A stretch of DNA of 63,598 bases from a virus, in IMG/VR virus record IMGVR_UViG_3300046511_000187, positions 1 through 63,598 of that record. The stretch is one strand, 5' to 3'. Positions 1 through 63,598 of the stretch are shown one piece after another. The translations under genes and the position numbers were made by a program. The notes under the pieces are model-generated. The model had not been told where the DNA came from. It was given only the letters and a program-made list of their open reading frames with translations, and made no database searches. How positions within the stretch are numbered: the stretch's first letter is position 1; each line of letters begins with the position of its first letter.

Positions 1-197
1 CGGACCGACGACGTATGCCATCGCCAGTCCACCACCACAGACCCAACCGACGCCCGGTCGCCAGCCGGCGATGAACGCGTTCGGGGATGCGGCCTCGACC
101 GCGTTGATGTTCGCCTGCTGCGCCATCGCGGCGAGATCACCGCTCTGCTGCATCTCGGCGAGCTTCTGGATCGCATCGGCCTTGGCTTTCGGATCGG
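1..197. repeat. Terminal overlap, left copy
   Basis: These 197 bases recur at the right end of the window (63402-63598). One base differs: G at 128 against A at 63529. This is what a circular or terminally redundant assembly gives when linearised, so the true unique length is about 63,401 bp. The overlap lies wholly inside the holin gene. Confidence 0.95.
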
Positions 198-264
198 GGA
201 CGAACCGTTCGATCAGAGCCTTGCCGAAGTCGAGCACGCTACTCAGTGGATCGAGTGACATCAT
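1..264 (-). CDS. Holin, GTA-type three-helix family (N-terminal part; gene split by the window ends)
   Basis: This is the N-terminal 88 codons of a 141-residue protein whose remainder lies at 63240-63401. It starts with two consecutive ATGs (264 or 261). GGAGG lies 2 nt from the first and 5 nt from the second, so 261 is a good alternative. A charged amphipathic segment containing FVPDPKAKADAIQKLAEM is followed by SPNAFIAGWRPGVGWVC and a run of hydrophobic segments. That arrangement is typical of the gene-transfer-agent holin family (three transmembrane segments). The start overlaps the stop of the upstream coiled-coil membrane gene by ATGA. Role: forming inner-membrane lesions at lysis. The family call is from recall of the WRP..GW signature. 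Confidence 0.85.
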   Translation of the reverse strand, partial: MMSLDPLSSVLDFGKALIERFVPDPKAKADAIQKLAEMQQSGDLAAMAQQANINAVEAASPNAFIAGWRPGVGWVCGGGLAMAYVVGP

Positions 265-518
265 TGCCTCCGCGCCAAGAGCCGATCGAGCTTACGACTC
301 TGCTCGTGCTGCTCGGTCTTGATCTCGTCGAGCGACTTGTCGACGCCCTTCGTGTGATCTTCGAGCACGCTGATGCGTGACTCGTGGTTGTGCCCCTCGG
401 TCGAAAGCCGAGAGGCCATCGCCGCTACTCCCGTGATCGCCACGCCGATGATGGCCGTGATGAGGGCCTTGATGACCCACGAGGGAATGACGGTCTGCTT
501 CAGTACTGTATGGTTCAC
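261..518 (-). CDS. Small membrane protein with coiled-coil tail (lysis-associated candidate)
   Basis: The 85-residue protein starts at GTG 518, which overlaps the stop of the upstream large gene (GTGA) and has GGAGGG just upstream. Residues about 10-32 form one hydrophobic helix (WVIKALITAIIGVAITGVAA). The remaining roughly 50 residues are charged and heptad-like (ISVLEDHTKGVDKSLDEIK), so a coiled coil is likely. It sits directly before the holin with an ATGA overlap, which suggests a role in lysis, such as a spanin-like or holin-regulating protein. No lipobox or second spanin gene was found, so this is inference from position and topology. Confidence 0.75.
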   Translation of the reverse strand: MNHTVLKQTVIPSWVIKALITAIIGVAITGVAAMASRLSTEGHNHESRISVLEDHTKGVDKSLDEIKTEQHEQSRKLDRLLARRQ

Positions 519-2830
519 TGGGTCCCTCCGGGTGGCACCAATGGCACAGATGGTTGGCCGGCCTGACGGGCCTGCTGGTACGCCTGCGCGTTCGCTCTGA
601 TCCATGCCGCCCGAGCCTTCAGACGCTCGGCTCTGACGAAAGAGCGAAGCACTGCTTTGGCTGCGATCGGATTCATCCCCTGCGTACGAAGTGTGGCTTG
701 TGTCGCTGCTTCCTTATCGGCTTGCTTGATCGCCTCGACGTAGGCCAGAGCCTGATCGGCCGGGATCTCGCCCTTGACCCCGATGAACGGGATCGTTTCG
801 GGCGTCAGCTTTGTCGAGTACGTCTGGAGCCCGACGCCAAAGGCTGCCGGCAGCGAGTACGCGAGTCCCTCGATGCCCTTGTCCTTCAGTGCGTCGTAGA
901 CGTCCTGCATCGCCAGTGGCACGGCACGCTGTATCAAGGCTCGGGGCCACTCGAACTTCTGGCCGCCCTGATCCTTGCCACGCATCCAGTCGGTAACGAA
1001 CGAGGCCACGGGGGCTTCCTTCGCGATGACGAACTGCGAGAGCTTATCGAGCCGTGTCGGGATGCCAAACTTCGAGCCAAGTTCCGTGACCTTGCCCGTG
1101 TCTGCGTTCAAGGACTGATTCGTCACGATCTGCGTACCGAGCCGAATGAACTGGAACAAGCCACCGCCGAGGTCGATGCGCGTGTTGCCCACCCGGATCT
1201 TGCCAGCGTCCGAGGAACGGAAGTCCCACGTCACCTTGGCCCCGCCGGCAGCCGCGAGGCCGACCAGCGTAACAACCACAGTAGCTGAAGCGAGATTCGT
1301 CTTGATCGCCTGCGCCCGAACGAACGGGTGCAGCCCGAGGTAGTAGCCGGGATTCAGCGTCTGGATGCGGGCCATTGCCAGCCGAGGACTGAAGAGGATC
1401 GTCGAGAGCAGCCCGGTCGGCAGGTCGCCGATCTTCCCTCGCCCTGTGGACGTGTTGACCCAGTCAGCGAGATCCTTGACGAACTTCTGGTCGTTGACGT
1501 CCACGCCGGCCGCAGCCGCCTCGCGCAGCGTGTTCGAGAACACGTCGAAGCGAACGCGGTTGAGGAAGGTCGTGTACGCCTGCTCCGACTTGCGGATCAT
1601 CGTGCCCGCGCCGAGCGGAAGATTCTCCGCCATGCTGGAGGCGAACGCCTCCTCACGGGGCGCGAGCTTGTTGTGCAGGTCCGTGAGCGCGAGCCCGCCG
1701 GACTGCGCGGCCTCGAAGTCAGGGTGGTTGCGGATGTACGCCTGTGACTCGTGGAACTTGGCGTCATCGAATGCACCGAACATCGAAGCCATGTGGTCCC
1801 AGTACTCGGGTCTCGCCAACATGAGGATGCCCTGCCGGCCGGGGGCCGACACGTCGAACGAGGACATCACAGCGCGTGGCACACCCAGAGCCTGCTTGAC
1901 ACGGTCCCATCCAGTTGCCGGCTTGTTCGAGTCGGCCCATGCGTCGAATCGATCGATAGCAGCACGCGCAGCCTTGGGCAGCGGCACTGCATCGATACCT
2001 GCTTGCTGATGGAACTTCATCAGTTCGCGCGTCCACGCATCGTTCGTCAGTCCTTGTCCCTGCCACAGTCCCACCTGCTGTTCGAGGGAAGACATGTAGT
2101 TCAGAGCCTGCTGCCAATGCGGCACTTGCCCCGGAGGTGTTGCTGACGTCTCGGGCGCGTGAAGGGCTCGGATACGTTCCAGAGCCGCCTCGATGCGAAC
2201 CGCGTCCTGTGATTCAGTACCGAGGGCAAACTCGTTCCATGCCTCATTCTTCTGTGTCTCAGCGACTGCGTCGAGTTTCGGCATCCCTCGGGCAGCACTG
2301 GCCTGTGTCACGGTAGGTGTGTCTTCAGGCACCTCAGTGCTGATCTCGCGAGCACTGTTCATCGACCAGCGTGTCTTCGGTCGAGACAGGGCTATGGGAG
2401 CAGCAGCAGGGGCGACACCGGGACTCGGTTCCTTCGTCGCCTCCGGCTTGACGATCGTGCTGGTGACATCCGGGTCGGGCGGCGTCCGCGAGTTCACGAA
2501 CAGATCCTTCAGTGCCTTCTGCACCTCGGGATCATCCTGCACGCGCAGTTCCAACGTGTTCTGGAGTGACTGCCACGCGGGCACGCTCACAGCATCGACG
2601 TGTGTAAGTCCCGCCTCTTCTGCCTGCCGAAGGGCAGCCGTTCCCCGCAGGTAGTCATGGATGAGGGGAACCTGTTTCTCAGGGTTCGTGAGTGAATCAC
2701 CGATCCAGCGTTCGACGTCAGTCGGCGTATGGCCGGCCGCACCCACCATCTTGCCAGCCGATTCCGTGACGTCACGGCCAGTCGTCCCAATGAAACGGGC
2801 GATCCCCTTCAGTAGTGGTTCGTAGTCCAT
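515..2830 (-). CDS. Large internal virion / ejection protein candidate (771 aa)
   Basis: The start is ATG 2830 with AGGAG 6 nt upstream; the longer reading to 2971 lacks such a site. The protein is mostly soluble and Ala/Lys/Asp-rich. It has a hydrophobic stretch near residues 570-590 (ASATVVVTLVGLAAAGG) followed by a segment with DLGGGLFQFIRLGTQI. That layout recurs at the C-termini of large phage polyvalent or internal virion proteins that carry an embedded membrane-interacting domain. Its position among other very large late proteins downstream of the tail genes supports a role inside the capsid or in DNA ejection. No enzymatic motif was recognised. Confidence 0.7.
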   Translation of the reverse strand: MDYEPLLKGIARFIGTTGRDVTESAGKMVGAAGHTPTDVERWIGDSLTNPEKQVPLIHDYLRGTAALRQAEEAGLTHVDAVSVPAWQSLQNTLELRVQDDPEVQKALKDLFVNSRTPPDPDVTSTIVKPEATKEPSPGVAPAAAPIALSRPKTRWSMNSAREISTEVPEDTPTVTQASAARGMPKLDAVAETQKNEAWNEFALGTESQDAVRIEAALERIRALHAPETSATPPGQVPHWQQALNYMSSLEQQVGLWQGQGLTNDAWTRELMKFHQQAGIDAVPLPKAARAAIDRFDAWADSNKPATGWDRVKQALGVPRAVMSSFDVSAPGRQGILMLARPEYWDHMASMFGAFDDAKFHESQAYIRNHPDFEAAQSGGLALTDLHNKLAPREEAFASSMAENLPLGAGTMIRKSEQAYTTFLNRVRFDVFSNTLREAAAAGVDVNDQKFVKDLADWVNTSTGRGKIGDLPTGLLSTILFSPRLAMARIQTLNPGYYLGLHPFVRAQAIKTNLASATVVVTLVGLAAAGGAKVTWDFRSSDAGKIRVGNTRIDLGGGLFQFIRLGTQIVTNQSLNADTGKVTELGSKFGIPTRLDKLSQFVIAKEAPVASFVTDWMRGKDQGGQKFEWPRALIQRAVPLAMQDVYDALKDKGIEGLAYSLPAAFGVGLQTYSTKLTPETIPFIGVKGEIPADQALAYVEAIKQADKEAATQATLRTQGMNPIAAKAVLRSFVRAERLKARAAWIRANAQAYQQARQAGQPSVPLVPPGGTQ

Positions 2831-2838
2831 GAGTTCTC

Positions 2839-5800
2839 CTACAGGCCGACCTTCTTGATGAAGGCACGGACACGGTTCATCTGCTGTTTGTACCACGCTG
2901 GCTGATCGCGGTAGTCCTGCGGGGGCAAGTACTGACGACCATGGTAGCCCGTCTCGATGGTCTTCTTCCAAGCACCACCCGGTCCGAGCAACGCGATCGC
3001 GAACTGCTTGTTCTTGTGAGCGAGGTCGAGTGCCTTGGTCTCATCCTTGACCATTACATTGAGGTCGATACTGAACTTGCCCGTGGGCTTGCCTTCAGAG
3101 TCTGCAATACGCCAGACTCCGATCGTAGGTTTGAGTCCCTTGGCTTTCAGTTCCTTGATGAGCGGTTCAACCTGCTGACGGAACTTGAGGATGCGGCCGG
3201 GATAGAGCCGGTCACGATCTGTGTTGTGCGTCAGCATCGAGACGACATTGCCTTCATGCGTCGCCGGCTCGAACGTGTCTGGATCGAACGTATGCCCTGT
3301 GTGCTCTCCGTTGCCAGAGACCTCAGTCCAACCGTTCTCTCCCTTCGCGATACCCCGTCGAACGGGCTCAAGAGCTTGGTAGAGGTTCTGCATCATCTTC
3401 AGATGACCATTGACCTGCTGCACGTATTCCTCGGGCGTGAGCCCACCGAGCTTACGCTCGACGAGATCTTCGAGGGGACGAGCGGAGCCCGTCTTCGTCG
3501 AGGCTGCACGGCCGCCGATCGCTTCCTTCTCTTGGATCGAGCCGACGCGCGCGCCTTCCCAGACGGCCGCTTGGAACTCGGCCGGGGTCATCCCATTATC
3601 GAGCGCCAACTGGCGGACCGCGTTCTCGTACAACTTGTAGTTGTTCGGCTTGAGCGCCGTCACGTCGTTCATCTTGAGCGCGCGGAGCATCCACCGGTCG
3701 AGCACGACGGCATTCGGGTCGCCCCGGAGCGCGTCGAGGAAGTTCTTGATCTTCGTGTTCTCGGGCAGTGCCTTGCCCGCCGCTGTATCCTCAAGCTGAC
3801 CGCGCATGGAATCGCCACGGAAGCCCTCGAAGGGCATTCCAGCCTTCCACTGTGCGTACGCCTTGAGAGCCATTGCAGCGCCGGACTCGGTCTGGCCGTT
3901 GGCCGACGTGACCGCGAGGAAGCGGAGGAACATGTCCGAGTCTTCCCCGAATCGCTGCTTCGCCCACGTTGCCGTCTTGTTGTACCAGCCCATGCCGTAC
4001 TTGCCTGAGTCCTTCAGGTCAAGTAGCTCTTTCAAGTTCGCGTCAGCCGTGCCCGTGTCCTTGAACATACGGACGAAGTGCTTCTGTGCCAGTGCCGAGA
4101 TCTTCTCGATGAAGGGCTTTACGACCTCGCCGTACTTGCCGACGAGGTATGACGCGAAGCTCTCGGGATCGCGAAGCTGCTTGGCGAACATACTGGCAGC
4201 CAAGTCGAGAGCCGCGTCCCCGATCATCGTCGGGTCGAAGCCCGCGTTCGCGCGGCCGAGCTTACTGTTGAGGCGTGCCCTCGCTGCTTCCGCAACCTTG
4301 TCGAGAGACGCCGCGACCTGTGCCTGATGCTGGCCGATCGGCTGGCGGATGACGTCCGCCGTTGCCATCTGGCCTTCGGGCAGCTTCGTGCTCGCGGTGA
4401 TCTCGAACCCACGGGGCGCGAGGTAGTTCTTCATCTGCTTCTCGATCGGGATCTTGCCCCCGTTCGAGTCGATCTTCGTCAGCCGCATCGTGACGGGCAC
4501 ACCGTGCTCGTCGGCCGTCGTGGTGATATGATCGAGGACCTTGCCCAGTGCGCCACGCTCGGCCTGCACGCCGCCGGGGAGCCCGAGCCGTTCGATATGC
4601 AGCGCGCCGTTCTGCTCCTTCACGACTGCGTGTTCACCCACGGACAGCTTGCCGAGGGCCTCAGCCGCCCGGTTCGCGGGCGCTTCGGGTGTGGCTGGCG
4701 AGGCAGGAGTCGCACCTGCAACCTCCGCGTTCAGAGCGCGGGGCTCCACTGTTGAGCTACTCGCCGACGGTGCAGCCGGCGCGAGAGCCTCCTCGCGCGG
4801 CGTTACGACTGGGGCCGGGACAGCAGCCGGGGCCGCCTCCACTACCTTGGCGCGCGGCTTCTTCAGCGGGGTCTCGGGGACACCGAGGACCTCGCGCACG
4901 CGCGCGTCCCGCATCGCCGGAGTCACCTCGGGCTGCGGCGGGACAGCGAGCCGCTCGCGGGGCTCGATGGCAGGCTCGGTGTTCGGAGCGATGCCGCTCG
5001 CGGGCGGGGCTTGAAGCTCATTCATCTGTGTGCGGAGACCGGTCGGCGGAAGCTGTGCTTCGCCCTGCATGACCGGACGCGGTTCGAGTGGCCGCGTCTC
5101 CATCGTCGGTGCGGACTCGGCCACTTGGCCGGGGCCCGCGAGCGCGCCGGGCGACGTCAGCGAGGGAGGCCCGCCAGTCGGCTCGGTTGGAGGCAACGCG
5201 ACAGCGCCGAAGTTCGCCGTCTCACTCTCGGCCGCTTGCGCGAGCTTGATCTTGTTTCCGATGGCGTCGATAGCCCGAAGACCAGCAGCCGTCTGGAGCG
5301 CATCAGAACCGTGCTCTGACGCGATGATGTTCTGGGCAGCGACAAACGGATCGCCTTCAAGCGGGTACTGCGTACGATCAGCCCGGAACCTTGTGGCGGT
5401 GTTCGCAATCTGATCGGACTGCACGCGGAGACGGTACGCTTCGGCACCCTTCTCGCGCTCTTCTGTGGCCTTCGCTTTCGCAGCGTAGTCTGCTTGGTTC
5501 TTCTTGAGAGCCGCCGTATTGGCTTCACTCACCTCCTCTGCCACTGCATTGGCCTTGGCCTCAGCCCGAGCGGCGTGCTCACCGGGGAAGCGGGCGATTG
5601 CACCAGCCGTCTCACCGATTAGACCGAGACCACCGCCGAGCAGAGCACCACCCTTCACACCAGTTGCGCCTTCCTCGACACCACCACGGACCATCTCGCT
5701 CGCGACTTCCGCCGGGCTAAGATTGGCTGCGCTGGCTTCAAGGGCCGCACGGGTTGCCCCTTGCACACCAAGACCGACACCACCAACGATGGCACCCGTC

Positions 5801-6804
5801 GCCGCATGCTTCGCTGCCTGAAGAAGTGGATTCACCGCTTTGGCGGCAACGGCTCCTTCCTTGGCGATGAGTCCCATGCTCTTAAGAGCCCTGTTGAGTG
5901 GGCCTGCACCGGCACCAAGGAATGCAGCGTCTGCAAGTGCCCTCGCTGGCTCGGTGATCTGCGTGCGCTGCATCGCATCGAGATCCTGATCCATGGAGTC
6001 GATTGTCTGCTGCTTGCCGAGTTCGACGTTGCGTGCACGGCGTGATGCTTCGCCCATGATCTCGTCGTCGCTGAAGCCCTGTGCGCGCAGGCCGGGGGCC
6101 AGCTTCGTGAAGTACTCCTGCGTGCGACCATCGACGTTCGGGCCAGCTTCCACCTGCCCCATCTTCTGCTGCTGCGCGAGGATGAACGCCTCGTCCACGA
6201 GCATGTTACCAGCGTGGCCCGCAGCAAAAGCAGCTTGTGTTGGTGCGCCACCGAGGGCCTTCGCCACGGTACTCGCTCCTGTACGGAAGGCAGTCGTACC
6301 GACGGTAGTAGCGATACTCGGCAGTTCGGCAGCAGCGTACGGAGCCAGACCGACAGCAGCCTCACCAACGGCATGCCGCAAGGGAGTTGTCGACTGCATG
6401 AACGTCGGCTTGAAGTCGGCGAGGTACGTGTCCTTCAGCTTCTTGTCGTATGCCTCGGGCGTCATCTCACCCGCGAAGCGCGCCCGGTGACGAGCAAGGA
6501 TCTCACGGTCGCTCATCCCACTCATGTCGAAGTCATCCGCGAACTTCGTGCGGATGCCATTCGCGATGTGGTTGATCTTCGCTTCGTCGAGATCGTTTCC
6601 CTTGTACTCAGTATTACCTGCAACAGGGGCAGGCGGGGGAGCCGGAGAGTTCACGGTGTCAGCTTCACTACCTGCAACAGGCTCGGCAGCAGGCGCGTCC
6701 GGGTCGAATGCCGCCGTGTCAGTCGCCGCTGAAGACTGGGGCTTGCCCACTGCCGCTTCTTGCGCCCGCAGGCGCTTCATCATCTCCGAGAACTTCTCCG
6801 CCAT
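2839..6804 (-). CDS. Giant internal virion protein, probable DNA-ejection factor (1321 aa)
   Basis: This is the largest gene in the genome. It starts at ATG 6804 after a TAGGAGGAG, in which the previous stop codon is part of the Shine-Dalgarno sequence. Residues 1-130 are polar. Residues about 145-400 are Ala/Gly-rich with several membrane-compatible stretches (VGEAAVGLAPYAAAELPSI, AIVGGVGLGVQG). The middle is Pro/Ala-rich linker. Residues about 950-1120 look folded (FLAVTSANGQTESGAAMALK ... VVLDRWMLRAL), as in phage internal proteins annotated with an uncharacterised helical domain. The C-terminal 100 residues form another domain (TIGVWRIADSEGKPTGKFSI). It is likely packaged and ejected; the function is inferred from size, order and hydrophobicity. 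Confidence 0.7.
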   Translation of the reverse strand: MAEKFSEMMKRLRAQEAAVGKPQSSAATDTAAFDPDAPAAEPVAGSEADTVNSPAPPPAPVAGNTEYKGNDLDEAKINHIANGIRTKFADDFDMSGMSDREILARHRARFAGEMTPEAYDKKLKDTYLADFKPTFMQSTTPLRHAVGEAAVGLAPYAAAELPSIATTVGTTAFRTGASTVAKALGGAPTQAAFAAGHAGNMLVDEAFILAQQQKMGQVEAGPNVDGRTQEYFTKLAPGLRAQGFSDDEIMGEASRRARNVELGKQQTIDSMDQDLDAMQRTQITEPARALADAAFLGAGAGPLNRALKSMGLIAKEGAVAAKAVNPLLQAAKHAATGAIVGGVGLGVQGATRAALEASAANLSPAEVASEMVRGGVEEGATGVKGGALLGGGLGLIGETAGAIARFPGEHAARAEAKANAVAEEVSEANTAALKKNQADYAAKAKATEEREKGAEAYRLRVQSDQIANTATRFRADRTQYPLEGDPFVAAQNIIASEHGSDALQTAAGLRAIDAIGNKIKLAQAAESETANFGAVALPPTEPTGGPPSLTSPGALAGPGQVAESAPTMETRPLEPRPVMQGEAQLPPTGLRTQMNELQAPPASGIAPNTEPAIEPRERLAVPPQPEVTPAMRDARVREVLGVPETPLKKPRAKVVEAAPAAVPAPVVTPREEALAPAAPSASSSTVEPRALNAEVAGATPASPATPEAPANRAAEALGKLSVGEHAVVKEQNGALHIERLGLPGGVQAERGALGKVLDHITTTADEHGVPVTMRLTKIDSNGGKIPIEKQMKNYLAPRGFEITASTKLPEGQMATADVIRQPIGQHQAQVAASLDKVAEAARARLNSKLGRANAGFDPTMIGDAALDLAASMFAKQLRDPESFASYLVGKYGEVVKPFIEKISALAQKHFVRMFKDTGTADANLKELLDLKDSGKYGMGWYNKTATWAKQRFGEDSDMFLRFLAVTSANGQTESGAAMALKAYAQWKAGMPFEGFRGDSMRGQLEDTAAGKALPENTKIKNFLDALRGDPNAVVLDRWMLRALKMNDVTALKPNNYKLYENAVRQLALDNGMTPAEFQAAVWEGARVGSIQEKEAIGGRAASTKTGSARPLEDLVERKLGGLTPEEYVQQVNGHLKMMQNLYQALEPVRRGIAKGENGWTEVSGNGEHTGHTFDPDTFEPATHEGNVVSMLTHNTDRDRLYPGRILKFRQQVEPLIKELKAKGLKPTIGVWRIADSEGKPTGKFSIDLNVMVKDETKALDLAHKNKQFAIALLGPGGAWKKTIETGYHGRQYLPPQDYRDQPAWYKQQMNRVRAFIKKVGL

Positions 6805-6813
6805 GTGCTCCTC

Positions 6814-7980
6814 CTAGAACTTCTCTTTCGCGCCCGACGGCTTCACCTGCGGTGTTCCCGCCTTCGGTGTGTGCTTGGCCGGAGCCGTGTCAGTCGGTCC
6901 ATGTTCGAGTTCCGTAGCGACGCGGCTGTAGTCTTCGGCGAGGGCATCGAGATCCAGTGGGTCGTAGGTCTTCGTCAGATCCTTACCTTCGATCCCACGG
7001 CGAGCCAACTCTTTGCCGACGTAGTCGAGGAACTTATCACGCCGCGAACCCGTAAGTCCGTGAGCGTTGGCGATCGTGTTGGCCCTGATCTGGGCCGACT
7101 GTACCATCGTGTCGCCACGCATACGAGCACGTTGGTTCTGTCCAGCGATGACCTCGTGCGTGCGCTGCTCGGACTGTGCGTTGGCGATGTGCTGGTTGCT
7201 TGCCTCCGCCATGGCGGCCTTCTCCTTCTCGGAGAGCGCGACGCGCCAGTTGCCCTTCGCCTCGGCCTCGGCCGCCTTGGCCTCGTGCATCTTCTGCTTG
7301 AGGACCATCTGCGCCGAGAAGCTGTTGTCCGCGCGCGCGTTCCGCTCGGCAAGCTGTTGGTCGTAGTCGGCGAGCCCACTGCGGCCCGACTGCTTGACCG
7401 CCGGATTCATGTCACCGAGCGCGAGCAGGCCGCGCTTCCAGCCCTCGGGCTTTTCGCGGTTGGCCTCGTGCTCCTTCATCGCCTTGACCTCGGCCTCGTA
7501 CTCCCCTTGGAAGTCACGGCCGGGGTGCATCTTCTGGAAGAGCGCGTCGAGGTCGATCGCGTTCTGGTGGATCATGACGCGATGGTCATGCTCGGCCTTG
7601 TCGACCGCGTACTGGTCCTTGCCGCCCTCGCCCTTGTACTTCGGGTCGTTCGGGTCAGGCTCGATCAGTTCAGGCAACTGGAAGCCGCGCTGTGCAGGCA
7701 CCGTCGTGGTACCGTCGATCGGAGCAGAGGCTGGAGCAACAGATGTGGCCAACGGGGAAGCCGGTGCTGTGGCCGCCGCTGTCGCTGGCGCGGCTGCTCC
7801 CTGCACGGCCGCGCTGAGAGGACGCTGCACGGGTGCAGTCGCACCGGCCGGAACTGGAGCGGCACCCTGTTGCTGTGCCATCAGATCGCGGATCATCGCG
7901 AGCTTGGCCGGATCGGTAGTGGGCGTCGGACTCACTGAGTCACTGACAGCTTTCGTGAACTTGTTCGGAAGTGGGCTCAT
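6814..7980 (-). CDS. Predicted internal virion protein, coiled-coil rich (388 aa)
   Basis: The start is ATG 7980 with AGGAG 6 nt upstream. The N-terminal ~80 residues are Ala/Pro/Thr low complexity. Residues about 150-330 are strongly helical and charged (KMHEAKAAEAEAKGNWRVAL, SEKEKAAMAEASNQHIANAQ), compatible with a long coiled coil. It lies between two other candidate internal proteins with the same 9-nt spacing, so a structural or ejection role is likely. No known domain was recognised. Confidence 0.6.
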   Translation of the reverse strand: MSPLPNKFTKAVSDSVSPTPTTDPAKLAMIRDLMAQQQGAAPVPAGATAPVQRPLSAAVQGAAAPATAAATAPASPLATSVAPASAPIDGTTTVPAQRGFQLPELIEPDPNDPKYKGEGGKDQYAVDKAEHDHRVMIHQNAIDLDALFQKMHPGRDFQGEYEAEVKAMKEHEANREKPEGWKRGLLALGDMNPAVKQSGRSGLADYDQQLAERNARADNSFSAQMVLKQKMHEAKAAEAEAKGNWRVALSEKEKAAMAEASNQHIANAQSEQRTHEVIAGQNQRARMRGDTMVQSAQIRANTIANAHGLTGSRRDKFLDYVGKELARRGIEGKDLTKTYDPLDLDALAEDYSRVATELEHGPTDTAPAKHTPKAGTPQVKPSGAKEKF

Positions 7981-7989
7981 GCTGTTCTC

Positions 7990-8574
7990 CTAGTACGAGG
8001 GCTGCGGTGCCGGAGGCGACCGGTGCGGCTTGGCCGCATAATCGGACGCTTCCTCGCCGGCTGCTCTCTGCTTCGGGGCGATCGTGTTCGCCCACTGACC
8101 AGCCGCCCCTGCGATCTTCTCGAAGGTGGAGGGCTGCTCGTTGTTGTAGACCTGTCCGCGTTCGGCGACGTTCGCAAGGTTCTGGTTCAGACCAGTGGCA
8201 CTTGCAAGAGCGCCCTGCCACAAGTTCGCCTTCGCGCCCGCTTCGAGGGAACCCTGAATCTGCGGAGCCGTTGCTGTGGCGAAGTCGGAAGCGCCCGAAG
8301 TCGCACCAGAGCCGTTGCCCATGCCGGACGCAGCAGCGTTCGACGCGAGGTTGCCCTCAGCAGTCTGGCCCGAGGTGGCCGCCTGCCGGAGCAGGTTCTG
8401 GCCGTAGGGCGAGGACAGGATGTTGTTGTAGAGCTTCATGGCGTCGGCGTTGACGGCGTCAGGGCCGAACCGGCGGCGGAGTTCCTCCGGGTCAGCATAC
8501 TTGCGCTTCTTGCCGAAAATCGCGCCGAGACCGTTCAGGATGTACGGGGCGGCGGTGAGGAGGGCTGCTGGCAT
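7990..8574 (-). CDS. Predicted internal virion / DNA-transfer protein (194 aa)
   Basis: The N-terminus is hydrophobic (PAALLTAAPYILNGLGAIFG) and is followed by a Lys/Arg patch. The rest is Ala/Gly/Ser/Asn-rich with regular small-residue helices (AEGNLASNAAASGMGNGSGA). This resembles the short internal virion proteins of podoviruses, which carry one membrane-active helix and a long amphipathic region. Position next to the giant internal proteins supports that. No catalytic motif was seen. Confidence 0.55.
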   Translation of the reverse strand: MPAALLTAAPYILNGLGAIFGKKRKYADPEELRRRFGPDAVNADAMKLYNNILSSPYGQNLLRQAATSGQTAEGNLASNAAASGMGNGSGATSGASDFATATAPQIQGSLEAGAKANLWQGALASATGLNQNLANVAERGQVYNNEQPSTFEKIAGAAGQWANTIAPKQRAAGEEASDYAAKPHRSPPAPQPSY

Positions 8575-8583
8575 TGTTACCTC

Positions 8584-8970
8584 TTACGGAGTCAGATAGC
8601 CGAACACATCGATGCCACAAGTGACACCGGCTGCTCCGGTCGTGATGGTGAGTACGACGTTGACGCCAGTTGCAACTTCGATTCCTTGTGTCGGCGCTGC
8701 TGGCGCTCCGGCTGCGGGGGCTGCTTCAAAGACAACGAAACCTGTGTTTGCCGTGATGAGGTTTACGAGGGACATCGTCCCCGGAAATCCGTTACAACTC
8801 AGGTTGACTGCGGCTGCCGCACTTGCCGAGGGGTCTCGGAAGACGATCTGCATGATGCGCGCGACACGGCCAGCCGGGACGGTAAAGAGTGTTGGGTTTG
8901 CACCGGTCGCGATCGACTGTCCGGTAAGCTGACCGAGCAGACAGATGGACTTGTCTTTCAATGCCGCCAT
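8584..8970 (-). CDS. Small beta-rich virion protein (128 aa)
   Basis: The protein is Ala/Val/Gly/Thr-rich with alternating hydrophobics (VARIMQIVFRDPSASAAAAV, GIEVATGVNVVLTITTGAAG), suggesting a compact beta sandwich. It lies between the internal protein genes and the main fibre gene in the virion operon, with the usual 9-nt gap on each side. Decoration, head-fibre or tail accessory protein are all possible; I cannot tell which. Confidence 0.55.
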   Translation of the reverse strand: MAALKDKSICLLGQLTGQSIATGANPTLFTVPAGRVARIMQIVFRDPSASAAAAVNLSCNGFPGTMSLVNLITANTGFVVFEAAPAAGAPAAPTQGIEVATGVNVVLTITTGAAGVTCGIDVFGYLTP

Positions 8971-8979
8971 GTGCCCTCC

Positions 8980-10905
8980 TTAGTGGATAACACTGTAGTA
9001 GACGTTCTCGTCTTCAAAGGAAATCTTATCGTCTTCCCAGAAGACATCTCCTGTCGTTGAGGCAAGTAGCCCTGCGGGCGTGACACTCGTCATGACGTAG
9101 CTTGTCGAGTCGAGGATGTTGAGCATATCCCCGGCTTGTACTCCGACTGCCTTTGCAGTCGAGAGCCTCATGATGACAGCACTATTGAGACCGCTTGCCG
9201 CGTTGTGCACGCGAAGAACTGAGGTAGCTCCTTCTGGTGCAAGGAAGTCTGACGATCCTGCCTGTGCTGAGGTGATGAGTGTGAAAGTAGAACTGATGCC
9301 GAAACGGGTCATCGTGCCGTTGCCAGACGATGCGAGGAAGAGGGCACGGTGCCCTCCGTTCAGATCACCGACCAGAAGGCGAAAGCTGTTCGCGATGTTG
9401 AGCGAGTCGGACCACGCGGCCACGCGGCTGACTTGGATCAACTGAAGGTCGTTCGATTGCTGCGTCACCGACCACGCATCGTTGTTGCCCAAGTGGTACA
9501 CGCCCTGCGTGGATGAAGCAGCGGCCATGTAGATGCGACCGTTGCTTCCGTCGACTTTGAGGTACGTGCCGCCGAGTGCCTTGTTCGGGGCCGTGCCAGA
9601 GGACGCGGCACTGACGAGGAACGAGGCTCCCTCGCCGATGCTGAGGTTCTCCAGCATGTAGAGGCCGGTCCACGCGGTCGTGTAGTCCTGCGGGTTCGCG
9701 CCGAAGCCCCACCCGATCTGCGTGCTACCGGCGGCCGACTGGCGGCGAATCCAGCCCTTGTTTGTCGCGATGGTAATGGAACTCAGTTCACCTCGGTTTG
9801 GACCGCCAAACTGAAGGTGGGCTCCGACGGCATTGCCACTGACGACAGTGCCTGCCTCGAAGATCGAGAAGGCAGTCTGCCGCTTGAACGTCATCGTCTG
9901 CGTGGTGATCGTCGGCAGCGTATTCGAGAGCGTCAACTGACCGTTAGTCACCTTCGTGACGACGTATGTGCCCACCGGGATGCCCGAGCCAGTGACGATG
10001 TCGCCCGAGGCGTAGCCGTTCGTAGCAGCGCCCGCGTTGTCGAGGACATTGCCGAAGGGCGTGCCGGGGGCAGTGAGCGTGCGGGTTCCGTTGACCGCCG
10101 AGCAACTGGCGATGACGAGCCCGACGTTCGAGTCATCCAACTGGTCGGAGAGGACGCGGAGGGGAGCGGCCGTACCCGCCGTGATGCGGAGTGCGCCGTT
10201 CAGGAAGAAGTCGATGTCGGTGCCCGTCTCGTCGTTGGTGCGGCGGAAGAGACCCACATCGGTGAAGGTGACAGTCCCTCCCGCTATGTCACCTGTGAGG
10301 GCGACCGTGAGGGAGAGGTCGGTGTTGCTGTTGACGTGTCGGACGTAGGTGTTCGGTGCGACATTGGTGCCTGACACGAGCATACCGGCAGTGACCTGCG
10401 CGGTGCCACCGGAAGCGATGAAGCCCGCATCTGTCGAGGTCAGCTTCATATCGCCGCTGGTCCCGTTGACCGTGTGCGTGACTCCGGTCGCACCCAATCG
10501 CACCATGCTACCACTACCGACGACATCCACGAGCGCCGAGGGAGCCACCGTGCCAAAGCCGAAGAAGCCCTGCGCCTCGTCGAACGCTGCCTGCGTCTGT
10601 GCGGAGCCGAAGTAGATCTTGCCCTTCGTCGCGTTGGCCGTCGAGACGAGGGTGAGGATGCCAGAGGCGACCGTGTCACCCTTGGCGATCTGCCCGCCTG
10701 AGCGACCGGCGAGCAGGAAGTATCCCGACAGGTCGGGTGCAGGAAGAGGGTTGCCCGACGAGTCAGGCACCTCACCGCGTACAACCGCCGCCGACGCCTG
10801 AAACGACGACGTCGCGGCCCTGTTGAGGCGAGTGATCGCCTCGTAGAGCCACGGGGCACAGTCGTCAGGGGTGCGGGGCGGATGTACGGGGATGAAGGCT
10901 GGCAT
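8980..10905 (-). CDS. Tail fibre / tailspike-like protein (641 aa)
   Basis: The short N-terminus (PPRTPDDCAPWLYEAITRLN) probably anchors to the tail. It is followed by collagen-poor, beta-rich sequence with many Gly/Ser/Thr/Asn steps and GKIYFGSAQTQAAFDEAQG, typical of phage fibre shafts. Two modules near residues 150-215 and 270-345 share the pattern GMxVSGTxVxPxTYV ... GTVTFTD, which also occurs in the nozzle gene upstream. No depolymerase catalytic triad is evident. Assigned as a receptor-contacting fibre from composition and position. Confidence 0.7.
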   Translation of the reverse strand: MPAFIPVHPPRTPDDCAPWLYEAITRLNRAATSSFQASAAVVRGEVPDSSGNPLPAPDLSGYFLLAGRSGGQIAKGDTVASGILTLVSTANATKGKIYFGSAQTQAAFDEAQGFFGFGTVAPSALVDVVGSGSMVRLGATGVTHTVNGTSGDMKLTSTDAGFIASGGTAQVTAGMLVSGTNVAPNTYVRHVNSNTDLSLTVALTGDIAGGTVTFTDVGLFRRTNDETGTDIDFFLNGALRITAGTAAPLRVLSDQLDDSNVGLVIASCSAVNGTRTLTAPGTPFGNVLDNAGAATNGYASGDIVTGSGIPVGTYVVTKVTNGQLTLSNTLPTITTQTMTFKRQTAFSIFEAGTVVSGNAVGAHLQFGGPNRGELSSITIATNKGWIRRQSAAGSTQIGWGFGANPQDYTTAWTGLYMLENLSIGEGASFLVSAASSGTAPNKALGGTYLKVDGSNGRIYMAAASSTQGVYHLGNNDAWSVTQQSNDLQLIQVSRVAAWSDSLNIANSFRLLVGDLNGGHRALFLASSGNGTMTRFGISSTFTLITSAQAGSSDFLAPEGATSVLRVHNAASGLNSAVIMRLSTAKAVGVQAGDMLNILDSTSYVMTSVTPAGLLASTTGDVFWEDDKISFEDENVYYSVIH

Positions 10906-10914
10906 CGGGTTCCT

Positions 10915-13900
10915 CTACGTGGTGTTGCGGTTGGTGTCCGGGTAGCCCTGCTCGCTGACCATGTAGGTGATCTGGTGCAACCGCATGTTGATGCCGAGGT
11001 CGGCCCAAGTCAGCGTGTCACCGTTCGCGTCGAACGTGAGGGGAACCTTCTCGATCTGTAGCTCGAAGCCGCGCCGGATGTTCGAGTTCACGATGCTGAC
11101 GAGGTCGCCAGCGAGCGTGGAGACGTAGTCCGTGCTAAGGCCCTTGACTGCCTCACCGAGCCCGCTCCCTCGAATGCCGATACCGATGGTGCCCGTATCG
11201 AATGTGAGGGTGACTGCCCCCGCCGTATTCGGAGCCCGCGAGACGACGATCGTACTGCTGTCCGACTTCGACAAGACGATCGTGCCGGGATCAATACCGG
11301 TGCCCTTGACGCGCATGCCGGGAACGATCAGACTGAAAGCTGCTACAGATGTGATTGTCGTCGTCAGAGCGAGGGTTGAAGAAGCCGTGAAGCTGTTCGA
11401 TCCGTACGGCGAGAACATCAGGTAGACCTTGTCGCCGAAGACGTCCCGGTCCATGCCCGCCGAGTAGATCTTGCGGGTGCGGATGAACGGGATGATCTGC
11501 ACGTCCTGTACGGTGGCCTTGCCGTCGCCCTGCGTGCTCGCCGTGGCCGTATTGGTCACGCGGTAGCCCGCCGGAACGGTGGTGCCACTGTCTTCGAGGT
11601 AGACGAGGCCGTCGGTCTCCTGCCCAGTGAGCAGGTAGGCCGTGCCGTTGAGGTACGCCTCGCACGCACTGCGCGCCGAGACGACCGAGGGGCCGATGGC
11701 CGGAAGCTGGAATAGGCCCTTCAGCTTGTCCTGCTGATACGAGAAGTACATCACGCGCGTATTGCGCGAGTGCGTCGCACCAGCCGGGCAGTAGTAGAGC
11801 GCGAGCAGCTTCTGGCGCGGGTAGTTCTTGAGGACCGCCGCCCCGAGTGCCGAGATCTTGACCGTGTTCTCCCAGTCGAGATCCATGTTGAGCGGCATCG
11901 TCCAGATGCAGTTGCTGATGAACATGCCCGACGTCGAAGCGTAGGCCATGAAGACGCCCTTGCCCGGCATGTCGAACGAGGTCGCGCACTGCGGTCCGGG
12001 GATGCCGTGATCCGTAGCGATGTCCTCGTGCGCGAGGCCCGAGGTCATGTCCGTGTCGGTCTCCCGAGGGAGGTACATGACGCGCTTGACCGTGTTCTCC
12101 AGCCCGACGAACAAGTTGCCGTTGAGCGCCCGGATGAAGGTGATGCGGTCGCGCTTGCGCGTGTTGAACGTCAGCCGATAGGGCTTCGGGAACGCCTCCG
12201 GGTCGTCCGGCAGTGAGTAGCGCAGCGTGTTGATCTGGCTGAGGTCGTTCAGGACGAGGCAGCCTTGGAAGAAGTCGCCCGTGGTGCAGACCGGCGGGAG
12301 CAGCCGGGCCGGGTCCGAGACCGTGGCCCCGACCTGATCGCGGTACGTCACGACGCGATACGCGGGCCCGTTGAAGTCGACGTTCACCGAGGTGTACCAC
12401 ACCTTGATGTAGACGTCATAGACATCGAGTCGGACGTTGGGTGAAGACTGCTTCGTGATGCCAAGTTCGACGGCGAGTGTCGAGGTGTCTGCGTTCGTCC
12501 ACACAACGCCAAGCAGGTCCATGGGGCCGCCAAAGGCGATACCCTGCTGGATCATGGGGACGCCCCGTGACAGGAGGCTCGTCTGCCGGCCGCTGGCAGT
12601 CGCCATCAGCTTGATCCACAGGCCGGCGACGTTCGTCGAGCGCGCATTGACGACGACTTGGATGCCGATGGGAATCTTGCCCGTGTAGTCGACCGAGCCC
12701 ACGACGCCGATAGAGAAGCCGAAGGTCGTCAGCCGACTCGCGCCGTCGGAGTTGACCGGCCAGTGGGTGCCACCCGTCTGGACCGAGCCATAGTCGAGGT
12801 CAGCCGCACCCGTGAGGTGATCGGCGTGGCTGAAGGGCAGCGCGTAGCCCGTGGCCGCAGCGAACGCGCCCGCGTACTTCTGCTGCGTGAGCGTCACGTC
12901 GGTCAGCGTGTACGTCTGGCCGGCCGCGTAGGTCGTCATCGCGACGGTGGCGCACCGACGCATCGAGGCCAGCGAGGGCATGTCGGTGGCCGGGCCGTAG
13001 ATGTAGATGCCCCAGTGGGTCGCGACGTAGCCGTCCTGCCCGTTGTTCTGCACGGCCGGGAAGGTGATCGTGATCGTGTCCGAGGCCGGCGTGGTGATGG
13101 CCGCCGAGAGGGGCAGACCTGCCCCGCCCTGTGAGCCCGTGTCGCCCGTGGCCGCGTTGTTGACGCCGAGGTAAGCTCCCTCGATGATCTGGAGCTTCTG
13201 GATCGGGTCCTTGAGCGCCGTGGCGATGTCGCCGTTGGGCGAGTAGATCTCCGTGATGAGGAACCAGTAGTTGCCTGCGCCCTTCGTCAGGTTCCAGCCC
13301 GTGGACTGACCCGTGTTGACAGCGAGCGTCGGCGCGATGAGGACCGGCTTGAGGCCGACCGGGCGGGCACTGAGGGCCGGCACAGTTGTAGCAACCGCAG
13401 AGCGATCAGCCCACTCGATGGCTCGGAGAGCGGACGTGGTCCCGTCCCACACGAAGTACTTGCGTGCATTGAACTGGATCGCGTCGAGAATCTCGTTGCC
13501 GATGTTGCCGAAGCCCACGGCGGTACCACAGGTGAAGACGGGCGTGTAGACGCCGTTGCCGCCCGAGGGCGCTGCATTCAGCGTGGCCGTCTTGTAGTGG
13601 CCCGTGGTCCCGTCCTGATTCGAGACGGCCGTGACGTAGACGTTCGGGCCGATCGACGTGCCGATGACCCTCGCGCCGACGGCGGTGGCGAGGAACGGGT
13701 ACTGCGTGAAGGTGAGCGTGACGGTGCCGTTGGTCGCGGATGTGTCGAGCGTGATGTTCGAGTTGTCCTGCACGGCCGAGACGCGGGTGCCGGCAGTGAC
13801 GCCAGTACCCGAGACGACCATGCCCACGACCACGTTGCCGAAGGCGGCTGCGGACGTGACGGCGATACCAGTGATGGTGCAGGAGGCGATGACGAGGTTG

Positions 13901-14301
13901 GCGTCGAACGCCGTGCTCGTGACCGTCCCGACCCACCGGCCCTGACCGCCAACCTCAGCAGGCGTGAGCCCGGAGGTGGCCGTGAAGTCGGCCGCGTAGA
14001 CGTGCGTGTCTGGCGAGGCCGGGTTCTGGCCCGAGGTCCACGTCGGAGAGCCGTCCGTGCGCCGGCCAAGCATCAGGATCTGCTCGGTGAAGTTGCCGTC
14101 GAACGACAGTTGCTTGAGCCCTCGGATGTCGGCACCGATGGCGGTTGAGGTGAGAGCCGTGCGGCCCGGCGCGCGCCAGATAGCCGGGTCCTTCTCACGG
14201 TAGAAGCAGTCGTCCGCGCGCTGGAGTTCGCCCGATTCGAGCATCGCGCCAACGCGAGCGGTGACGAGTCCGCCGTTCAGAAGTTCAGTGACTGCACGCA
14301 T
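10915..14301 (-). CDS. Tail nozzle / tubular protein B-like (1128 aa)
   Basis: The N-terminus MRAVTELLNGGLVTARVGAM followed by a Cys and an acidic/basic segment (DDCFYREKDPAIWRAPGRTA) matches the start of many podovirus nozzle proteins, in which the first residues define a list of variables to plot the tail tube. The long beta-rich body contains a mid-region with NRY-like YREQ/TYRDQVGATVSDPARLLPP and LNGNLFVGLENTVKRVMYLP, typical of the beta-propeller platform. Two Ig-like insertions, at about residues 127-190 and 975-1045, share VVGMVVSGTGVTAGTRV / VPGMRVKGTGIDPGTIV. The gene is directly downstream of the tail adaptor. The family call is by architecture rather than a residue-level match. Confidence 0.7.
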   Translation of the reverse strand: MRAVTELLNGGLVTARVGAMLESGELQRADDCFYREKDPAIWRAPGRTALTSTAIGADIRGLKQLSFDGNFTEQILMLGRRTDGSPTWTSGQNPASPDTHVYAADFTATSGLTPAEVGGQGRWVGTVTSTAFDANLVIASCTITGIAVTSAAAFGNVVVGMVVSGTGVTAGTRVSAVQDNSNITLDTSATNGTVTLTFTQYPFLATAVGARVIGTSIGPNVYVTAVSNQDGTTGHYKTATLNAAPSGGNGVYTPVFTCGTAVGFGNIGNEILDAIQFNARKYFVWDGTTSALRAIEWADRSAVATTVPALSARPVGLKPVLIAPTLAVNTGQSTGWNLTKGAGNYWFLITEIYSPNGDIATALKDPIQKLQIIEGAYLGVNNAATGDTGSQGGAGLPLSAAITTPASDTITITFPAVQNNGQDGYVATHWGIYIYGPATDMPSLASMRRCATVAMTTYAAGQTYTLTDVTLTQQKYAGAFAAATGYALPFSHADHLTGAADLDYGSVQTGGTHWPVNSDGASRLTTFGFSIGVVGSVDYTGKIPIGIQVVVNARSTNVAGLWIKLMATASGRQTSLLSRGVPMIQQGIAFGGPMDLLGVVWTNADTSTLAVELGITKQSSPNVRLDVYDVYIKVWYTSVNVDFNGPAYRVVTYRDQVGATVSDPARLLPPVCTTGDFFQGCLVLNDLSQINTLRYSLPDDPEAFPKPYRLTFNTRKRDRITFIRALNGNLFVGLENTVKRVMYLPRETDTDMTSGLAHEDIATDHGIPGPQCATSFDMPGKGVFMAYASTSGMFISNCIWTMPLNMDLDWENTVKISALGAAVLKNYPRQKLLALYYCPAGATHSRNTRVMYFSYQQDKLKGLFQLPAIGPSVVSARSACEAYLNGTAYLLTGQETDGLVYLEDSGTTVPAGYRVTNTATASTQGDGKATVQDVQIIPFIRTRKIYSAGMDRDVFGDKVYLMFSPYGSNSFTASSTLALTTTITSVAAFSLIVPGMRVKGTGIDPGTIVLSKSDSSTIVVSRAPNTAGAVTLTFDTGTIGIGIRGSGLGEAVKGLSTDYVSTLAGDLVSIVNSNIRRGFELQIEKVPLTFDANGDTLTWADLGINMRLHQITYMVSEQGYPDTNRNTT

Positions 14302-14309
14302 GGGTTACC

Positions 14310-15278
14310 TCAGTAGCGGTAAGGATCGAATGGACCGTTGCCCCAGATGGGCCGGTTGTAGTCGCCGACTTCGTACTGGGACTTGAGCCCACGATCGAAG
14401 TCGTCATCATCCGTGACCTGCTCGTCCTGCTCGACTGCGCTCTCCGCACCCTTGGCGGACATCTGCGAGTAGCCTTCCGGGTCGTCCTGCGCCCGCTTCG
14501 TCGCGAGGAGCAGCGAGCGCGCGTAGTCGAGGAACTGGTAGAGGAAGTCATCGATCATGTCGATGTTGGTGCCCGTCGGGTTGAACGTCCGGTAGTAGCG
14601 GAGCAGGAGCGTGTCGTTGCCGTCGGGAGCCGAGTCGAACTTCAGACGCTTGGTGCCGAAGTTCTGCGTCTCCTCCGAGTAGGCGTTGTACACACCGTAG
14701 TCGGATGGGGTACGGAGCACGGACTGGTCGACGATCACGCGGTCCCACCACCGCTGGTCGCGGTAGGTGAGCGTGCGCTTGTTCGCCAGAAGCGTCGCCG
14801 AGAACGGCGCGAAGAAGTCGATCGGCAGCGCATAGTCGTTGGAGCCTGTCACGATCGGGATGTTGGCTGCGAACGTAAGCGTGCCCGCCTCAGTCGTGTA
14901 GCTGCCGCCACCGAAGGCATTCGACAGGGTGATCGCGGTCAAGACCCCGTCGCTCCCTCGCGTGACAGAGAGCACAGTGGTCGGGACGGCGAGTGTCCCG
15001 GCCGCGCCCGTGTAGGTCACCGTGTGGCCGGGATTGATGAAATCGAACAGGCCGGGGGTCGGGCAGGAGATGCTGGCCGATCCCTTCGTCGCGGTCACCG
15101 CAAGGGTGGTCGTGAGCGAGGTGTCTTTCAGGAGGAACCGCCAGAACTTCTTGTTCTGCCAGTCCTGATATGCGCGAAGGATGGCCTCGCCGGCCATGTC
15201 GAGCGATTCCTGCGACTCCGAGCCACCACCGATGATGCGGGCGACGTAGATCTTCGCGTTGACGACGGTCATGCTCAT
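14310..15278 (-). CDS. Tail adaptor / tubular protein A-like (322 aa)
   Basis: The start is ATG 15278 with GAGGT 6 nt upstream; ATG 15272 is an alternative. N-terminal helices (VNAKIYVARIIGGGSESQES) are followed by WQNKKFWRFLL. A beta insertion at residues about 70-140 resembles the modules in the nozzle and fibre. After that come LPIDFFAPFSATLLANKRTL and helices containing IDDFLYQFLDYARSLLLATK. This helix-insertion-helix plan is that of gp11-type head-tail adaptors, which join portal to nozzle. The gene immediately precedes the nozzle gene, as in other podoviruses. Confidence 0.7.
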   Translation of the reverse strand: MSMTVVNAKIYVARIIGGGSESQESLDMAGEAILRAYQDWQNKKFWRFLLKDTSLTTTLAVTATKGSASISCPTPGLFDFINPGHTVTYTGAAGTLAVPTTVLSVTRGSDGVLTAITLSNAFGGGSYTTEAGTLTFAANIPIVTGSNDYALPIDFFAPFSATLLANKRTLTYRDQRWWDRVIVDQSVLRTPSDYGVYNAYSEETQNFGTKRLKFDSAPDGNDTLLLRYYRTFNPTGTNIDMIDDFLYQFLDYARSLLLATKRAQDDPEGYSQMSAKGAESAVEQDEQVTDDDDFDRGLKSQYEVGDYNRPIWGNGPFDPYRY

Positions 15279-15281
15279 GTG

Positions 15282-16559
15282 TTACCTCAAGGCCGTTGTG
15301 ACCTTTTTGATCTGCTCGAAGGTGGGACGGTGGATGATTGGAGTACCGAGTTCACGCCGCTGGCGTGCTCGTGTCTCCGTGTAGAAGTCGAAGAGTCCGG
15401 GGATCGTCGCTTTCGGCGTACGATTCTCCATGACCCATTCTCGTGCGCCAGCAGCAAGGCGAGCGCGCAGAGCCACGTCCTCAATGAGGAGCGACAGCTT
15501 CTCCACAAACTCCGCAGGCGTGTTGAACAGGAGGCCCGTTTTGCCATCTTGGATCTCCCGGTAGGGCCCAGTGTTCTGCGCGAGGGTCGGTTCCGGCTTC
15601 CGCCACACGGATGCTTCGTACCACTTGATGGCGGACTTGCAGGCGTTGAAGACGTTGTTCGCGAGGGGGCAGAGGTTGATGTCGATGTTCATGAGGCCGC
15701 GCTTCAGCTTGTACGCCTCGTACTCGACCCAGATGTGGTGCTCGATCTGCTCGGCGGGGATCACATCGTGAATCCAGTGGAAGTACTCGCCGAAGATGAC
15801 GAACTTCACCTTGGGGTACTTCTTCGCGATGGCCCCGAGCGCGTCGCGCAGCGGGTACCAATCGATCCAGTGGCTCATGCCACCCTGCCAGAGGATGCGG
15901 ATCTCGTCGTCCGTGCGGACGAGTTCGAGGTCTTCGTAGTCCTCGGGGACGATCGTGTTCGGGAAGAAGTAGGTGTTCGGGTTGCCAACTACGTCCTTGA
16001 AGTACTTCGCCAGCAGTGGCGAGGCGGCGGTTACGCCGTGGGCCTCGCGGATGATCTGGTGACGCACCTTCATGTCGTGAAGGTTGCGCGCGATGTCCCA
16101 CACTGAACCATCGGAAGTTGTCTTCTGGTCGATGTACTCGGTGAGGTGCTTACCCTTGGCGTCTTCGATGACAAGACCGTCACCCGGTTCGAGTAGCGCG
16201 GTGTCGGGGTAGCCCCGGACGCCCATGCGCGCGAACTGCGTGTTGAACGGGTGGACGAAGTCGTTGTTGTCGTCGTGGTCGTAGATGAGGGCTGGCGGGT
16301 AGATGGGCTCACCAGCGCGCATCGAGGGCGCTATCTTCTTGTACGAGAGAAAGCGGTGAAGGAATGGCTCGCCCGAGACCGCGTAGAACTGCGCGACGTC
16401 CGAGTGAAGCAATGCCATGTTCGCATCCTTCGTGTTCCCTCGCTCCTCGAAGACCTGAGCCGAGGGCTCGATCACGGGCAGGTGACGAAACGGAATCTGG
16501 ATGCGGTAGTATGAACAGGCGTTGTGCTTCGTGCTGAGGTTGAGGGTCCACAGGTACAC
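15282..16559 (-). CDS. Glycosyltransferase, GT-B fold (group 1/GT4-like)
   Basis: The 425-residue protein has a C-terminal Rossmann half with the group 1 pattern. RILWQGGMSHWIDWYPLRDA and YPKVKFVIFGEY are followed by LMNIDINLCPLANNVFNACK, SAIKWYEASVWRKPEPTLAQ and the acceptor-side IQDGKTGLLFNTPAEFVEKL. N-terminally it begins WTLNLSTKHNACSYYRIQIP, again typical (donor/acceptor loop). It probably transfers a nucleotide-sugar donor to a virion protein, host surface glycan or modified base. Its place inside the virion operon, between the small capsid-associated genes and the tail adaptor, argues for glycosylating a structural protein. The acceptor is unknown. Confidence 0.85.
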   Translation of the reverse strand: MYLWTLNLSTKHNACSYYRIQIPFRHLPVIEPSAQVFEERGNTKDANMALLHSDVAQFYAVSGEPFLHRFLSYKKIAPSMRAGEPIYPPALIYDHDDNNDFVHPFNTQFARMGVRGYPDTALLEPGDGLVIEDAKGKHLTEYIDQKTTSDGSVWDIARNLHDMKVRHQIIREAHGVTAASPLLAKYFKDVVGNPNTYFFPNTIVPEDYEDLELVRTDDEIRILWQGGMSHWIDWYPLRDALGAIAKKYPKVKFVIFGEYFHWIHDVIPAEQIEHHIWVEYEAYKLKRGLMNIDINLCPLANNVFNACKSAIKWYEASVWRKPEPTLAQNTGPYREIQDGKTGLLFNTPAEFVEKLSLLIEDVALRARLAAGAREWVMENRTPKATIPGLFDFYTETRARQRRELGTPIIHRPTFEQIKKVTTALR

Positions 16560-16573
16560 GGGGCCGCTCCTTC

Positions 16574-17008
16574 CTAGTTGAGGATGATCCGACCGCGCAT
16601 GTCGCAGTCGATGCCCTGCTCGCGGAAGTAGTCCACGAGGGCGTAGAAGAAGTCCTTGTTGATCTTCAGGACCCCGTCGACAGGGTCTGTCTTGTACAGC
16701 AGCCCATCGTCCATCTGGTTGCCCTCGTCATCGTAGCGGGCAAACATGTCGAGGATGAGCGTCCAGATCGGAGTGTCGAAGTTGGCGACGTGCTGGAACG
16801 TGCGCGTCGGGTCGAAGCCGCCGGTCTTTGTATACTTCGCGAGGGTGGACAGGGCATCAGTCATGCTCTGCACCTCACGGCGCGTCTCTGCCGTCGCCTT
16901 CAGGATCGGAACTCGCTCCTGAGCGAGCTTGGTAGCATCGCTCAGAAGACTGAGTTCCGCCTTGTGGCGACTCTTGATGCGAGCGATCTTGAAGTCACCG
17001 CTGCTCAT
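16574..17008 (-). CDS. Unknown late protein (144 aa)
   Basis: The helical N-terminal half (KSRHKAELSLLSDATKLAQE) is followed by a more acidic C-terminal half ending in RGRIILN. No family was recognised. It lies between the glycosyltransferase and the MAxxxNP array in the late operon, so a structural or assembly role is the default inference. Confidence 0.6.
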   Translation of the reverse strand: MSSGDFKIARIKSRHKAELSLLSDATKLAQERVPILKATAETRREVQSMTDALSTLAKYTKTGGFDPTRTFQHVANFDTPIWTLILDMFARYDDEGNQMDDGLLYKTDPVDGVLKINKDFFYALVDYFREQGIDCDMRGRIILN

Positions 17009-17011
17009 GAG

Positions 17012-17194
17012 TTACGCTCCCTTCACCTTCTTGAGACGGGGGTTGGCCTTCTTGGCTCCCTCGCTGGCCTTGTGTGCCGCTGCGGCGATGATCGCCTTGC
17101 CGTGAGCGAGGGACTCGCCCTCTCCCGCAGCCGCGTTCTCCGCAGCAGCCTCGAAGCCGATGTGCTTCGTCGGATTGCCGCGCTTCCCTGCCAT
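17012..17194 (-). CDS. MAxxxNP-family small basic protein 1 (60 aa)
   Basis: It begins MAGKRGNPTKHIG, shares the NP-containing N-terminus with its neighbours, and then becomes an Ala/Lys helix ending in NPRLKKVKGA. It is a member of a tandem array of tiny genes just downstream of the capsid gene. A virion or capsid-assembly role is inferred from position only. Confidence 0.65.
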   Translation of the reverse strand: MAGKRGNPTKHIGFEAAAENAAAGEGESLAHGKAIIAAAAHKASEGAKKANPRLKKVKGA

Positions 17195-17195
17195 G

Positions 17196-17324
17196 TTACT
17201 TCTTCCCCTTCTTGGCCTTCTTGTCGGCTGCGTCGGGCTTGCCCTTCTCGCCCTTCTCCATGGCCGCGCTCTCGCCCTCGGCCTTCGCTTCCTTCAGGAA
17301 CGACAACGGGTTCTTGCGAGCCAT
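17196..17324 (-). CDS. MAxxxNP-family small protein 2 (42 aa)
   Basis: This tiny gene is easily missed by length cut-offs. ATG 17324 lies one base after the stop of the preceding gene, and GGAGG is embedded in that gene's last codons. The protein starts MARKNPLSFLKEAKAEGESA and ends in Lys-rich KKAKKGKK. It shows the same N-terminal NP motif and the same basic character as the flanking paralogue-like genes. Confidence 0.65.
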   Translation of the reverse strand: MARKNPLSFLKEAKAEGESAAMEKGEKGKPDAADKKAKKGKK

Positions 17325-17325
17325 G

Positions 17326-17526
17326 TTACTTGCCTCCGCCCTTGTTGGACGCCGACGGGTTCATCACCTGCTGGCTGATGACGGTCTTCTTGCCGACCGG
17401 AACACGCATCTTGGCGGGATTGCCGCCACTCGTGTTCGAGTCGTCGGCGACCGGATGCACGACGTGCTGCGAGAGCACCTTGGACTTGCCAACGCTCTCG
17501 ACAGGATTGCCTCTCTTGCTTGCCAT
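17326..17526 (-). CDS. MAxxxNP-family small protein 3 with internal duplication (66 aa)
   Basis: It begins MASKRGNPVESVG. The protein contains two related halves: NPVESVGKSKVLSQHVVHP and NPAKMRVPVGKKTVISQQVM followed by NP. It therefore appears to be a tandem duplication of one NP-V-G-K-K/S-x-V-hydrophobic-S-Q unit. Basic, with no known domain. It is part of the capsid-proximal array. Confidence 0.65.
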   Translation of the reverse strand: MASKRGNPVESVGKSKVLSQHVVHPVADDSNTSGGNPAKMRVPVGKKTVISQQVMNPSASNKGGGK

Positions 17527-17536
17527 GTTACTTACC

Positions 17537-17791
17537 TCAGTCCTTGCAGCCCTTCATTGCGGCATGCAGGTTGTCGATGTGGTTCCGAGCCAGCTTCGAC
17601 TCGGGGGTCTCATTCGCACCGAGAGCCTTCGGGAGGAGCTTCTCGCCCCCGTTGCTCCACGGCTTGCGGATCTTGTCGCCCAACTGGTGGAGCGCGTCGT
17701 GCATCTCCGACAGCTTCTTCTGCTGTGGGTCTTGCTCGACGGCTGCTCCGATGCCCATGTTGGCGACCGGGTTCTTGCGGGACTTCGCCAT
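17537..17791 (-). CDS. MAxxxNP-family small protein 4 (84 aa)
   Basis: It begins MAKSRKNPVANMG. The rest is helical (KKLSEMHDALHQLGDKIRKP) and ends in a helix with ESKLARNHIDNLHAAMKGCK. The start ATG 17791 overlaps the upstream stop by one base. Function unknown; probable capsid-associated protein by position. Confidence 0.65.
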   Translation of the reverse strand: MAKSRKNPVANMGIGAAVEQDPQQKKLSEMHDALHQLGDKIRKPWSNGGEKLLPKALGANETPESKLARNHIDNLHAAMKGCKD

Positions 17792-18015
17792 CAGTCCTCC
17801 GCGTCCGGCGCGGGAAGCTGCTTGTTGGCCTTGCGGGCCCGCTGCACAGCAACCTTCGCCGTCGTCTTGTTCTTCGCCTGAGCGACGTAGCTGCTCTCGG
17901 TCTTGTCCATCTTCGGACCGGGCGAGAGCGTCTTCTGCATGTCCTGATCGACAGTGGCACTGTCGTAGGGGGCCGTGTAGCCAGCGGCCTTGGCGATCGG
18001 GTTGCCGCGCGCCAT
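17791..18015 (-). CDS. MAxxxNP-family small protein 5 (74 aa)
   Basis: It begins MARGNPIAKAAGYTAPY. The middle is polar, and a basic helix (KNKTTAKVAVQRARKANKQL) precedes an acidic PDAED end. One-base stop/start overlaps on both sides indicate translational coupling within the array. No known domain. Confidence 0.65.
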   Translation of the reverse strand: MARGNPIAKAAGYTAPYDSATVDQDMQKTLSPGPKMDKTESSYVAQAKNKTTAKVAVQRARKANKQLPAPDAED

Positions 18016-18284
18016 TAGCTGGCCGCCCCCGGCATTGCCGGGAATGGACTCGACGTAGGCGACGGGCCCTTCGAGCGCATGTCCTTGCCGTTTGCGAATG
18101 GAGCCTGAACGGCCGGAGGATTGCCCCCGTCGTTCTTCGACATGTTGACTTCCGGCATGTCGTTGTTCTTCTCCTTCAGCCCTTCGTTCACGCCACTCGG
18201 CAGAGGAAGATTGTCCACGCCATCGACGGGCGGCGGCATGTTGACCGACGTACCGCTGATGGTGGGGTTGGGACGCTTTGCCAT
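18015..18284 (-). CDS. MAxxxNP-family small protein 6 (89 aa)
   Basis: It begins MAKRPNPTISGTSVNM. The rest is Pro/Asn/Ser/Gly-rich and looks disordered (NMPPPVDGVDNLPLPSGVNE), with a second internal GGNPP. It is the first gene of the array after the capsid terminator and has GAGGT upstream of its ATG. Function unknown. Confidence 0.65.
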   Translation of the reverse strand: MAKRPNPTISGTSVNMPPPVDGVDNLPLPSGVNEGLKEKNNDMPEVNMSKNDGGNPPAVQAPFANGKDMRSKGPSPTSSPFPAMPGAAS

Positions 18285-18300
18285 GTGTACCTCAAAGCAG

Positions 18301-18340
18301 AAAGGGGCGGCGAAAGGTCTCGCCCTCCACCGCCCCCTGT
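18301..18340 (-). terminator. Intrinsic terminator after the major capsid gene
   Basis: On the minus strand GGGGCGG (18336-18330) pairs perfectly with CCGCCCC (18310-18304). An inner GGCGA/TCGCC can extend the stem. It is followed by TTTCTGCTTT. The T-run is interrupted, so termination is probably partial. That would let the capsid gene be transcribed more than the genes beyond it. Confidence 0.65.
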
Positions 18341-18356
18341 CTGTTGTTGGTCGACG

Positions 18357-19376
18357 TTAGCTGATCGCCGACTTGTTGTTCACCGCGAGGATGCGGCCGT
18401 TGGCCTTCTCGTTGAGGACCTCCAGCGTCACCTCACCCACGACCAGCCCGGCAACGGAATCGCCGCGCTTGCCCACCAACTCGTGGTGGACCGGACGCAG
18501 CCACGCGAGCCGGTTGATCGCACGCGACAGGAAGAACATCTGCCCGCCCGTGTTGGTCGCCGACGCGGTCGCCGTGGTGACGTTGGTGCTCTCCGGCACC
18601 CATCGGTCGAGGACGATCTGGATCAGACCGAAGTCCGAGTCGTAGAAGTCGATCGCACCGACGAGCTTCTTGTCCACCGCCGCGATGTTGCGCGCGTGCG
18701 GGGTACCAGCCGCAGCACCGGGCACCGTGAAGGCAGAAACCTGACGCTTCGCCTTCGGCGAGACGTAGACCTGCTCCGGGTTGCCACCGGCCACGTAGAT
18801 GGTGTTCAGCATGTCCGCGAAGTCGCCGACGGTCACGACACCATCGTGCGTCGCGTCACCACCCGTACCGAGGTTGGCACCCGCGTACGCGGTGTTGGTC
18901 GCGATGAACGCCTGAAGACCCTTCAGGACACGAGCCGCTGCCGAAGTACCGGTCGCCGTGGTGAGAGCGCCGAAGATCGTGGTCTCCAACTGGACGGCCA
19001 GTTCCTTCACTGCCTTCTGCACTTCGTAGGCGTACTGATCCGCGAAGCCAGCGGTGTCGACCGCGCGCTGCGACTCCGACAGCCCGATGTCCTTACGCAG
19101 GATCATCGTGATGTTGAAGATTCGCGACGGAGCCGTGGTCGTGTTGAGCGACCAGTCGGCACCTTCGACCGCGCCGTTACCGGCGGTCTGCGCCGACAGC
19201 GTATCGATGAGCCACTGGTGGTAGATGTGTCGGCAAGCGACCTTGGGTGCCTGCGACACGAACGGCGTGTCGTACGGGGAGATGTTGGTGATCTGCTCCA
19301 GCAAGTCCTCACGAGCGACGCCACTCTTCAGGTCCGAGCCATCGAAGGCGTACGAACCGAAGTTGAACGTAGTCAT
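18357..19376 (-). CDS. Major capsid protein, SU10-type (DUF5309-like, HK97 fold)
   Basis: The 339-residue protein begins TTFNFGSYAFDGSDLKSG, then EDLLEQITNISPYDTPFVSQ and YHQWLIDTLSAQ. This is the characteristic N-arm and E-loop region of SU10-like capsid proteins. IVLDRWVPESTNVTTATA, MFFLSRAINRLAWLRPVHHE and a C-terminal GEVTLEVLNEKANGRILAVN complete the family pattern. It forms the icosahedral shell. The order scaffold, capsid, terminator is conventional. A strong leader with a hairpin and an SD (GAGGGAACAACA before ATG) suits its high expression. Confidence 0.92.
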   Translation of the reverse strand: MTTFNFGSYAFDGSDLKSGVAREDLLEQITNISPYDTPFVSQAPKVACRHIYHQWLIDTLSAQTAGNGAVEGADWSLNTTTAPSRIFNITMILRKDIGLSESQRAVDTAGFADQYAYEVQKAVKELAVQLETTIFGALTTATGTSAAARVLKGLQAFIATNTAYAGANLGTGGDATHDGVVTVGDFADMLNTIYVAGGNPEQVYVSPKAKRQVSAFTVPGAAAGTPHARNIAAVDKKLVGAIDFYDSDFGLIQIVLDRWVPESTNVTTATASATNTGGQMFFLSRAINRLAWLRPVHHELVGKRGDSVAGLVVGEVTLEVLNEKANGRILAVNNKSAIS

Positions 19377-19387
19377 TGTTGTTCCCT

Positions 19388-19404
19388 CGCCTCATTGGGA
19401 GGCG
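19388..19404 (-). promoter_or_regulatory. Hairpin in the capsid mRNA leader
   Basis: CGCCTC and GAGGCG form a perfect 6-bp stem with a 5-nt loop, ending only a few bases before the capsid Shine-Dalgarno (GAGGG). It could protect the 3'-proximal message from decay or modulate capsid translation. It is seen directly; the role is inferred. Confidence 0.5.
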
Positions 19405-19437
19405 TGTTGTGGTACTGCGTTGACCCTTTCTCCAGCA

Positions 19438-20640
19438 CTACTGCTGGTTGAGGAAACCAAGTGACGGGCCGATGACCATCTTGCGGAACGCCATAGCGCC
19501 CGGACTGCCGGGGGCTTCACCCTCACGGCGCATCCGTTCGCGGGCGGACTCGATCTCCTCGCGGGAGGCTCCAGTCGCACCCTTGTTCTCGTGGGCACCT
19601 GCACCGCCTGCGGAACCGCTGATGACGCCCGCATCTTTGCGTGCGATCTTCAACTGCTCCTGACGGACCTGTTCACGCGCGGCGAGATCGGCCTCCGTGG
19701 CCTCCGCCTTGGCATGATCGGATGCAGCAACCTGTGCACCGTGGGCTCGCTCGAAGCTCACCCATGCGTGCTCGGTTGCGCCCTGCCGATCCCCCTGCGC
19801 CAGCAGTGCTTGCACTGCGCGCTTGACCAGCGGGTCGCTGTCGATGAAGACCGCGACCTCCTCGGAGAAGCGTTCGGCGTTCGGGTGTTTCTCCTTCATG
19901 TAGGAGTCCACCTGCCGCCAAGCCGCCCTGTCCGCATCACCCGCCGTGTCGCGGGCCGCGAACCTCTCCTCCACCTTCCAGTTGGCCGTCGCCTCGGCGA
20001 GTTCGCGGCTCGCCTTGCTCAACAGCTTCGAGGATTCCACGTCGAGAACGCCACCGCTCTCGCTGATGTCCGACAGCACCTTGTCGTAACGTGCCTGAGC
20101 AGCGTCGACAGCCGCTTGCGAAACGGCTGCCTTCTGGTCAGGCTGTGGAACGGGAGTGGTGGGGGCCACTGCCGGGGGATTGGCGAAGCGCGCTTCGAGG
20201 GTACGGACCTGCTCTGCGAGCCGATCACGCTCCGCGAGGGCGTCCTTCGCCATGTGTGTGAGGTGAACTCCACCCTTGATCGCCTCCTTCACGTCGACGT
20301 ACTTGCCCGCGATGAGACCCGTCTTGGGGTCCCGCAGGGCTTCGTAGCCGGCGATCAGGTCGTCGAGACTGGGGTTGTCCGCCTTTGGTCCTGTGGTCGT
20401 CGCAGCCGCCTTAGCAGCAGCAGGCGCGGGTTGTCCGCCCTGTGCCGGAGGCGCTGGTGCTCCAGCAGTTCCGGGTGCTCCCTCGTTGCCGGGTAGTCCG
20501 GCGATGAAGGTGTCGATCTCTGACTGTGATGCCTTCCCCTGACGGCCGCCGTTGGCGGCGATGGGGATGATGACTTCGGGCACGACGATCGTACGCATCA
20601 GATGCTCGTGCAGTGCCGCTTCCTCTTTGCTTTGTGCCAC
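19438..20640 (-). CDS. Capsid scaffold protein (400 aa)
   Basis: The start is GTG 20640 with AAGGAG 7 nt upstream; the longer ATG reading to 20667 lacks a site. The protein is acidic, Ala/Glu-rich and helical throughout. It has a coiled-coil core (LAEQVRTLEARFANPP; SKLLSKASRELAEATANWKV) and a C-terminus ending in FRKMVIGPSLGFLNQQ. Size, composition and placement directly upstream of the SU10-type capsid gene identify the scaffold. Scaffold sequences diverge fast, so this is a context call. Confidence 0.8.
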   Translation of the reverse strand: MAQSKEEAALHEHLMRTIVVPEVIIPIAANGGRQGKASQSEIDTFIAGLPGNEGAPGTAGAPAPPAQGGQPAPAAAKAAATTTGPKADNPSLDDLIAGYEALRDPKTGLIAGKYVDVKEAIKGGVHLTHMAKDALAERDRLAEQVRTLEARFANPPAVAPTTPVPQPDQKAAVSQAAVDAAQARYDKVLSDISESGGVLDVESSKLLSKASRELAEATANWKVEERFAARDTAGDADRAAWRQVDSYMKEKHPNAERFSEEVAVFIDSDPLVKRAVQALLAQGDRQGATEHAWVSFERAHGAQVAASDHAKAEATEADLAAREQVRQEQLKIARKDAGVISGSAGGAGAHENKGATGASREEIESARERMRREGEAPGSPGAMAFRKMVIGPSLGFLNQQ

Positions 20641-20676
20641 GGTGTTCTCCTTGTGGGGTCGTCCCACAGGTGGAGG

Positions 20677-20880
20677 TTACTTGCCCCGCTTCCGGCGCGT
20701 GCCAGCAAGAGGGTTACGGTCGCCGCCGGAGACATAGGTGCCTCCGTGTTCGGCTTCGTTCTGCTTCTCGGAGATCTCGATTGCGATCGCCTGCTTCGGG
20801 TTCGTCACCACCTTGCCCTTCTTCGAGCCGGAGTGAAGTTCCCCCTTCTTGAACTTGTCGAAGACTTCGTTGCTTGGCAT
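20677..20880 (-). CDS. DUF6496-like small basic protein (67 aa)
   Basis: ATG 20880 overlaps the upstream stop (TAATG). The segment KFKKGELHSGSKKGKVVTNP followed by KQAIAIEISEKQ matches the DUF6496 signature (FKxGxLxSGxxGKxVxxxKQAIAIALSEA), seen in many bacterial and phage small proteins of unknown role. The C-terminus DRNPLAGTRRKRGK again carries an NP motif like the capsid-proximal array. Confidence 0.7.
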   Translation of the reverse strand: MPSNEVFDKFKKGELHSGSKKGKVVTNPKQAIAIEISEKQNEAEHGGTYVSGGDRNPLAGTRRKRGK

Positions 20881-21152
20881 TACCTGTTCTCCGAGCCGGG
20901 CTGATCGCCGGGCTGCGCCTTCTTCGTGACGGCAGACTGCCGTGTGACGGCCGGCTTCACGAGAGGCATGGGGCCGATGAACTTCGACTTCGGAGGCATG
21001 CCCGCTGACGTGCGTCGGTTCTCTGCGAGGTTGTCGAGGTCGCCAGCGATCATGTTGTAACCGGATCGCCGGGCCATCTCTGCCATGTCCTCCGTGCTCG
21101 ACACCTGATGAGCAGCGAAGTTCTGGGCGGGGTTGTTGCGTGCTCGTGCCAT
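20880..21152 (-). CDS. MAxxxNP-family small protein 7 (90 aa)
   Basis: It begins MARARNNPAQNFAAHQV, the seventh gene with this type of N-terminus and the only one upstream of the scaffold. A helical segment (EDMAEMARRSGYNMIAGDLD) and a basic tail follow. Its stop and start overlap both neighbours. Unknown function; probable virion assembly role by location. Confidence 0.65.
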   Translation of the reverse strand: MARARNNPAQNFAAHQVSSTEDMAEMARRSGYNMIAGDLDNLAENRRTSAGMPPKSKFIGPMPLVKPAVTRQSAVTKKAQPGDQPGSENR

Positions 21153-21574
21153 CAGTACTCTTCGGGGTCTGCTTCACCCTCGTTCGGTGTGGCCGGCTGG
21201 TTGATGCCGACCACTGGCTTGACGCCGCCCGCGTTGCGACGAGCGTCGTAGAGTTGATCGTTGGTCATCGACTGGAGCATCGCTTCGTGGATGCGCTCCA
21301 TCGACGTCTCGTGGATCAGGAGCGAGAAGAACTTCAGGAGCCCCTCGCCGAAGCAGACGCCGCCCGCGAGGAACTCGTCGGGATAGCGATCTTGCCGCTC
21401 GCGAGAGCGGTCCTTCCACATCGCGTTCATGCTCGCGATGATCGAGAGCATGTAGGGCTTGAAGCTGTCGTCGTACGCCGGGCTGTTGAGCACGAACTCG
21501 ATCTGACCGAGTTGACGCTCATCCAGCCGGCGAAGGTCGAACATCTCGCGGAAGTCACCGCGTTGTCCTGCCAT
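21152..21574 (-). CDS. Unknown late protein between portal and scaffold (140 aa)
   Basis: A mostly helical body (RLDERQLGQIEFVLNSPAYD, SMERIHEAMLQSMTNDQLYD) ends in a short acidic tail (NEGEADPEEY). The gene follows the portal gene, where a portal-interacting or head-completion protein would be expected. No family was recognised. Confidence 0.6.
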   Translation of the reverse strand: MAGQRGDFREMFDLRRLDERQLGQIEFVLNSPAYDDSFKPYMLSIIASMNAMWKDRSRERQDRYPDEFLAGGVCFGEGLLKFFSLLIHETSMERIHEAMLQSMTNDQLYDARRNAGGVKPVVGINQPATPNEGEADPEEY

Positions 21575-21586
21575 GGTCTACTCCTT

Positions 21587-23557
21587 TCAGGAGTGATTCA
21601 ACGCCGCCATCATCATCGCGTTCTTGCCGATGTCGGGCGGGTTGAGCATGGACGCCGGAGCGCCCATACCGGCCGGCGCGCCTGTCGGCATGCCGGGTAC
21701 GGCTGAAGGACCGCCGTTGGCAATCTGGCCGGAAGTCGGGATGCCCGCGAGACCTGCCGGACCGCCCGCCTGCTGTGCCATTGCCGCAAGCTGCGGATTC
21801 TGGGTGAAGATGTCGTTGATCGAGGGAACCTCGAACACGCGGAAGATGCCACGGAAGAAGTTCACCGCGTTGATCTGGCCCATCAACGATTGCCCGAGGG
21901 GGCTCGACAGGGCTTGCAGGAGCGACAGCAGGTTCTGCTGCTGCATCTGCTTGCTGAGTCCCATCGTCGCACCCATCGCCCGCGCTTGGTAGCTCGGGAA
22001 CAGGTCGTATCCGCTGAGGACTTCCCTCGATGCAGGAATGGGCATCCCAGTGTCGGGGTCCAACTGCGCGCCATCCCCGAGGATCATCACCTCGATGGGC
22101 GGCTCAAGGAACTGCTTCGAGAGCGCGCTGAACATGTTCGCCAGCGGCTCCAGCATGGTCTCTTCGTAGATGCGCGACTCCAGCATCAGGCGGGTGCCAG
22201 CAGCCTCGCGCCGGCCCACGAACTCGCGGGCGGTCTGGCGGCTGTCGGAACCGAGGCCCATGACGGCGTCGTCGACGAGGCCCGTGCCCATCTGGGCGAA
22301 CTCGCGGACCTGTGCGATCTTGTTGTCGGCCACGGTGAGGCCCGACATGTCGTGACCCATCGGCATGATCGCCTGCGACGGGTTGCCGTTCAGGCCGATG
22401 AAGCGGCCGGGGCGGCTGTAGAGGTTGCGCGTGATGAGGCCAGCGCCACGATCGTAGAACCACATCGGATCGATCATGAGATCGGCCGCGTCGAGGCTCT
22501 GGTTCAGGTAGCGATTGCCGACGATCTGGAGCTTCTCGATGATCTCGGCCTTGCCCGGCGCGTAGAAGTAGTGCGGGTCAGGCGTCGGCGAGAAGGCGAG
22601 GAACGGCAGCCGCCCGTGGTTGTACGGGTTCGGCCGGTTCCGCATCAGGTAACGGCGGTTGGCGACAGTGACGACGCGGTTCAGGTCGCCGTCGGGCGAA
22701 AGCTCCGAAGGCACACGACCCCAGAACTCAAGGATCTCGATCGGGCGGGCGTACTTGTCCATGTAGCGCGCGGTCTCGTCGTCCATGCCCGTGCGGACTT
22801 GGAAGCGACGGATCGAGGTGACGAGTTCGGAGTTGCCGCCTCCGATTGCTCCCTCGCGCTCCATGCGGGCCACTTCGGACTTGTCGAACGTGCCGATCTC
22901 CGCGAGGTAGCGGATGTCGTCGAGGTCGAGAAAGTAGCGGCGGACGACCCACTTCATGTCGCGCAGGCGCGAGACGGCCGGCTGCGGGAAGAAGTCGAGG
23001 AGGTCGACCATGATGGACTCGGGGCCGTCGAACATGACGACCTTGCCCTTGCGGATGTGGCGAACGACCTTGCCCGAGAGAGGCATGCGGTCGATCTGTT
23101 CCATGATACGGGTCTGCTCGTCGCGCTTCCAGCCCACCTGCATCACGGCAACGCCGTAGAGGCCAGAGGCCACGAGGAGATCCACCTGCTTCAGGAAGGC
23201 GCTGTCGTCCTTCATCTGCGCGGCGTTCAGGGCCTCCTGTTTCTGCGCGGTCTTCCGGTCATCCGGGCCGTAGCCCATGAAGTTGACGGGAGGATACGAG
23301 GAGAGCGAGGCTGCGGCCTTGCGCGCTGCGTCGGCCCACAGGGCGCTGAAGATCAGTGGGATGTGGACGTTGTTCTTGTGCGGGTGGAAGCGGCCAGACC
23401 ACGAGCCACGCCAGAGGTCGTAGAGCCGGGGCCACTTGGAGCGGATGCCGTTGAACTGCGACTCGGAGTAGCGCAGGCAGTCGATGACCATGTTCGCCAT
23501 CTGCTGCTTGTAGGCGTAGTCGGACGGCTCGCGCTGAATGGCAAGAGCAGAGATCAT
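21587..23557 (-). CDS. Portal protein (656 aa)
   Basis: It begins MISALAIQREPSDYAYKQQM and contains WRGSWSGRFHPHKNNVHIPL and FSALWADAARKAAASL, a pattern of the portal wing. LPFLAFSPTPDPHYFYAPGK and EIIEKLQIVGNRYLNQSLDA with GRFIGLNGNPSQAIMPM form the stem/clip region. It ends in a Pro/Gly/Met-rich tail. It makes the dodecameric vertex through which DNA is packaged. The start overlaps the exonuclease stop by ATGA with GAGGG upstream. Size and order relative to terminase, scaffold and capsid agree. Confidence 0.85.
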   Translation of the reverse strand: MISALAIQREPSDYAYKQQMANMVIDCLRYSESQFNGIRSKWPRLYDLWRGSWSGRFHPHKNNVHIPLIFSALWADAARKAAASLSSYPPVNFMGYGPDDRKTAQKQEALNAAQMKDDSAFLKQVDLLVASGLYGVAVMQVGWKRDEQTRIMEQIDRMPLSGKVVRHIRKGKVVMFDGPESIMVDLLDFFPQPAVSRLRDMKWVVRRYFLDLDDIRYLAEIGTFDKSEVARMEREGAIGGGNSELVTSIRRFQVRTGMDDETARYMDKYARPIEILEFWGRVPSELSPDGDLNRVVTVANRRYLMRNRPNPYNHGRLPFLAFSPTPDPHYFYAPGKAEIIEKLQIVGNRYLNQSLDAADLMIDPMWFYDRGAGLITRNLYSRPGRFIGLNGNPSQAIMPMGHDMSGLTVADNKIAQVREFAQMGTGLVDDAVMGLGSDSRQTAREFVGRREAAGTRLMLESRIYEETMLEPLANMFSALSKQFLEPPIEVMILGDGAQLDPDTGMPIPASREVLSGYDLFPSYQARAMGATMGLSKQMQQQNLLSLLQALSSPLGQSLMGQINAVNFFRGIFRVFEVPSINDIFTQNPQLAAMAQQAGGPAGLAGIPTSGQIANGGPSAVPGMPTGAPAGMGAPASMLNPPDIGKNAMMMAALNHS

Positions 23558-24141
23558 GTAGCCCTCTTGAAGTCGGCCGGAAGCGGCAGACGTGTGTATC
23601 CGCCGGGTCCGATGAGGCCGTCGGTTTCGACGATCTTCATGAACAGGTCGAAGGTCAGGTGAACGTCATCACCGCAGTAGCGAAAGAGCTTGCCGAACTT
23701 GCCCGTGCGGGCGAGTTCCTTGGCGTTGCCGCCGTGCTCGATCTTCCCTCGGCCGAGATTGCGGCGAGAGATGCGGTCCAGCGTGAGGTCGCCCTTGCCG
23801 GTCTTGATGCCACGCTTGGCGCAGGCACCGGAGAGGGCCTCGAAGATGTCGTAGTGCTTGCGGACACGCAAGGCCCGTCGGGCCAACCCCTCCATCACTG
23901 GCAGGTCGAAGCCCACGGAGTTGAAGCCGACGAGGAGGTCGGCCTGCTCGATGTGGCGGGCGCACGCTTCGACCTCATGGTCGTCGTATGCGTAGAGCCA
24001 GCGATCGCGTGTGTCGTACAGCACGATAGCGGACGCGCCCCCCTTGCCTTGGCGGAGGAGTTCCCATCCGTGCTCCTTGTCCTTGGGGTCGAGGTCCTCA
24101 GCCCAGAGGCGGGACTCGATGTCGAACACGATGACGCGCAT
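23554..24141 (-). CDS. 3'-5' exonuclease, DEDDy type (DnaQ/PolB-exo-like)
   Basis: The 195-residue, single-domain RNase H-fold exonuclease has Exo I VFDIES (D6, E8), Exo II LLVGFNSVGFDLPVM and Exo III YCGDDVHLTFDL (Tyr with Asp four residues later). It starts at ATG 24141 with AAAGGA upstream. It would remove 3' nucleotides from DNA or RNA using two metal ions. Its position directly upstream of the portal gene, within the virion operon, is unusual. It could act on packaged ends, degrade host nucleic acid late, or simply have been inserted here. Confidence 0.8.
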   Translation of the reverse strand: MRVIVFDIESRLWAEDLDPKDKEHGWELLRQGKGGASAIVLYDTRDRWLYAYDDHEVEACARHIEQADLLVGFNSVGFDLPVMEGLARRALRVRKHYDIFEALSGACAKRGIKTGKGDLTLDRISRRNLGRGKIEHGGNAKELARTGKFGKLFRYCGDDVHLTFDLFMKIVETDGLIGPGGYTRLPLPADFKRAT

Positions 24142-24247
24142 AGGCGTCCTTTCTGTAGAAGAGGAGGGGGCCGGCCGGAGTCACCGAGCAGGTTGACGAG
24201 ACCGCTTCTGCCCAATCGCCGTTGCAGGCGCGGGGAACCGGCCCACC
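24142..24247. other. Short intergenic gap in the late operon
   Basis: The 106 bases have no ORF with a credible start. On the minus strand they contain the ribosome site of the exonuclease and a GC-rich palindromic CCGGCCGG. No T-run terminator or promoter was recognised. Confidence 0.5.
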
Positions 24248-24439
24248 TCACATCGGGGACAACTTCTCCGGGCTCGACGCAATGATGACCGAGCGAAGAC
24301 CGAAGTCGTTGAGATACCACTCATTGCCATTCGGCATCACGAACTTGTGGTACGTGCCGGCCGGGTTGGCGATGAGTTCGTGGCTCTTGACCTCGAAGAC
24401 CTCGTTCATCCCGGTGCCGACGATACGGACAGTTTTCAC
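24248..24439 (-). CDS. Small beta-rich late protein (63 aa)
   Basis: The start is GTG 24439, which overlaps the fibre gene stop (GTGA) and has CAGGAG 6 nt upstream. The sequence KTVRIVGTGMNEVFEVKSHE, then GTYHKFVMPNGNEWYLNDFG, suggests a small beta barrel. Function unknown. Confidence 0.6.
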   Translation of the reverse strand: MKTVRIVGTGMNEVFEVKSHELIANPAGTYHKFVMPNGNEWYLNDFGLRSVIIASSPEKLSPM

Positions 24440-25785
24440 GGTGTCTCCTGCCGCATGTAACGGCGGTCGCCCCGCGCGATCGCGGCAGTCTCTTCGGGTG
24501 GCGGACCACCCTCGATCTGCTCGAAGGCCCAGAGGTAGTTGTACGAGGTGTAGCATCCGACGGCAGGCCCCGGCGCGGAGCCGGCGAACTGTACATAGAT
24601 GGCCGTGCGGTGCTTCGGAAGTGCGTCACCTGAAGCGATGTTGTTGATGGTAACCGCAGTCGATTGGTTCGTCGCTACATCGGACGTGACAGACCATGAG
24701 TGCGTGTGACCCGCCGCTGCGAAGTTACCCGATGCGCCGGATGTCGCATTCTTCGAGCCGACCGAAGTACCACCGTTCACCAGATGCGTGTGCGCGTTTT
24801 GAGTCGGTTGACAGTTTACGGCCGTGTGGTTGTGGATAAGGCCGCCGCCAGTCGTGCCAACTTCACCGTCGTTAGTTGAACCCTTAGCCCAGACAGCGTC
24901 AAGGGCTGTGTAGCGAGACCAACTAGCAGGGATTGCACTATTGGCACCGATCCAGAGACAGATGATGCTCGTCGGAAGCGTCGCCGCGCTTGACTGGATG
25001 ACATTGATCTTCGAGAACGGTGGTTCGTGGCTGGACGAGTTGATCGTCGTCGTCACGGACTGGTTCGTCGCAGTCTGTAGCGTAAGACTCACTGAGTGCG
25101 TGTGCCCCGTCGTCGCGATGGGGTCGGTGCCCGCAGGACCCGTCCCCGAAAGAGCCGCGTTACCCGGCGTTGAAGTGACTGCGCCGTGAGTGTGCGCGTT
25201 TTGCGTGTGCGTGTGGGCCGGTGATGTGTGGGTATGTGTGTTTGCACCACCAGTTGTTCCACCATCCGTACCGGTTGCAGCCCCTTTCAGGTAGCGATCA
25301 GCATACGCGCGTGTCCAGTTCGCCGGAAAGACATCGGCTGCGAAGAAGGCGAGGCAGCCACTTGGCAAGGTCGCCGGAGTCCCATCGCTTGCGATCCAGA
25401 TGACTTCGACGAAGGCGAGATCGTTGCTCGTCGCATTGACGGTGATCGCGATTCCGTTGTTCGTTGCCGTTGCGGCAGCCGAGGCAAAGGCATCGTGACC
25501 GTGGGTATCGTCTGCACCTGTACTTGCGACCGTACCGGTAAAGACGTTGAGAGCATCGCCACCCGGCGCATTGATGGTGTGCGTGTGGGCGTTCTGGACC
25601 GGGTTGTGTGAGGGTGACGTATGCGTGTGTGTCGCGAACCCTCGGTCGGTGACGAGGTCTGTGTCAGCACCTGCCGCAGAGCCCAGAACGTAACGGGCAT
25701 CGAGTGCGGTCACGCGCGTCCACCCTGTGGGGATGGAAACGACCGTCGAGGGCCACGCGACAACGATGTTAGCTGGAACCGCCAT
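24436..25785 (-). CDS. His-rich tail fibre / collar-like protein with three repeats (449 aa)
   Basis: The sequence holds three tandem units (about residues 17-75, 154-210 and 286-345). Each has P-x-x-W-x-R-x-x-A-L-D, then G-T-x-G-G, then HTHTSPxHxxTQNAHTH. HxH pairs in phage fibres bind metal ions along a trimer axis, as in T4 gp12-like tips, so this is probably a metal-stabilised trimeric fibre. It lies between terminase and portal, away from the other fibre at 8980-10905, so it may be a second receptor-binding or head fibre. Confidence 0.7.
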   Translation of the reverse strand: MAVPANIVVAWPSTVVSIPTGWTRVTALDARYVLGSAAGADTDLVTDRGFATHTHTSPSHNPVQNAHTHTINAPGGDALNVFTGTVASTGADDTHGHDAFASAAATATNNGIAITVNATSNDLAFVEVIWIASDGTPATLPSGCLAFFAADVFPANWTRAYADRYLKGAATGTDGGTTGGANTHTHTSPAHTHTQNAHTHGAVTSTPGNAALSGTGPAGTDPIATTGHTHSVSLTLQTATNQSVTTTINSSSHEPPFSKINVIQSSAATLPTSIICLWIGANSAIPASWSRYTALDAVWAKGSTNDGEVGTTGGGLIHNHTAVNCQPTQNAHTHLVNGGTSVGSKNATSGASGNFAAAGHTHSWSVTSDVATNQSTAVTINNIASGDALPKHRTAIYVQFAGSAPGPAVGCYTSYNYLWAFEQIEGGPPPEETAAIARGDRRYMRQETP

Positions 25786-26014
25786 TGCGCTGTCCTCTCA
25801 GGAAGTCCTGAAGCTCGACGAGCGATTGCTGGACTTCCTTGACGAGTTCGCGGACATTGCCGCCCCATGAGCGCGAGGAGACTTTCGGGTACGGATGAAG
25901 TTGGCGCGTGCCAGACTCCATCAGGTAGTCTTCCTGTCGCATTGCGACGTAGAGGTCAGTCACACGGTCGTAGACCTCGGTCTTGCCCGTTTCGAGTTCG
26001 ATGGTGACCTTCAT
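25769..26014 (-). CDS. Small late protein (81 aa)
   Basis: The start is ATG 26014 with GAAAGGACG upstream; a longer reading to 26059 lacks support. The charged N-terminus VTIELETGKTEVYDRVTDLY is followed by a C-terminal helix VRELVKEVQQSLVELQDFLR. It overlaps the fibre start by 17 bases. It could be a fibre chaperone or accessory; that is inferred from adjacency only. Confidence 0.6.
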   Translation of the reverse strand: MKVTIELETGKTEVYDRVTDLYVAMRQEDYLMESGTRQLHPYPKVSSRSWGGNVRELVKEVQQSLVELQDFLRGQRNGGSS

Positions 26015-26027
26015 TGGTACGTCCTTT

Positions 26028-26261
26028 CTACATCGCTTGGAGAGCGGTGATTGCTGCACTGATCTGGTCGCGAGCGGCGACCATATCGTTCGTGATCGCT
26101 ATCTTCGTCGCCTGCTGGTTCGCGGGCGAGAGTAGCGAGTAAGCTGATGCACCGAGACCGTCGTCGAAGATATTGACGACGCGGTCCCGGTCAGCGAGGA
26201 GCTTGTTCGCAGCAGCATTGAGTGCTGCGATCTGTGTGGCAACTGCTGCGGGAAGAGCCAT
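26028..26261 (-). CDS. Small helical late protein (77 aa)
   Basis: The sequence is nearly all helical and Ala-rich (AAVATQIAALNAAANKLLAD; DMVAARDQISAAITALQAM), likely a coiled coil. It is located directly downstream of the large terminase gene. No family was recognised. Confidence 0.6.
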   Translation of the reverse strand: MALPAAVATQIAALNAAANKLLADRDRVVNIFDDGLGASAYSLLSPANQQATKIAITNDMVAARDQISAAITALQAM

Positions 26262-26267
26262 GATTCC

Positions 26268-28214
26268 TCATACGGGTGCGCGGGGTGGAATCCAGCCGTC
26301 CTCCTCGAAGCCACGGACGCCGTCGTCGAGGTAACCGGAAGCCCGGAGTTCATCGCGCTCGGCCATCATGGTGAGGAGTTCGTCGTTCGTCATGGGCTTG
26401 CCCATGTCCTTCAGGTCGTCATCCCACGGGCGACGGACTGTTGTTCCCTCGTCCTGCACGAGACCGGGGTCCGTGACGGGCGGTCGCCACAGTTTCGGGG
26501 CGAAGCCGTCAGCCGCTGCATCGGCAAGGTCGTCGTGTGAGACCGTGTCAACCTTGAGGATCTGGTTGACCATCTTCCGCACGATCGGCGTCACGATGAA
26601 GTGAGGGCACTGCACATAGACGAGCTTGTTCGTCTTCGGGTCGAGCACGGGAGGCGGGCACTTGCACTCACCCCTGTTGAGGAGGATGCGCGCGTAGCCG
26701 CCCTGCCAGTGACCGGCCGCTGTACGGATGCGGGACTTCTTGTCCTTCGTACGGTTGAACTGCATGAACTGGTCGTCGCCGAAGTTGAAGCCGGCGGTGC
26801 GAAGGAGGCCGAGGATACGGTTCTTGTAGACGCCCTCTTTGCCACCCGGCTCGGTCTCGTCCGTGATCGCGCGGATGAAGATGCCGCGACGGCGGAGGTT
26901 GACGAGGACGGCAATCAGTTCCTTGTTGAAGTCCTCTTCACGCCACTCGTTCGAGGCGCGGAGGAGTTCGGTGTCGAGGTAGAGCACGCCGTTGTTGCGG
27001 GCGTCCTTCAGCCAGACCACGATCACAGAGTCGTCACCGCGCCCGATGTTCTCCTTGTTCTTGAACGCCGTGTCGATGTGGACGGTTGCCCACTCGACCG
27101 TCACATCCCAGATGAAGTCCGGGTAGGAGACGTAGAGCCACGGGATCTGCCCCTCGACGAGCGGAGCGTGCTCCGATGCGCCGGGGTTGTTCTGCTGCTG
27201 GCCTGCGAACTCCTCGGCGTTGATGCGCTTGCGTCGCGCGATCTCGGCCACGGTCCACATCTTCGGGTGCGTCGGTAGGCCGGTGGTCTCGTCCTCGGTC
27301 TGCCAGAAGAAGACGTGCCAGATGCCTTGGCCGAAGGGCACCTTGTCGAACATCGACATGTGCGGGCAGGGCATGCCGGTCCACGAGGCGACGCCATCCT
27401 CGTGCATGTGGTAGCCCGCGACGTCATCGTCGAGGTACCGGGTGCATGTGAGGACACGGAGTCCGTTACGGTGGAGCGCGTTGGCCGACGACATGAAGGC
27501 TGACTTCTGCCCTCGCAGGTAGGCCGAGCGGTCCTTCTTCAGCTTCTCCTGTTCGAGCGGGTCATCCCAGAAAGACTGGCGCGGGTGGTAGCCCGTCGCG
27601 CCGATGCCGGCGGACGAGGCGTCGAACGAGGGCTCGCCGATGTTGCGGGCGCGCCGATAGGAGTGCTTGATGAATGACTTGGTGCGCTCCTGCGCGCCAG
27701 TCACCCAGTCGCCGTAGAGCCATACGAACCACGAATCCGGGTCGTGGTTCTTCCCCCCACCGCAGACTGCAAGGATTGACCCGAGGATGTCACCGGACAA
27801 CTCGTCGGTCGCAGACTGGATGAGGGTCGTCATGTCGGGGTCGTTCAGGTGCGACCACAGCGACCCGGCTTTAGTCGATGAGACCGTCTTCCCGAAACCA
27901 CGCGGCAGGAGAGAGATCAGGTTGTACTGCTCGGGGATGCCAGCGAGGGCGTGAGCCTTCCACTGGAGCAGGTGAGTCTGGAGCCATGTGGTGTACGGGA
28001 TGTGAAGCGGCTCGTACAGCCACTGGGGCTCTGCGGGATGCGACGCGAGGTAGTGCTCCGCGCCCCATGCGTGGCGAAGGAAGTGCCACAGGGAGCGAGG
28101 GTGCGTCGACCGCATGGGGTTTACATGCCACGCTTCCGGCGCGCAGATCGCCCGCCAGAGGACCCGCTCGGCTTCCATGTCCCAGTCTTGACGAAGCGCA
28201 GAAACTTGAGCCAC
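26268..28214 (-). CDS. Terminase large subunit (648 aa)
   Basis: The start is GTG 28214 with GGGAGG 5-6 nt upstream. The ATPase P-loop variant is LISLLPRGFGKTVSSTKAG (near residue 100), followed by MTTLIQSATDELSGDILGSI. Coupling-type RVLTCTRYLDDDVAGYHM follows. The RNase H-like nuclease half has VHIDTAFKNKENIG then DDSVIVVWLKD, and ends with the metal-binding HDDLADAAADGF. It drives ATP-dependent packaging and genome cutting at the portal. The gene overlaps the upstream gene by 94 bases. Confidence 0.9.
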   Translation of the reverse strand: MAQVSALRQDWDMEAERVLWRAICAPEAWHVNPMRSTHPRSLWHFLRHAWGAEHYLASHPAEPQWLYEPLHIPYTTWLQTHLLQWKAHALAGIPEQYNLISLLPRGFGKTVSSTKAGSLWSHLNDPDMTTLIQSATDELSGDILGSILAVCGGGKNHDPDSWFVWLYGDWVTGAQERTKSFIKHSYRRARNIGEPSFDASSAGIGATGYHPRQSFWDDPLEQEKLKKDRSAYLRGQKSAFMSSANALHRNGLRVLTCTRYLDDDVAGYHMHEDGVASWTGMPCPHMSMFDKVPFGQGIWHVFFWQTEDETTGLPTHPKMWTVAEIARRKRINAEEFAGQQQNNPGASEHAPLVEGQIPWLYVSYPDFIWDVTVEWATVHIDTAFKNKENIGRGDDSVIVVWLKDARNNGVLYLDTELLRASNEWREEDFNKELIAVLVNLRRRGIFIRAITDETEPGGKEGVYKNRILGLLRTAGFNFGDDQFMQFNRTKDKKSRIRTAAGHWQGGYARILLNRGECKCPPPVLDPKTNKLVYVQCPHFIVTPIVRKMVNQILKVDTVSHDDLADAAADGFAPKLWRPPVTDPGLVQDEGTTVRRPWDDDLKDMGKPMTNDELLTMMAERDELRASGYLDDGVRGFEEDGWIPPRAPV

Positions 28215-28612
28215 TGGAACCTCCCTCGGCTGATGACGCCATGCTCGAACGCCATCTCGGGCGTGAGGAGCACCATGTCCGGCTTCGCGCCGTTCCTGTA
28301 GATGTCTTCGAGGTGGTTCGTGAGTTCGCGCTCCCAGAGGGTGCGGACCGTGGGCATCTCACCGATGGTGAAGCCGAGGCGGTGGAGTTCGTCGCCGTTG
28401 AGGAGCGCGCCATGTTCGCCGTCGTCCGTGACGATGCCACGGGCTTCCATCTCGCCCGCGATGCGGAGGCGCTCCTTGCGGCGGTACTCGTCCCAGTACT
28501 TCAGGGTCGCTTCGGCGTCATTGGCGTCAGGGACGTCCGACTTCGCCTTGCGCTGTTGCAGGCGCGTGGAGATCAGCGCCGGCATGTCGTACTCACGGGG
28601 GTCGAGGCCCAT
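28121..28612 (-). CDS. Unknown protein overlapping terminase (163 aa)
   Basis: ATG 28612 has AAGGAG 7 nt upstream. The protein is hydrophilic and helical (DANDAEATLKYWDEYRRKER) and ends in a basic segment that lies within the terminase reading frame (94-base overlap). Codon use remains phage-like before the overlap. It could be a packaging accessory; no family was recognised. Confidence 0.6.
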   Translation of the reverse strand: MGLDPREYDMPALISTRLQQRKAKSDVPDANDAEATLKYWDEYRRKERLRIAGEMEARGIVTDDGEHGALLNGDELHRLGFTIGEMPTVRTLWERELTNHLEDIYRNGAKPDMVLLTPEMAFEHGVISRGRFQWLKFLRFVKTGTWKPSGSSGGRSARRKRGM

Positions 28613-28613
28613 G

Positions 28614-28886
28614 TCAGGCTCCTTTCGGAGGAGTGGGGATCACGCCACGGGTGGCAGAGAACTCACGAGGGTCGACGTAGTTGCGGTGCATCGAGTGCGA
28701 ACGGGCGGAACGCGCCATGCGCTCGGCGTACAGGATGTCGGACTCGCTGGCTTCAGGGTTTGCTTCCTTGAAGACGACGCCACCCTTCTTGCCAAGCTCG
28801 TCGCAGGTCCCGCACCATGGAAGTGAGAACTCCGAAGGCTGAACGGGGCTGCCGCAGTTGCGGCACGTCGAGGACATCTGGGACAT
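28614..28886 (-). CDS. Small zinc-ribbon protein (90 aa)
   Basis: The start is ATG 28886 with AAGGAG 7 nt upstream, in preference to the longer reading to 28925. The N-terminus has CRNCGSPVQPSEFSLPWCGT then C, i.e. C-x2-C ... C-x2-C, a zinc ribbon. The rest is charged. Its first 134 bases lie inside the end of the upstream glycosyltransferase gene in another frame. Confidence 0.65.
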   Translation of the reverse strand: MSQMSSTCRNCGSPVQPSEFSLPWCGTCDELGKKGGVVFKEANPEASESDILYAERMARSARSHSMHRNYVDPREFSATRGVIPTPPKGA

Positions 28887-29565
28887 TGGATGACTCCTTG
28901 AGGGAAGCAGCGAAGGTCGCCGCACTGGGGATCGAGAGGATCGTCGTGCTCTTCCCTGTGTTGCGGAAGTAGTAGTCGACGTCCGGTGGGACTGGCGTCA
29001 CGCCAGCAATCGCCCACTCAGGCAAGTGCCGTGCGATGTAGGGCGGTCCGAGGCGGACACCGATGAGGTCGTAGTCCGTGCCGGGTGCATGAAGCGAGAA
29101 GGACGTGTCGAGCTTGAAGTCGTGGAGAGCGCAGACCCGATCGTACTTCCACGGGCGACGTTCACGCTCACGCTCGATACGAGGTCCGTGACGGTCATCG
29201 ATGTAGTCGGGACGGTCGAGGAGGATTTCGAGGTCGAAGCCGGCCTTCGGGATGCCCGTCTCATCGATGGCACGCTGAAGCATCTTCGGCCAGTCGCGTG
29301 GAACGCCTGAGATGTCGAGGTCTGGGTCGGTGATTACAAAGGGTTGCGTCGCCATCTCGTCACGAAGGACGTACCATGGAGCGACGTGTCCGATGTTCGC
29401 TCCAGCGTGAACTACGCGATAGGGACAGGTCTTGTACCAATCGAGTAGTGGCTGGTAGGTGGAAGCATTGTCGAGGAGAACAACCTCGTGCCCTTCTGCC
29501 GCGAGCTTCTCTGCCATGGCACGAGGCCAAGTGAGAAGATTGTGCATGTTGATGATGCAGAGCAT
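28753..29565 (-). CDS. Glycosyltransferase, GT-A fold (270 aa)
   Basis: The start is ATG 29565 with AAAGGA upstream. The N-terminal LTWPRAMAEKLAAEGHEVVL, then LLDNASTYQPLLDWY, matches phage GT-A enzymes. FVITDPDLDISGVP provides the DxD-type metal and donor-sugar site. Downstream lie TGIPKAGFDLEILL and an acceptor region. Its role is transfer of a sugar to an unknown acceptor. It lies among terminase-proximal genes of the late operon. Confidence 0.8.
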   Translation of the reverse strand: MLCIINMHNLLTWPRAMAEKLAAEGHEVVLLDNASTYQPLLDWYKTCPYRVVHAGANIGHVAPWYVLRDEMATQPFVITDPDLDISGVPRDWPKMLQRAIDETGIPKAGFDLEILLDRPDYIDDRHGPRIERERERRPWKYDRVCALHDFKLDTSFSLHAPGTDYDLIGVRLGPPYIARHLPEWAIAGVTPVPPDVDYYFRNTGKSTTILSIPSAATFAASLKESSNVPDVLDVPQLRQPRSAFGVLTSMVRDLRRAWQEGWRRLQGSKP

Positions 29566-29876
29566 CACAGGTTCCTTTCGTTGGGCTCCACCGGGCCAGT
29601 ACCGTAGGTGATGTCGAGGGCACGGGTGATCCATGGAGCATCAATGCCCCAGAGGACGTCTGGGGAGGGAGCAAGATTCTTGTCACGTTCACGCGCAGCA
29701 ACTCGAACGATCCGGTGAATGTGGACGTCGTCGTTGTGCTCGACCACGAACATCAAGATGCCCTTGGCGTTCGTGTACCAGTACATCTTGTTTGGCTCGC
29801 ACCAGCAGTCGGTCGAGTCGCGGTGACCGCTGTCGGCGAGGCAGATGTGAACTTCGTTGCGCCGTTCCATCTTCAT
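29565..29876 (-). CDS. Unknown late protein (103 aa)
   Basis: ATG 29876 overlaps the metallopeptidase stop by ATGA, with AAGGAGG 5 nt upstream. The central part is His/Asp/Val-rich (MFVVEHNDDVHIHRIVRVAA) with a Cys pair earlier (CWCEPNKMYWYTN). No domain was recognised. Confidence 0.6.
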   Translation of the reverse strand: MKMERRNEVHICLADSGHRDSTDCWCEPNKMYWYTNAKGILMFVVEHNDDVHIHRIVRVAARERDKNLAPSPDVLWGIDAPWITRALDITYGTGPVEPNERNL

Positions 29877-30271
29877 CTAGCCTCCTTGTCGGAGTCGATG
29901 AGTTTCGCGTTGATCGCCTCGGTCCACAGAGACACGCGCTTTGGTGACTTACGAATGTAGGCGACCATGTGTGCATCCATGGCGAGCGCGAGGACCTCGT
30001 CGAGGTCGTCCTTGAAGCGCCCAAGCGACATGGGGTACACCATGACGTGGAGCAGTTCGTGGACCACGGTGCCGATGTGGTCGACGTTGCCCGTCTGTTG
30101 GTTTGCGTCGACCTTGATCTTGATGTCGGTCGGCGGCATGATCTCGTTCCAGAGGTTGTGCCCCTGCTGCGCGGTCATGTGCTGATAGGTGAGCGTGACT
30201 TCAGGGTGCCGGAGAAGTTCCAGCATCACCCGGTGGAGCGACTGTGTCGATAGTGGATACGAGCCCTTCAT
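29873..30271 (-). CDS. Zinc metallopeptidase-like protein with HELLH motif (132 aa)
   Basis: GTVVHELLHVMVYPMS contains a HExxH metal and catalytic motif (near residues 70-74). A downstream Glu in DLDEVLALAMDAHM could be the third ligand (gluzincin-like). The start is ATG 30271 with GGAGG 7 nt upstream, giving a 71-base overlap with the small terminase. It might process capsid or scaffold proteins, or act on a host target; the neighbours are packaging genes. The protease call rests on the motif only. Confidence 0.6.
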   Translation of the reverse strand: MKGSYPLSTQSLHRVMLELLRHPEVTLTYQHMTAQQGHNLWNEIMPPTDIKIKVDANQQTGNVDHIGTVVHELLHVMVYPMSLGRFKDDLDEVLALAMDAHMVAYIRKSPKRVSLWTEAINAKLIDSDKEAR

Positions 30272-30848
30272 GAGCTTCCTCCCTCGCTTCGAGGCGGGAT
30301 GAGAGAGCCCTAACGACGTCGGCTGCCGGGTAGGAGGCGAAGAGCACCTCGACTACGAAGTCGACGTCGGCGATCGACGAGGTCAGGTCCTTGTAGCGGG
30401 TGAAGGCCATGGCGCGCGTGAGGGGCGGGCCCGGCCCAAGGTCACGGATCTTGACGGCATCGCGGAGCTTGCCCCACTGGACGGAGGCGCTCATGCGCGT
30501 GTCGGCATGGAGCTTGGGGTCGAAGGCGAAGCGGATGCACTGCTTGAGCATGCGCTTCTGGACTTCGTCGTCGTCGAGGTCTTCGAGGAGCGACATGTCA
30601 GCGAGTGCCATCATGGCGTCGTGGTCGAGCATCCCCGAGGGCGGGGCCGGATCGGCCGGTGTGGCGTCGGGTAGGACGGAGGTCGCCTTCCGCGAGGGCG
30701 CGAGCTTGCCCTCCTCGACGAGACCCTTGCGCGCGATGGCGATGAGGGCCACCGAGCAACCGGTACCAGCCGCCTGCTGCTCCTTCGTCTCGTCGGGGTG
30801 CGCGAGGATGTAGAGTCGGGCCTTCTGGAGCTTCGTCTGGGGGGCCAT
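30201..30848 (-). CDS. Putative terminase small subunit (215 aa)
   Basis: The start is ATG 30848 with AAGGAG 6 nt upstream. The N-terminal KLQKARLYILAHPDETKEQQ, then AAGTGCSVALIAIARKGLVE, has helix-turn-helix character for binding packaging DNA. The middle is acidic and helical (SLLEDLDDDEVQKRMLKQCI) and could form the oligomer core. It is the first gene of the late operon and lies upstream of the large terminase, which fits the usual order. No strong sequence match was recalled. Confidence 0.55.
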   Translation of the reverse strand: MAPQTKLQKARLYILAHPDETKEQQAAGTGCSVALIAIARKGLVEEGKLAPSRKATSVLPDATPADPAPPSGMLDHDAMMALADMSLLEDLDDDEVQKRMLKQCIRFAFDPKLHADTRMSASVQWGKLRDAVKIRDLGPGPPLTRAMAFTRYKDLTSSIADVDFVVEVLFASYPAADVVRALSSRLEAREEAHEGLVSTIDTVAPPGDAGTSPAP

Positions 30849-30955
30849 AGGAACTCCTTGCAAAGGTTTGACGTTAGATACGTCCGAGTATATGGACGGG
30901 ACAGGGGCTGCCCACAAAGTCATGACATCCATGCGGGTCACTGGGGGGCCCTTGC

Positions 30956-31030
30956 TGGCACGCATCTTGCTTGGGCAAGGACCATGCCACGCTGCTGGCA
31001 CGCTCTATGCGTAGAGCAAGGCCCGTGCCA
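30956..31030 (-). promoter_or_regulatory. Two tandem repeated hairpins in the late-operon leader RNA
   Basis: Read on the minus strand, hairpin 1 (31030-30996) has TGGCAC/GTGCCA outer arms and a GCTCTA/TAGAGC inner stem. Hairpin 2 (30989-30956) has TGGCA/TGCCA outer arms and a CTTGC/GCAAG inner stem. Both begin GTGGCAyGGkCCTTGC and end GCGTGCCAGCA, so they are direct repeats of one structured element. They start about 12 nt from the inferred transcription start at 31043. The position and tandem arrangement recall RNA antitermination sites such as HK022 put; that role is inference. Confidence 0.6.
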
Positions 31031-31035
31031 CAGGT

Positions 31036-31058
31036 CGGTGGGTAACTCTAGTGTACCA
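31036..31058 (-). promoter_or_regulatory. Late promoter P1 (conserved extended -10 element)
   Basis: On the minus strand TGG-TACACT (extended -10) is followed directly by AGAGTTACCCACCG. The same 23-bp element occurs at 41598-41620 (22 of 23 identical) and 53507-53529 (20 of 23). No good -35 is present here, as expected for an extended -10 promoter or an activator-dependent one. It would start the leftward virion operon about 195 bases before the small terminase gene. Confidence 0.7.
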
Positions 31059-31225
31059 CGTTCCACCTTGCAACGCCCCCCGCATGCGCCACGAAGCGTG
31101 TTACCACACGCAATGAGCCCGGCGGGCGGAGCGCGGGATGCCGGTGTGTCCATCCTGACACGGTCAGTTTCTAGCCGCTCCTCCCTCGCTGGCCCTGTCC
31201 GGGCAGAAGTGCCCTAACCCCATGG

Positions 31226-31353
31226 CGCACAAGCACTTAGACCATTCGCTCCCAGACGCTCTAGGATGCCCCACAATCGCGTCGGCCCCCCTCCGAGGAT
31301 GGCCGCACGGGGATTTACCTAAGTCGTTGTCGCCCATGCATTTACGCCATTCG
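31226..31353. repeat. Pair of 23-bp direct repeats in the control region
   Basis: Bases 31226-31248 and 31331-31353 match at 18 of 23 positions (shared pattern CGCmCAwGCAyTTA, two bases, CCATTCG). They are spaced 105 bp apart. They could be binding sites for a phage regulator or an origin protein. Seen directly; the role is inferred. Confidence 0.5.
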
Positions 31354-31389
31354 AGCCCGCTGGCGCTCGCCCGTCTCCGGGCATCCTAG
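31261..31389. repeat. Perfect 11-bp inverted repeat spanning 107 bp
   Basis: CTAGGATGCCC at 31261-31271 and GGGCATCCTAG at 31379-31389 are exact reverse complements. They enclose the second of the 23-bp direct repeats. They could support looping or a large cruciform in the control region. Confidence 0.5.
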
Positions 31390-31612
31390 GAGGCCGAGAA
31401 CGCCCTCTCATTGACAACGCCTACACAAAACCGTTTCACTCTGCACCACTGTGGCAACTTTGACACATGGACGCGCGAAACGCCTCGGGCGTTCTGCCCC
31501 GAAACACGTTGCGCTTTGCCCCAATCTGTGAGATGCTCCTCCTGTAAGTCATTGTGCTGCAACGTGACAATCGTGGCACACGGATTGCACTGTTCCATGG
31601 TGGTAGCACGGT

Positions 31613-31631
31613 CGCCGGTCCGAAACCGGCG
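31613..31631. repeat. Perfect 7-bp hairpin in the control region
   Basis: CGCCGGT and ACCGGCG flank the loop CCGAA. There is no following T-run, so it is not a terminator. It may be an operator or an RNA structure. No further tRNA-like folding could be assembled around it. Confidence 0.4.
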
Positions 31632-31915
31632 CGCGACACCGGAACGCACCGGCAGCCCGCCCTGATAACCGTATCTCGGTGGACGGCAAGCCGGCCGGCC
31701 CCGCGAGGGGCACCCGACAGGGCACACGGTGGAGTGACAGGGGAATCGGATGCACGCACAAGGCCCGCAGCACGCGAGCCCAACGCGGCCCCCACGGTCA
31801 CATATGATGGACGCCGGCACACGCGAGCGGTCGCGGTGACGGGCAGCGCACGCAGTGCCACCACCCAACAGAGCCCTTCGGGGACAGCGAAGTCGAGGGT
31901 GTCAAGCGTGCGACA

Positions 31916-32176
31916 ATGCCCCGAGCGAAGCGCCAGACTGTAAGGTGTCCAGACTGTAGCACCCTGCTACGCTTCACCCTGCACTTACATCCCGGCCACC
32001 GCACGAACCAACGGCAACGCGAGCAGCGCGAGGGAAGCCCCGCGAGCCTGCACCGCCGCCACCTCGTGCGGGGCCGGAGTGTAAGCGCAACAGTGTATCT
32101 TAAGAACCTACTACAACACCTGTGTGAGAGTCCCACCCCGTTACGGCGGGGGGTGGGCCCCCTCACGACGGTGTAA
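31916..32176 (+). CDS. Doubtful ORF with a zinc-knuckle-like start
   Basis: ATG 31916 opens an 86-codon frame beginning MPRAKRQTVRCPDCSTLLRF then HLHPGH, which reads like a small zinc-binding protein (C-x2-C and His residues). However, it lacks a Shine-Dalgarno sequence, uses codons rare in the rest of the genome (GTA, CTA, TTA, AGG), and its second half crosses the GC-rich hairpins. It is either foreign, decaying, or not a gene. Confidence 0.2.
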   Translation: MPRAKRQTVRCPDCSTLLRFTLHLHPGHRTNQRQREQREGSPASLHRRHLVRGRSVSATVYLKNLLQHLCESPTPLRRGVGPLTTV

Positions 32177-32188
32177 GGGGTGGGGGCC
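32132..32188 (+). promoter_or_regulatory. Overlapping GC-rich hairpins upstream of the rightward operon
   Basis: CCCACCCC (32132-32139) pairs with GGGGTGGG (32150-32157). GGCCCCC (32156-32162) pairs with GGGGGCC (32182-32188). The two stems share bases 32156-32157, so they could be mutually exclusive, as in an attenuator. Runs of G could also form a quadruplex. They lie about 120 bases before the first rightward gene. Confidence 0.45.
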
Positions 32189-32308
32189 ACAATGTGTAAG
32201 CCCCGCGAAGCGCCCCCTCTGGCTCTGTACCAAAACGCCGCCCTTCAACCAGAATCGCGTCGCACCCCTCACCACGCACAATCGCACCCCTTCCAATGCG
32301 GAGGCTCC

Positions 32309-32554
32309 ATGTTCAAGCACCTGAAGCGCGCCACCCTCGTCGAGTGTGAGTCCAACGACGCAGCCGGAAACGACCTGTACCTCATCGCCGTCTGGGCCGA
32401 TGACGCCGAGACGCAGTCCGCCACCGTGTGGTGCGCTGAAGTCTTCCGCAACGGCGGCTCCATCGTCCGCTGCTGGCACCCGACGCGCCGTGCGGCCGTC
32501 GCGTGGGCCAAGAGCGAAGTCGAGGCCGACATCCGCGTGTCGGTGCTCCGATGA
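32309..32554 (+). CDS. Unknown early protein (81 aa), first gene of the rightward operon
   Basis: ATG 32309 has GGAGG 5 nt upstream. The sequence LYLIAVWADDAETQSATVWC, then AAVAWAKSEVEADIRVSVLR, suggests a small alpha/beta fold. No family was recognised. It opens the chain of small translationally coupled genes. Confidence 0.6.
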   Translation: MFKHLKRATLVECESNDAAGNDLYLIAVWADDAETQSATVWCAEVFRNGGSIVRCWHPTRRAAVAWAKSEVEADIRVSVLR

Positions 32555-32724
32555 CCTGCCGCTCGCCCAAGCACCCGTTCGTCGTGGAACTCCTCCTCAA
32601 GGGCCGCTGGCGCATCGAACAGACGTTCGCCGAGCGCGACGCTGCCCGCGACTTCGCCGTCCAACTCCTCACCAGTGGCGTGCTCCGCGAGCCCATCCGC
32701 GTCCGCGCTCGCAAGGTGGCCTGA
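32551..32724 (+). CDS. Unknown early protein (57 aa)
   Basis: ATG 32551 overlaps the preceding stop (ATGA). The protein is basic (KGRWRIEQTFAERDAARDFA) with a short strand-helix pattern. No known family. Confidence 0.55.
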   Translation: MTCRSPKHPFVVELLLKGRWRIEQTFAERDAARDFAVQLLTSGVLREPIRVRARKVA

Positions 32725-32725
32725 C

Positions 32726-32941
32726 ATGCCGCGCACCACGTTCGCCCTCGCTGCTTCGCTGAAGCCCGGCGACCTCGTCGCCACGTTCGACTCGGCCGAC
32801 TCGCGCACCGAGGCCCTGCTCTGGCTCGAAACGCGCGCCTCGCACCGCATCCGCGTCAACCTCGACATCCTGACCATCGCGACCATCCGCGTCGACGAGC
32901 ACCGCACGCTCACGTCCATCCGCATCGGAGGCACGCTGTGA
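32726..32941 (+). CDS. Unknown early protein (71 aa)
   Basis: ATG 32726 follows the previous stop by one base. It contains VATFDSADSRTEALLWLETR and a C-terminal beta-like VDEHRTLTSIRIGG. A compact alpha/beta protein is likely. No family was recognised. Confidence 0.55.
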   Translation: MPRTTFALAASLKPGDLVATFDSADSRTEALLWLETRASHRIRVNLDILTIATIRVDEHRTLTSIRIGGTL

Positions 32942-33138
32942 CGCACACCTCGCACATCCTGCTGCACCTGCCCGACCACCGCATCCTCTACACCGGCCTG
33001 TCGCGCACCGAGGCCGACAAGGCTGCTGCCGCCGGCCGTGCTGCCGGCTACCACGTCACGACGCAGGCCGCTCCCGTCACCGGTTCACGCCGCTCCATCT
33101 GGCACTACACAATCGTCGGCATCACGGAGGCCGCGTGA
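32938..33138 (+). CDS. Unknown early protein (66 aa)
   Basis: GTG 32938 overlaps the previous stop (GTGA). The sequence HILLHLPDHRILYTGLSRTE then ADKAAAAGRAAGYHVTTQ reads as strand, strand, helix, strand, similar in plan to the two preceding proteins. No known family. Confidence 0.55.
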   Translation: MTHTSHILLHLPDHRILYTGLSRTEADKAAAAGRAAGYHVTTQAAPVTGSRRSIWHYTIVGITEAA

Positions 33139-33521
33139 CACGCACCGGAACCTACCGCGCGCTGTATCTGTTCGCGGTCGCGGCTGACGCCTACGCGTTC
33201 GCCAAGCAGCTTCAGGAGGGCGTCGTCGCCTCATTCGGCGAAGGCGACGACCAGTGGGAAGGCCTCGACGTGTGCGACGCTGGCGCGACCATCACGGTCC
33301 ACACGCGCGAAGAGCGCGACCCCACGCTGCGCCATGGCCTCATCAGTGTCGAGGCTCGCATCCCCATCGCCTACGTCCCCACCGACTACTGGTTCTCGCC
33401 CACCACGGACGACAACCTCATGACGGTCGACGAGCAGGGCAAGTCCACGCACGGCGAGCCCGTGAAGTGGGGCCTGCTCCGCAACGCGTCCACACTGCCC
33501 ACGCCGGGAGGGAAGTCATGA
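33135..33521 (+). CDS. Unknown early protein (128 aa)
   Basis: GTG 33135 overlaps the previous stop. The N-terminal half, ALYLFAVAADAYAFAKQLQE, has the same strand-then-helix plan as its smaller neighbours. The C-terminus is polar (DDNLMTVDEQGKSTHGEPVK). Unknown function. Confidence 0.55.
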   Translation: MTRTGTYRALYLFAVAADAYAFAKQLQEGVVASFGEGDDQWEGLDVCDAGATITVHTREERDPTLRHGLISVEARIPIAYVPTDYWFSPTTDDNLMTVDEQGKSTHGEPVKWGLLRNASTLPTPGGKS

Positions 33522-33661
33522 AGAAGTTCTGGGTGTATCTCACGGTCAACGGCATCACGCACGTCCGCTTCGTGGACGAGCGGCACCTCGACGAGACGCT
33601 GACGGCCTTCGCCAACACGTTCGCGACCGAGCCCTACACGGTCGAGCGGAAGGCCGCATGA
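33518..33661 (+). CDS. Unknown early protein (47 aa)
   Basis: ATG 33518 overlaps the preceding stop (ATGA) and has GGAGGGAAG upstream. The sequence KKFWVYLTVNGITHVRFVDE, then HLDETLTAFANTFATEPYTV, again shows a beta-beta-helix plan. No known family. Confidence 0.55.
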   Translation: MKKFWVYLTVNGITHVRFVDERHLDETLTAFANTFATEPYTVERKAA

Positions 33662-33759
33662 CGCTCGCCTACGTTGTCCTACTCGTGGTCGCCATCGTGC
33701 TCCTGCACGAGAACGACTACCCACAGCCGCCAGTCTGGCGCAAGCGAGGGCACAAGTGA
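33658..33759 (+). CDS. Tiny membrane protein (33 aa)
   Basis: ATG 33658 overlaps the preceding stop. The sequence TLAYVVLLVVAIVLLHENDY is a single N-terminal membrane helix followed by the polar tail PQPPVWRKRGHK. It is below usual length cut-offs but fits exactly into the overlap chain. It could be an inner-membrane effector such as a superinfection-exclusion peptide. Confidence 0.55.
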   Translation: MTLAYVVLLVVAIVLLHENDYPQPPVWRKRGHK

Positions 33760-33974
33760 TACTCGTCCACGTCGTAGTCGAAACGTCAGCGTGCTCCTTC
33801 GCTGAGTACTCGGTCCACGCCAACAACCGCTCGCGGCACGCCCTGTCGGGTGCCATCCGCAACGCCTTCCGCAAGTACCCCAACGCACGCTCGGTCGAGG
33901 CAGAGTTCGCCGACGAGCGCGACTCGCGTATCACGCTCACGCGCGCCAACACGCTGCGCGCTCAGGAGGCATAA
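33756..33974 (+). CDS. Unknown early protein (72 aa)
   Basis: GTG 33756 overlaps the previous stop. The sequence ILVHVVVETSACSFAEYSVH, then RHALSGAIRNAFRKYPNARS, indicates a small alpha/beta fold, basic in its centre. No known family. Confidence 0.55.
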   Translation: MILVHVVVETSACSFAEYSVHANNRSRHALSGAIRNAFRKYPNARSVEAEFADERDSRITLTRANTLRAQEA

Positions 33975-34126
33975 TGTTCAAGCTGACCGACTTCACCATC
34001 GAACGCGCGGGCAAGAACTATGCGGTGTACCTCGCCGCACAGGCGTCGAACGGGCCCATCGCCACGCTGCCCACCGTCGAGGAGTGCGCCCGCTTCGTGC
34101 GTGCCCTCGTGGACGAGAGGCTCTGA
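33974..34126 (+). CDS. Unknown early protein (50 aa)
   Basis: ATG 33974 shares one base with the previous stop and has AGGAGG upstream. The sequence FKLTDFTIERAGKNYAVYLA, then VEECARFVRALVDERL, is strand-strand-helix. No known family. Confidence 0.55.
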   Translation: MFKLTDFTIERAGKNYAVYLAAQASNGPIATLPTVEECARFVRALVDERL

Positions 34127-34299
34127 TGCCCACCTTCAAGTGGCACCACATCGCGACGGGCAAGTCCATCACGCTCGTCTGCACGCTCACGAACGGCAAG
34201 GTCTGCATGCGTGACGAGGACGGGAACCGTCTGTACCTGAGCAAGTCCGACCTCGCGGCCGAGTACAAGGCCGCCACGCTTCACTGGCAAGGGAGGTAG
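34126..34299 (+). CDS. Unknown early protein (57 aa)
   Basis: ATG 34126 overlaps the preceding stop (TGATG). The sequence TGKSITLVCTLTNGKVCMRD, then EDGNRLYLSKSDLAAEYKAA, suggests a small beta sheet plus helix, possibly an SH3-like fold. No known family. Confidence 0.55.
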   Translation: MPTFKWHHIATGKSITLVCTLTNGKVCMRDEDGNRLYLSKSDLAAEYKAATLHWQGR

Positions 34300-34302
34300 C
34301 AC

Positions 34303-34704
34303 ATGAGCAGCGGCGGGTACCAAGGCGCGCTCGAAGCAGCAGGCGCGACCGTCCACACGTTCGATTCATTCGGCGACTATCAGGGCTCGTGGTTCGCCAA
34401 GGTCACCTTCAACGGCGTGACCGGTTGGGTGCAAGGCGGCTACGGCTCGTGCTCGGGTTGCGATGCGTTCGAGGCCGAGATGGGCTACGAGCCCTACGAC
34501 GTCGACGACGACGACTACGCCCACTATAAGGCTTCGTGGGATGCACGGCTCAAGAACTTCGGTGCCTCGTATCTCAACGCCCTCCAGACGTTCGACGAGG
34601 TCTTCGCGCCCTACAAGCGCAAGGTCGAGGGACCGCGTCTCGACTACGAGTGGCTCGACGAGGACGACCGGGCCATCTACGACTTCCTGAAGGAGAACCA
34701 GTGA
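34303..34704 (+). CDS. Unknown protein with GDYQG and CSGC motifs (133 aa)
   Basis: The sequence VHTFDSFGDYQGSWFAKVTF, then VQGGYGSCSGCDAFEAEMGY, is a pattern I recall from assorted phage and bacterial proteins of unknown function. It contains a C-x2-C pair and an acidic DVDDDDYAHY. The C-terminus is helical. GGGAGG lies 7 bases before ATG 34303. Confidence 0.6.
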   Translation: MSSGGYQGALEAAGATVHTFDSFGDYQGSWFAKVTFNGVTGWVQGGYGSCSGCDAFEAEMGYEPYDVDDDDYAHYKASWDARLKNFGASYLNALQTFDEVFAPYKRKVEGPRLDYEWLDEDDRAIYDFLKENQ

Positions 34705-34916
34705 CCACCTACACGTTCACAGTCCCCGTGCTGCTCACCGTCACGGTGAACGCAGCGCACTCTGAAGACGCCGCTGAGGATGCGGCCTGTGCAGTCCACG
34801 CACTCAACGTCGACCTGTCGAACATGGCCGCGAGTGCTGGCAACGATGACATCGTCATGAGTGACGGGCCGTACGACCTGACGCTCACCGATGTCTCACC
34901 CGAGGAGCGCGACTGA
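34701..34916 (+). CDS. Unknown early protein, acidic (71 aa)
   Basis: GTG 34701 overlaps the previous stop. The N-terminus TTYTFTVPVLLTVTVNAAHS is beta-like and is followed by an Ala/Glu/Asp helix and a polar tail. No known family. Confidence 0.5.
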   Translation: MTTYTFTVPVLLTVTVNAAHSEDAAEDAACAVHALNVDLSNMAASAGNDDIVMSDGPYDLTLTDVSPEERD

Positions 34917-35290
34917 TGGCAAAGCTCTTGCGGTTCGAGGTCACGGTCGAGCGCACCGAGACGACCGAGTACAAGCACATCGTGCTGGCCTACACGGAAG
35001 AGCAGGCCGAGCGTGTCGCGCTCAACGGCGGATACGAGGGCAGGACGACCGGCCCGCGCTTCGTCGACGAGGACGAGGAGGGCGAGTACATGGACGGCGA
35101 CTCGGAGGTCAAGGACGTGACGCTCATCGAACTGAACGGCGACCACTACGTGAGCCCCATCGGCCGTGGTGACATCACCACCTGCGCGCTTTGCGGCGAG
35201 CCCGTCAGGTGGACAGGCACCGACCGCACCGAAACAACGCCCCTCATCCCCGGACCATGGGTCCACACCAACGCACCGGAGGTCAAGTGA
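34916..35290 (+). CDS. Unknown early protein with C-terminal zinc-finger-like pair (124 aa)
   Basis: ATG 34916 shares a base with the previous stop. The N-terminal half, RFEVTVERTETTEYKHIVLA, then YTEEQAERVALN, is alpha/beta; an acidic linker (DEDEEGEYMDGDSE) follows. TTCALCGEPVRWTGTD gives a single C-x2-C. No known family. Confidence 0.55.
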   Translation: MAKLLRFEVTVERTETTEYKHIVLAYTEEQAERVALNGGYEGRTTGPRFVDEDEEGEYMDGDSEVKDVTLIELNGDHYVSPIGRGDITTCALCGEPVRWTGTDRTETTPLIPGPWVHTNAPEVK

Positions 35291-36417
35291 GCACGAACCT
35301 GATGCAAGCGAACCGTCAGTGGGCCGAGCGCCCGGCTGACGAGCGGTTCCAGACGCTGTCCGACATGCACAGTGCCATCGCGAAGCGCGACACGGCCAGC
35401 ACCGATGGCAAGGTCCGCATGTCGCATGTCGGCCTGCATGTCAACGGCGAGATGACGATGGTCGGCACCAATCGCATCGCCAAGTTCACCCACTGGTCGG
35501 CCGGCCAGATGCTCACCAAGCTCGGCGTGCCGCGCGACCTGCTCGCGAAGCTCTCGCCCGACGTCGCGACGAGCGTGCTCATGGACCGTCTGCCGGCCGC
35601 CCTCAAGGATGGCTCGGTCGACGCCCGTCAGCGCATGCTGCTCCAGAGCGAGGGAACCACGGACACCATCCGCGCGTTCCATGGCTCGCGCTACGAGCGG
35701 CTGTGGGACAAGCAGGTCACCTCGATGCTCATGGAGTACCTGCCGCCCGGCTGGCGCAATCCTGTCGCCTTCAAGGATGGCAAGTGGGGCGCTGAACTGG
35801 TTCCCTCGGGGCTGTACGCTGGCGACCGTGACATGTTCGCCATCTTCATCGACGGCGGCGACTGGAAGGACCAGCCGGGCTCGTTCGACGTGGACGGCGA
35901 CGCCTTCCACCGTGGCTTCATGACGTGGAACAGCGAGGTCGGCGCGCAGAGCTTCGGCTTCATGCCCTTCAACTTCCGCGTCATCTGTGGCAACAACATC
36001 ATCTGGGGTGCCGAGAACGTGCAGGTCTTCAAGGCTCGTCACGCTGGTGGCGCGCACGACGTGTTCAAGGGCCTCCGCTCCTTCCTGCGGACGCTGAACG
36101 AGAACACGAACACGGACTCGTTCGTCGTGGCCGTCCGCGATGCGAAGGACACCATCGCCATCAGCCTCAAGGGTGCGAGCACGTCGATGGGACGCGAGCA
36201 CATCCTCGACGAGGCGTTCACGAAGTTCAAGGGCAAGTTCACCCAGACGGTCATCACCGACTCGCTCGACGCCATCCTCCGTGAGGAGAAGGGCGCGAAG
36301 GGTACGCGGTGGGACTGGCTGCAAGGCTTCACCTCGGTCGCACGCCGCACCGTCAACGCCGACGAGCGGACGAAGATCGAGACAACCGCGAGCAAGCTGC
36401 TGCTCGCCACGAAGTAG
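35287..36417 (+). CDS. DUF932-family phage/plasmid protein (376 aa)
   Basis: GTG 35287 overlaps the previous stop. The sequence VNGEMTMVGTNRIAKFTHWS, DRLPAALKDGSVDARQRMLL, RAFHGSRYERLWDKQV and FMPFNFRVICGNNIIWGAEN match the DUF932 (phage/plasmid-like) family of roughly this length. The biochemical role of DUF932 is not established; members are frequent in phages and plasmids. It is the largest gene of the early block. Confidence 0.8.
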   Translation: MSTNLMQANRQWAERPADERFQTLSDMHSAIAKRDTASTDGKVRMSHVGLHVNGEMTMVGTNRIAKFTHWSAGQMLTKLGVPRDLLAKLSPDVATSVLMDRLPAALKDGSVDARQRMLLQSEGTTDTIRAFHGSRYERLWDKQVTSMLMEYLPPGWRNPVAFKDGKWGAELVPSGLYAGDRDMFAIFIDGGDWKDQPGSFDVDGDAFHRGFMTWNSEVGAQSFGFMPFNFRVICGNNIIWGAENVQVFKARHAGGAHDVFKGLRSFLRTLNENTNTDSFVVAVRDAKDTIAISLKGASTSMGREHILDEAFTKFKGKFTQTVITDSLDAILREEKGAKGTRWDWLQGFTSVARRTVNADERTKIETTASKLLLATK

Positions 36418-36636
36418 TCACTGAGGACGCTCCGCGATAGCTGCGGTAGGCACGGCCACCAGTCGAACACCATGGCTCGACTGCCCGTGCTGAGGTGGGG
36501 GCGGCACCCACAGCGTCCAGCATCTTGCGTAGGAACGAGGCGTCTGTCCACGCCTACCGCCCTCGGTCGTGCCAGTGGTGTCGTATGCTGGTGACCGAGG
36601 GCGGAGCAAGAGGGACTCACTACCACGGAGGCAGCC
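36418..36636. other. Intergenic regulatory segment
   Basis: There is no gene. The segment contains a perfect 12-bp inverted repeat, listed separately, and several shorter GC-rich dyads (GCCGCCCCCACC-type runs around 36494-36512). No T-run terminator was recognised. It divides the first run of early genes from the second. Confidence 0.5.
36557..36604. repeat. Perfect 12-bp inverted repeat upstream of a gene start
   Basis: CCGCCCTCGGTC (36557-36568) and GACCGAGGGCGG (36593-36604) are exact reverse complements separated by 24 bases. The spacer holds TATGCT, which could be a -10 box. The arrangement of arms around a possible start site resembles the repeat around promoter P2 at 41587-41625, so operator function is plausible. 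Confidence 0.5.
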
Positions 36637-36849
36637 ATGTTCGACAAGTTCGTGTTCTTCCAGTGGGGCGTGACTCGCCTCCCCAATCGGAGCCGCGTGC
36701 TCCGCAAGCTCGAAGACGTGAGGCGTCTCCTCCCGTCGCTCGAACACACCACGCCGCACGAGCAGGAAGCTCTCACCACGCTCCTCAAGCACCTCACCAA
36801 CCGCGTGACTTACAGGCCGGACAAGCACGCACCGAAGGAGAAGCCATGA
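36637..36849 (+). CDS. Unknown early protein (70 aa)
   Basis: ATG 36637 has CGGAGG 5-6 nt upstream. The protein is helical and basic (SRVLRKLEDVRRLLPSLEHT). It is the first gene after the intergenic segment. No known family. Confidence 0.6.
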   Translation: MFDKFVFFQWGVTRLPNRSRVLRKLEDVRRLLPSLEHTTPHEQEALTTLLKHLTNRVTYRPDKHAPKEKP

Positions 36850-37289
36850 AGCTCGACCCCGCAGTCCGTTTGGAGTACGACGTCATCACTGCCATGCGAG
36901 GCCCGGATTCGACGGCGCTGAACGAGCGTGTCGGTCAGGCCAAGGCGCTCACCACTGCCGTCATCCGGTCCCTCGCGGGCATGCTGCCCGGCAACGATGC
37001 TGGCGCTATCATCCACACGCCCATCGAGGCCCGCAACCTCTGGGCCAAGATGACGGCCGACGAGAAGCGAGAGGTCAATGCGCTCCTCTCGCACGAGTTC
37101 CACTTCGAGCGCCACTTCCGCCGTGGCCTGACTGCCCTCGGCAAGCTCGGCGTCCCGCTCGCCTTCGAGTATGCCAACTTCTACGATGCGGATATTCGGG
37201 GCTTCGCACTCCGGGGCAACTACACGAGGCCCGGCCGGTTCATCGCGCTCGACGGTTCGCCGGCTCCCGACTCGGGCCTGCTCCCGTAG
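36846..37289 (+). CDS. Unknown early protein (147 aa)
   Basis: ATG 36846 overlaps the previous stop (ATGA) and has AAGGAG upstream. The helical sequence LDPAVRLEYDVITAMRGPDS and ARNLWAKMTADEKREVNALL suggests a soluble protein. The C-terminus is aromatic and Gly-rich. No known family. Confidence 0.55.
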   Translation: MKLDPAVRLEYDVITAMRGPDSTALNERVGQAKALTTAVIRSLAGMLPGNDAGAIIHTPIEARNLWAKMTADEKREVNALLSHEFHFERHFRRGLTALGKLGVPLAFEYANFYDADIRGFALRGNYTRPGRFIALDGSPAPDSGLLP

Positions 37290-37318
37290 TGGGGACGTAC
37301 CAGTATCGGAGTGACCGC

Positions 37319-37519
37319 ATGAGCACGAAGCCAGTCCTCACCGTCCTCATCTACCAGCAGCCGTCCGGGGGCATCTCGCTCTCGGGCGTCTGCGAGGATG
37401 TCGACATCTTCCGCAACGGGCACTTCACCAGTCTGAACGAGGCGCTCCAGTACCTCAACGCGCACTATCACAACCGCTACAAGGTCGTCCTCAACATCCC
37501 ACCCAACGTCAAGAGGTAG
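37319..37519 (+). CDS. Unknown early protein (66 aa)
   Basis: ATG 37319 is chosen (CGGAG 8 nt upstream); a GTG at 37289 overlapping the previous stop would add ten residues. The sequence STKPVLTVLIYQQPSGGISL, then SLNEALQYLNAHYHNRYKVV, is a strand-helix-strand plan. No known family. Confidence 0.5.
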   Translation: MSTKPVLTVLIYQQPSGGISLSGVCEDVDIFRNGHFTSLNEALQYLNAHYHNRYKVVLNIPPNVKR

Positions 37520-37521
37520 CC

Positions 37522-37848
37522 ATGCCCACCACCACGAAGGCCCGCAGCCGCACCACCATCCGCGCCCGCTTCGTCCCCTACCTCGACCCGGTCCTCGGCA
37601 CGACGGGCGGCCACGACGTCTACATCGACGGCATCACCGAAGGCCAGTACGTCACGGTCAGCGCGAGCTTCAAGCTCAAGGCCTGCCTCGGTCCGCTTGC
37701 CGAGCGCCTGTTCCGCGTCAGCATCAAGCCGATGCCGGGCGCTGTCAAGTTCATGGAGGCCGACCGCTGGCTCTGCGCCCGTGGGCTGCGCGACGTCTTC
37801 CGCGTCAAGCGCATCCCCACGACGCTCTGGTTCAAGGAGGTCAAGTGA
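37522..37848 (+). CDS. Unknown early protein, basic (108 aa)
   Basis: It has a Lys/Arg-rich N-terminus (TTTKARSRTTIRARFVPYLD). A beta-like middle and FRVKRIPTTLWFKEVK at the end suggest a nucleic-acid-binding beta fold. This is inference from charge alone. Confidence 0.5.
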   Translation: MPTTTKARSRTTIRARFVPYLDPVLGTTGGHDVYIDGITEGQYVTVSASFKLKACLGPLAERLFRVSIKPMPGAVKFMEADRWLCARGLRDVFRVKRIPTTLWFKEVK

Positions 37849-38060
37849 AGATGACCGTCATCAATGCCCTCGTCCGCGCGCAGCAATCTGCCGCCGCGAA
37901 CGACGAACTCTACGGGGCCATCCTCGCCATGCGGCGGGCCGTCGTCCACCTCGAATCTGCTGGCCGCTATCCGCAGGCAGCGAGGGTGCTCGCGAAGGCC
38001 GCAGCCATCCAGAAGCTCAAGGCTGACCTGCAAGGTCAGTACGCCAAGGAGTCAGCATGA
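37845..38060 (+). CDS. Unknown early protein, helical (71 aa)
   Basis: GTG 37845 overlaps the previous stop. The all-helical, TPR-like sequence AILAMRRAVVHLESAGRYPQ, then AARVLAKAAAIQKLKADLQG, is followed by AGGAG before the next start. No known family. Confidence 0.5.
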   Translation: MKMTVINALVRAQQSAAANDELYGAILAMRRAVVHLESAGRYPQAARVLAKAAAIQKLKADLQGQYAKESA

Positions 38061-38254
38061 ACATCGTCGTCATCTGGGTTGACAGTCTTGGCATGCAGCG
38101 CGATGCCGAGTACGAGAACGTGTGGGTCGAGGTCGGCCACGCGGGCACACTCAGTATCCGCAAGAACAGTTCAACCGATCCCTTCTGCCGCGCTGTCGCG
38201 GGCTATGGCCGTGACCAGTGGGTGCGTTGGTACCAGACGCGGCAGACGCCGTGA
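38057..38254 (+). CDS. Unknown early protein (65 aa)
   Basis: ATG 38057 overlaps the previous stop. The sequence NIVVIWVDSLGMQRDAEYEN, then VEVGHAGTLSIRKNSSTDPF, is beta-rich and ends with an aromatic tail. No known family. Confidence 0.5.
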   Translation: MNIVVIWVDSLGMQRDAEYENVWVEVGHAGTLSIRKNSSTDPFCRAVAGYGRDQWVRWYQTRQTP

Positions 38255-38442
38255 GCAAGACGCAGATTCGTGTCCGCATCTCGCTGCCCACCAAGTGGGG
38301 CTCTGCGAAGGATGCCTTCGGTTGCTCGCGCGACATCTCGCTCAAGCAGGTCGCCGAGCAGGCCGTCCGCGAGCACATCCGCAACACCATGTCGATGTAC
38401 TTCACCCTGAAGGGGGTCAACCGTGGCACGCAAGCATCGTAA
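38251..38442 (+). CDS. Unknown early protein (63 aa)
   Basis: GTG 38251 overlaps the previous stop. The sequence SKTQIRVRISLPTKWGSAKD, then SLKQVAEQAVREHIRNTM, is a basic strand followed by a helix, reminiscent in plan of ribbon-helix-helix DNA-binding proteins, but not convincingly so. The next gene overlaps it by 20 bases. Confidence 0.5.
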   Translation: MSKTQIRVRISLPTKWGSAKDAFGCSRDISLKQVAEQAVREHIRNTMSMYFTLKGVNRGTQAS

Positions 38443-38668
38443 GTCCGGCATCGTGAAGCAGGGCGTTGCGACTGAACTCGTCAAGCCCGAGAAGCGGACG
38501 ATCGAGCGCAAGGTTGTGCAGAACAAGACGACTGGCGAGTTCGAGGTCGTCCACATCGAGACGGTCATCCCGGCCGTCGTCAAGCAGGGCAAGGCGTACG
38601 GCTCGACGCTCCGCCGTGGCAAGCCCAACGTCGGTGGTACGACGACGCAGAAGAAGGCAACCAAGTGA
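38423..38668 (+). CDS. Unknown early protein, very basic (81 aa)
   Basis: GTG 38423 is preceded by AAGGGGG. The sequence ARKHRKSGIVKQGVATELVK, then ERKVVQNKTTGEFEVVHIET, ends in GGTTTQKKATK. It is strongly positively charged and possibly nucleic-acid binding. No known family. Confidence 0.5.
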   Translation: MARKHRKSGIVKQGVATELVKPEKRTIERKVVQNKTTGEFEVVHIETVIPAVVKQGKAYGSTLRRGKPNVGGTTTQKKATK

Positions 38669-39009
38669 GCCCAGTCAAACTGGCAGAGACCGTTCCGCAC
38701 AAGATACTCGATGGCCCGATGGCCGGCCGCACCCTCGACCTCCCTCGCGGTACCGACACGTTCCTCGTCGGGCCCGTGGGCGCACCCTTTTTCCTCTACG
38801 AGTACGCCGGCAAGGATGGCCTCACGGTGCTCCTCGCGGTGCGGAAGAAGAACCGGCACCTGCGCCGGCTCGTGCTCGACTACATCGGCAAGAAGGGCAA
38901 GCACCCGGCGCTCGTGGCCCTCGGCTGGCGGCGTCATCCCATCCGTGGCAAGACCGTCAAGACGGGCAAGGGTGCCGCTGCCCGTGCCGCGAAGCGGGTG
39001 GCCTCATGA
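38665..39009 (+). CDS. Unknown early protein (114 aa)
   Basis: GTG 38665 overlaps the previous stop. The sequence HKILDGPMAGRTLDLPRGTD is followed by a basic C-terminus (KTGKGAAARAAKRVAS). The Arg/Lys-rich helix KNRHLRRLVLDYIGKKGKHP suggests contact with nucleic acid. No known family. Confidence 0.5.
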   Translation: MSPVKLAETVPHKILDGPMAGRTLDLPRGTDTFLVGPVGAPFFLYEYAGKDGLTVLLAVRKKNRHLRRLVLDYIGKKGKHPALVALGWRRHPIRGKTVKTGKGAAARAAKRVAS

Positions 39010-39164
39010 GACCGTGGCTCGAAGCGGTCGCCATCGCCATCGGCTTCGTGCTCCTCGTCGGCGGCCTCGTCTGGTTCGGTAACGTCCACCCGATCGCCTT
39101 CCTCTGGCTCATGGCGAGTTCTCTCTTCATCCTCGCCGTCATCGGCATCCGCCAGTACCGATGA
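39006..39164 (+). CDS. Small two-helix membrane protein (52 aa)
   Basis: ATG 39006 overlaps the previous stop (ATGA). The sequence has two hydrophobic helices (AVAIAIGFVLLVGGLVWFG and IAFLWLMASSLFILAVIGI). Inner-membrane location is predicted; function unknown. Confidence 0.55.
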   Translation: MRPWLEAVAIAIGFVLLVGGLVWFGNVHPIAFLWLMASSLFILAVIGIRQYR

Positions 39165-39418
39165 CCGAGGTCCAGATCATCGCCGTGCAGAACCCGGCCG
39201 GCCGCAAGCACGAGCACGTTCGTGTCTTCGGCTACCGTGTCTCTGACCTGTTGCGGCGTGTGGTCGAGGTCGCCGTCACGACGGCCGATGCGGCCGAGAT
39301 CATTGCCGACACGCACAGGGAGAGAGAGTTCCCCACCATCGAGGTAGACGACCGCTACATCGTCGGCTGCCTCAACACTGGAGACATCGAGATGATTCAC
39401 CTGAAGGAACAGCCGTGA
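39161..39418 (+). CDS. Unknown early protein (85 aa)
   Basis: ATG 39161 overlaps the previous stop. The sequence EVQIIAVQNPAGRKHEHVRV, then VSDLLRRVVEVAVTTADAAE, gives a soluble alpha/beta protein. No known family. Confidence 0.5.
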   Translation: MTEVQIIAVQNPAGRKHEHVRVFGYRVSDLLRRVVEVAVTTADAAEIIADTHREREFPTIEVDDRYIVGCLNTGDIEMIHLKEQP

Positions 39419-39846
39419 AGCGAGGGCCGGCGCTCCACCCGCTCACGATCGAACTCTTCAAGGACACGAAGAGCCGTACAGAGATGGACTTCGCCAAGAA
39501 GACGACGACCGTCCAAGACGGGATGAGGACAGGGGCCAGTCCATTCGAGGAGCCCAAGGTCGACATCGTTGGCTCCGAGTTCCTCGCTCCCACAGTCGAG
39601 GAGCAACTGACTACACCCGGAAGTAGTCTCACGGGACGCAGCATCGTGGAGGAACTCACGGAGGACCGGATGTTCCGCAAGATCGAACCGTTCACACCGG
39701 GCCCCATCGGTGCCTACAAGCGCCGGCCGGTGCCCCGTCCGTACACCATCAAAGACTGGAGAGACCCGTCGCTCATCAGGAAAGAGATGCTGGAACTACG
39801 CGCGAAGAACGATGCCACCCTCAAGTCTCTGGAGGAACGCCTGTGA
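39415..39846 (+). CDS. Unknown early protein (143 aa)
   Basis: GTG 39415 overlaps the previous stop. The protein is polar and Pro/Thr/Glu-rich and looks extended (EPFTPGPIGAYKRRPVPRPY), with a C-terminal helix (RKEMLELRAKNDATLKSLEE). Possibly an adaptor peptide that binds a host protein. No known family. Confidence 0.5.
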   Translation: MKRGPALHPLTIELFKDTKSRTEMDFAKKTTTVQDGMRTGASPFEEPKVDIVGSEFLAPTVEEQLTTPGSSLTGRSIVEELTEDRMFRKIEPFTPGPIGAYKRRPVPRPYTIKDWRDPSLIRKEMLELRAKNDATLKSLEERL

Positions 39847-39992
39847 ACGAGTTCAATAGGGGACGCATCGAGGGAGCGCTCGCCTTCTGGAGGATCATGG
39901 AGCAGAACCTCGATGTGGCTGTGCCGTCCGTAGACTCGGTGCTGGAGTTGGCACCCGGAACCACGAAGAAGTACTTGGAGGGACACCTGTGA
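39843..39992 (+). CDS. Unknown early protein (49 aa)
   Basis: GTG 39843 overlaps the previous stop. The sequence FNRGRIEGALAFWRIMEQNL, then VPSVDSVLELAPGTTKKYLE, is helical. It fits exactly between its neighbours with 4-base overlaps on both sides, which is the main evidence that it is expressed. Confidence 0.5.
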   Translation: MNEFNRGRIEGALAFWRIMEQNLDVAVPSVDSVLELAPGTTKKYLEGHL

Positions 39993-40429
39993 CAACGTAC
40001 GAAGAACGCCGCGAACTGATGCAGATGGCCGAGGCCGTGCGCCTCGAACTCCGCTCGGTCTCGAAGCGTATCGACATCCTCATCAACAAGATCCTCAGCG
40101 AGCGTGATGCTCTCGCTCTCCAGTCGGCCGACGAGGTAACGGCCGGCGAGCAGTTCACCGTGAAGCCGATCACGTACGACAAGAAGCAGCCCCGGCTCAC
40201 GCAGGCTCCGCTTGAGGTTGCCACTCCCGTCCTGACGAAGGGTCTGAAGGGCATCCGCGCCGGCCTGAAGAAGACCGAGCAGTCGGCCGAGGCAGCACTC
40301 GCGGCAGTCGACTCGGCCAAGAAGGCGAAGCCGAAGCGCAAGCTGAAGAAGCCCATGTCACCCGAGCGGAAGGCCCAGTTGGTCGCCTCGCTCGCCAAGG
40401 CCCGCGCGGCCAAGGGAGGCAGCAAGTGA
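39989..40429 (+). CDS. Unknown early protein, helical with basic tail (146 aa)
   Basis: The N-terminal coiled-coil (EERRELMQMAEAVRLELRSV; SKRIDILINKILSERDALAL) is followed by a linker and a strongly basic Lys/Ala C-terminus (KKAKPKRKLKKPMSPERKAQ). The histone-like tail suggests DNA or RNA binding. No known family. Confidence 0.5.
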   Translation: MTTYEERRELMQMAEAVRLELRSVSKRIDILINKILSERDALALQSADEVTAGEQFTVKPITYDKKQPRLTQAPLEVATPVLTKGLKGIRAGLKKTEQSAEAALAAVDSAKKAKPKRKLKKPMSPERKAQLVASLAKARAAKGGSK

Positions 40430-40629
40430 GCCGCTACAGCCCACAGCTTCTGCGTGATCTCATGTCCTCGATCCAAACGGATGTCGAGCAGGCTCTCGAC
40501 GACGCATACAACGAGGGTCATGACGACGGCCACGAGGAGGGCGTCGACGAGACCGAGGACACGGCCTACGACCGTGGCTACGAGGACGGCGTCGAGGCCG
40601 GCCGCAACGAGAAGCCTGAAGACGAATGA
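40426..40629 (+). CDS. Small, highly acidic protein with YxxGxxDG repeats (67 aa)
   Basis: GTG 40426 overlaps the previous stop. About 22 of 67 residues are Asp/Glu against 5 Lys/Arg. The pattern YNEGHDDGHEEGVDET, then YDRGYEDGVEAGRNE, repeats a Y-x2-G-x2-D/E-G unit. This composition allows an acidic helix that could mimic DNA or bind a basic host protein; that is inference. Confidence 0.55.
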   Translation: MSRYSPQLLRDLMSSIQTDVEQALDDAYNEGHDDGHEEGVDETEDTAYDRGYEDGVEAGRNEKPEDE

Positions 40630-40709
40630 CCCTCGCACTCATCGTGCTGTTAGTTCTGTACCTCCTGCCGGCCATTCCGGGCCGGCGTCACGACTGGTGG
40701 AACAAGTGA
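40626..40709 (+). CDS. Tiny membrane peptide (27 aa)
   Basis: ATG 40626 overlaps the previous stop (ATGA), and the next GTG overlaps its own stop (GTGA). The sequence TLALIVLLVLYLLPAIPG is one membrane helix, followed by RRHDWWNK. It is credible only because it fits the coupling chain exactly on both sides. Confidence 0.5.
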   Translation: MTLALIVLLVLYLLPAIPGRRHDWWNK

Positions 40710-40927
40710 ACGCAGAGAAGGGCATCGAGCAGATTCTGAAGGGCTTCACGGAGTACGACGAGGGCAAGATCACCACGGCCGCCGTCTCGGTCATCGTCCG
40801 TGCGACGGTCGAAGCGGTGGCTGCCACCGAGTGGGAAGCCGGCTACGAGGAAGGTCTGGTCAGCGACGAGGACGAGATGGAACTCGACATGGACCTCGAC
40901 GAGATGGACGAGGAGGACGAACAGTGA
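40706..40927 (+). CDS. Small, extremely acidic protein (73 aa)
   Basis: The N-terminal helical part (GIEQILKGFTEYDEGKITTA) is followed by EWEAGYEEGLVSDEDEMELD and MDLDEMDEEDEQ. About 24 of 73 residues are acidic against 4 basic. It may be a DNA mimic or bind host RNA polymerase. GTG 40706 overlaps the previous stop. Confidence 0.55.
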   Translation: MNAEKGIEQILKGFTEYDEGKITTAAVSVIVRATVEAVAATEWEAGYEEGLVSDEDEMELDMDLDEMDEEDEQ

Positions 40928-41337
40928 GAGTCCAAGACCTGCTGGCGAAGATCAAGGACGGCCGGGTGCTCAACATGGGCATCCGGCTGGACGAGGAGGA
41001 GACGGCTCTGCTCGACGCCTACCTCTGCACGCTGGCCGAGGCGGCCGACGCAGCGAGGGAGCGCGCGCATCTGTACAAGGAGGCGGCCTACGCCCAGACG
41101 TACGGCGCGACCACCGAGGCGGTCCAGAAGGCGTTCGGCATCCCGGAGCCGTTCGGCTCCCTCCGCGTCATGTCGAAGTCGGCACACGCCCTCAAGATGT
41201 TCATTCGGGGCACGCCCGAGAAGGACGAGTACGCTGTACTGATTGACATGGTCAAGTCACGCACTAGCACCGTGGCGCGCGCCGGCTTCAAGACGCTCGA
41301 CGACGCCTTCACCTTCATCAAGGAGAACCTGAAGTGA
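40924..41337 (+). CDS. Unknown early protein (137 aa)
   Basis: GTG 40924 overlaps the previous stop. The sequence IRLDEEETALLDAYLCTLAE, then ARERAHLYKEAAYAQTYGAT, is helical; the C-terminal part is alpha/beta. No known family. Confidence 0.5.
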   Translation: MRVQDLLAKIKDGRVLNMGIRLDEEETALLDAYLCTLAEAADAARERAHLYKEAAYAQTYGATTEAVQKAFGIPEPFGSLRVMSKSAHALKMFIRGTPEKDEYAVLIDMVKSRTSTVARAGFKTLDDAFTFIKENLK

Positions 41338-41576
41338 GTCGCGTCCTCCTGCTGGCGGCCATGCTCGTTGCGCCCGCCTTCTGGTGGGAGCGGCACCCAC
41401 CGTTGCAAACTGCACCGGTCCCACCGCCCTCGCGGGTCCAGTACCGGACCCACGACATCAGCGGCTTCAAGCTCACCCTCGGGCAGAAGGAACTCGTCCT
41501 GCCGCCGGGCTCGGAACTCTCGATCCCATATGAGGTTGCGCCGGCCGACTCCCTACCCGACTGGACGAAAGTCTGA
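41334..41576 (+). CDS. Small exported or membrane-anchored protein (80 aa)
   Basis: GTG 41334 overlaps the previous stop. SRVLLLAAMLVAPAFWWERH is a signal peptide or membrane anchor, followed by a Pro-rich stretch and a beta-like domain (FKLTLGQKELVLPPGSELSI). It is the last gene of the first early block; a promoter follows directly. Confidence 0.5.
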   Translation: MSRVLLLAAMLVAPAFWWERHPPLQTAPVPPPSRVQYRTHDISGFKLTLGQKELVLPPGSELSIPYEVAPADSLPDWTKV

Positions 41577-41578
41577 TG

Positions 41579-41620
41579 TTGCACGGGGGCTCGGTGATGG
41601 TAGACTAGAGTTACCCACCG
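41579..41620 (+). promoter_or_regulatory. Promoter P2 (conserved extended -10 element)
   Basis: The -35 TTGCAC (41579-41584), a 16-bp spacer, and extended -10 TGG-TAGACT (41598-41606) are followed by AGAGTTACCCACCG. The 23-bp element differs by one base from the late promoter P1. A 9-bp inverted repeat flanks it. It lies between two genes and would drive the RtcB, helicase and NAD+ genes. Confidence 0.75.
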
Positions 41621-41625
41621 AGCCC
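41587..41625 (+). repeat. Inverted repeat flanking promoter P2
   Basis: GGGCTCGGT (41587-41595) and ACCGAGCCC (41617-41625) are exact reverse complements around the -10 box and predicted start site. They could be an operator, or let the DNA form a cruciform. The other two promoter copies lack an equally long repeat. Confidence 0.55.
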
Positions 41626-41636
41626 AAGGAGGACAC

Positions 41637-41993
41637 ATGAACCATCCCGGCGACGACGCCCGGAGCGCGTGGAACCGTGGCCCCGAGATCATTGCAGCCG
41701 AGGAGCGCATCCTGCTGTATGCCGACGGGCTCCTCTCGTTCATGCGCTCGGAGAAGACAGACATCCTCAGCGAGTCGGCCGGGGCGATCGCCTTCTTCAC
41801 CCACCGCAACGGGCAGGGCTTCGCGCCCAACCCGTTCGATAAGCCCATCGGCACGACACAGAAGTACCTGCTCGAACGGATGGACCCAGACAACAACCGC
41901 CTGCTGGCGGAACTCCTGCGCGCTGCGTGGGACCTCCGCTGCTGGCGCGAGCATTACCACGAGATCACACCAGAGGAGAGAGACCGCCTGTGA
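41637..41993 (+). CDS. Unknown protein (118 aa)
   Basis: ATG 41637 has AAGGAGG 6 nt upstream and is the first gene after promoter P2. It is helical (AEERILLYADGLLSFMRSEK) with KYLLERMDPDNNRLLAELLR later. Its GTGA overlap with rtcB couples the two genes, so a helper role is possible. No known family. Confidence 0.6.
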   Translation: MNHPGDDARSAWNRGPEIIAAEERILLYADGLLSFMRSEKTDILSESAGAIAFFTHRNGQGFAPNPFDKPIGTTQKYLLERMDPDNNRLLAELLRAAWDLRCWREHYHEITPEERDRL

Positions 41994-43192
41994 AGTTCTA
42001 TGGTGACATTCCAGTCTGGGGCGACCCGGTCGACGAGGGCGCACTCGCGCAGGCTCAGGTCTGCCTTCGCACCGCCAAGCACGTCGCGATGATGGCCGAC
42101 CACCACCTCGGCTACGCCGTTCCGATCGGTGGCGTCGTCTCCTACGAGGGAGCCATCTCGCCCTCGGGCGTCGGCTACGACATCGGCTGCGGCAACAAGG
42201 CCGTTCGGCTCGACATCCCGGCGCACTACGTCACCGAGAACCTGCCGGCCATCATGGACGCCATCGTGTCGCAGATCAGCTTCGGCATGGGCCGCACGAA
42301 TGACACGCCCGTCGACCATCCCATCCTCGACCGGAGCGAGGCCCGCTGGAACCACCCGGCCGTGCTCCCACTCAAGCGGATGGCGGCCGACCAGCTTGGC
42401 ACCGTCGGCGGCGGCAACCACTACGTCGACATCTTCCTCGACCAGCAGGACCGCGTCTGGATCGGCGTCCACTTCGGCTCGCGTGGCCTCGGCCACAAGA
42501 CGGCCACATGGTTCCTCAAGCAGGGTGGCGCGAAGGATGCCATCAATGCCGAGCCACTCGTGCTGCCTCTCGCGAGCGCCCTCGGTGCCGAGTACCTCCA
42601 GTGCATGACGCTGGCGGGCGAGTACGCCTACGCCGGCCGCGACTGGGTCTGCGCCAAGGTGGCCGAGATCATCGGTGCCGAGATCGTCGAGGAGGTCCAC
42701 AACCACCACAACTTCGCGTGGCCCGAGGAGCACTTCGGTCAGAGCCTCATCGTCGTCCGCAAGGGTGCCACCCCGATGTGGCCCGGCCAGCGAGGGTTCA
42801 TCGGAGGTTCGATGGGCGACCCGGCCTTCATCGTGCGTGGCTTCGACCCGTTCACCATGGCGGCCAAGCGCGACCAGCTTCTCTCGATGTACTCGGCTCC
42901 CCACGGGGCCGGCCGCCTGATGTCGCGCACTGCGGCCAAGGGCAAGTTCGTGAAGGATGCGAACGGCAAGAAGCAGCGCATGCCCGGCCTCGTCCGGCAT
43001 GATGCGTGGGCCAAGTGGATGGAGGATGCCGGCGTGGAGCTTCGCGGTGGCGACCTCGACGAGGCTCCGCAAGCGTACAAGCGCATCGAGGAGGTGCTCG
43101 CGCACCACACCTACATGCAGATCGACCACACACTCCGCCCGATCGGCGTTGCAATGGCCGGCCGGGACGTCGTTGACCCATTCAAGGACTAG
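41990..43192 (+). CDS. rtcB: RNA-splicing ligase RtcB (3'-phosphate RNA ligase)
   Basis: The 400-residue protein is of usual RtcB length. Signature motifs are all present: SPSGVGYDIGCGNK (metal Asp and Cys), GTVGGGNHYVDIF, VHFGSRGLGHK, VHNHHNFAWPEEH, RKGATPMWPGQ, GSMGDPAFIVRG and SAPHGAGRLMSR, whose His is the guanylylation site. RtcB joins RNA 2',3'-cyclic phosphate or 3'-phosphate ends to 5'-OH ends using GTP and Mn2+. In a phage it would repair tRNAs cut by host anticodon nucleases. GTG 41990 overlaps the previous stop. The genome also carries a different RNA ligase and tRNA genes. Confidence 0.93.
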   Translation: MKFYGDIPVWGDPVDEGALAQAQVCLRTAKHVAMMADHHLGYAVPIGGVVSYEGAISPSGVGYDIGCGNKAVRLDIPAHYVTENLPAIMDAIVSQISFGMGRTNDTPVDHPILDRSEARWNHPAVLPLKRMAADQLGTVGGGNHYVDIFLDQQDRVWIGVHFGSRGLGHKTATWFLKQGGAKDAINAEPLVLPLASALGAEYLQCMTLAGEYAYAGRDWVCAKVAEIIGAEIVEEVHNHHNFAWPEEHFGQSLIVVRKGATPMWPGQRGFIGGSMGDPAFIVRGFDPFTMAAKRDQLLSMYSAPHGAGRLMSRTAAKGKFVKDANGKKQRMPGLVRHDAWAKWMEDAGVELRGGDLDEAPQAYKRIEEVLAHHTYMQIDHTLRPIGVAMAGRDVVDPFKD

Positions 43193-43195
43193 ACA

Positions 43196-43348
43196 ATGAA
43201 CAGACGTTTCTTTCAGGGCCTGATTACCGGAGCCGGCATCATCGGGGTCTGCTTCGGTCTGTGGATGCGCGATGTCAACGTCGTGATGTCGTTCGCCCTA
43301 CCGGCCGTCTTCCTCGGCTTCATGACCTGCATCCCTGACCTCGACTGA
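43196..43348 (+). CDS. Small two-helix membrane protein (50 aa)
   Basis: ATG 43196 follows the rtcB stop after three bases. It contains FQGLITGAGIIGVCFGLWM and VMSFALPAVFLGFMTCI, two hydrophobic helices. The stop overlaps the helicase ATG. Function unknown; inner-membrane location predicted. Confidence 0.55.
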   Translation: MNRRFFQGLITGAGIIGVCFGLWMRDVNVVMSFALPAVFLGFMTCIPDLD

Positions 43349-44457
43349 TGCGTAAGTCACACCCAGTACTCGTCGGCATCGAGAACGTCCGGCCGTACAA
43401 GCTGACGACGAGCGAGTCGCTCTACACTGTCAAGCCGCCCCCGATGCAGATCGAGGGCTTCCTCGCGGCGGGTGGCATCATGGGCATCACCTCGTACCCC
43501 GGCGTCGGCAAGACGTGGGTCGCGATGGAGGTCGCCCGCACCATTTCCTCCGGTACATCCTTCCTCGGCCGCAAGACGATTCGAGGCGGCGTCCTCTTCG
43601 TGGGCTCGGACTCTTCGCTCGACGACTACGCCCGCCAGTGGACCCGCCTCAGCAAGTTCACCGGGCTCGACTATGAGCCTGTCCGCTTCCTCATCCAGTC
43701 GCCCTTTATGCTGGAGTCGATCGACGAGATCCGCAAGCTGATCGCGACTCACCGCTCGTTCAAGTGGGGCGAGGTCGAGGTCACCTCCCGTGGCCCCGAG
43801 CAGTCGCACGGCTTCAGCGTCATCGTGTTCGACACACTCAGCCGTCTCACGAGGGCGAACCAGAACGACAACAACGAGATGGAGGACGTCTTCCGCAACA
43901 TCCGCATCCTGTCGGAGGCGACCGGCGCGGCGATTATCCTGCTGCACCACAACTCGAAGAAGTCCGAGTTCAACGACGGCAGCGACTGGCGCGGTGCCAT
44001 GTCGCAGATCGGCGCGCTCGACTCGTGGGTCCAGCTTGTCCCGCACAAGTCGAAGAAGCACCTCATCGGCATCCAGTTCAAGAAGTTCCGTGGCATCACG
44101 CCGCCCGACTTCGCCTACACGATGAACGTCGACGAGGTCGATCAGGCCACGCTCGTGGCATCCGAGGAGCCAGTCACGCTGGCGCAGCGGCTGCTGAAGG
44201 ACGGCGTGTCGGAGGCAGTCCTCGCGCACGTCAAGGCGCACCCCGGCCTCCGTGCCGGCGAGATCCGCGACGCGCTCTACGAGAAGTTCAAGTCGGACTT
44301 CACGGAGGGCAAGTTCAACACCTGCGTCCGCAACCGGCTCACGGCCCTCGGGGCCGCCGAGCACATCGAGAAGTACCTGTCGCAGTACGGGAAGGCCCTG
44401 TATCGTGAAGCAGTCAAACCGCAACCTGACAAGGCTGGCGCAGTCGCTGCCGGCTGA
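43348..44457 (+). CDS. RecA-fold replicative helicase (RepA/AAA_25-like, 369 aa)
   Basis: Walker A is GITSYPGVGKTWVAME (about residues 46-61). SGTSFLGRKTIRGGVLFVGS follows, as in RepA-type hexameric helicases. Walker B is FSVIVFDTLSRLTRAN, with AAIILLHHNSKK as sensor. The C-terminal ~100 residues form a winged-helix-like domain (LRAGEIRDALYEKFKSDFTE). It probably unwinds DNA at the phage fork. The primase, polymerase and SSB-like genes lie 9-13 kb downstream in the same orientation. Confidence 0.75.
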   Translation: MRKSHPVLVGIENVRPYKLTTSESLYTVKPPPMQIEGFLAAGGIMGITSYPGVGKTWVAMEVARTISSGTSFLGRKTIRGGVLFVGSDSSLDDYARQWTRLSKFTGLDYEPVRFLIQSPFMLESIDEIRKLIATHRSFKWGEVEVTSRGPEQSHGFSVIVFDTLSRLTRANQNDNNEMEDVFRNIRILSEATGAAIILLHHNSKKSEFNDGSDWRGAMSQIGALDSWVQLVPHKSKKHLIGIQFKKFRGITPPDFAYTMNVDEVDQATLVASEEPVTLAQRLLKDGVSEAVLAHVKAHPGLRAGEIRDALYEKFKSDFTEGKFNTCVRNRLTALGAAEHIEKYLSQYGKALYREAVKPQPDKAGAVAAG

Positions 44458-44472
44458 TGAACTGGACGACCT

Positions 44473-44712
44473 GTGCCCCTCTACACGTACGAGTGCCCGG
44501 CCCACCACACATGGGAAGAGGTCCGAGGGATCAACGAGTCCTCGGAAGTCTCGGAGAGCCCGTGTGAAGCCTGCATGGAAGCAGCCGGAGGACCGTGGGT
44601 CGCAGGAGACAAGCCCGCCCCCTTCGGACGCAAGGTTCCCTCGCAGGTAAGCCGGCCCGTCCTCGGGCGCGGTGCCACTCCAACCTTCTACCCCAATCAG
44701 GAGCACAAGTGA
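44473..44712 (+). CDS. FmdB-like zinc-ribbon protein (79 aa)
   Basis: It begins MPLYTYECPAHHTWEEVRGI, the FmdB-type putative regulator N-terminus in which the second Cys of the first knuckle is replaced by His. A later CEACMEAAGG supplies a C-x2-C. GTG 44473 is the start. Role unknown; such proteins are common in phages and may regulate transcription. Confidence 0.65.
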   Translation: MPLYTYECPAHHTWEEVRGINESSEVSESPCEACMEAAGGPWVAGDKPAPFGRKVPSQVSRPVLGRGATPTFYPNQEHK

Positions 44713-44879
44713 AGATCACACTGAAAGAACCCGTCGAGATGAACGTCACCGCTCTCGTCCGCTACAAGGGACGCCCCGATGCCCTCTTCGCCTTCGAGAT
44801 GAACGCTCACCAATACATCACGATGCTCGTTGGCCGGGGCTATGCCCGTGAGAACTTCACGGTCGAGGTTCTCGCCTGA
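44709..44879 (+). CDS. Unknown protein (56 aa)
   Basis: GTG 44709 overlaps the previous stop. The sequence KITLKEPVEMNVTALVRYKG, then FEMNAHQYITMLVGRGYARE, is alpha/beta. No known family. Confidence 0.5.
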   Translation: MKITLKEPVEMNVTALVRYKGRPDALFAFEMNAHQYITMLVGRGYARENFTVEVLA

Positions 44880-45088
44880 TGAACTTCTTCAGCGTGCAGA
44901 CCGAGTGGAACATCGTCACGGTCGTCGCCGTTCTCCTCGGCATCATGGTCGAGGGCCTCTTCATCAAGGGCATCTCCGACTTCTTCCGCTGGCGGTCGTA
45001 CGGCTCGGCGTGGATGGGCATCGGCCTGAACATCGTTGTGGCCCTGATGGCGATGGCGGTCATCATCGAGATTCACCTCCACCCATGA
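44879..45088 (+). CDS. Two-helix membrane protein (69 aa)
   Basis: ATG 44879 shares one base with the previous stop. The sequence WNIVTVVAVLLGIMVEGLFI and SAWMGIGLNIVVALMAMAVI are two membrane helices separated by a basic loop. Function unknown. Confidence 0.55.
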   Translation: MNFFSVQTEWNIVTVVAVLLGIMVEGLFIKGISDFFRWRSYGSAWMGIGLNIVVALMAMAVIIEIHLHP

Positions 45089-45333
45089 GGATCATGAAAT
45101 CGCGGCACGACGAGTGGGCCGACTCGATGGGCGACGCGATGGGCCGGCCGCCGGTACCACGCCCGTGGTACAACGCCGAGTGGGTCTACATGATCGCCAC
45201 GCTCCTCTTCGTCAACCTCTTCATCGGGACGCAGGTTGCACTCGTCATGAGGCACTGGAGCTACTGGTTCACATGGCCGTACCACGCTGTCGTCTTCATC
45301 TACCACAACGTCTTCGCGGGGATGACATGGTGA
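45085..45333 (+). CDS. Membrane protein next to the NAD+ genes (82 aa)
   Basis: ATG 45085 overlaps the previous stop. After a polar N-terminus come WVYMIATLLFVNLFIGTQVA and WPYHAVVFIYHNVFAGM, both hydrophobic. It directly precedes the NMN adenylyltransferase gene. Some phages with such genes carry a PnuC transporter, but this is too short for PnuC and shows no similarity I recognise. Confidence 0.55.
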   Translation: MRIMKSRHDEWADSMGDAMGRPPVPRPWYNAEWVYMIATLLFVNLFIGTQVALVMRHWSYWFTWPYHAVVFIYHNVFAGMTW

Positions 45334-46235
45334 AGTCGAAGGGTCTCGCAGTCGCCGTCGTCCGCATGCAGGTCGACGAGCTTCACGCCGGCCACAAGTT
45401 CCTGATCGAGTCGATGCGCGCCCTCCACGAGAAGGTGCTCATCGTGCTCGGCGCTTCACGCGCGCTGCTGTCGGTCACCGACCCCTTGCCGGTGGCCGCT
45501 CGGCGCGACATGATCCAGACGGCCTACCCGGACGTGACCGTGACTGCCCTCGCTGACGAGGCGTCGGATGTCGAGTGGTCGAAGAACCTAGACTGGCTCA
45601 TCGGCATGTTCCGCACGGCGACAGGGACGGGCATCGAGCCGCCAACGCTCTACGGGGCCCGCGACAGCTTCATCCAGCACTACAAGGGCATGTTTCCGAC
45701 CTGTACGCTCACCTCGCCTCAGTCCGAGTCGGGCACCGACGTGCGGAACGCGATCCAGATGGAGGACGACCCGGCCTTCCGGCGAGGGATGATCTTCGCT
45801 GCGAAGTCGCTCTACCCCATCTCGTTCCAGACTGTCGACGCGGCCATCATCCAGCAGGGCAAGGTCCTGCTTGGGCGCAAGAACAGGGACGGCGGCGGTT
45901 GGCGCTTCATCGGCGGCTTCGTCGACCCGACCGACGCCTCGCTCGAAGATGCCATCCTCCGCGAGGTCCGTGAGGAGACCGGCCTCGAAGTAGCGCAGCC
46001 GACCTACATCGGCTCGTACCGCATCGACGACCCGCGCTACCCGAAGACGGGCCGCGACCGCATCCTGACTGCCTTCTTCTCGATGCCCGTCTCGTTCGGC
46101 TTCGCTTTGGCACGCGACGACGTCGACGCGGTCGCATGGTTCGACATGCAGAAGCTGCCTCCACTGGTCGAGAGCCACTGGCCTCTCGGCCTCGCGTTCC
46201 GCACCCACTTCTTTGGAGCCCTCCGTGCTCGCTAA
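45327..46235 (+). CDS. nadM: NMN adenylyltransferase-Nudix bifunctional protein (302 aa)
   Basis: ATG 45327 overlaps the preceding stop. Residues 1-~165 form the nucleotidyltransferase: VVRMQVDELHAGHKFLIES holds the (H/T)xGH motif, and ESGTDVRNAIQ corresponds to the C-terminal SxxTxxR motif. Residues ~170-302 form a Nudix domain: WRFIGGFVDPTDASLEDAIL then REVREETGLEV. One residue is added relative to the canonical box and Asp replaces its first Glu, but REVREE is kept. The first half makes NAD+ from NMN and ATP; the second may hydrolyse ADP-ribose. Similar fusions are known in phage KVP40 and some bacteria. It is coupled to the Nampt gene that follows. Confidence 0.88.
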   Translation: MVKSKGLAVAVVRMQVDELHAGHKFLIESMRALHEKVLIVLGASRALLSVTDPLPVAARRDMIQTAYPDVTVTALADEASDVEWSKNLDWLIGMFRTATGTGIEPPTLYGARDSFIQHYKGMFPTCTLTSPQSESGTDVRNAIQMEDDPAFRRGMIFAAKSLYPISFQTVDAAIIQQGKVLLGRKNRDGGGWRFIGGFVDPTDASLEDAILREVREETGLEVAQPTYIGSYRIDDPRYPKTGRDRILTAFFSMPVSFGFALARDDVDAVAWFDMQKLPPLVESHWPLGLAFRTHFFGALRAR

Positions 46236-47604
46236 CAACATCCTGCTCCTCACCGACTCGTACAAGGTCAGCCACTGGAAGCAGTACCCCAAGGGCACGA
46301 CGCACGTCTTCAGCTACCTCGAAGCGCGCGACGGCGGCGAGTTCGGTCAGACGCTCTTCTTCGGCCTCCAGTACATCATCAAGAAGTACCTCGAAGGGCA
46401 GGTCGTCACCCGCGAGAAGATCGAGGAGGCGGCCATCTTCTTCAGCCGGCACTTCGGCAACGAGACGCTCTTCAACCGCGCCGGGTGGGAGCACATCCTG
46501 CTCGCGCACGACGGGCATCTGCCGGTCATCGTCAAGGCCGTGCCCGAGGGCTCTGTCGTCCCGACGGGCAATGTGCTCCTGACGATCGAGAATACGGACC
46601 CCGAGACCCCGTGGCTCGTGAACTACTTGGAGACCCTGCTCGTGCAGGTCTGGTACCCGACGACCGTCGCGACCCAGTCCCGCTACATGAAGCAGGTCAT
46701 CCGCGACTTCATGGAGACCACGGGCAGCAGCTTGGCCGGGCTCGACTTCAAGCTGCACGACTTCGGCTACCGTGGCTCGACGAGCGTCGAGTCGGCCGGC
46801 ATCGGCGGCTGCGCGCACCTCGTGAACTTCAAGGGCACCGACACGATGGCGGCCCTTCAGGTCGCGCACGAGTACTACGCCGAGGCGATGGCCGGCTTCA
46901 GCATCCCGGCCGCCGAGCACTCGACGATCACTTCATGGGGTAACGAGCGTGCAGCCTACGAGAACATGCTCGACCAGTATCCGACGGGTCTGGTCGCGGT
47001 CGTGTCGGACAGCTATGACATCTTCAACGCCGCAGACAAGATCTGGGGCGTGGAACTGCGCGACAAGGTACTCTTCCGCGACGGCACCGTCGTCATTCGT
47101 CCCGACAGCGGCAATCCTGTCGCCGTCGTCATCAAGCTGCTCGACATCCTCGGGCAGCGGTTCGGCACCTCGCTGACGCCGACCGGCCACAGGCTCTTGA
47201 ACCCGAAGATCCGCGTCATCCAAGGCGACGGCATCGACCGCAACATGCTCCTCTCGATCCTGCGTAACATGATGGCGGCCGGGTGGGCTGCCGACAACCT
47301 CGCGTTCGGTTCGGGCGGCGGCCTGCTCCAGAAGGTCAACCGCGATACGATCCGCTTCGCCATGAAGTGCAGCGCGATCAAGATCAACGGCCAGTGGAAC
47401 GACGTGCAGAAGCACCCGTCCACCGACCCGTCGAAGAACTCGAAGGCCGGCCGGCTCATCCTCTGCAACGATGGCACGGAGGAGTACACGACGGCGCGCG
47501 AGGGCGCGGGCAGTAACTACCTCAGCGTCGTGCTGCGGAACGGCTGGATGCCCCGGACGCAGACACTGGCCGACATCCGTTCGCGGGCGCAGGACAACCT
47601 GTGA
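46225..47604 (+). CDS. nadV: Nicotinamide phosphoribosyltransferase (Nampt, 459 aa)
   Basis: The start is GTG 46225 with GGAG 6 nt upstream, overlapping nadM by 11 bases. LLLTDSYKVSHWKQYPKGTT is the family signature. FKGTDTMAALQVAHEYYAEA, PAAEHSTITSWGNE (catalytic His region), VVIRPDSGNPVAVV (phosphate-binding Arg/Asp) and IQGDGID follow at the expected positions. It converts nicotinamide and PRPP to NMN. With the adjacent adenylyltransferase this rebuilds NAD+ from the nicotinamide released when defence enzymes cleave NAD+ (the NARP2 scheme). Confidence 0.92.
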   Translation: MLANNILLLTDSYKVSHWKQYPKGTTHVFSYLEARDGGEFGQTLFFGLQYIIKKYLEGQVVTREKIEEAAIFFSRHFGNETLFNRAGWEHILLAHDGHLPVIVKAVPEGSVVPTGNVLLTIENTDPETPWLVNYLETLLVQVWYPTTVATQSRYMKQVIRDFMETTGSSLAGLDFKLHDFGYRGSTSVESAGIGGCAHLVNFKGTDTMAALQVAHEYYAEAMAGFSIPAAEHSTITSWGNERAAYENMLDQYPTGLVAVVSDSYDIFNAADKIWGVELRDKVLFRDGTVVIRPDSGNPVAVVIKLLDILGQRFGTSLTPTGHRLLNPKIRVIQGDGIDRNMLLSILRNMMAAGWAADNLAFGSGGGLLQKVNRDTIRFAMKCSAIKINGQWNDVQKHPSTDPSKNSKAGRLILCNDGTEEYTTAREGAGSNYLSVVLRNGWMPRTQTLADIRSRAQDNL

Positions 47605-47623
47605 AGACCGAAGGAGACATCTG

Positions 47624-48211
47624 ATGAAGAAGAAGCAGCCGAGCAAGAAGGGCAAGGCGATGACGGCGCTGGCGAAGGCCAAGCTCGACCTCGCCGAGAG
47701 CGACAATCTCCGCGACCGCATGTCGGAGATCCTGCGGGCCACGGCCAACGCGCTCCACAATGGCCCGCTGGAGAACGGCTACTGGTCGTGGCACGATCTG
47801 CCGGAACTGGCGGACGGCCTCCAGTCGAAGCTCACCGCGCAGTTGCTGGAGATCAGCAGCCTCAAGAACACGAACCAGCAGTTACTCACCTACATCAAGA
47901 CGAACCCCGACCCAGTCGTCGCCAAGCGTGGCACGGCATACGCCGACCACGTCGAGTTCTGCGCGCAGGCCGGCATGATGCCGATGACGCCTGCGGAGTT
48001 CGCCAAGGAAGACAAGCGGCTCGTGGTCGACTGGAACCGCCGCCGGCATGGCGTCGACCCCGGTCACACGTACCCGAAGCTCGGCCATCAGGCCGCGCAG
48101 TACGACGACGGCGATGGCACGTTCGGGCCCTGCATCCGCATCCTGAAGAAGCCCTCGCTCTGGGCGCGGTTCAATCACTGGCTGAAGCAGCCGGTGTGGG
48201 GGAAGTATTGA
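47624..48211 (+). CDS. Unknown protein downstream of NAD+ genes (195 aa)
   Basis: ATG 47624 has AAGGAG 7 nt upstream. The Lys-rich N-terminus (KKKQPSKKGKAMTALAKAKL) is followed by a helical, DUF-like middle (LQSKLTAQLLEISSLKNTNQ) and the polar C-terminus SLWARFNHWLKQPVWGKY. No known family; not obviously linked to NAD+ metabolism. Confidence 0.55.
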   Translation: MKKKQPSKKGKAMTALAKAKLDLAESDNLRDRMSEILRATANALHNGPLENGYWSWHDLPELADGLQSKLTAQLLEISSLKNTNQQLLTYIKTNPDPVVAKRGTAYADHVEFCAQAGMMPMTPAEFAKEDKRLVVDWNRRRHGVDPGHTYPKLGHQAAQYDDGDGTFGPCIRILKKPSLWARFNHWLKQPVWGKY

Positions 48212-48462
48212 TGAACTATCCCACCGTCCTCAGCCCGTGGTTCGTGGTGCAGAAGCTGAGGGCCGCGCACGACACGCAGCCCGAGGACGTGCAGAACGTG
48301 TACTTCTGCTCGCAGGAAGTCTCGCCTGACGAATGGACGACTGACAAGAAGAAGGCGATGCTCATGATGTCCATCCACTCGGCGGCACAGATCTCGAAGG
48401 CAACAGGCGGTGAGATCCGGGCCCTCGTCACCCAAGAAGACTCAGCGGAGTTCGGTCGATGA
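48211..48462 (+). CDS. Unknown protein (83 aa)
   Basis: ATG 48211 shares a base with the previous stop. The sequence TVLSPWFVVQKLRAAHDTQP, then KKAMLMMSIHSAAQISKATG, is soluble alpha/beta. It overlaps the GroES-like gene by ATGA. No known family. Confidence 0.5.
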   Translation: MNYPTVLSPWFVVQKLRAAHDTQPEDVQNVYFCSQEVSPDEWTTDKKKAMLMMSIHSAAQISKATGGEIRALVTQEDSAEFGR

Positions 48463-48737
48463 TCCAGCCACTCGGTAACAGGGTTCTCATCTCGCGCATG
48501 CCGGAGCCGAAGCCGGTCACGTCGCTCATCATCCAGCCCGACTCGGTGCTCGACAAGCCGTCGCAGTTCGGCATCGTGCTCGCCATCGGGACGAAGGTGC
48601 GCGAGTCGCTCGCGGTCGGCGACACGGTCGTCTTGCGCGACTTCAGCGGTGCGCCCGTTTCGGCCGACATGGCCGAGGGCATCGACAACGCCTTCATGAT
48701 CGTCGAAGACGACATCCTCGGAGTCCTCAATGCGTAA
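48459..48737 (+). CDS. groES: GroES-like co-chaperonin (92 aa)
   Basis: It begins MIQPLGNRVLISRMPEPKPV then TSLIIQPD, with FGIVLAIGTKVRESLAVGDT, VVLRDFSG and a final MIVEDDILGVLN. Length and motif order are those of Cpn10/GroES (RPLxDRVxV, GxVxAVGxG, VGDxVxF, ESDILAI). The mobile loop (EPKPVTSLIIQ) should contact host GroEL. No GroEL is encoded, so it would replace host GroES to fold phage proteins, as T4 gp31 does. Confidence 0.8.
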   Translation: MIQPLGNRVLISRMPEPKPVTSLIIQPDSVLDKPSQFGIVLAIGTKVRESLAVGDTVVLRDFSGAPVSADMAEGIDNAFMIVEDDILGVLNA

Positions 48738-48939
48738 CTCTACGGAGAACCTCATCGTCGGCGCGCTCGCGCTCATCGGTGGCCTCGTCATCATCGGCTC
48801 GCTGATGTCCGCCAGCGGCCTCGGCATCTGGCTGCTCTGGAACACGATCGCCGCCGGCATGTTCCATCTGCCTCACCTCTCGTTCCTGAAGGCGGTTGCG
48901 ATCGGCGTCGCCCTCGTGATCGTCTTCCCCCGCAAGTGA
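48730..48939 (+). CDS. Small membrane protein (69 aa)
   Basis: The gene overlaps the GroES-like gene by 8 bases. The sequence NLIVGALALIGGLVIIGSLM and LKAVAIGVALVIVFP are two hydrophobic helices joined by a short loop. Function unknown. Confidence 0.55.
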   Translation: MRNSTENLIVGALALIGGLVIIGSLMSASGLGIWLLWNTIAAGMFHLPHLSFLKAVAIGVALVIVFPRK

Positions 48940-49553
48940 GCCTGCCCACCTTCGCAGCGATCGTGACGGGGCACAAGCAGATGCCCTTCGCGATCATGAA
49001 GAACCTTGCCACGCAGACGGTACAGCCGAGGCAGGTGCTGGTCGGCGTGTCCGAGTGTCCGCTGCCGTGGGTGGTTCCCTCGCTGCCATTCCCCTTCAGC
49101 ATCCTCTCGTTCCCCACGGTCCACGACTTCGGCTACAGCAAGCGCAACACGCTCGCGATGCTCGCCTCGACCGACTACCTCGGCTTCTTCTGCCAAGACG
49201 ACAGCTACGATGGCGACTACATCGAGCAGATGTTGAAGGCGGTCGACAACACGAGGGCGGTCGCGGCCTACTGCCAGTGGGACGATGGCCTCGTGGAACA
49301 CGGTGTCGGACTGACGTGCTCCTTTCACACTGACTCGTCATCGCTTGGCAACTTCATCGTCCGCCGGGACATCTTCGAGCAGCTTGGTGGATTCCCGAAG
49401 ACACCACGCGGCGAGGGACTCCGTGATGGGGCGCTGATCGAAGCCATCCGCGAGGTGGCCGACTCGGTGGCCCGAGTCAACATCACGATGTACCACCACA
49501 ACAAGCCGTACGAGTCCGGCGTCAGGGTGACCGCATGGGGCAAGGAGGTCTGA
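48936..49553 (+). CDS. Glycosyltransferase, GT2-like (205 aa)
   Basis: The N-terminal AAIVTGHKQMPFAIMKNLAT, then QTVQPRQVLVGVSE, is the GT-A donor fold start. LGFFCQDDSYDGDYIEQMLK contains the DD-type metal and donor site. The C-terminal FHTDSSSLGNFIVRRDIFEQ then LGGFPKTPRGEGLRDGAL is typical of GT2 acceptor sites. GTG 48936 overlaps the previous stop. This third glycosyltransferase of the genome lies in the middle-expressed unit, so it may act on nucleotides, DNA or host glycans. Confidence 0.75.
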   Translation: MSLPTFAAIVTGHKQMPFAIMKNLATQTVQPRQVLVGVSECPLPWVVPSLPFPFSILSFPTVHDFGYSKRNTLAMLASTDYLGFFCQDDSYDGDYIEQMLKAVDNTRAVAAYCQWDDGLVEHGVGLTCSFHTDSSSLGNFIVRRDIFEQLGGFPKTPRGEGLRDGALIEAIREVADSVARVNITMYHHNKPYESGVRVTAWGKEV

Positions 49554-49816
49554 TGACGCCATTCCAACAGCAGCTAACGGCGATCGGCTCGGCACTTCTG
49601 CACATCGAGAAGCTGCCGCTCGACACGCCTTGGTCACTCGTCTGTACCAACGAGGACGACGTATCGTCGCCGACCGCGTTGACAATCTTCGTACCACATA
49701 CTATGTGGGAAGGATTAGCGGCCCGTTTCAAGCTCCGCAGTAAGCCCACCGAGAACACACGTCGCGCCCTCGCTTACCAGCAGGGCTCGCTCTACATCAC
49801 ATTTACCGAGGAGTAA
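49553..49816 (+). CDS. Unknown protein (87 aa)
   Basis: ATG 49553 shares a base with the previous stop and has AAGGAGG 4 bases upstream. Helix FQQQLTAIGSALLHIEKLPL then VSSPTALTIFVPHTMWEGLA. No known family. Confidence 0.5.
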   Translation: MTPFQQQLTAIGSALLHIEKLPLDTPWSLVCTNEDDVSSPTALTIFVPHTMWEGLAARFKLRSKPTENTRRALAYQQGSLYITFTEE

Positions 49817-49818
49817 AA

Positions 49819-50520
49819 GTGGACGAGCAGCAAGTCGATCAGCCGGCAGTACCCGAAGTCGAGGTTCCCGCGTTCCTTCGTGATGTCGACCCGGCCAAGC
49901 GCGCCGAGGTGCTCGCGAAGCTGGCGGCGGCCCGCGCCCTCGGAGCCCAGAACGCGGCGGCCGAAGCTGAGCAGCCGGCCGAGGAGCCTGCCGCTCCGCA
50001 GGCGCAGGTCCTGTTGGGCAAGGATGTCGACTGGACCGCCTACCGGCTCCAGTACAGCGTGAAGCATCTGTACCCCGAGTCCCGCTACCAAGACACGCCG
50101 CAGGGTCCGCACTGGGTCGCGATGGTGGATGAGTTCTTCTCGACCGAGCGTGACTTCCGCAGCCACGGCAAGCTCGTGAAGAATCTGCGTGGTGAGGAGA
50201 CCGACCAGTTGAACCTCGGCATGTTCCTCAACGACATGCTGAACGGCCCCGAGGGCTGGAAGCTGATCTCGGTGCTCCCCTCGTCGAGCGGGCGCGCCGG
50301 CATCCTGATGCAGCGTCAGGTCCCGGTGCTCCTGCCGCACCCCGAGAAGATCGAGACCGAGACGACCGTCGAGGCTCCGAAGGACGAGGAACTGGCAGCG
50401 ACGCAGGCGGCAGCGGATGCCTTCGCAGCAGAGGTTGGTGGCGCGGACGTCGTCGTCGAAGAGACCGAAGACGTGCGCGACGACGCGGAGAACCCGCAGG
50501 CAGAAGGAGACCAGCAGTGA
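49819..50520 (+). CDS. Unknown protein, acidic ends (233 aa)
   Basis: GTG 49819 is the start. Ala/Glu/Pro-rich flanks surround a central folded part (RLQYSVKHLYPESRYQDTPQ; LNLGMFLNDMLNGPEGWKLI). The acidic C-terminus (VVEETEDVRDDAENPQAEGD) overlaps the RNA ligase start by GTGA. No known family. Confidence 0.55.
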   Translation: MDEQQVDQPAVPEVEVPAFLRDVDPAKRAEVLAKLAAARALGAQNAAAEAEQPAEEPAAPQAQVLLGKDVDWTAYRLQYSVKHLYPESRYQDTPQGPHWVAMVDEFFSTERDFRSHGKLVKNLRGEETDQLNLGMFLNDMLNGPEGWKLISVLPSSSGRAGILMQRQVPVLLPHPEKIETETTVEAPKDEELAATQAAADAFAAEVGGADVVVEETEDVRDDAENPQAEGDQQ

Positions 50521-51491
50521 ACAGCTTTTCAGCGTACCCCAAGGTGTGGAACCTCGGTCATCCCTCGGTGGCCGACATCCTGCTCGACGACGTGATCGTC
50601 GAGGAGAAGGTCGATGGTTCGCAGTTCAGCTTCGGCCTCGACGAGAACGGGGTGCTCAACATCCGCTCGAAAGGCGTCGTGATGAACATCGACGCGCCCG
50701 AGGGCATGTTCAACAAGGCCGTCGCGACCGTCAAGGAACTGGCGGCCGAGGGCCTGCTCCGTGCGGGCTGGACGTACCGCGCCGAGTTCCTCCAGCAGCC
50801 GAAGCACAACGCGCTCGCGTACGACCGTGTGCCGAACAAGCACCTGATCCTGTTCGACATCACGATCGGCACCGAGACGTACCTGTCGCGCACCGGCAAG
50901 GAGGACGAGGCTGCCCGCATCGGGCTGGAGATCGTGCCCCTCATCTTCCGGGGCCGGATCACGGACATCGACTTCTTCAAGTCACTCCTCAAGCAGACTA
51001 GCATCCTCGGTGGGCAGCAGATCGAGGGCGTCGTCGTGAAGAACAACGACCGCTTCGGCAAGGACGGCAAGCCGCTGTTCGGCAAGTTCGTCAGCCCGGA
51101 GTTCCGCGAGGTCCACAAGGGCGAGTGGAAGAAGGCCAACCCGCTGTCGCAGGACATCATCGACCAGTTGGTCGCGCAGTACCGGACGCCGGCCCGTTGG
51201 GCGAAGGCCGTCCAGCACCTGCGTGAGGCCGGCAAGATCCAGAACATGCCGCAGGACATCGCGCTGCTTCTGCCCGAGGTCGTTCGCGACATCGAAGCCG
51301 AGTGCATCGACAAGATCAAGGACACGCTCTTCAAGTGGGCGATGGCGAAGGGCCTCAAGCGCGGCGTGACGGGTGGCCTGCCCGAGTGGTACAAGGCGTC
51401 GTTGCTGGAGCAGCAGTTCGCCCCGGCAGCCGAGCCGCGCAATGCGGCATACACCGACGCATACACGGTCCACGTCGACCCCGCAGTCTGA
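50517..51491 (+). CDS. RNA ligase, KxDG nucleotidyltransferase family (Rnl2/RNA_ligase-like, 324 aa)
   Basis: Motif I VEEKVDGSQFSFGL (lysine adenylylation site near residue 27) is followed by VLNIRSKGVVMNID. Motif III is RAEFLQQPKHNALAY with LILFDITIG; motif IV is QIEGVVVKNND; motif V is PLFGKFVSPEF. Spacing fits ATP-dependent RNA ligases rather than DNA ligases, which need an OB fold of typical form. It would seal 5'-phosphate/3'-OH RNA ends, complementary to RtcB. GTG 50517 is coupled to the upstream gene. Confidence 0.78.
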   Translation: MNSFSAYPKVWNLGHPSVADILLDDVIVEEKVDGSQFSFGLDENGVLNIRSKGVVMNIDAPEGMFNKAVATVKELAAEGLLRAGWTYRAEFLQQPKHNALAYDRVPNKHLILFDITIGTETYLSRTGKEDEAARIGLEIVPLIFRGRITDIDFFKSLLKQTSILGGQQIEGVVVKNNDRFGKDGKPLFGKFVSPEFREVHKGEWKKANPLSQDIIDQLVAQYRTPARWAKAVQHLREAGKIQNMPQDIALLLPEVVRDIEAECIDKIKDTLFKWAMAKGLKRGVTGGLPEWYKASLLEQQFAPAAEPRNAAYTDAYTVHVDPAV

Positions 51492-51607
51492 TGGGCCACT
51501 TCTGGTGGTGTGACGACTGCGGCCACTCGTGGGTCCACTACGACGAGCAGCATCGGCCGCAGCCGTGTCCGAAGTGCAAGAGCACGAACGTGCAGGAAGG
51601 CATGTGA
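51491..51607 (+). CDS. Small zinc-ribbon protein (38 aa)
   Basis: ATG 51491 shares a base with the ligase stop. The sequence FWWCDDCGHSWVHYDEQHRP, then QPCPKCKSTNVQ, is a classic two-knuckle zinc ribbon (C-x2-C ... C-x2-C). It may bind RNA or DNA beside the ligase. It fits the overlap chain, supporting expression. Confidence 0.65.
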   Translation: MGHFWWCDDCGHSWVHYDEQHRPQPCPKCKSTNVQEGM

Positions 51608-52524
51608 TGTATCGCGTCAACGTGTCGGCAGTCAAGCAGTTCATGCAGTGCCGCTTCCGCTGGTGGGCCCAGTACGTCATGAACCGGGTGCCACTGGTGA
51701 CGCCGGCCGCGCTCGATGGGGGCAAGATCCTCCATCGGGCGTTCGAGCGGTTCGAGAAGGGGACGGCCTCTCTGGCCGACTCGCTGGCGGCGGAGTGCGC
51801 GGAGTTTCGGGCGAAGATCCCGGCCGAGCATCCGTCCTGCGAGTCTACGCTGGTCAAGGCCGTCACCACATTCGAGGACCTGATCGAGGCGATGCCTCTG
51901 CACTCGAACAGGTTCGAGATCCAGAAGGTGCTCGAAGTCGAGAAGGCACACGAGTGGGTCGACCCGGAACTCGATGCTGTAACGTGGCTGCTCCGGCCCG
52001 ACAAGGTTGTCGTGGTCGAGAACCGGCTCTGGCACATGCAGCGCCGAGGGCTGGCCGCACAGAAGAACTTCGCGACCTACGTGCGGCTCCAGAACCGGAG
52101 CTACCACGAGCACCTATATGCTGAGGTGCTGCACCGCGAGTACCCGCGTCACCGGTATGGTGGCACGATCTTCGATCTCGTCCGCAAGCTGAAGTTCCGC
52201 ACGAACGTCGGCAAGAAGAACGAGCAGACGAAGACGGCCGAGGAGATGTTCTACCAGCAGCCCATGGGCGTGAACCTGCGCGGAGGGCTGCACGCCTCGG
52301 TGATGATGTCGCTCCGGCAGCACGTCGTAGAGATGAAGGAGTGCATCTCGTACTGGGAGAACGATGGACTAATCCCGGCCCCGAACGAGGACCAGAACGG
52401 CGGCTACTCGGGCAGCAGCGAGGACCCGTACTTCAAGGTGCTCATGGGCGAGACGTCGCTCGACGACGACACCCTCTTCAAGGATCGGCAGGACCAGTAT
52501 GCTGAAGCGTCCGAGAGAGATTGA
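51607..52524 (+). CDS. PD-(D/E)XK nuclease-like protein (RecB/Cas4-type, 305 aa)
   Basis: The start SAVKQFMQCRFRWWAQYVMN is the usual N-terminal helix of RecB-family phage nucleases. It is followed by HRAFERFEKGTASLADSL. VTWLLRPDKVVVVENRLWHM may hold the active-site Asp, although the canonical GxxD...DxK is not clean. RSYHEHLYAEVLHREYPRHR, then TIFDLVRKLKFRTN, matches the C-terminal part of such nucleases. Likely role: processing DNA ends in recombination with the Sak4-like ATPase. Confidence 0.6.
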   Translation: MYRVNVSAVKQFMQCRFRWWAQYVMNRVPLVTPAALDGGKILHRAFERFEKGTASLADSLAAECAEFRAKIPAEHPSCESTLVKAVTTFEDLIEAMPLHSNRFEIQKVLEVEKAHEWVDPELDAVTWLLRPDKVVVVENRLWHMQRRGLAAQKNFATYVRLQNRSYHEHLYAEVLHREYPRHRYGGTIFDLVRKLKFRTNVGKKNEQTKTAEEMFYQQPMGVNLRGGLHASVMMSLRQHVVEMKECISYWENDGLIPAPNEDQNGGYSGSSEDPYFKVLMGETSLDDDTLFKDRQDQYAEASERD

Positions 52525-53509
52525 TGAACTGTGGCGCGTACTGCCTCATCCTTCTACGGACTCAGTGGTACGTGTGTTCGCTCGCGGTGGCGATCATCGC
52601 GATGGCGACTTCGCTCGTAGTGCGGCAGAGATCCGCCGCTTCGCGAAGGCGAAGTCGGGCTGCAATGTATACGTTGCTCCGAACCCCACAGAGGCCACCG
52701 GAGGCTCCCGCCACAAGGCCTCGGACGTAACGCACTGGAGCTATCTGCTCATTGACATGGACCCAGTCAAGGAGCCCAATGATCCACGCGCTGCCATGGA
52801 TGATGCGCTACTCTGGCTTGGCGAATGGTGTGGGCGCGACTTCCGCGATGGCAAGTCCGGCCGCCCGATCATCATCGACAGTGGGAGAGGCGTGCAGGCG
52901 TGGATCAGGTTGGGAGACGTCGTCCTCGATGCTACGGCCGAGCAGGGCCGCATCTGGACGAAGGTCGAGGCCGACTGGGAATGGCGGGTGATCCACCCGG
53001 CCACGGCCCGCCGCGTCAACGGGCACTGGCTCCAGAAGCTGGACAAGTTCCTCGGTGAGCGGTACGGCTGCAAGATCGACACGAGCGTCTCGGACCTCCC
53101 TCGCGTCATGCGGTGTCCGGGTACGCGCAACCTGAAGACGAAGCGGCTCGCGCGGTTCATCCATGCGACCGATCACATCTTCGAGGGTCTGGCCGAACTG
53201 CTCGTCACGGGCACGCCGACCAAGTCCCTGTTCGACCCGCCGGCCCCCGAGGGAGTGGCCGCCGGCCAGCCATGGACAGACGTCTTCGCGCACCTGACGA
53301 AGGCGGCACAGGACTACCTGACGCTTGGGCAGGCCGAGCCGGGCCGCCACAAGGCGATGTGGCACACGGCCATGAAGTTGAAGGAACTGGGTGTCACGCG
53401 GGCCGAGGCCCGGAAGGCGCTCCGTTGGGGCAACCGACTGCGAGGGAAGGAGGAGAAGCTCCCGGCTGACCAGATCGAACACGCCCTCGACACCGCCTAT
53501 CAGAAGTGA
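52499..53509 (+). CDS. DNA primase, AEP / RepB-like superfamily (336 aa)
   Basis: WSYLLIDMDPVKEPND holds the first catalytic DxD. RPIIIDSGRGVQAWIRL corresponds to the conserved SxH-type strand. SVSDLPRVMRCPGTRNLKTK is the third (D-x-x-R-h-x-R-x-P-G-T-x-N-x-K) motif. The C-terminal helices (MKLKELGVTRAEARKALRWG) resemble a PriCT-like domain. It makes primers for the family A polymerase. The start ATG 52499 overlaps the nuclease gene by 26 bases. Confidence 0.78.
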   Translation: MLKRPREIDELWRVLPHPSTDSVVRVFARGGDHRDGDFARSAAEIRRFAKAKSGCNVYVAPNPTEATGGSRHKASDVTHWSYLLIDMDPVKEPNDPRAAMDDALLWLGEWCGRDFRDGKSGRPIIIDSGRGVQAWIRLGDVVLDATAEQGRIWTKVEADWEWRVIHPATARRVNGHWLQKLDKFLGERYGCKIDTSVSDLPRVMRCPGTRNLKTKRLARFIHATDHIFEGLAELLVTGTPTKSLFDPPAPEGVAAGQPWTDVFAHLTKAAQDYLTLGQAEPGRHKAMWHTAMKLKELGVTRAEARKALRWGNRLRGKEEKLPADQIEHALDTAYQK

Positions 53510-53529
53510 TACAATAGAGTTACCCACCA
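53487..53529 (+). promoter_or_regulatory. Promoter P3 (conserved extended -10 element)
   Basis: The -35 TCGACA (53487-53492), a 17-bp spacer, and extended -10 TGA-TACAAT (53507-53515) are followed by AGAGTTACCCACC. It is the strongest of the three copies by -35 and -10 match. The -35 lies in the last codons of the primase gene. It would raise expression of the recombination and polymerase genes. Confidence 0.78.
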
Positions 53530-53545
53530 ACCACCCGGAGGAAGC

Positions 53546-53740
53546 ATGAACACGACCACCAGTACCGAGCCCCGCTACACCGTCGAGCAGTATGGCACCC
53601 AGACGTTCGTCATCATCGACGCCACGACCAAGCTGACCGTGCGGTCGCGCTTCGGCCTGACGCGCTACTTCACGTCGCACGCCTCGGCCCGCAAGGCCAT
53701 CACGCGCCTGAACCGTCCCGTCGGCGACCGTCACCGGTAA
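53546..53740 (+). CDS. Unknown small protein downstream of P3 (64 aa)
   Basis: ATG 53546 has CGGAGGAAGC upstream. The sequence YTVEQYGTQTFVIIDATTKL, then FTSHASARKAITRLNRPVG, is a strand-strand-helix plan like the early small proteins. The stop overlaps the next start. No known family. Confidence 0.55.
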   Translation: MNTTTSTEPRYTVEQYGTQTFVIIDATTKLTVRSRFGLTRYFTSHASARKAITRLNRPVGDRHR

Positions 53741-54651
53741 TGGCGAAGCCACAGCGGAACATCCTGACCTTCCACCGGGGTCGGGATCTGACCAAGCGCG
53801 CGAAAGAGCGCATCCTGATCTACGGCCGTGCGGGCTCGGGCAAGTCCCGGTTCGCCCTGTCGTACCCCGAGTCGTGGGGCAGGTGCGCGTACTACGCGGC
53901 CGACAAGAACTCGTGGCTCCTCCCGTCGATCTCGCCGAAGAAGCGCGAGCGCGTCGAGGTGGTGAACCCCGAGGGACCGGACCCCGAGGCCCTGTTCCAG
54001 CAGTTCTGCATGATGGATCTGGACGCTCAGTTCGGTGAGATCGGCGTGATCGTGGTGGACACGTACACGAAGATCGCGATGGATTCGCTGTCGCACATCT
54101 CCAACACGTTGCAGGTCACGCGCGAGCCGCACGCCATCATCGGCGACCTCGATGCGGGTGGTGTTGCCATCCCGACCCGCAGCGACTTCCAAGGAGTGGA
54201 CGCACTGTCGAAGCAGTACCTCGACGACCTGTTCGACCTGCACGCGGACAAGCACATCATCTTCATCATGCACGAAGAGAGCAAGATGATCGGTGGTGCA
54301 AACGGTACACTCGTCGGCGGCCCGCAGCATCCGGGCTGGACGATGATCGACTACCTACCGTCGCAGTTCAGCACGGTCATCCGGCTCGTCAGGGACGAGG
54401 TCCTCATCCCCGGCGCTGCCGACATCTCGCCGGTCGTCGTTGCCATCACCGAGTACGACGGGAAGTTCCCGGCGAAGCTCCGCACCTGCGACGAGGAGGC
54501 TGCCAATCCGATCGCCCGTGTGACGCTCGACAGGAACCCGTCAGGCTGGTGGGTCAACTACGAGGCGTACATGCAGGGCCTGCTCACTGGTGAGCCGGTC
54601 GTCGCCAAGAAGAAGAAGAAGAAGCTCCTCACACCCTCCAACGGAGAGTAA
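53740..54651 (+). CDS. Sak4-like RecA-fold ATPase (AAA_24, 303 aa)
   Basis: Walker A is ILIYGRAGSGKSRFALSYP (about residues 25-43). Walker B is IGVIVVDTYTKIAMD, and HIIFIMHEESKMI is the sensor-type strand. The C-terminal region carries NPIARVTLDRNPSGWW and ends in a Lys run. Phage Sak4 proteins are single-strand annealing or strand-exchange partners of SSB. The adjacent SSB-like gene supports this. Confidence 0.75.
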   Translation: MAKPQRNILTFHRGRDLTKRAKERILIYGRAGSGKSRFALSYPESWGRCAYYAADKNSWLLPSISPKKRERVEVVNPEGPDPEALFQQFCMMDLDAQFGEIGVIVVDTYTKIAMDSLSHISNTLQVTREPHAIIGDLDAGGVAIPTRSDFQGVDALSKQYLDDLFDLHADKHIIFIMHEESKMIGGANGTLVGGPQHPGWTMIDYLPSQFSTVIRLVRDEVLIPGAADISPVVVAITEYDGKFPAKLRTCDEEAANPIARVTLDRNPSGWWVNYEAYMQGLLTGEPVVAKKKKKKLLTPSNGE

Positions 54652-54657
54652 CTCAAC

Positions 54658-55416
54658 ATGGCAAAGACGCAGCAGCAGGCAGCCCCGGTCGTTCCGAACT
54701 TCCGTGACATCGACAAGGAAGCCGCGACGCGCGCCTCGGCGGCCATCGCTGGTGGCAATCAGGCCCTGAAGGTGCCGAAGACCGCGAAGGTCTCGGTCGA
54801 CAAGAAGGGCGTCAAGCGCAGCCGCTGGACCGAGCAGGCCACGGTCGTCGAGGCGTATCGCTCGGTGACGAAGAAGGGCCTCCTCGACGTGACGGTCATC
54901 CTCAAGGTCCGCCAGTCGGACAATGCGGGCGGGCGGGTGTTCGCTCACTTCTACAAGAACATGCAGGCGAACGTGCCCGAGAACCACGTCAACATGAACG
55001 AGCGCAGCGACGGCGCGATCATCTCGCTCCTGACGGTGACGGGCTTCCTGCCGGCCGGTGGCGAACTGCGTGGCTCGCTGCTCGACAAGATGTTCCCGCC
55101 GAAGGGTCAGCCGGGTGCGGTCAGCCCGCTGAACAACAAGGTGGTCGTGGCGAACGTCGTCCAGACCATGGAGGTCGTGAAGAATCAGAAGACGGGCAAG
55201 CCCGAACTCGACGACGAGGGTGACGAGATCCTTGAACCGCGTGACTCCGCCGAGTCCTTCCTGCCCTCGGCTGTGACGGCCGTGGCTGCGGACGAGGACG
55301 AGGACGAAGACGAAGACGCCGAAGAGGGCGACGAGGACGAGGACGAGGCCGAGGAGGAAGAGGAGGAGGAAGAGGCTCCTGCTCCGCCCCCGGTCAAGAC
55401 CCGGAAGAAGAAGTAA
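54658..55416 (+). CDS. Putative single-stranded DNA-binding protein (252 aa)
   Basis: The central region (YRSVTKKGLLDVTVILKVRQ, then GGRVFAHFYKNMQANVPENH) is beta-rich and could be an OB-like fold. The C-terminal ~70 residues are extremely acidic (runs of Asp/Glu around residues 215-240), then APAPPPVKTRKKK. Acidic tails mark many phage SSBs, although here the tail does not end the protein. Position beside a Sak4-like ATPase strengthens the call. Confidence 0.6.
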   Translation: MAKTQQQAAPVVPNFRDIDKEAATRASAAIAGGNQALKVPKTAKVSVDKKGVKRSRWTEQATVVEAYRSVTKKGLLDVTVILKVRQSDNAGGRVFAHFYKNMQANVPENHVNMNERSDGAIISLLTVTGFLPAGGELRGSLLDKMFPPKGQPGAVSPLNNKVVVANVVQTMEVVKNQKTGKPELDDEGDEILEPRDSAESFLPSAVTAVAADEDEDEDEDAEEGDEDEDEAEEEEEEEEAPAPPPVKTRKKK

Positions 55417-56114
55417 TGGTCGACTACCCGGAGAACGACTTCACCCGGATGATCGAGATGACCAATCAGGAGAACCGCAGCGGCGTGCGTCGGAACATCG
55501 GGGTGGCTTCGGCCACTCCGATGCCGACCGTGCAGTCTGCGGCTGTTGGTCGTCCGGTCGAGGACGAGGCCCCGCTGACAGCGGAAGAGCGTGCGGAACT
55601 GGACAAGGCAGCCATCGCCGCTGGCGTACGCGATCCGCGACTGGGCAACCAGAACACGGATGGTACGTTCATCGACGAGCCGAAGCCGGCCTACGCAACT
55701 CTCGAAGAGGCCATAGCTGCCGGTGCTCCTGTCGAGCGTCCGGTGCCTGCGGCCGACCCGGTACTGTTCCCGACCGGGCGCGAGACCGCCCGCGAGTTCA
55801 TCGCCCGCAAGGAGAACGCTGCTGGTCGCAAGACTCTCGGTGTTCCCTCGTTCGCTCCGCGCATCCCCGACTTCACAAAGATCGAGGGGATCGACCTCGT
55901 CAATGACCGTGTCGTGGTGGACGGGCTCGACTTCCCGATCACCGTCGAGCAGTCGAACGAGTTCAAGGAGTTCGTGATGGGTGTCGTGCGCGACGCGATC
56001 CTCGCGAAGCTCGAAGAAGCGGCTACGTCCTTCGCCGCACGCCTGACCAAGGCGGAGGGAACTGATGGGGCGGCGGGAACTTCGAGCGAGGGCACGACGG
56101 TACAACAGCAGTAA
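55416..56114 (+). CDS. Unknown protein (232 aa)
   Basis: ATG 55416 shares a base with the previous stop. The N-terminal half is polar (EDEAPLTAEERAELDKAAIA) and the middle linker Pro/Ala-rich. A C-terminal part, IDLVNDRVVVDGLDFPITVE, then FVMGVVRDAILAKLEEAATS, is folded. The stop overlaps the HNH gene by 50 bases. No known family; a replication accessory by neighbourhood. Confidence 0.55.
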   Translation: MVDYPENDFTRMIEMTNQENRSGVRRNIGVASATPMPTVQSAAVGRPVEDEAPLTAEERAELDKAAIAAGVRDPRLGNQNTDGTFIDEPKPAYATLEEAIAAGAPVERPVPAADPVLFPTGRETAREFIARKENAAGRKTLGVPSFAPRIPDFTKIEGIDLVNDRVVVDGLDFPITVEQSNEFKEFVMGVVRDAILAKLEEAATSFAARLTKAEGTDGAAGTSSEGTTVQQQ

Positions 56115-56640
56115 GGCTGGCGTAGCGCGCAATCTTCGGTGTGAGCACGGCATCGACCGGCCCACATCGGAGTACTGGGTGGACAGGATGTTCCACCCCG
56201 GTTCGCGCTGTGCCATCTGCGGGCTTCCAACGTATCTGTTGGAGGTCTACAGAGAGCAGGGCTGGCCGTGGTTCCTCGGGCGCAGGCACGGCGCGGGGAG
56301 CCATCCTCGGCTGACCCTCGACCATGTAGTGCCCGGCAACAACGATGGCGGCTTCCGGCTTCTGTGCCACGCCTGCAACAGCGAGCGTGGGGCGAGTCGG
56401 CTGTCCGATGAAGAGGTCCTCAACAGCGTACGCGGTAAGTGGCAGTGGTTCGTTGGACTCCGCTTTCTCTGGTGGATTCACGCCAGTCCCGGTGTCGGTG
56501 GCCGTCTGCACAGGAGTGAGACATGTGCGAAACGCGATGCTCAGTTTGCAGCCGGAGCTACACCCGAACTGCCCACAACCGCGAGTACGAAGAGTTTGGA
56601 ATCTGCTTCCCCATCGACGTCTGCGAACTCTGCGGCGTGA
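56065..56640 (+). CDS. HNH endonuclease (191 aa as read; C-terminus suspect)
   Basis: The core is CAICGLPTYLLEV ... LTLDHVVPGNNDGGFRLLCH then ACNSERG, a zinc-bound HNH (endonuclease VII-like) with the catalytic His in LDH. Residues 1-~150 look natural. From about base 56517 the frame continues through a Ser/Thr/Ala stretch that overlaps the next gene by 118 bases. A stop in another frame (TGA at 56517-56519) would end the protein just before that gene. It may nick or resolve DNA during replication or packaging. Confidence 0.7.
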   Translation: MGRRELRARARRYNSSKAGVARNLRCEHGIDRPTSEYWVDRMFHPGSRCAICGLPTYLLEVYREQGWPWFLGRRHGAGSHPRLTLDHVVPGNNDGGFRLLCHACNSERGASRLSDEEVLNSVRGKWQWFVGLRFLWWIHASPGVGGRLHRSETCAKRDAQFAAGATPELPTTASTKSLESASPSTSANSAA

Positions 56641-56795
56641 CGCTACAGCGTGCGCTCGCAGGGTTCGTAGACCTGTTGCGTCAGTCCCACGGTGAGAGAC
56701 GCGAGAGAGTGCTGGACCGGCTCGCGGGCAAGCTCTCCGAGCAGGGCTTCGACATCACCACGTTCCCTCGGAGGGCGAATGAAGGCAGAAGGTAG
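56523..56795 (+). CDS. Small zinc-binding protein (90 aa)
   Basis: ATG 56523 has AGGAG upstream. The sequence CETRCSVCSRSY ... CFPIDVCELCGVTLQRALAG gives four or more Cys in knuckles. The C-terminal half is helical (RRERVLDRLAGKLSEQGFDI). It overlaps both the HNH and polymerase genes. Possibly a replication accessory or regulator. No known family. Confidence 0.55.
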   Translation: MCETRCSVCSRSYTRTAHNREYEEFGICFPIDVCELCGVTLQRALAGFVDLLRQSHGERRERVLDRLAGKLSEQGFDITTFPRRANEGRR

Positions 56796-59232
56796 AGCAG
56801 ACTCACCGTACCTGTTCGTGATGGTGAGCAAGCCATCCGATGGCATGATGGCATGGTTCTGGCGGCAGGTTCACGCAGCGGGCATCCTCAAGGCGAAGTG
56901 CCGCCTCGTGTACCTGATCGACGAGCCGCCCGCAGGCGCGGGCAACAAGCCGCTCAAGTCGCAGATCCGCTCGGCGCGCACGCGCTTCGAGCAGGACATC
57001 AAGCGTAGCAAGCCGCAGGTCGTCATCCCGATGGGCACCGAGCCCTTCAACCTGCTGACGGGCATCAACGAGGGCATCTTCGACGCGCGTGGTTACCTGA
57101 TCCAGAAGGACCTGTTCCGCCCCAAGGCGACCGAGGTCTGGAAGCAGGTCGGCACGTACGTCAACGCGAGCAAGGCGACCGGCGCGAAGGCCGGCGACCC
57201 CAAGATGAAGTGGGTGAAGGAACTCATGCCGGGCCTGCTGGACGGGTTCGACGGCTACGTCATTCCCACGTTCACGCTCGATCACATCCGTACTGAAGGT
57301 TATGCTGTGAGCCCGGCGTTCATCGCTGATCTCCAGCGCGTCTGCCGAGCAGGCAACGGGGATCTTCGTGAGGTCGCGCTCTCCAACTACCACACGGTCT
57401 TGGAGACCTGCCCCGGCCCCGAACTGCTCGGTGATCTTGTGGCCGTCGACATCGAGACTCACGGAATCGACAACGAGGTCATCGACCTCGTCTCCTTCTC
57501 CGATGGGGAGACGACGGCCGCCCTCGACTGGAGCGAGGGAACTCGCGTCTACATCGAGCGCCTGATGAACCAGCCGGGCCGCATGATCGCGTTCCACAAC
57601 AGCCCGTTCGATCTGCCCCGGCTCCAAGCCAACGGCGTCTACGTGAGCCAGTCGGTCATCGACACTCAGTTGTTCGACACGATGTTCGCCTTCGTCAACG
57701 TCCAGCCCGACCTGCACAAGGCACTCGGGCGGGCGTGCTCCGTGCTGCTGGACCTGCGTCCGTGGAAGACGAGCAGCCGCAACAAGGTCGACACTCACTG
57801 GCGCGCGATGGTCAAGTCGGACCCGCGTCGCTATTCGGCGAAGGACAGCTTCAACACGTACTGGCTCGCGACGCAGTTGATCGCGGTCATGAAGCAGCTT
57901 GGCGCGTGGGACTACTTCATGGGGCAGGGCAAGCATCCCGGCCCCGGCGTCATGGCAACCCTGCCCGTGCTGGCCGAGATGTCGCGCGGCGGCATCCGAG
58001 TTTCACGCAGGGCCGCGCTGGCCCTCCAGCCCAAGCTGGAGAAGCGGGCGATGCGCTACGCTCAGATGTGGCGGCGGATGTTCCCGCTCGTGAACCCGAT
58101 GTCGAACCCGCAGTTGATGAAGCTCTTCTACAAGAAGTGGGGCCTGCCCCCGCAGCGGAACAAGGAGGACGGCATCAGCGTGGACGAACTCGCGCTGGTC
58201 CGGCTCTCGGCGTTCGTGAAGGACAACCGAGAGGACGAGACGATCCCCGGCGCGTGGCAGACCGACGCGCGCTCGGTACCTCGGACGTTCGAGCTACTGC
58301 TGAAGCTCCGCAAGGTGACCAAGATGCTTGGCACTTACGTCACGCCTGTCATGCTTGGCGAGGACCAGTGGGTGCATCCGAGCTATCTGCCGGCGTCGAA
58401 GGACTCCGAGCGGGGCGGTGCGAAGATGGACGCGAAGGGCGCGGCGGCCACGGGCCGGCTCGCCAGCTTCGGGCCCAACATCCAGAACCAGATGAAGGAC
58501 GAGATCGCCGGCACGACCGTGCGGCACCTGTACGTGCCCGACACGGACGCGATGTGCTTCGTGCAGGCCGACTACTCGGCTGCTGAACTCTGGGCGCAGG
58601 GTGGCATGGCGAACGACCGGAAGCTACTCAAGGACTTGCAGGGCACGAAGCCCAACGACATCCACACGCTGAACGCTGCCCGTATCGGGGTGAGCCGCAA
58701 GGTCTGCAAGAACGTGACCTACGCCTCGCAGTACCTCGCCGGCCCGGCCAAGGTGTCGTCGATGATCTTGGAGCAGGAGCACTTCTACGTCAGTGTCGCC
58801 GAGTGTCTCGAAGTCGCCAACGGCATCTGGGGCTACTACACCGATGTCACGGCGTACAAGGAGATGCTGGTCGACCTCTGCACGGAGCAGCGGTACATCA
58901 CCAACCCGTTCGGTCGCACCCGGTTCTTCCACTCCGGCAAGGCGACGGCGGCGGTCAACTTCATCCCGCAGTCGATCGTGGCGGACATCCTCTGGTGCGT
59001 CCTGAAGCCCGTTGCGGACTTCGCGCGCTCCCTCGATGGCCGGCTCGTCACGACGGTCCACGACTCGATCCTCCTCTGCGTCCCGGCCGACAAGGTCGAC
59101 GAAGCAGCGAGGGGGCTGAAGACGATCATGGAGCAGCGGTTCCACAACATCAAGAAGAACTTCTATATCCCCGTGAGCGTCGAGGTCGGAGCACCCGGCG
59201 CGAGTTGGGGCGAACTGGAGGAGATCGCGTGA
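56779..59232 (+). CDS. Family A DNA polymerase with UDG-like N-terminus (817 aa)
   Basis: ATG 56779 has GGAGGG just upstream; the longer reading to 56692 overlaps the previous gene too far. Residues 1-~215 resemble the uracil-DNA-glycosylase fold fused to some phage polymerases (VVIPMGTEPFNLLTGI, VIPTFTLDHIR), with the HPS-type catalytic motif not conserved. The 3'-5' exonuclease has VAVDIETHGID, MIAFHNSPFDLP and YSAKDSFNTYWLA. Polymerase motif A is FVQADYSAAELW (about residue 597), motif B RKVCKNVTYASQYLAG, and motif C TTVHDSILL (about residue 759). It is the replicative enzyme of the phage. Confidence 0.9.
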   Translation: MKAEGRADSPYLFVMVSKPSDGMMAWFWRQVHAAGILKAKCRLVYLIDEPPAGAGNKPLKSQIRSARTRFEQDIKRSKPQVVIPMGTEPFNLLTGINEGIFDARGYLIQKDLFRPKATEVWKQVGTYVNASKATGAKAGDPKMKWVKELMPGLLDGFDGYVIPTFTLDHIRTEGYAVSPAFIADLQRVCRAGNGDLREVALSNYHTVLETCPGPELLGDLVAVDIETHGIDNEVIDLVSFSDGETTAALDWSEGTRVYIERLMNQPGRMIAFHNSPFDLPRLQANGVYVSQSVIDTQLFDTMFAFVNVQPDLHKALGRACSVLLDLRPWKTSSRNKVDTHWRAMVKSDPRRYSAKDSFNTYWLATQLIAVMKQLGAWDYFMGQGKHPGPGVMATLPVLAEMSRGGIRVSRRAALALQPKLEKRAMRYAQMWRRMFPLVNPMSNPQLMKLFYKKWGLPPQRNKEDGISVDELALVRLSAFVKDNREDETIPGAWQTDARSVPRTFELLLKLRKVTKMLGTYVTPVMLGEDQWVHPSYLPASKDSERGGAKMDAKGAAATGRLASFGPNIQNQMKDEIAGTTVRHLYVPDTDAMCFVQADYSAAELWAQGGMANDRKLLKDLQGTKPNDIHTLNAARIGVSRKVCKNVTYASQYLAGPAKVSSMILEQEHFYVSVAECLEVANGIWGYYTDVTAYKEMLVDLCTEQRYITNPFGRTRFFHSGKATAAVNFIPQSIVADILWCVLKPVADFARSLDGRLVTTVHDSILLCVPADKVDEAARGLKTIMEQRFHNIKKNFYIPVSVEVGAPGASWGELEEIA

Positions 59233-59612
59233 GACATGAGTTTCCAGTACCTGACCCATCGGCTACGGCCGGCAGCGGTCAGTTCACCGTGAAGGACAGC
59301 GGCAAGCGCGAGGCGTATGCCTCGGGCATGGTCCGTGACACGCAGGACAACAAGCTGATGTACGAACTCGTCTTCGACGGGCCCCTCGTGGATCGGCTGG
59401 CCGCGCACCTGACGAAGGGCGCAGTCAAGTATGGCAAGAGCAACTGGACGCTCGCGAACAGTGAAGCCGAGATGGAGCGGTTCCGCTCGTCGGCCACACG
59501 GCACATGCGCCAGTGGCTGCGGGGCGATCAGGACGAGGACCACGCGATGGCCGTCGTCTTCAACATCAACGCATACGAGTACGTGAAGGCACGGCTCGCG
59601 GAGGGCAAGTGA
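59229..59612 (+). CDS. dATP/dGTP diphosphohydrolase-like protein (DUF5664/MazZ-type, 127 aa)
   Basis: GTG 59229 overlaps the polymerase stop. The sequence YASGMVRDTQDNKLMYELVF, LAAHLTKGAVKYGKSNWTLA, FRSSATRHMRQWLRGDQDED and HAMAVVFNINAYEYV follow the DUF5664 N-terminal diphosphohydrolase pattern (KYGxxNW, SAxRHxxxW, DEDHxAAxxFN). The MazG-like fold would hydrolyse dNTPs to dNMP and PPi. In 2-aminoadenine phages a related enzyme (MazZ) supplies dGMP, but no PurZ was found here. Confidence 0.72.
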   Translation: MRHEFPVPDPSATAGSGQFTVKDSGKREAYASGMVRDTQDNKLMYELVFDGPLVDRLAAHLTKGAVKYGKSNWTLANSEAEMERFRSSATRHMRQWLRGDQDEDHAMAVVFNINAYEYVKARLAEGK

Positions 59613-59842
59613 AGCTCCAGATCGCGGCGATTCGCCGCAAGGGCAGTTGGCGTGGTGCGCTCGTCGAGGAAGGGCGCTTCATGGATGCGCTCATCATGCC
59701 GGGTCTGTTCGACCTCGCCACGACGGCGCTGAGTCAACTCATCCTCCTGAACGACGAGCCGGATGGCACCTTGGTCACGATCGAGGTGACGCTCGCTCCG
59801 CCGGCTGCGGAGGGCTCCGCGGGTGGACAGCCAACTTCGTGA
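59609..59842 (+). CDS. Unknown small protein (77 aa)
   Basis: GTG 59609 overlaps the previous stop. Basic start (KLQIAAIRRKGSWRGALVEE) and beta-like VTIEVTLAPPAAEGSAGGQP. It overlaps the endolysin start by 20 bases. No known family. Confidence 0.5.
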   Translation: MKLQIAAIRRKGSWRGALVEEGRFMDALIMPGLFDLATTALSQLILLNDEPDGTLVTIEVTLAPPAAEGSAGGQPTS

Positions 59843-60293
59843 TGAACTGACGCGCGACGAGGGCTGTCGGCTCTCGGCGTACCAAGACACGCGAGGCTTC
59901 TGGACGATCGGCGTCGGGCACCTGCTTGGCAATGCCGCCCGGATGACCTCGATCACGCCGTACGAGGCGCTATCGCTCCTCGCGGGCGATGTCGATGCAG
60001 CCCAGAAGGCCATCGAGGAACTGTTCCCCGACTGGTCACCCTGCGGCTGCACGCACGTCATGTGCGAGGGCGATCGGGTGCGTAACCGGGCGCTCATCAA
60101 CATGGTCTTCAACCGTGGCATCGGGGCGATGCAGACCTCGACGAGTATCACGCCGGCCATCAGGCAGGCGATGAAGGACAAGAACTGGGCCCCAGTGACG
60201 GTGGCGATTGCGGGCTCCGAATGGGCCCGCCAAGTTGGAGCGCGCGCCACCCGGCTCGCGTACATGCTGGAACATGGGGAGGTCATGCCGTGA
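59823..60293 (+). CDS. Endolysin, T4-lysozyme-type muramidase (GH24, 156 aa)
   Basis: TRDEGCRLSAYQDTRGFWTI then GVGHLLG has the catalytic triad spacing E13-D22-T28 exactly as in T4 lysozyme (9 and 6 residues). No signal or SAR sequence is visible, so export through the holin is expected. It cleaves peptidoglycan at lysis. The endolysin lies in the rightward unit while the holin is at the end of the leftward unit, an unusual split. Confidence 0.9.
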   Translation: MDSQLRDELTRDEGCRLSAYQDTRGFWTIGVGHLLGNAARMTSITPYEALSLLAGDVDAAQKAIEELFPDWSPCGCTHVMCEGDRVRNRALINMVFNRGIGAMQTSTSITPAIRQAMKDKNWAPVTVAIAGSEWARQVGARATRLAYMLEHGEVMP

Positions 60294-60445
60294 ACGAGCT
60301 TCGCGAAGCAGTCGTGCGCCTGTGCAACGCCGCCTACTGGGAGGACAACTCCGGTCGGAAGACCGAGTCCGAGCAGCGGGCGCTCTGGCAGGCTGTCCTG
60401 AAGGCCGGCCTCATCACCCGTGACGAGTTCGGAGTCTGGCGGTGA
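60290..60445 (+). CDS. Unknown small protein (51 aa)
   Basis: GTG 60290 overlaps the endolysin stop. The sequence NELREAVVRLCNAAYWEDNS then SEQRALWQAVLKAGLITRDE is helical. It fits the chain of overlaps. No known family. Confidence 0.5.
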   Translation: MNELREAVVRLCNAAYWEDNSGRKTESEQRALWQAVLKAGLITRDEFGVWR

Positions 60446-60618
60446 GGTTCAAGAACGGAAGCCCGTTGGTCATCTATCTCGTGACGTATCAGGAGAGCGG
60501 TGACACGGTTGCTTTCACCAGCGTCAGAGAGCGGAAGCAGTTCGTCACGGCGATGGAAGGTTACACCGACGCCGAAACTCCCGTGCTCGCCACCTACGTA
60601 CTGAAGGAGAAGAAGTGA
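60442..60618 (+). CDS. Unknown small protein (58 aa)
   Basis: GTG 60442 overlaps the previous stop. The sequence FKNGSPLVIYLVTYQESGDT then SVRERKQFVTAMEGYTDAET is a beta-beta-helix plan. No known family. Confidence 0.5.
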   Translation: MRFKNGSPLVIYLVTYQESGDTVAFTSVRERKQFVTAMEGYTDAETPVLATYVLKEKK

Positions 60619-61193
60619 GGATCGGACTCGACATCGACGGCGTGATGTACAAGTGGGACAAGACGGCGCGCTACATGCTCCGCGAAGTCCTGCCCAACAG
60701 CCCCTACAAGATGGGCCCGCTCAAGGAGAGCGAGTCGCAGTACTGGAACTGGATCAAGGACAACGTCTCGCCCGAGCACTGGCGCTGGCTCTGGGAAGAG
60801 GCAGTGGGCCTCGGCCTCTACCGGTACGGCCACCTGTACCCCGGCACGGTCCAAGCCGTGAGGGAACTGGCGACGGTGGGCGAGGTCGTGCTCATCACGC
60901 ACCGCCCGAAGGATGCCATCCGTGACACGGTTGCGTGGCTGTCGCTGCTCGACCTGCCGGTCGCCGGGATGAGCTTCCTGACGAACATGGAGCCGAAGTC
61001 CCTCGTGCTGCCGCACTGCGACATCTACCTCGACGACAAGCCGGAGAACATCGTCGACCTGATGGAGAACACCAGCGGTGACGCCGTCATGATGCACCAG
61101 CCATGGAACAAGGATCACCGCCACCTCGGCGGGGTCGCCACATGGGCCGCGTTCGTGGAGCGCGTCCGCAACCTCAAGGGAGTACCCGCGTGA
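60615..61193 (+). CDS. HAD-family 5'-nucleotidase-like protein (192 aa)
   Basis: Motif I is IGLDIDGVMYKWD (nucleophile and acid Asp). Motif II is VVLITHRPKDA. Motif IV is CDIYLDDKPENIVDL. This is the small deoxyribonucleotidase-type HAD architecture. It would dephosphorylate nucleotides or a sugar phosphate; pairing with the dNTP diphosphohydrolase suggests nucleotide-pool control. GTG 60615 overlaps the previous stop. Confidence 0.75.
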   Translation: MRIGLDIDGVMYKWDKTARYMLREVLPNSPYKMGPLKESESQYWNWIKDNVSPEHWRWLWEEAVGLGLYRYGHLYPGTVQAVRELATVGEVVLITHRPKDAIRDTVAWLSLLDLPVAGMSFLTNMEPKSLVLPHCDIYLDDKPENIVDLMENTSGDAVMMHQPWNKDHRHLGGVATWAAFVERVRNLKGVPA

Positions 61194-61726
61194 AGACGCT
61201 TCTCGTCACACTGATGCTCATGCTCGCTGTCCCGGCCCATGCGGCCGTCTCGCTGTTCGCCACGGTCAATCCGCAGTCCGAAGTCCGCAACCCGGTGCAG
61301 GGCGGAGCCTCCGTGGAGGGCAAGGGCCTGCGACTCGGGGCCTCCCTCGGCGCTGCCGGCGCTGCCAGTGGCACGCTCGATCTGGTGGAGCGCACGCGTT
61401 CGGGCCTCGTGCTCGGCGTCGGCGTCGTGGCCGATCGGCTGTTCGCGGACGACTACTCGGACGTGATCGTCGTGCTCGACTCGACGACCACCGTCAGCCG
61501 TCACGATCAGGGCAAGCACAAGGGTGATAAGCACCAGCACGGCAACCGCACGTTCACGACGGTCCGCTCGTACCAGAGCGTCCTGTCCATTGGCAACGTC
61601 GACCTTGGCCTGTCGTCCTCGCTGTTCCTCGGCGTCGGTGGCCCCCGTGGCCTGTTCGCCGAGTCGCGCGCCGTGTTCAACGGTGGCGAGGTGAGCGACC
61701 GGGTCAGCGTGGGCCTGCGGTGGTAG
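61190..61726 (+). CDS. Exported protein with signal peptide and terminal Trp, OMP-like (178 aa)
   Basis: MKTLLVTLMLMLAVPAHA is a textbook signal peptide with a predicted cut after AHA. The mature part alternates hydrophobic and small residues (LGASLGAAGAASGTLDLVER; LVLGVGVVADRLF), suggesting a beta barrel, and ends VSDRVSVGLRW, like a beta-barrel insertion signal. A His/Lys-rich loop (HDQGKHKGDKHQHGNR) may bind metal. It could be an outer-membrane superinfection-exclusion protein. The start is GTG 61190. Confidence 0.65.
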   Translation: MKTLLVTLMLMLAVPAHAAVSLFATVNPQSEVRNPVQGGASVEGKGLRLGASLGAAGAASGTLDLVERTRSGLVLGVGVVADRLFADDYSDVIVVLDSTTTVSRHDQGKHKGDKHQHGNRTFTTVRSYQSVLSIGNVDLGLSSSLFLGVGGPRGLFAESRAVFNGGEVSDRVSVGLRW

Positions 61727-61908
61727 TGATCTGCGACGCGTACGCATGGGGCGACGTGCCTCCGCCATGGGCGTTACTGCCCGACGGGACGCTCGTCGTC
61801 GTCATCGACCCCACGCGCGGTGGCAGTCGGGGCGATGGGACACCCATCCGGTGCTACCTTGCCGGTCGGGTCGAAAGTGGCAAGGTGCCACACTGGACGG
61901 CCGTATGA
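61726..61908 (+). CDS. Unknown small protein (60 aa)
   Basis: GTG 61726 overlaps the previous stop by one base (an upstream GTG at 61720 is possible). The sequence CDAYAWGDVPPPWALLPDGT then GTPIRCYLAGRVESGKVPHW is beta-like. No known family. Confidence 0.45.
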   Translation: MICDAYAWGDVPPPWALLPDGTLVVVIDPTRGGSRGDGTPIRCYLAGRVESGKVPHWTAV

Positions 61909-62489
61909 ACAACAAGATGCTGCTGATCGACACCGAGACAGGGGGACTAGACGCCTCCTCTCACTCGATCCTCTCGCTGGCCGCCCTCGTGGTGGACTAC
62001 GCGGGGCGGACGATCGACGAGATGTACACGCTCATCGACGAGGGCGAGAACGTCATCACCGAGGACTCAGCGCTCGCGATCAATGGCCTCTCGATGGTCA
62101 CGATCCAGCAGAGGGGCGTCTCGCCGATCCGGGCCGTGGGCCTGCTCTACGAGATGCTGAACCGGCACAACATGCTGCACAACGTCACGGTCGTGGCGCA
62201 CAGTGTCAAGTTCGACTTCCCGTTCCTGCGGCGTCTGTTCCGCGAGGCCGGCATCAACGACACCTGCTTCAACGATGTGTTCTCCCACCGGACGATCTGC
62301 ACGCAGGCCGGCGCGGGGCTCCTCATGCAGGCCGGCGTCATCAATCCGACGTCGACCTCCCTCGCTAATCTGTGCGAGTACTTCAAGATTCCACTCAATC
62401 GGACGAAGGGCCACAACGCACTGGAAGATGCACGGGCCACGGCCGCGGTGTTCGAGTGCCTGCTGCAACGCTGTCAGGAGGGCCTGTGA
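61905..62489 (+). CDS. 3'-5' exonuclease, DEDDh DnaQ-like (194 aa)
   Basis: LLIDTETGGLDASSHSIL is Exo I (D-x-E). VVAHSVKFDFPFLRRLF is Exo II. KGHNALEDARATAAVFECLL is Exo III with His and Asp five residues apart. This is the proofreading or RNase T-like family. It could trim RNA or DNA 3' ends. ATG 61905 overlaps the previous stop (ATGA). Confidence 0.83.
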   Translation: MNNKMLLIDTETGGLDASSHSILSLAALVVDYAGRTIDEMYTLIDEGENVITEDSALAINGLSMVTIQQRGVSPIRAVGLLYEMLNRHNMLHNVTVVAHSVKFDFPFLRRLFREAGINDTCFNDVFSHRTICTQAGAGLLMQAGVINPTSTSLANLCEYFKIPLNRTKGHNALEDARATAAVFECLLQRCQEGL

Positions 62490-62740
62490 AGCAGAAGCCG
62501 AAGATCAACATCGTGCTGGAGACGCTCTGCGGTTGCACGCGGACGTTGGAGAACGTCGAGCGGTTCACTGGTACGTACTACCAAGTGATGCTGCCGACGA
62601 CTGCGAAGTTCTTCGACCCGGATCAGACCGACCTGTTCGACGTGAGCCCCGAGGCGAATCGGCGCACGTTCCAGATCGAGCGGACGACGTGGATCACGGA
62701 TGACTACTGTGTGATGCACTACAAGGAGATCCGCAGGTAG
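62486..62740 (+). CDS. Unknown protein, last gene of the rightward unit (84 aa)
   Basis: GTG 62486 overlaps the exonuclease stop. The sequence KINIVLETLCGCTRTLENVE then RRTFQIERTTWITDDYCVMH is beta-rich with a C-x-C. No known family. A gap and the tRNA genes follow. Confidence 0.5.
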   Translation: MKQKPKINIVLETLCGCTRTLENVERFTGTYYQVMLPTTAKFFDPDQTDLFDVSPEANRRTFQIERTTWITDDYCVMHYKEIRR

Positions 62741-62892
62741 GGTTCCGACACGGGTTCTAAGCGATTGCACCGTATGCCTAAGTCGGCGGCCCGGACCAGC
62801 CGCGTGCATGAGGTCTACAACGTGGGGAGCCGGCCAGCGGTTTATAGGGGGCCTGCAAGCGGAACGCGGTGGCGTCGGGTCCGCACCATCTT
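62741..62892. other. Intergenic leader of the tRNA genes
   Basis: No ORF. The plus strand contains TTTATAGGGG near 62841 as a possible -10 without a clear -35, and a 6-bp dyad CGGACC / GGTCCG (62792-62797 and 62878-62883). It probably carries processing signals or a promoter for the tRNAs, but I see no convincing site. Confidence 0.4.
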
Positions 62893-62969
62893 TGGCATGT
62901 AGCTCAGTTGGTAGATGCACCCGTCTGTTAAACGGGAGGTCGCAGGTTCGAGTCCTGCCATGCCAGCCA
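62893..62969 (+). tRNA. tRNA-Asn (GTT), CCA encoded
   Basis: The acceptor stem TGGCATG/CATGCCA is perfect. The anticodon stem CCCGT/ACGGG carries loop CTGTTAA (anticodon GTT). The T-arm is GCAGG-TTCGAGT-CCTGC. Discriminator G is followed by an encoded CCA (62967-62969). The D-arm is GCTC ... GATGC, one base longer on its 3' side than usual, giving a bulged T at 62916. It would serve the AAC codons used throughout the genome. Confidence 0.9.
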
Positions 62970-62971
62970 GC

Positions 62972-63046
62972 GTGACTGGTCGCGAAGAGTCGAGCGGGGA
63001 GGCTGTGAACCTCCCTTACCGGATGCGAGTTCCGGCAGTCACTCCA
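62972..63046 (+). tRNA. Degenerate tRNA-like gene, anticodon GTG (His), CCA encoded
   Basis: It starts two bases after the tRNA-Asn CCA. Acceptor GTGACTG/CAGTCAC is 7 perfect pairs. Anticodon stem GGAGG/CCTCC carries loop CTGTGAA (GTG). T-stem CCGGA/TCCGG is 5 perfect pairs with loop TGCGAGT (normal TTCRANY changed at position 55). D-stem is only CGC/GCG and the loop lacks GG. The discriminator is T and CCA follows (63044-63046). It has no G(-1) and no C73, the main His identity elements. Confidence 0.65.
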
Positions 63047-63055
63047 CAAACGCAA

Positions 63056-63094
63056 AAAGCCCCGTCAGTCCTGTTCAAGGACCGGCGGGGCTTT
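63056..63094. terminator. Bidirectional intrinsic terminator between the converging units
   Basis: AAAGCCCCGTC pairs with GGCGGGGCTTT and an inner GTCC/GGAC extends the stem around a 7-nt loop. Reading left, the stem is followed by TTTTTGCG; reading right, by TTTCGTGTTT. It therefore ends both the tRNA/rightward transcript and the leftward late transcript. Confidence 0.85.
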
Positions 63095-63109
63095 CGTGTT
63101 TCTACTGGG

Positions 63110-63238
63110 CTACTTCAGGTGCATCCGCTTCTCGACGAGCATCGCGCCGACCGCGAAGCCCGCTCCGAAGAGCAGGCCGTTCAGTACGATGCCGACGGCC
63201 GAGACGAGCAACTGCAACAGCATGAGCAGGACGTTCAT
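63110..63238 (-). CDS. Single-helix membrane peptide after the holin (42 aa)
   Basis: ATG 63238 lies one base after the holin stop, with GGGGAAC about 8 bases upstream. The sequence NVLLMLLQLLVSAVGIVLNG, then LLFGAGFAVGAMLVEKRMHL then K, is one long or two short hydrophobic helices and a basic tail. It is the last gene before the terminator. Likely part of lysis (antiholin or accessory), inferred from position. Confidence 0.6.
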   Translation of the reverse strand: MNVLLMLLQLLVSAVGIVLNGLLFGAGFAVGAMLVEKRMHLK

Positions 63239-63239
63239 G

Positions 63240-63598
63240 TCAGTGGTTCCCCTGTGCATTGTTCACCTTCTCGTAGGTGCGAAGACCGGCCATGCCGAGC
63301 ATCGCGAGAAGGATCGGTGAGAGTGTGGACATATCGACTACGGGTGCTACGAACGGCTTGCCGTGGGCAACCGCCACGAGGGCGATGACCATCTGCACGA
63401 ACGGACCGACGACGTATGCCATCGCCAGTCCACCACCACAGACCCAACCGACGCCCGGTCGCCAGCCGGCGATGAACGCGTTCGGGGATGCGGCCTCGAC
63501 CGCGTTGATGTTCGCCTGCTGCGCCATCACGGCGAGATCACCGCTCTGCTGCATCTCGGCGAGCTTCTGGATCGCATCGGCCTTGGCTTTCGGATCGG
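63240..63598 (-). CDS. Holin, GTA-type (C-terminal part; same gene as 1-264)
   Basis: This end carries the rest of the holin: WRPGVGWVCGGGLAMAYVVG, then FVQMVIALVAVAHGK and LSPILLAMLGMAGLRTYEKV. These provide the second and third membrane helices and a short polar tail. Bases beyond 63401 duplicate the left end of the window. At 63529 this copy has A, changing codon 46 from Ala to Val relative to the left copy. Confidence 0.85.
   Translation of the reverse strand, partial: DPKAKADAIQKLAEMQQSGDLAVMAQQANINAVEAASPNAFIAGWRPGVGWVCGGGLAMAYVVGPFVQMVIALVAVAHGKPFVAPVVDMSTLSPILLAMLGMAGLRTYEKVNNAQGNH
63402..63598. repeat. Terminal overlap, right copy
   Basis: It is identical to bases 1-197 apart from one substitution (A at 63529 against G at 128). 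It marks circular closure of the assembly. Confidence 0.95.

Follow-up and report, generated by a model that had tools for sequence, protein, structure and literature searches.

The 63,598 bases of the virus record analyzed, as a whole called the window here, carry on the plus strand at 62972-63046 a 75-nt cloverleaf, encoded CCA included, with the anticodon GUG. We consider it rather likely that this element belongs to a conserved tRNA-His(GUG) family, seen so far in phages alone and derived from ordinary phage tRNA-His, and that it is presumably co-transcribed with a neighboring tRNA-Asn, cut by RNase P and used to decode CAC and CAU, with a rebuilt elbow and an identity that does without G-1:C73. 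Fold, homology, covariation, array position, phage-only distribution in the collections scanned and gradual derivation are directly established.

The source of the window is a soil phage, which encodes terminase, portal, tail protein, DNA polymerase, holin and phage lysozyme. The first and the last 197 bases (1-197 and 63402-63598) match at 99.5%; with such overlapping ends the window probably represents the complete genome, about 63.4 kb long. The 2.2-kb tRNA-bearing end of the window has no close counterpart in 50,697 records of cultured phages; a host search via the terminase gave one 23.5% match in cultured phages and none in plasmids, and the DNA polymerase was likewise uninformative. The 9218 codons of selected window ORFs include 165 CAC and 26 CAT, i.e., CAC is regularly used.

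The cloverleaf and its neighbors

The features of the region are, by position:

62893-62969, plus strand: normal tRNA-Asn(GUU), 2 nt upstream of the tRNA-His (ARAGORN; Rfam 64.1 bits); co-transcription presumed
62971, plus strand: position -1, which is C, G-1 being absent (sequence reading)
62972-63046, plus strand: non-canonical tRNA-His(GUG), 75 nt with CCA (homologues, covariation, 96.8 bits with the R1 model described below)
62972-62978, plus strand: 5' strand of the acceptor stem, GTGACTG, forming 7 pairs with CAGTCAC at 63036-63042; 5/7 covary in the family
62979-62980, plus strand: positions 8 and 9, G and T; U8 is absent, and A8 or G8 is found across the whole non-canonical family
62981-62996, plus strand: D-arm with a 3-bp stem (CGC/GCG) and a 10-nt loop, GAAGAGTCGA; G18G19 is absent and 3/3 stem pairs covary
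62998-63014, plus strand: anticodon arm with the stem GGAGG/CCTCC, the loop CTGTGAA and the anticodon GTG at 63005-63007; 5/5 stem pairs covary
63019-63035, plus strand: T-arm with the stem CCGGA/TCCGG and the loop TGCGAGT, in which G55 replaces U55; 4/5 stem pairs covary
63036-63046, plus strand: 3' strand of the acceptor stem (63036-63042), discriminator T73 (63043) and encoded CCA (63044-63046) (sequence reading)
63055-63096, plus strand: hairpin AAAGCCCCG...CGGGGCTTT with a T-rich tail (terminator scan, 1 found versus 0.2 expected), conserved in L007/L010

The acceptor, anticodon and T stems are Watson-Crick paired at 17 of 17 positions, to which the 3-bp D-stem is added. The original prediction had taken these 17 perfect pairs and the encoded CCA to indicate a selected tRNA fold, and had pointed to a T-loop, D-loop and position 8 off consensus, to the missing G-1 and C73 and to a normal tRNA-Asn two bases away. 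Reading of the sequence confirmed the pairs and the CCA, the departures (TGCGAGT, GAAGAGTCGA, G8, C-1, T73) and the gap, which is the dinucleotide GC behind the end of tRNA-Asn at 62969; the selected fold found strong support in the covariation among relatives given below.

With a 7-bp acceptor stem, 5-bp anticodon and T stems, 7-nt loops and CCA the element has the geometry of the general tRNA cloverleaf. A scan for perfect 7+5+5 stems anchored on CCA found only two places in the window, this element and the tRNA-Asn, where 0.0067 such cloverleaves per strand are expected by chance (Markov-1 sequence). The MFE z-score of the element (-1.59) was too weak to serve as proof of the fold and was dropped in favor of covariation. 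From the elbow consensus A14, U54, C56 and A58 are present, and U8, G19 and U55 are absent. ARAGORN, run on the window, made no call at 62972-63046 and found no second His tRNA; Rfam model RF00005 did not list the element even at E ≤ 10 when a 261-nt stretch was searched. The hairpin at 63055-63096 is likely the end of the tRNA transcript. A 150-nt region upstream of the tRNA-Asn, folded in search of further tRNA-like RNA, had no excess structure (z = +0.68).

A family with covarying stems

Identical copies of the tRNA are present in two sister phages, in one of which (L009/L011) it stands behind the same tRNA-Asn; in the other (L007/L010) an identical 81-nt stretch comes after tRNA-Ile, the array being Met-Trp-Asn-Ile-His. 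Diverged versions turned up when the DNA of terminase relatives was searched, in L031/L033 (83%), L032 (81%), L091, L050 and L082; matching a loose pattern to 2.9 million viral contigs brought in L125 (a 191-kb phage), L128, L129, L130, L132 and L139. The pattern scans demanded the motif UGUGAA with its anticodon GUG, so that constant letters in the D-loop and anticodon are partly a search artefact and do not count as independent conservation. Among 30 pattern matches several, including L118-L122, L131, L133, L135-L138, L140 and L142-L143, failed the acceptor and T-stem test and were discarded as chance. L083-L086 match the family weakly and in part; L149, a match in the Streptomyces phage Bmoc, was dropped for want of a clean cloverleaf, and BLAST of the element against cultured phages returned just a 22-nt chance match.

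A single match, L145, came from one pattern scan over 84,980 prokaryote genomes; it lies in an open frame, apparently a protein-coding gene, has no cloverleaf and was rejected as a chance match. Therefore no bacterial copy of the family's D-loop/T-loop form was seen in these genomes, and the family is so far phage-only among the collections scanned.

The alignment comprises 11 distinct sequences, that of the window and 10 further types from viral contigs, three of which had 1 variable-loop base removed. Standard pairs fill 220/220 cells and both sides have changed at 17/20 pairs; the covariation score is 0.891 versus 0.259 for shuffles and at most 0.188 for slid controls. The UGUGAA of the anticodon loop is invariant and GUG with U33 is present in 11/11 types, as the pattern scans required, and the encoded CCA is kept in every type. 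D-loop column 21 and T-loop column 59 switch jointly from C-G to G-C. Because the tRNA-His of L159, which has ordinary loops, also has G and C at these columns, this contact between the two loops may be real, but independent events are few.

When the array loci were scanned for perfect stems, ARAGORN called the other tRNAs and missed the His family; the arrays overall are therefore not degenerating. The L125 record contains 22 ARAGORN tRNAs, none of them for His; the family member follows 1 nt after tRNA-Tyr, and a rough pattern revealed no ordinary second tRNA-His in this record. ARAGORN also misses a tRNA-Cys(GCA) at 3231-3307 of L125, in which U73 is combined with a D-loop of similar kind (GAAGAGGCCGA); altered D-arms of this style may extend beyond His.

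Further structures were noted in the same loci. In L050 the T-loops of a tRNA-Lys (1492-1566) and a tRNA-Gly (2762-2835) read TGCGAAT and TGCGATT, G55 thus occurring elsewhere together with ordinary D-arms. In L007 the non-canonical tRNA-His is directly followed by a Cys-like (GCA) cloverleaf with a long D-side insertion (5333-5460), which has no homologue in the other loci compared, and a strongly structured RNA (5460-5577; z = -3.5) with a 12-bp closing stem lies between the tRNA array and the terminator.

Descent and histidine identity

A covariance model, R1, was built from the non-canonical family. It scored the window at 96.8 and L160 at 81.0 bits, followed by the ordinary phage tRNA-His of L171 (74.5), L176 (70.7) and L146 (69.2); ordinary phage tRNA-His range from 74.5 down to 49.1 bits, other isotypes start at about 49 bits, and the top 16 matches are all tRNA-His (16/16). 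Two intermediates were found, L160 with a D-loop changed as in the window, a normal T-loop, U-1 and C73, and L101 with a normal D-arm and a changed T-loop. Because R1 ranks phage tRNA-His next to the family and because these intermediates exist, the family is, as judged by sequence comparison, a tRNA-His by descent, derived in gradual steps from ordinary phage tRNA-His. The annotated tRNA-His of the Gordonia phages Sixama and GodonK (L146/L148; R1 69.2 and 63.9 bits) are like that of the window in geometry, with U-1 instead of G-1, A8 and a D-loop (AAGTGGTCGA) differing from that of the window by about one deletion. Unlike the window they retain C73, G18G19 and the T-loop UUCGAGU and are therefore found by ordinary annotation.

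Bacterial His identity depends mainly on G-1 and C73, and the HisRS of Escherichia coli needed mutations to accept a G-1:U73 suppressor (PMC9976931). As a His element G-1 has been called nearly universal. The canonical bacterial tRNA-His (PMC9976931) has in common with the window GUG with U33 and A37, a 7-bp acceptor stem starting with GUG, CCA and 5/5 anticodon and T stems. The window departs from it in C-1/U73 for G-1:C73, so that neither of the two determinants is present, in G8, G55 and the absence of G18G19, and in a 3-bp D-stem with G13 and A22 facing each other.

In cultured phages 11 of 12 tRNA-His genes do not encode G-1: C73 is combined with U-1 in 10 of them and with C-1 in the remaining one, and the twelfth gene has G-1. 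The sample was picked by similarity, is no census and includes phages infecting Mycobacterium, Gordonia, Streptomyces, Vibrio, Klebsiella and Aeromonas; the annotated tRNA-His of Bmoc, which has no encoded CCA and aligns poorly, was left out of this count. Absence of G-1 is thus the phage norm within this sample. The cultured-phage tRNA-His of L146, L147, L148, L151 and L183-L189 have mostly U-1, though bacterial tRNA-His normally encodes G-1. Mycobacteriophage Nappy has U-1 in its tRNA-His; that of mycobacteria carries G-1 (PMC6582537). A word search of open-licence papers found no published account of phage tRNA-His without G-1 or of phage tRNAs with such an elbow.

The description of the element as lacking His identity was thus overstated as to G-1, the absence of which is usual in the sampled phage tRNA-His, and correct as to U73 in place of C73, the only real departure from the His rule of bacteria. 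What is unusual in the window is U73 (with C-1) and the rebuilt elbow rather than the missing G-1. Within the non-canonical family positions -1 and 73 are either C/T or T/C: U73 occurs in three sequence groups (window, L031/L032, L091), always with C-1, and C73 in five others (L050, L082, L125, L128, L129), always with U-1 (Fisher p = 0.012 for nine types, with no correction for their relatedness). All four pairings of loop type with end type occur (window and L031; L091; L050 and L128; L082, L125 and L129), and therefore at least one of the two characters has changed more than once.

Alpha-proteobacterial tRNA-His has A73. As in the window, G-1 is absent from the tRNA-His of alpha-proteobacteria and some protozoa, which implies a synthetase not needing G-1, and their HisRS does without it (PMC6471195); the elbow is ordinary there and altered in the window, which has U73. 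The allo-tRNAs (PMC7609411) resemble the window in being divergent bodies from soil data that break standard rules; they have 8/4 or 9/3 acceptor branches, whereas in the window the branch is 7/5, as is normal, and the elbow is altered. Neither a HisRS nor a Thg1-like G-1 adding enzyme was found in the phages searched, and charging would therefore fall to the host enzyme. In the Sinorhizobium phage Phosso (L152) an ORF of 196 amino acids (4096-4686) is annotated as histidyl-tRNA synthetase, far below the normal length of HisRS; it sits about 276 bases after a tRNA-His that bears G-1.

Proposed function and alternatives

Transcription, processing, histidine charging by the host synthetase and translational use we infer as follows. 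The tRNA-His would be transcribed together with the tRNA-Asn and released by host RNase P, with cleavage expected at +1 because U or C at -1 is unpaired with C or U at 73. Host HisRS would then charge it with histidine, identity resting on the anticodon and the acceptor end and not on G-1:C73, and the charged tRNA would decode CAC and CAU during infection. The elbow (D-loop/T-loop contact and position 8) would be rebuilt, the standard U8, G18G19 and U55 being no longer used. Against this proposal it can be held that U73 departs strongly from bacterial His identity, which relies on G-1 and C73 (PMC9976931), and that G55 together with the loss of G18G19 and U8 would weaken a normal elbow.

By analogy with known phage tRNAs, escape from host tRNA-attacking systems is a plausible reason for the altered elbow. 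The phage would own a substitute tRNA whose altered elbow and ends block recognition or cutting while His decoding is kept, an account that in this specific form we regard as possible but unlikely. Phages are known to make good with tRNAs of their own the loss of those that host defences cut (PMC10264068, PMC11555353). Some systems cut outside the anticodon, Cas12a3 in tRNA tails (PMC12851939) and Septu, as reported, in the variable loop of tRNA-Tyr (PMC13096335). The changes in the family cluster in the elbow and the ends while the anticodon loop is constant, and in most loci checked only the His tRNA of the array is altered in this manner. Such evasion is compatible with a functional tRNA-His and would be a reason for it, not an alternative structure. 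That the element is a real tRNA misacylated or charged with an amino acid other than histidine appears improbable: U73 without G-1 would break His identity, U73 with C-1 recurs in L031/L032 and L091, bacteria use U73 as a determinant for Gly (PMC9976931), and the tRNA-Cys of L125 has a similar D-loop; but the same body has C73 in L050, L082, L125, L128 and L129, the anticodon stays GUG, and it is implausible that a phage dependent on host ribosomes should stably recode CAC.

The original prediction had also considered a decoy for anticodon nucleases, a structured regulatory RNA and a decaying gene. A nuclease decoy would go well with an anticodon loop that stays constant, and ARAGORN and Rfam both record a poor fit to the tRNA consensus; yet a decoy needs no array context, and the CCA in every sequence type, the constant GUG loop, the gradual series leading from tRNA-His and the place as sole His tRNA in near-complete arrays, which decoding explains, make them very improbable. 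Decay would account for loops off consensus and for the ARAGORN miss. It is rejected because all 220 cells are paired in the 11 types, no pair being broken and 17 of the 20 having changed in both partners, and because the relatives, too, have the non-canonical form, its stems compensated, where decay would predict a standard tRNA-His; the identical 81 nt behind a different tRNA in L007 also argue against a pseudogene, to which we assign next to no weight. The element is a maintained and probably working tRNA.

A more far-reaching proposal, put forward tentatively, is that of a widespread, phage-only tRNA-His lineage with an alternative elbow, including a covarying D-loop/T-loop contact, and a histidylation that is independent of G-1 and tolerant of U73, possibly as an escape from nucleases of the host that recognize a standard elbow or acceptor end; phages would then break an identity rule that is almost universal. 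Standard annotation undercounts phage tRNAs, in this family always that for His, and work on phage tRNA content and codon compensation would be biased as a result. Most sampled phage tRNA-His lack G-1, and one family drops C73 and the standard elbow as well, yet is under strong selection; it enables a direct test of how much of its identity and tertiary structure a tRNA can lose and still work.
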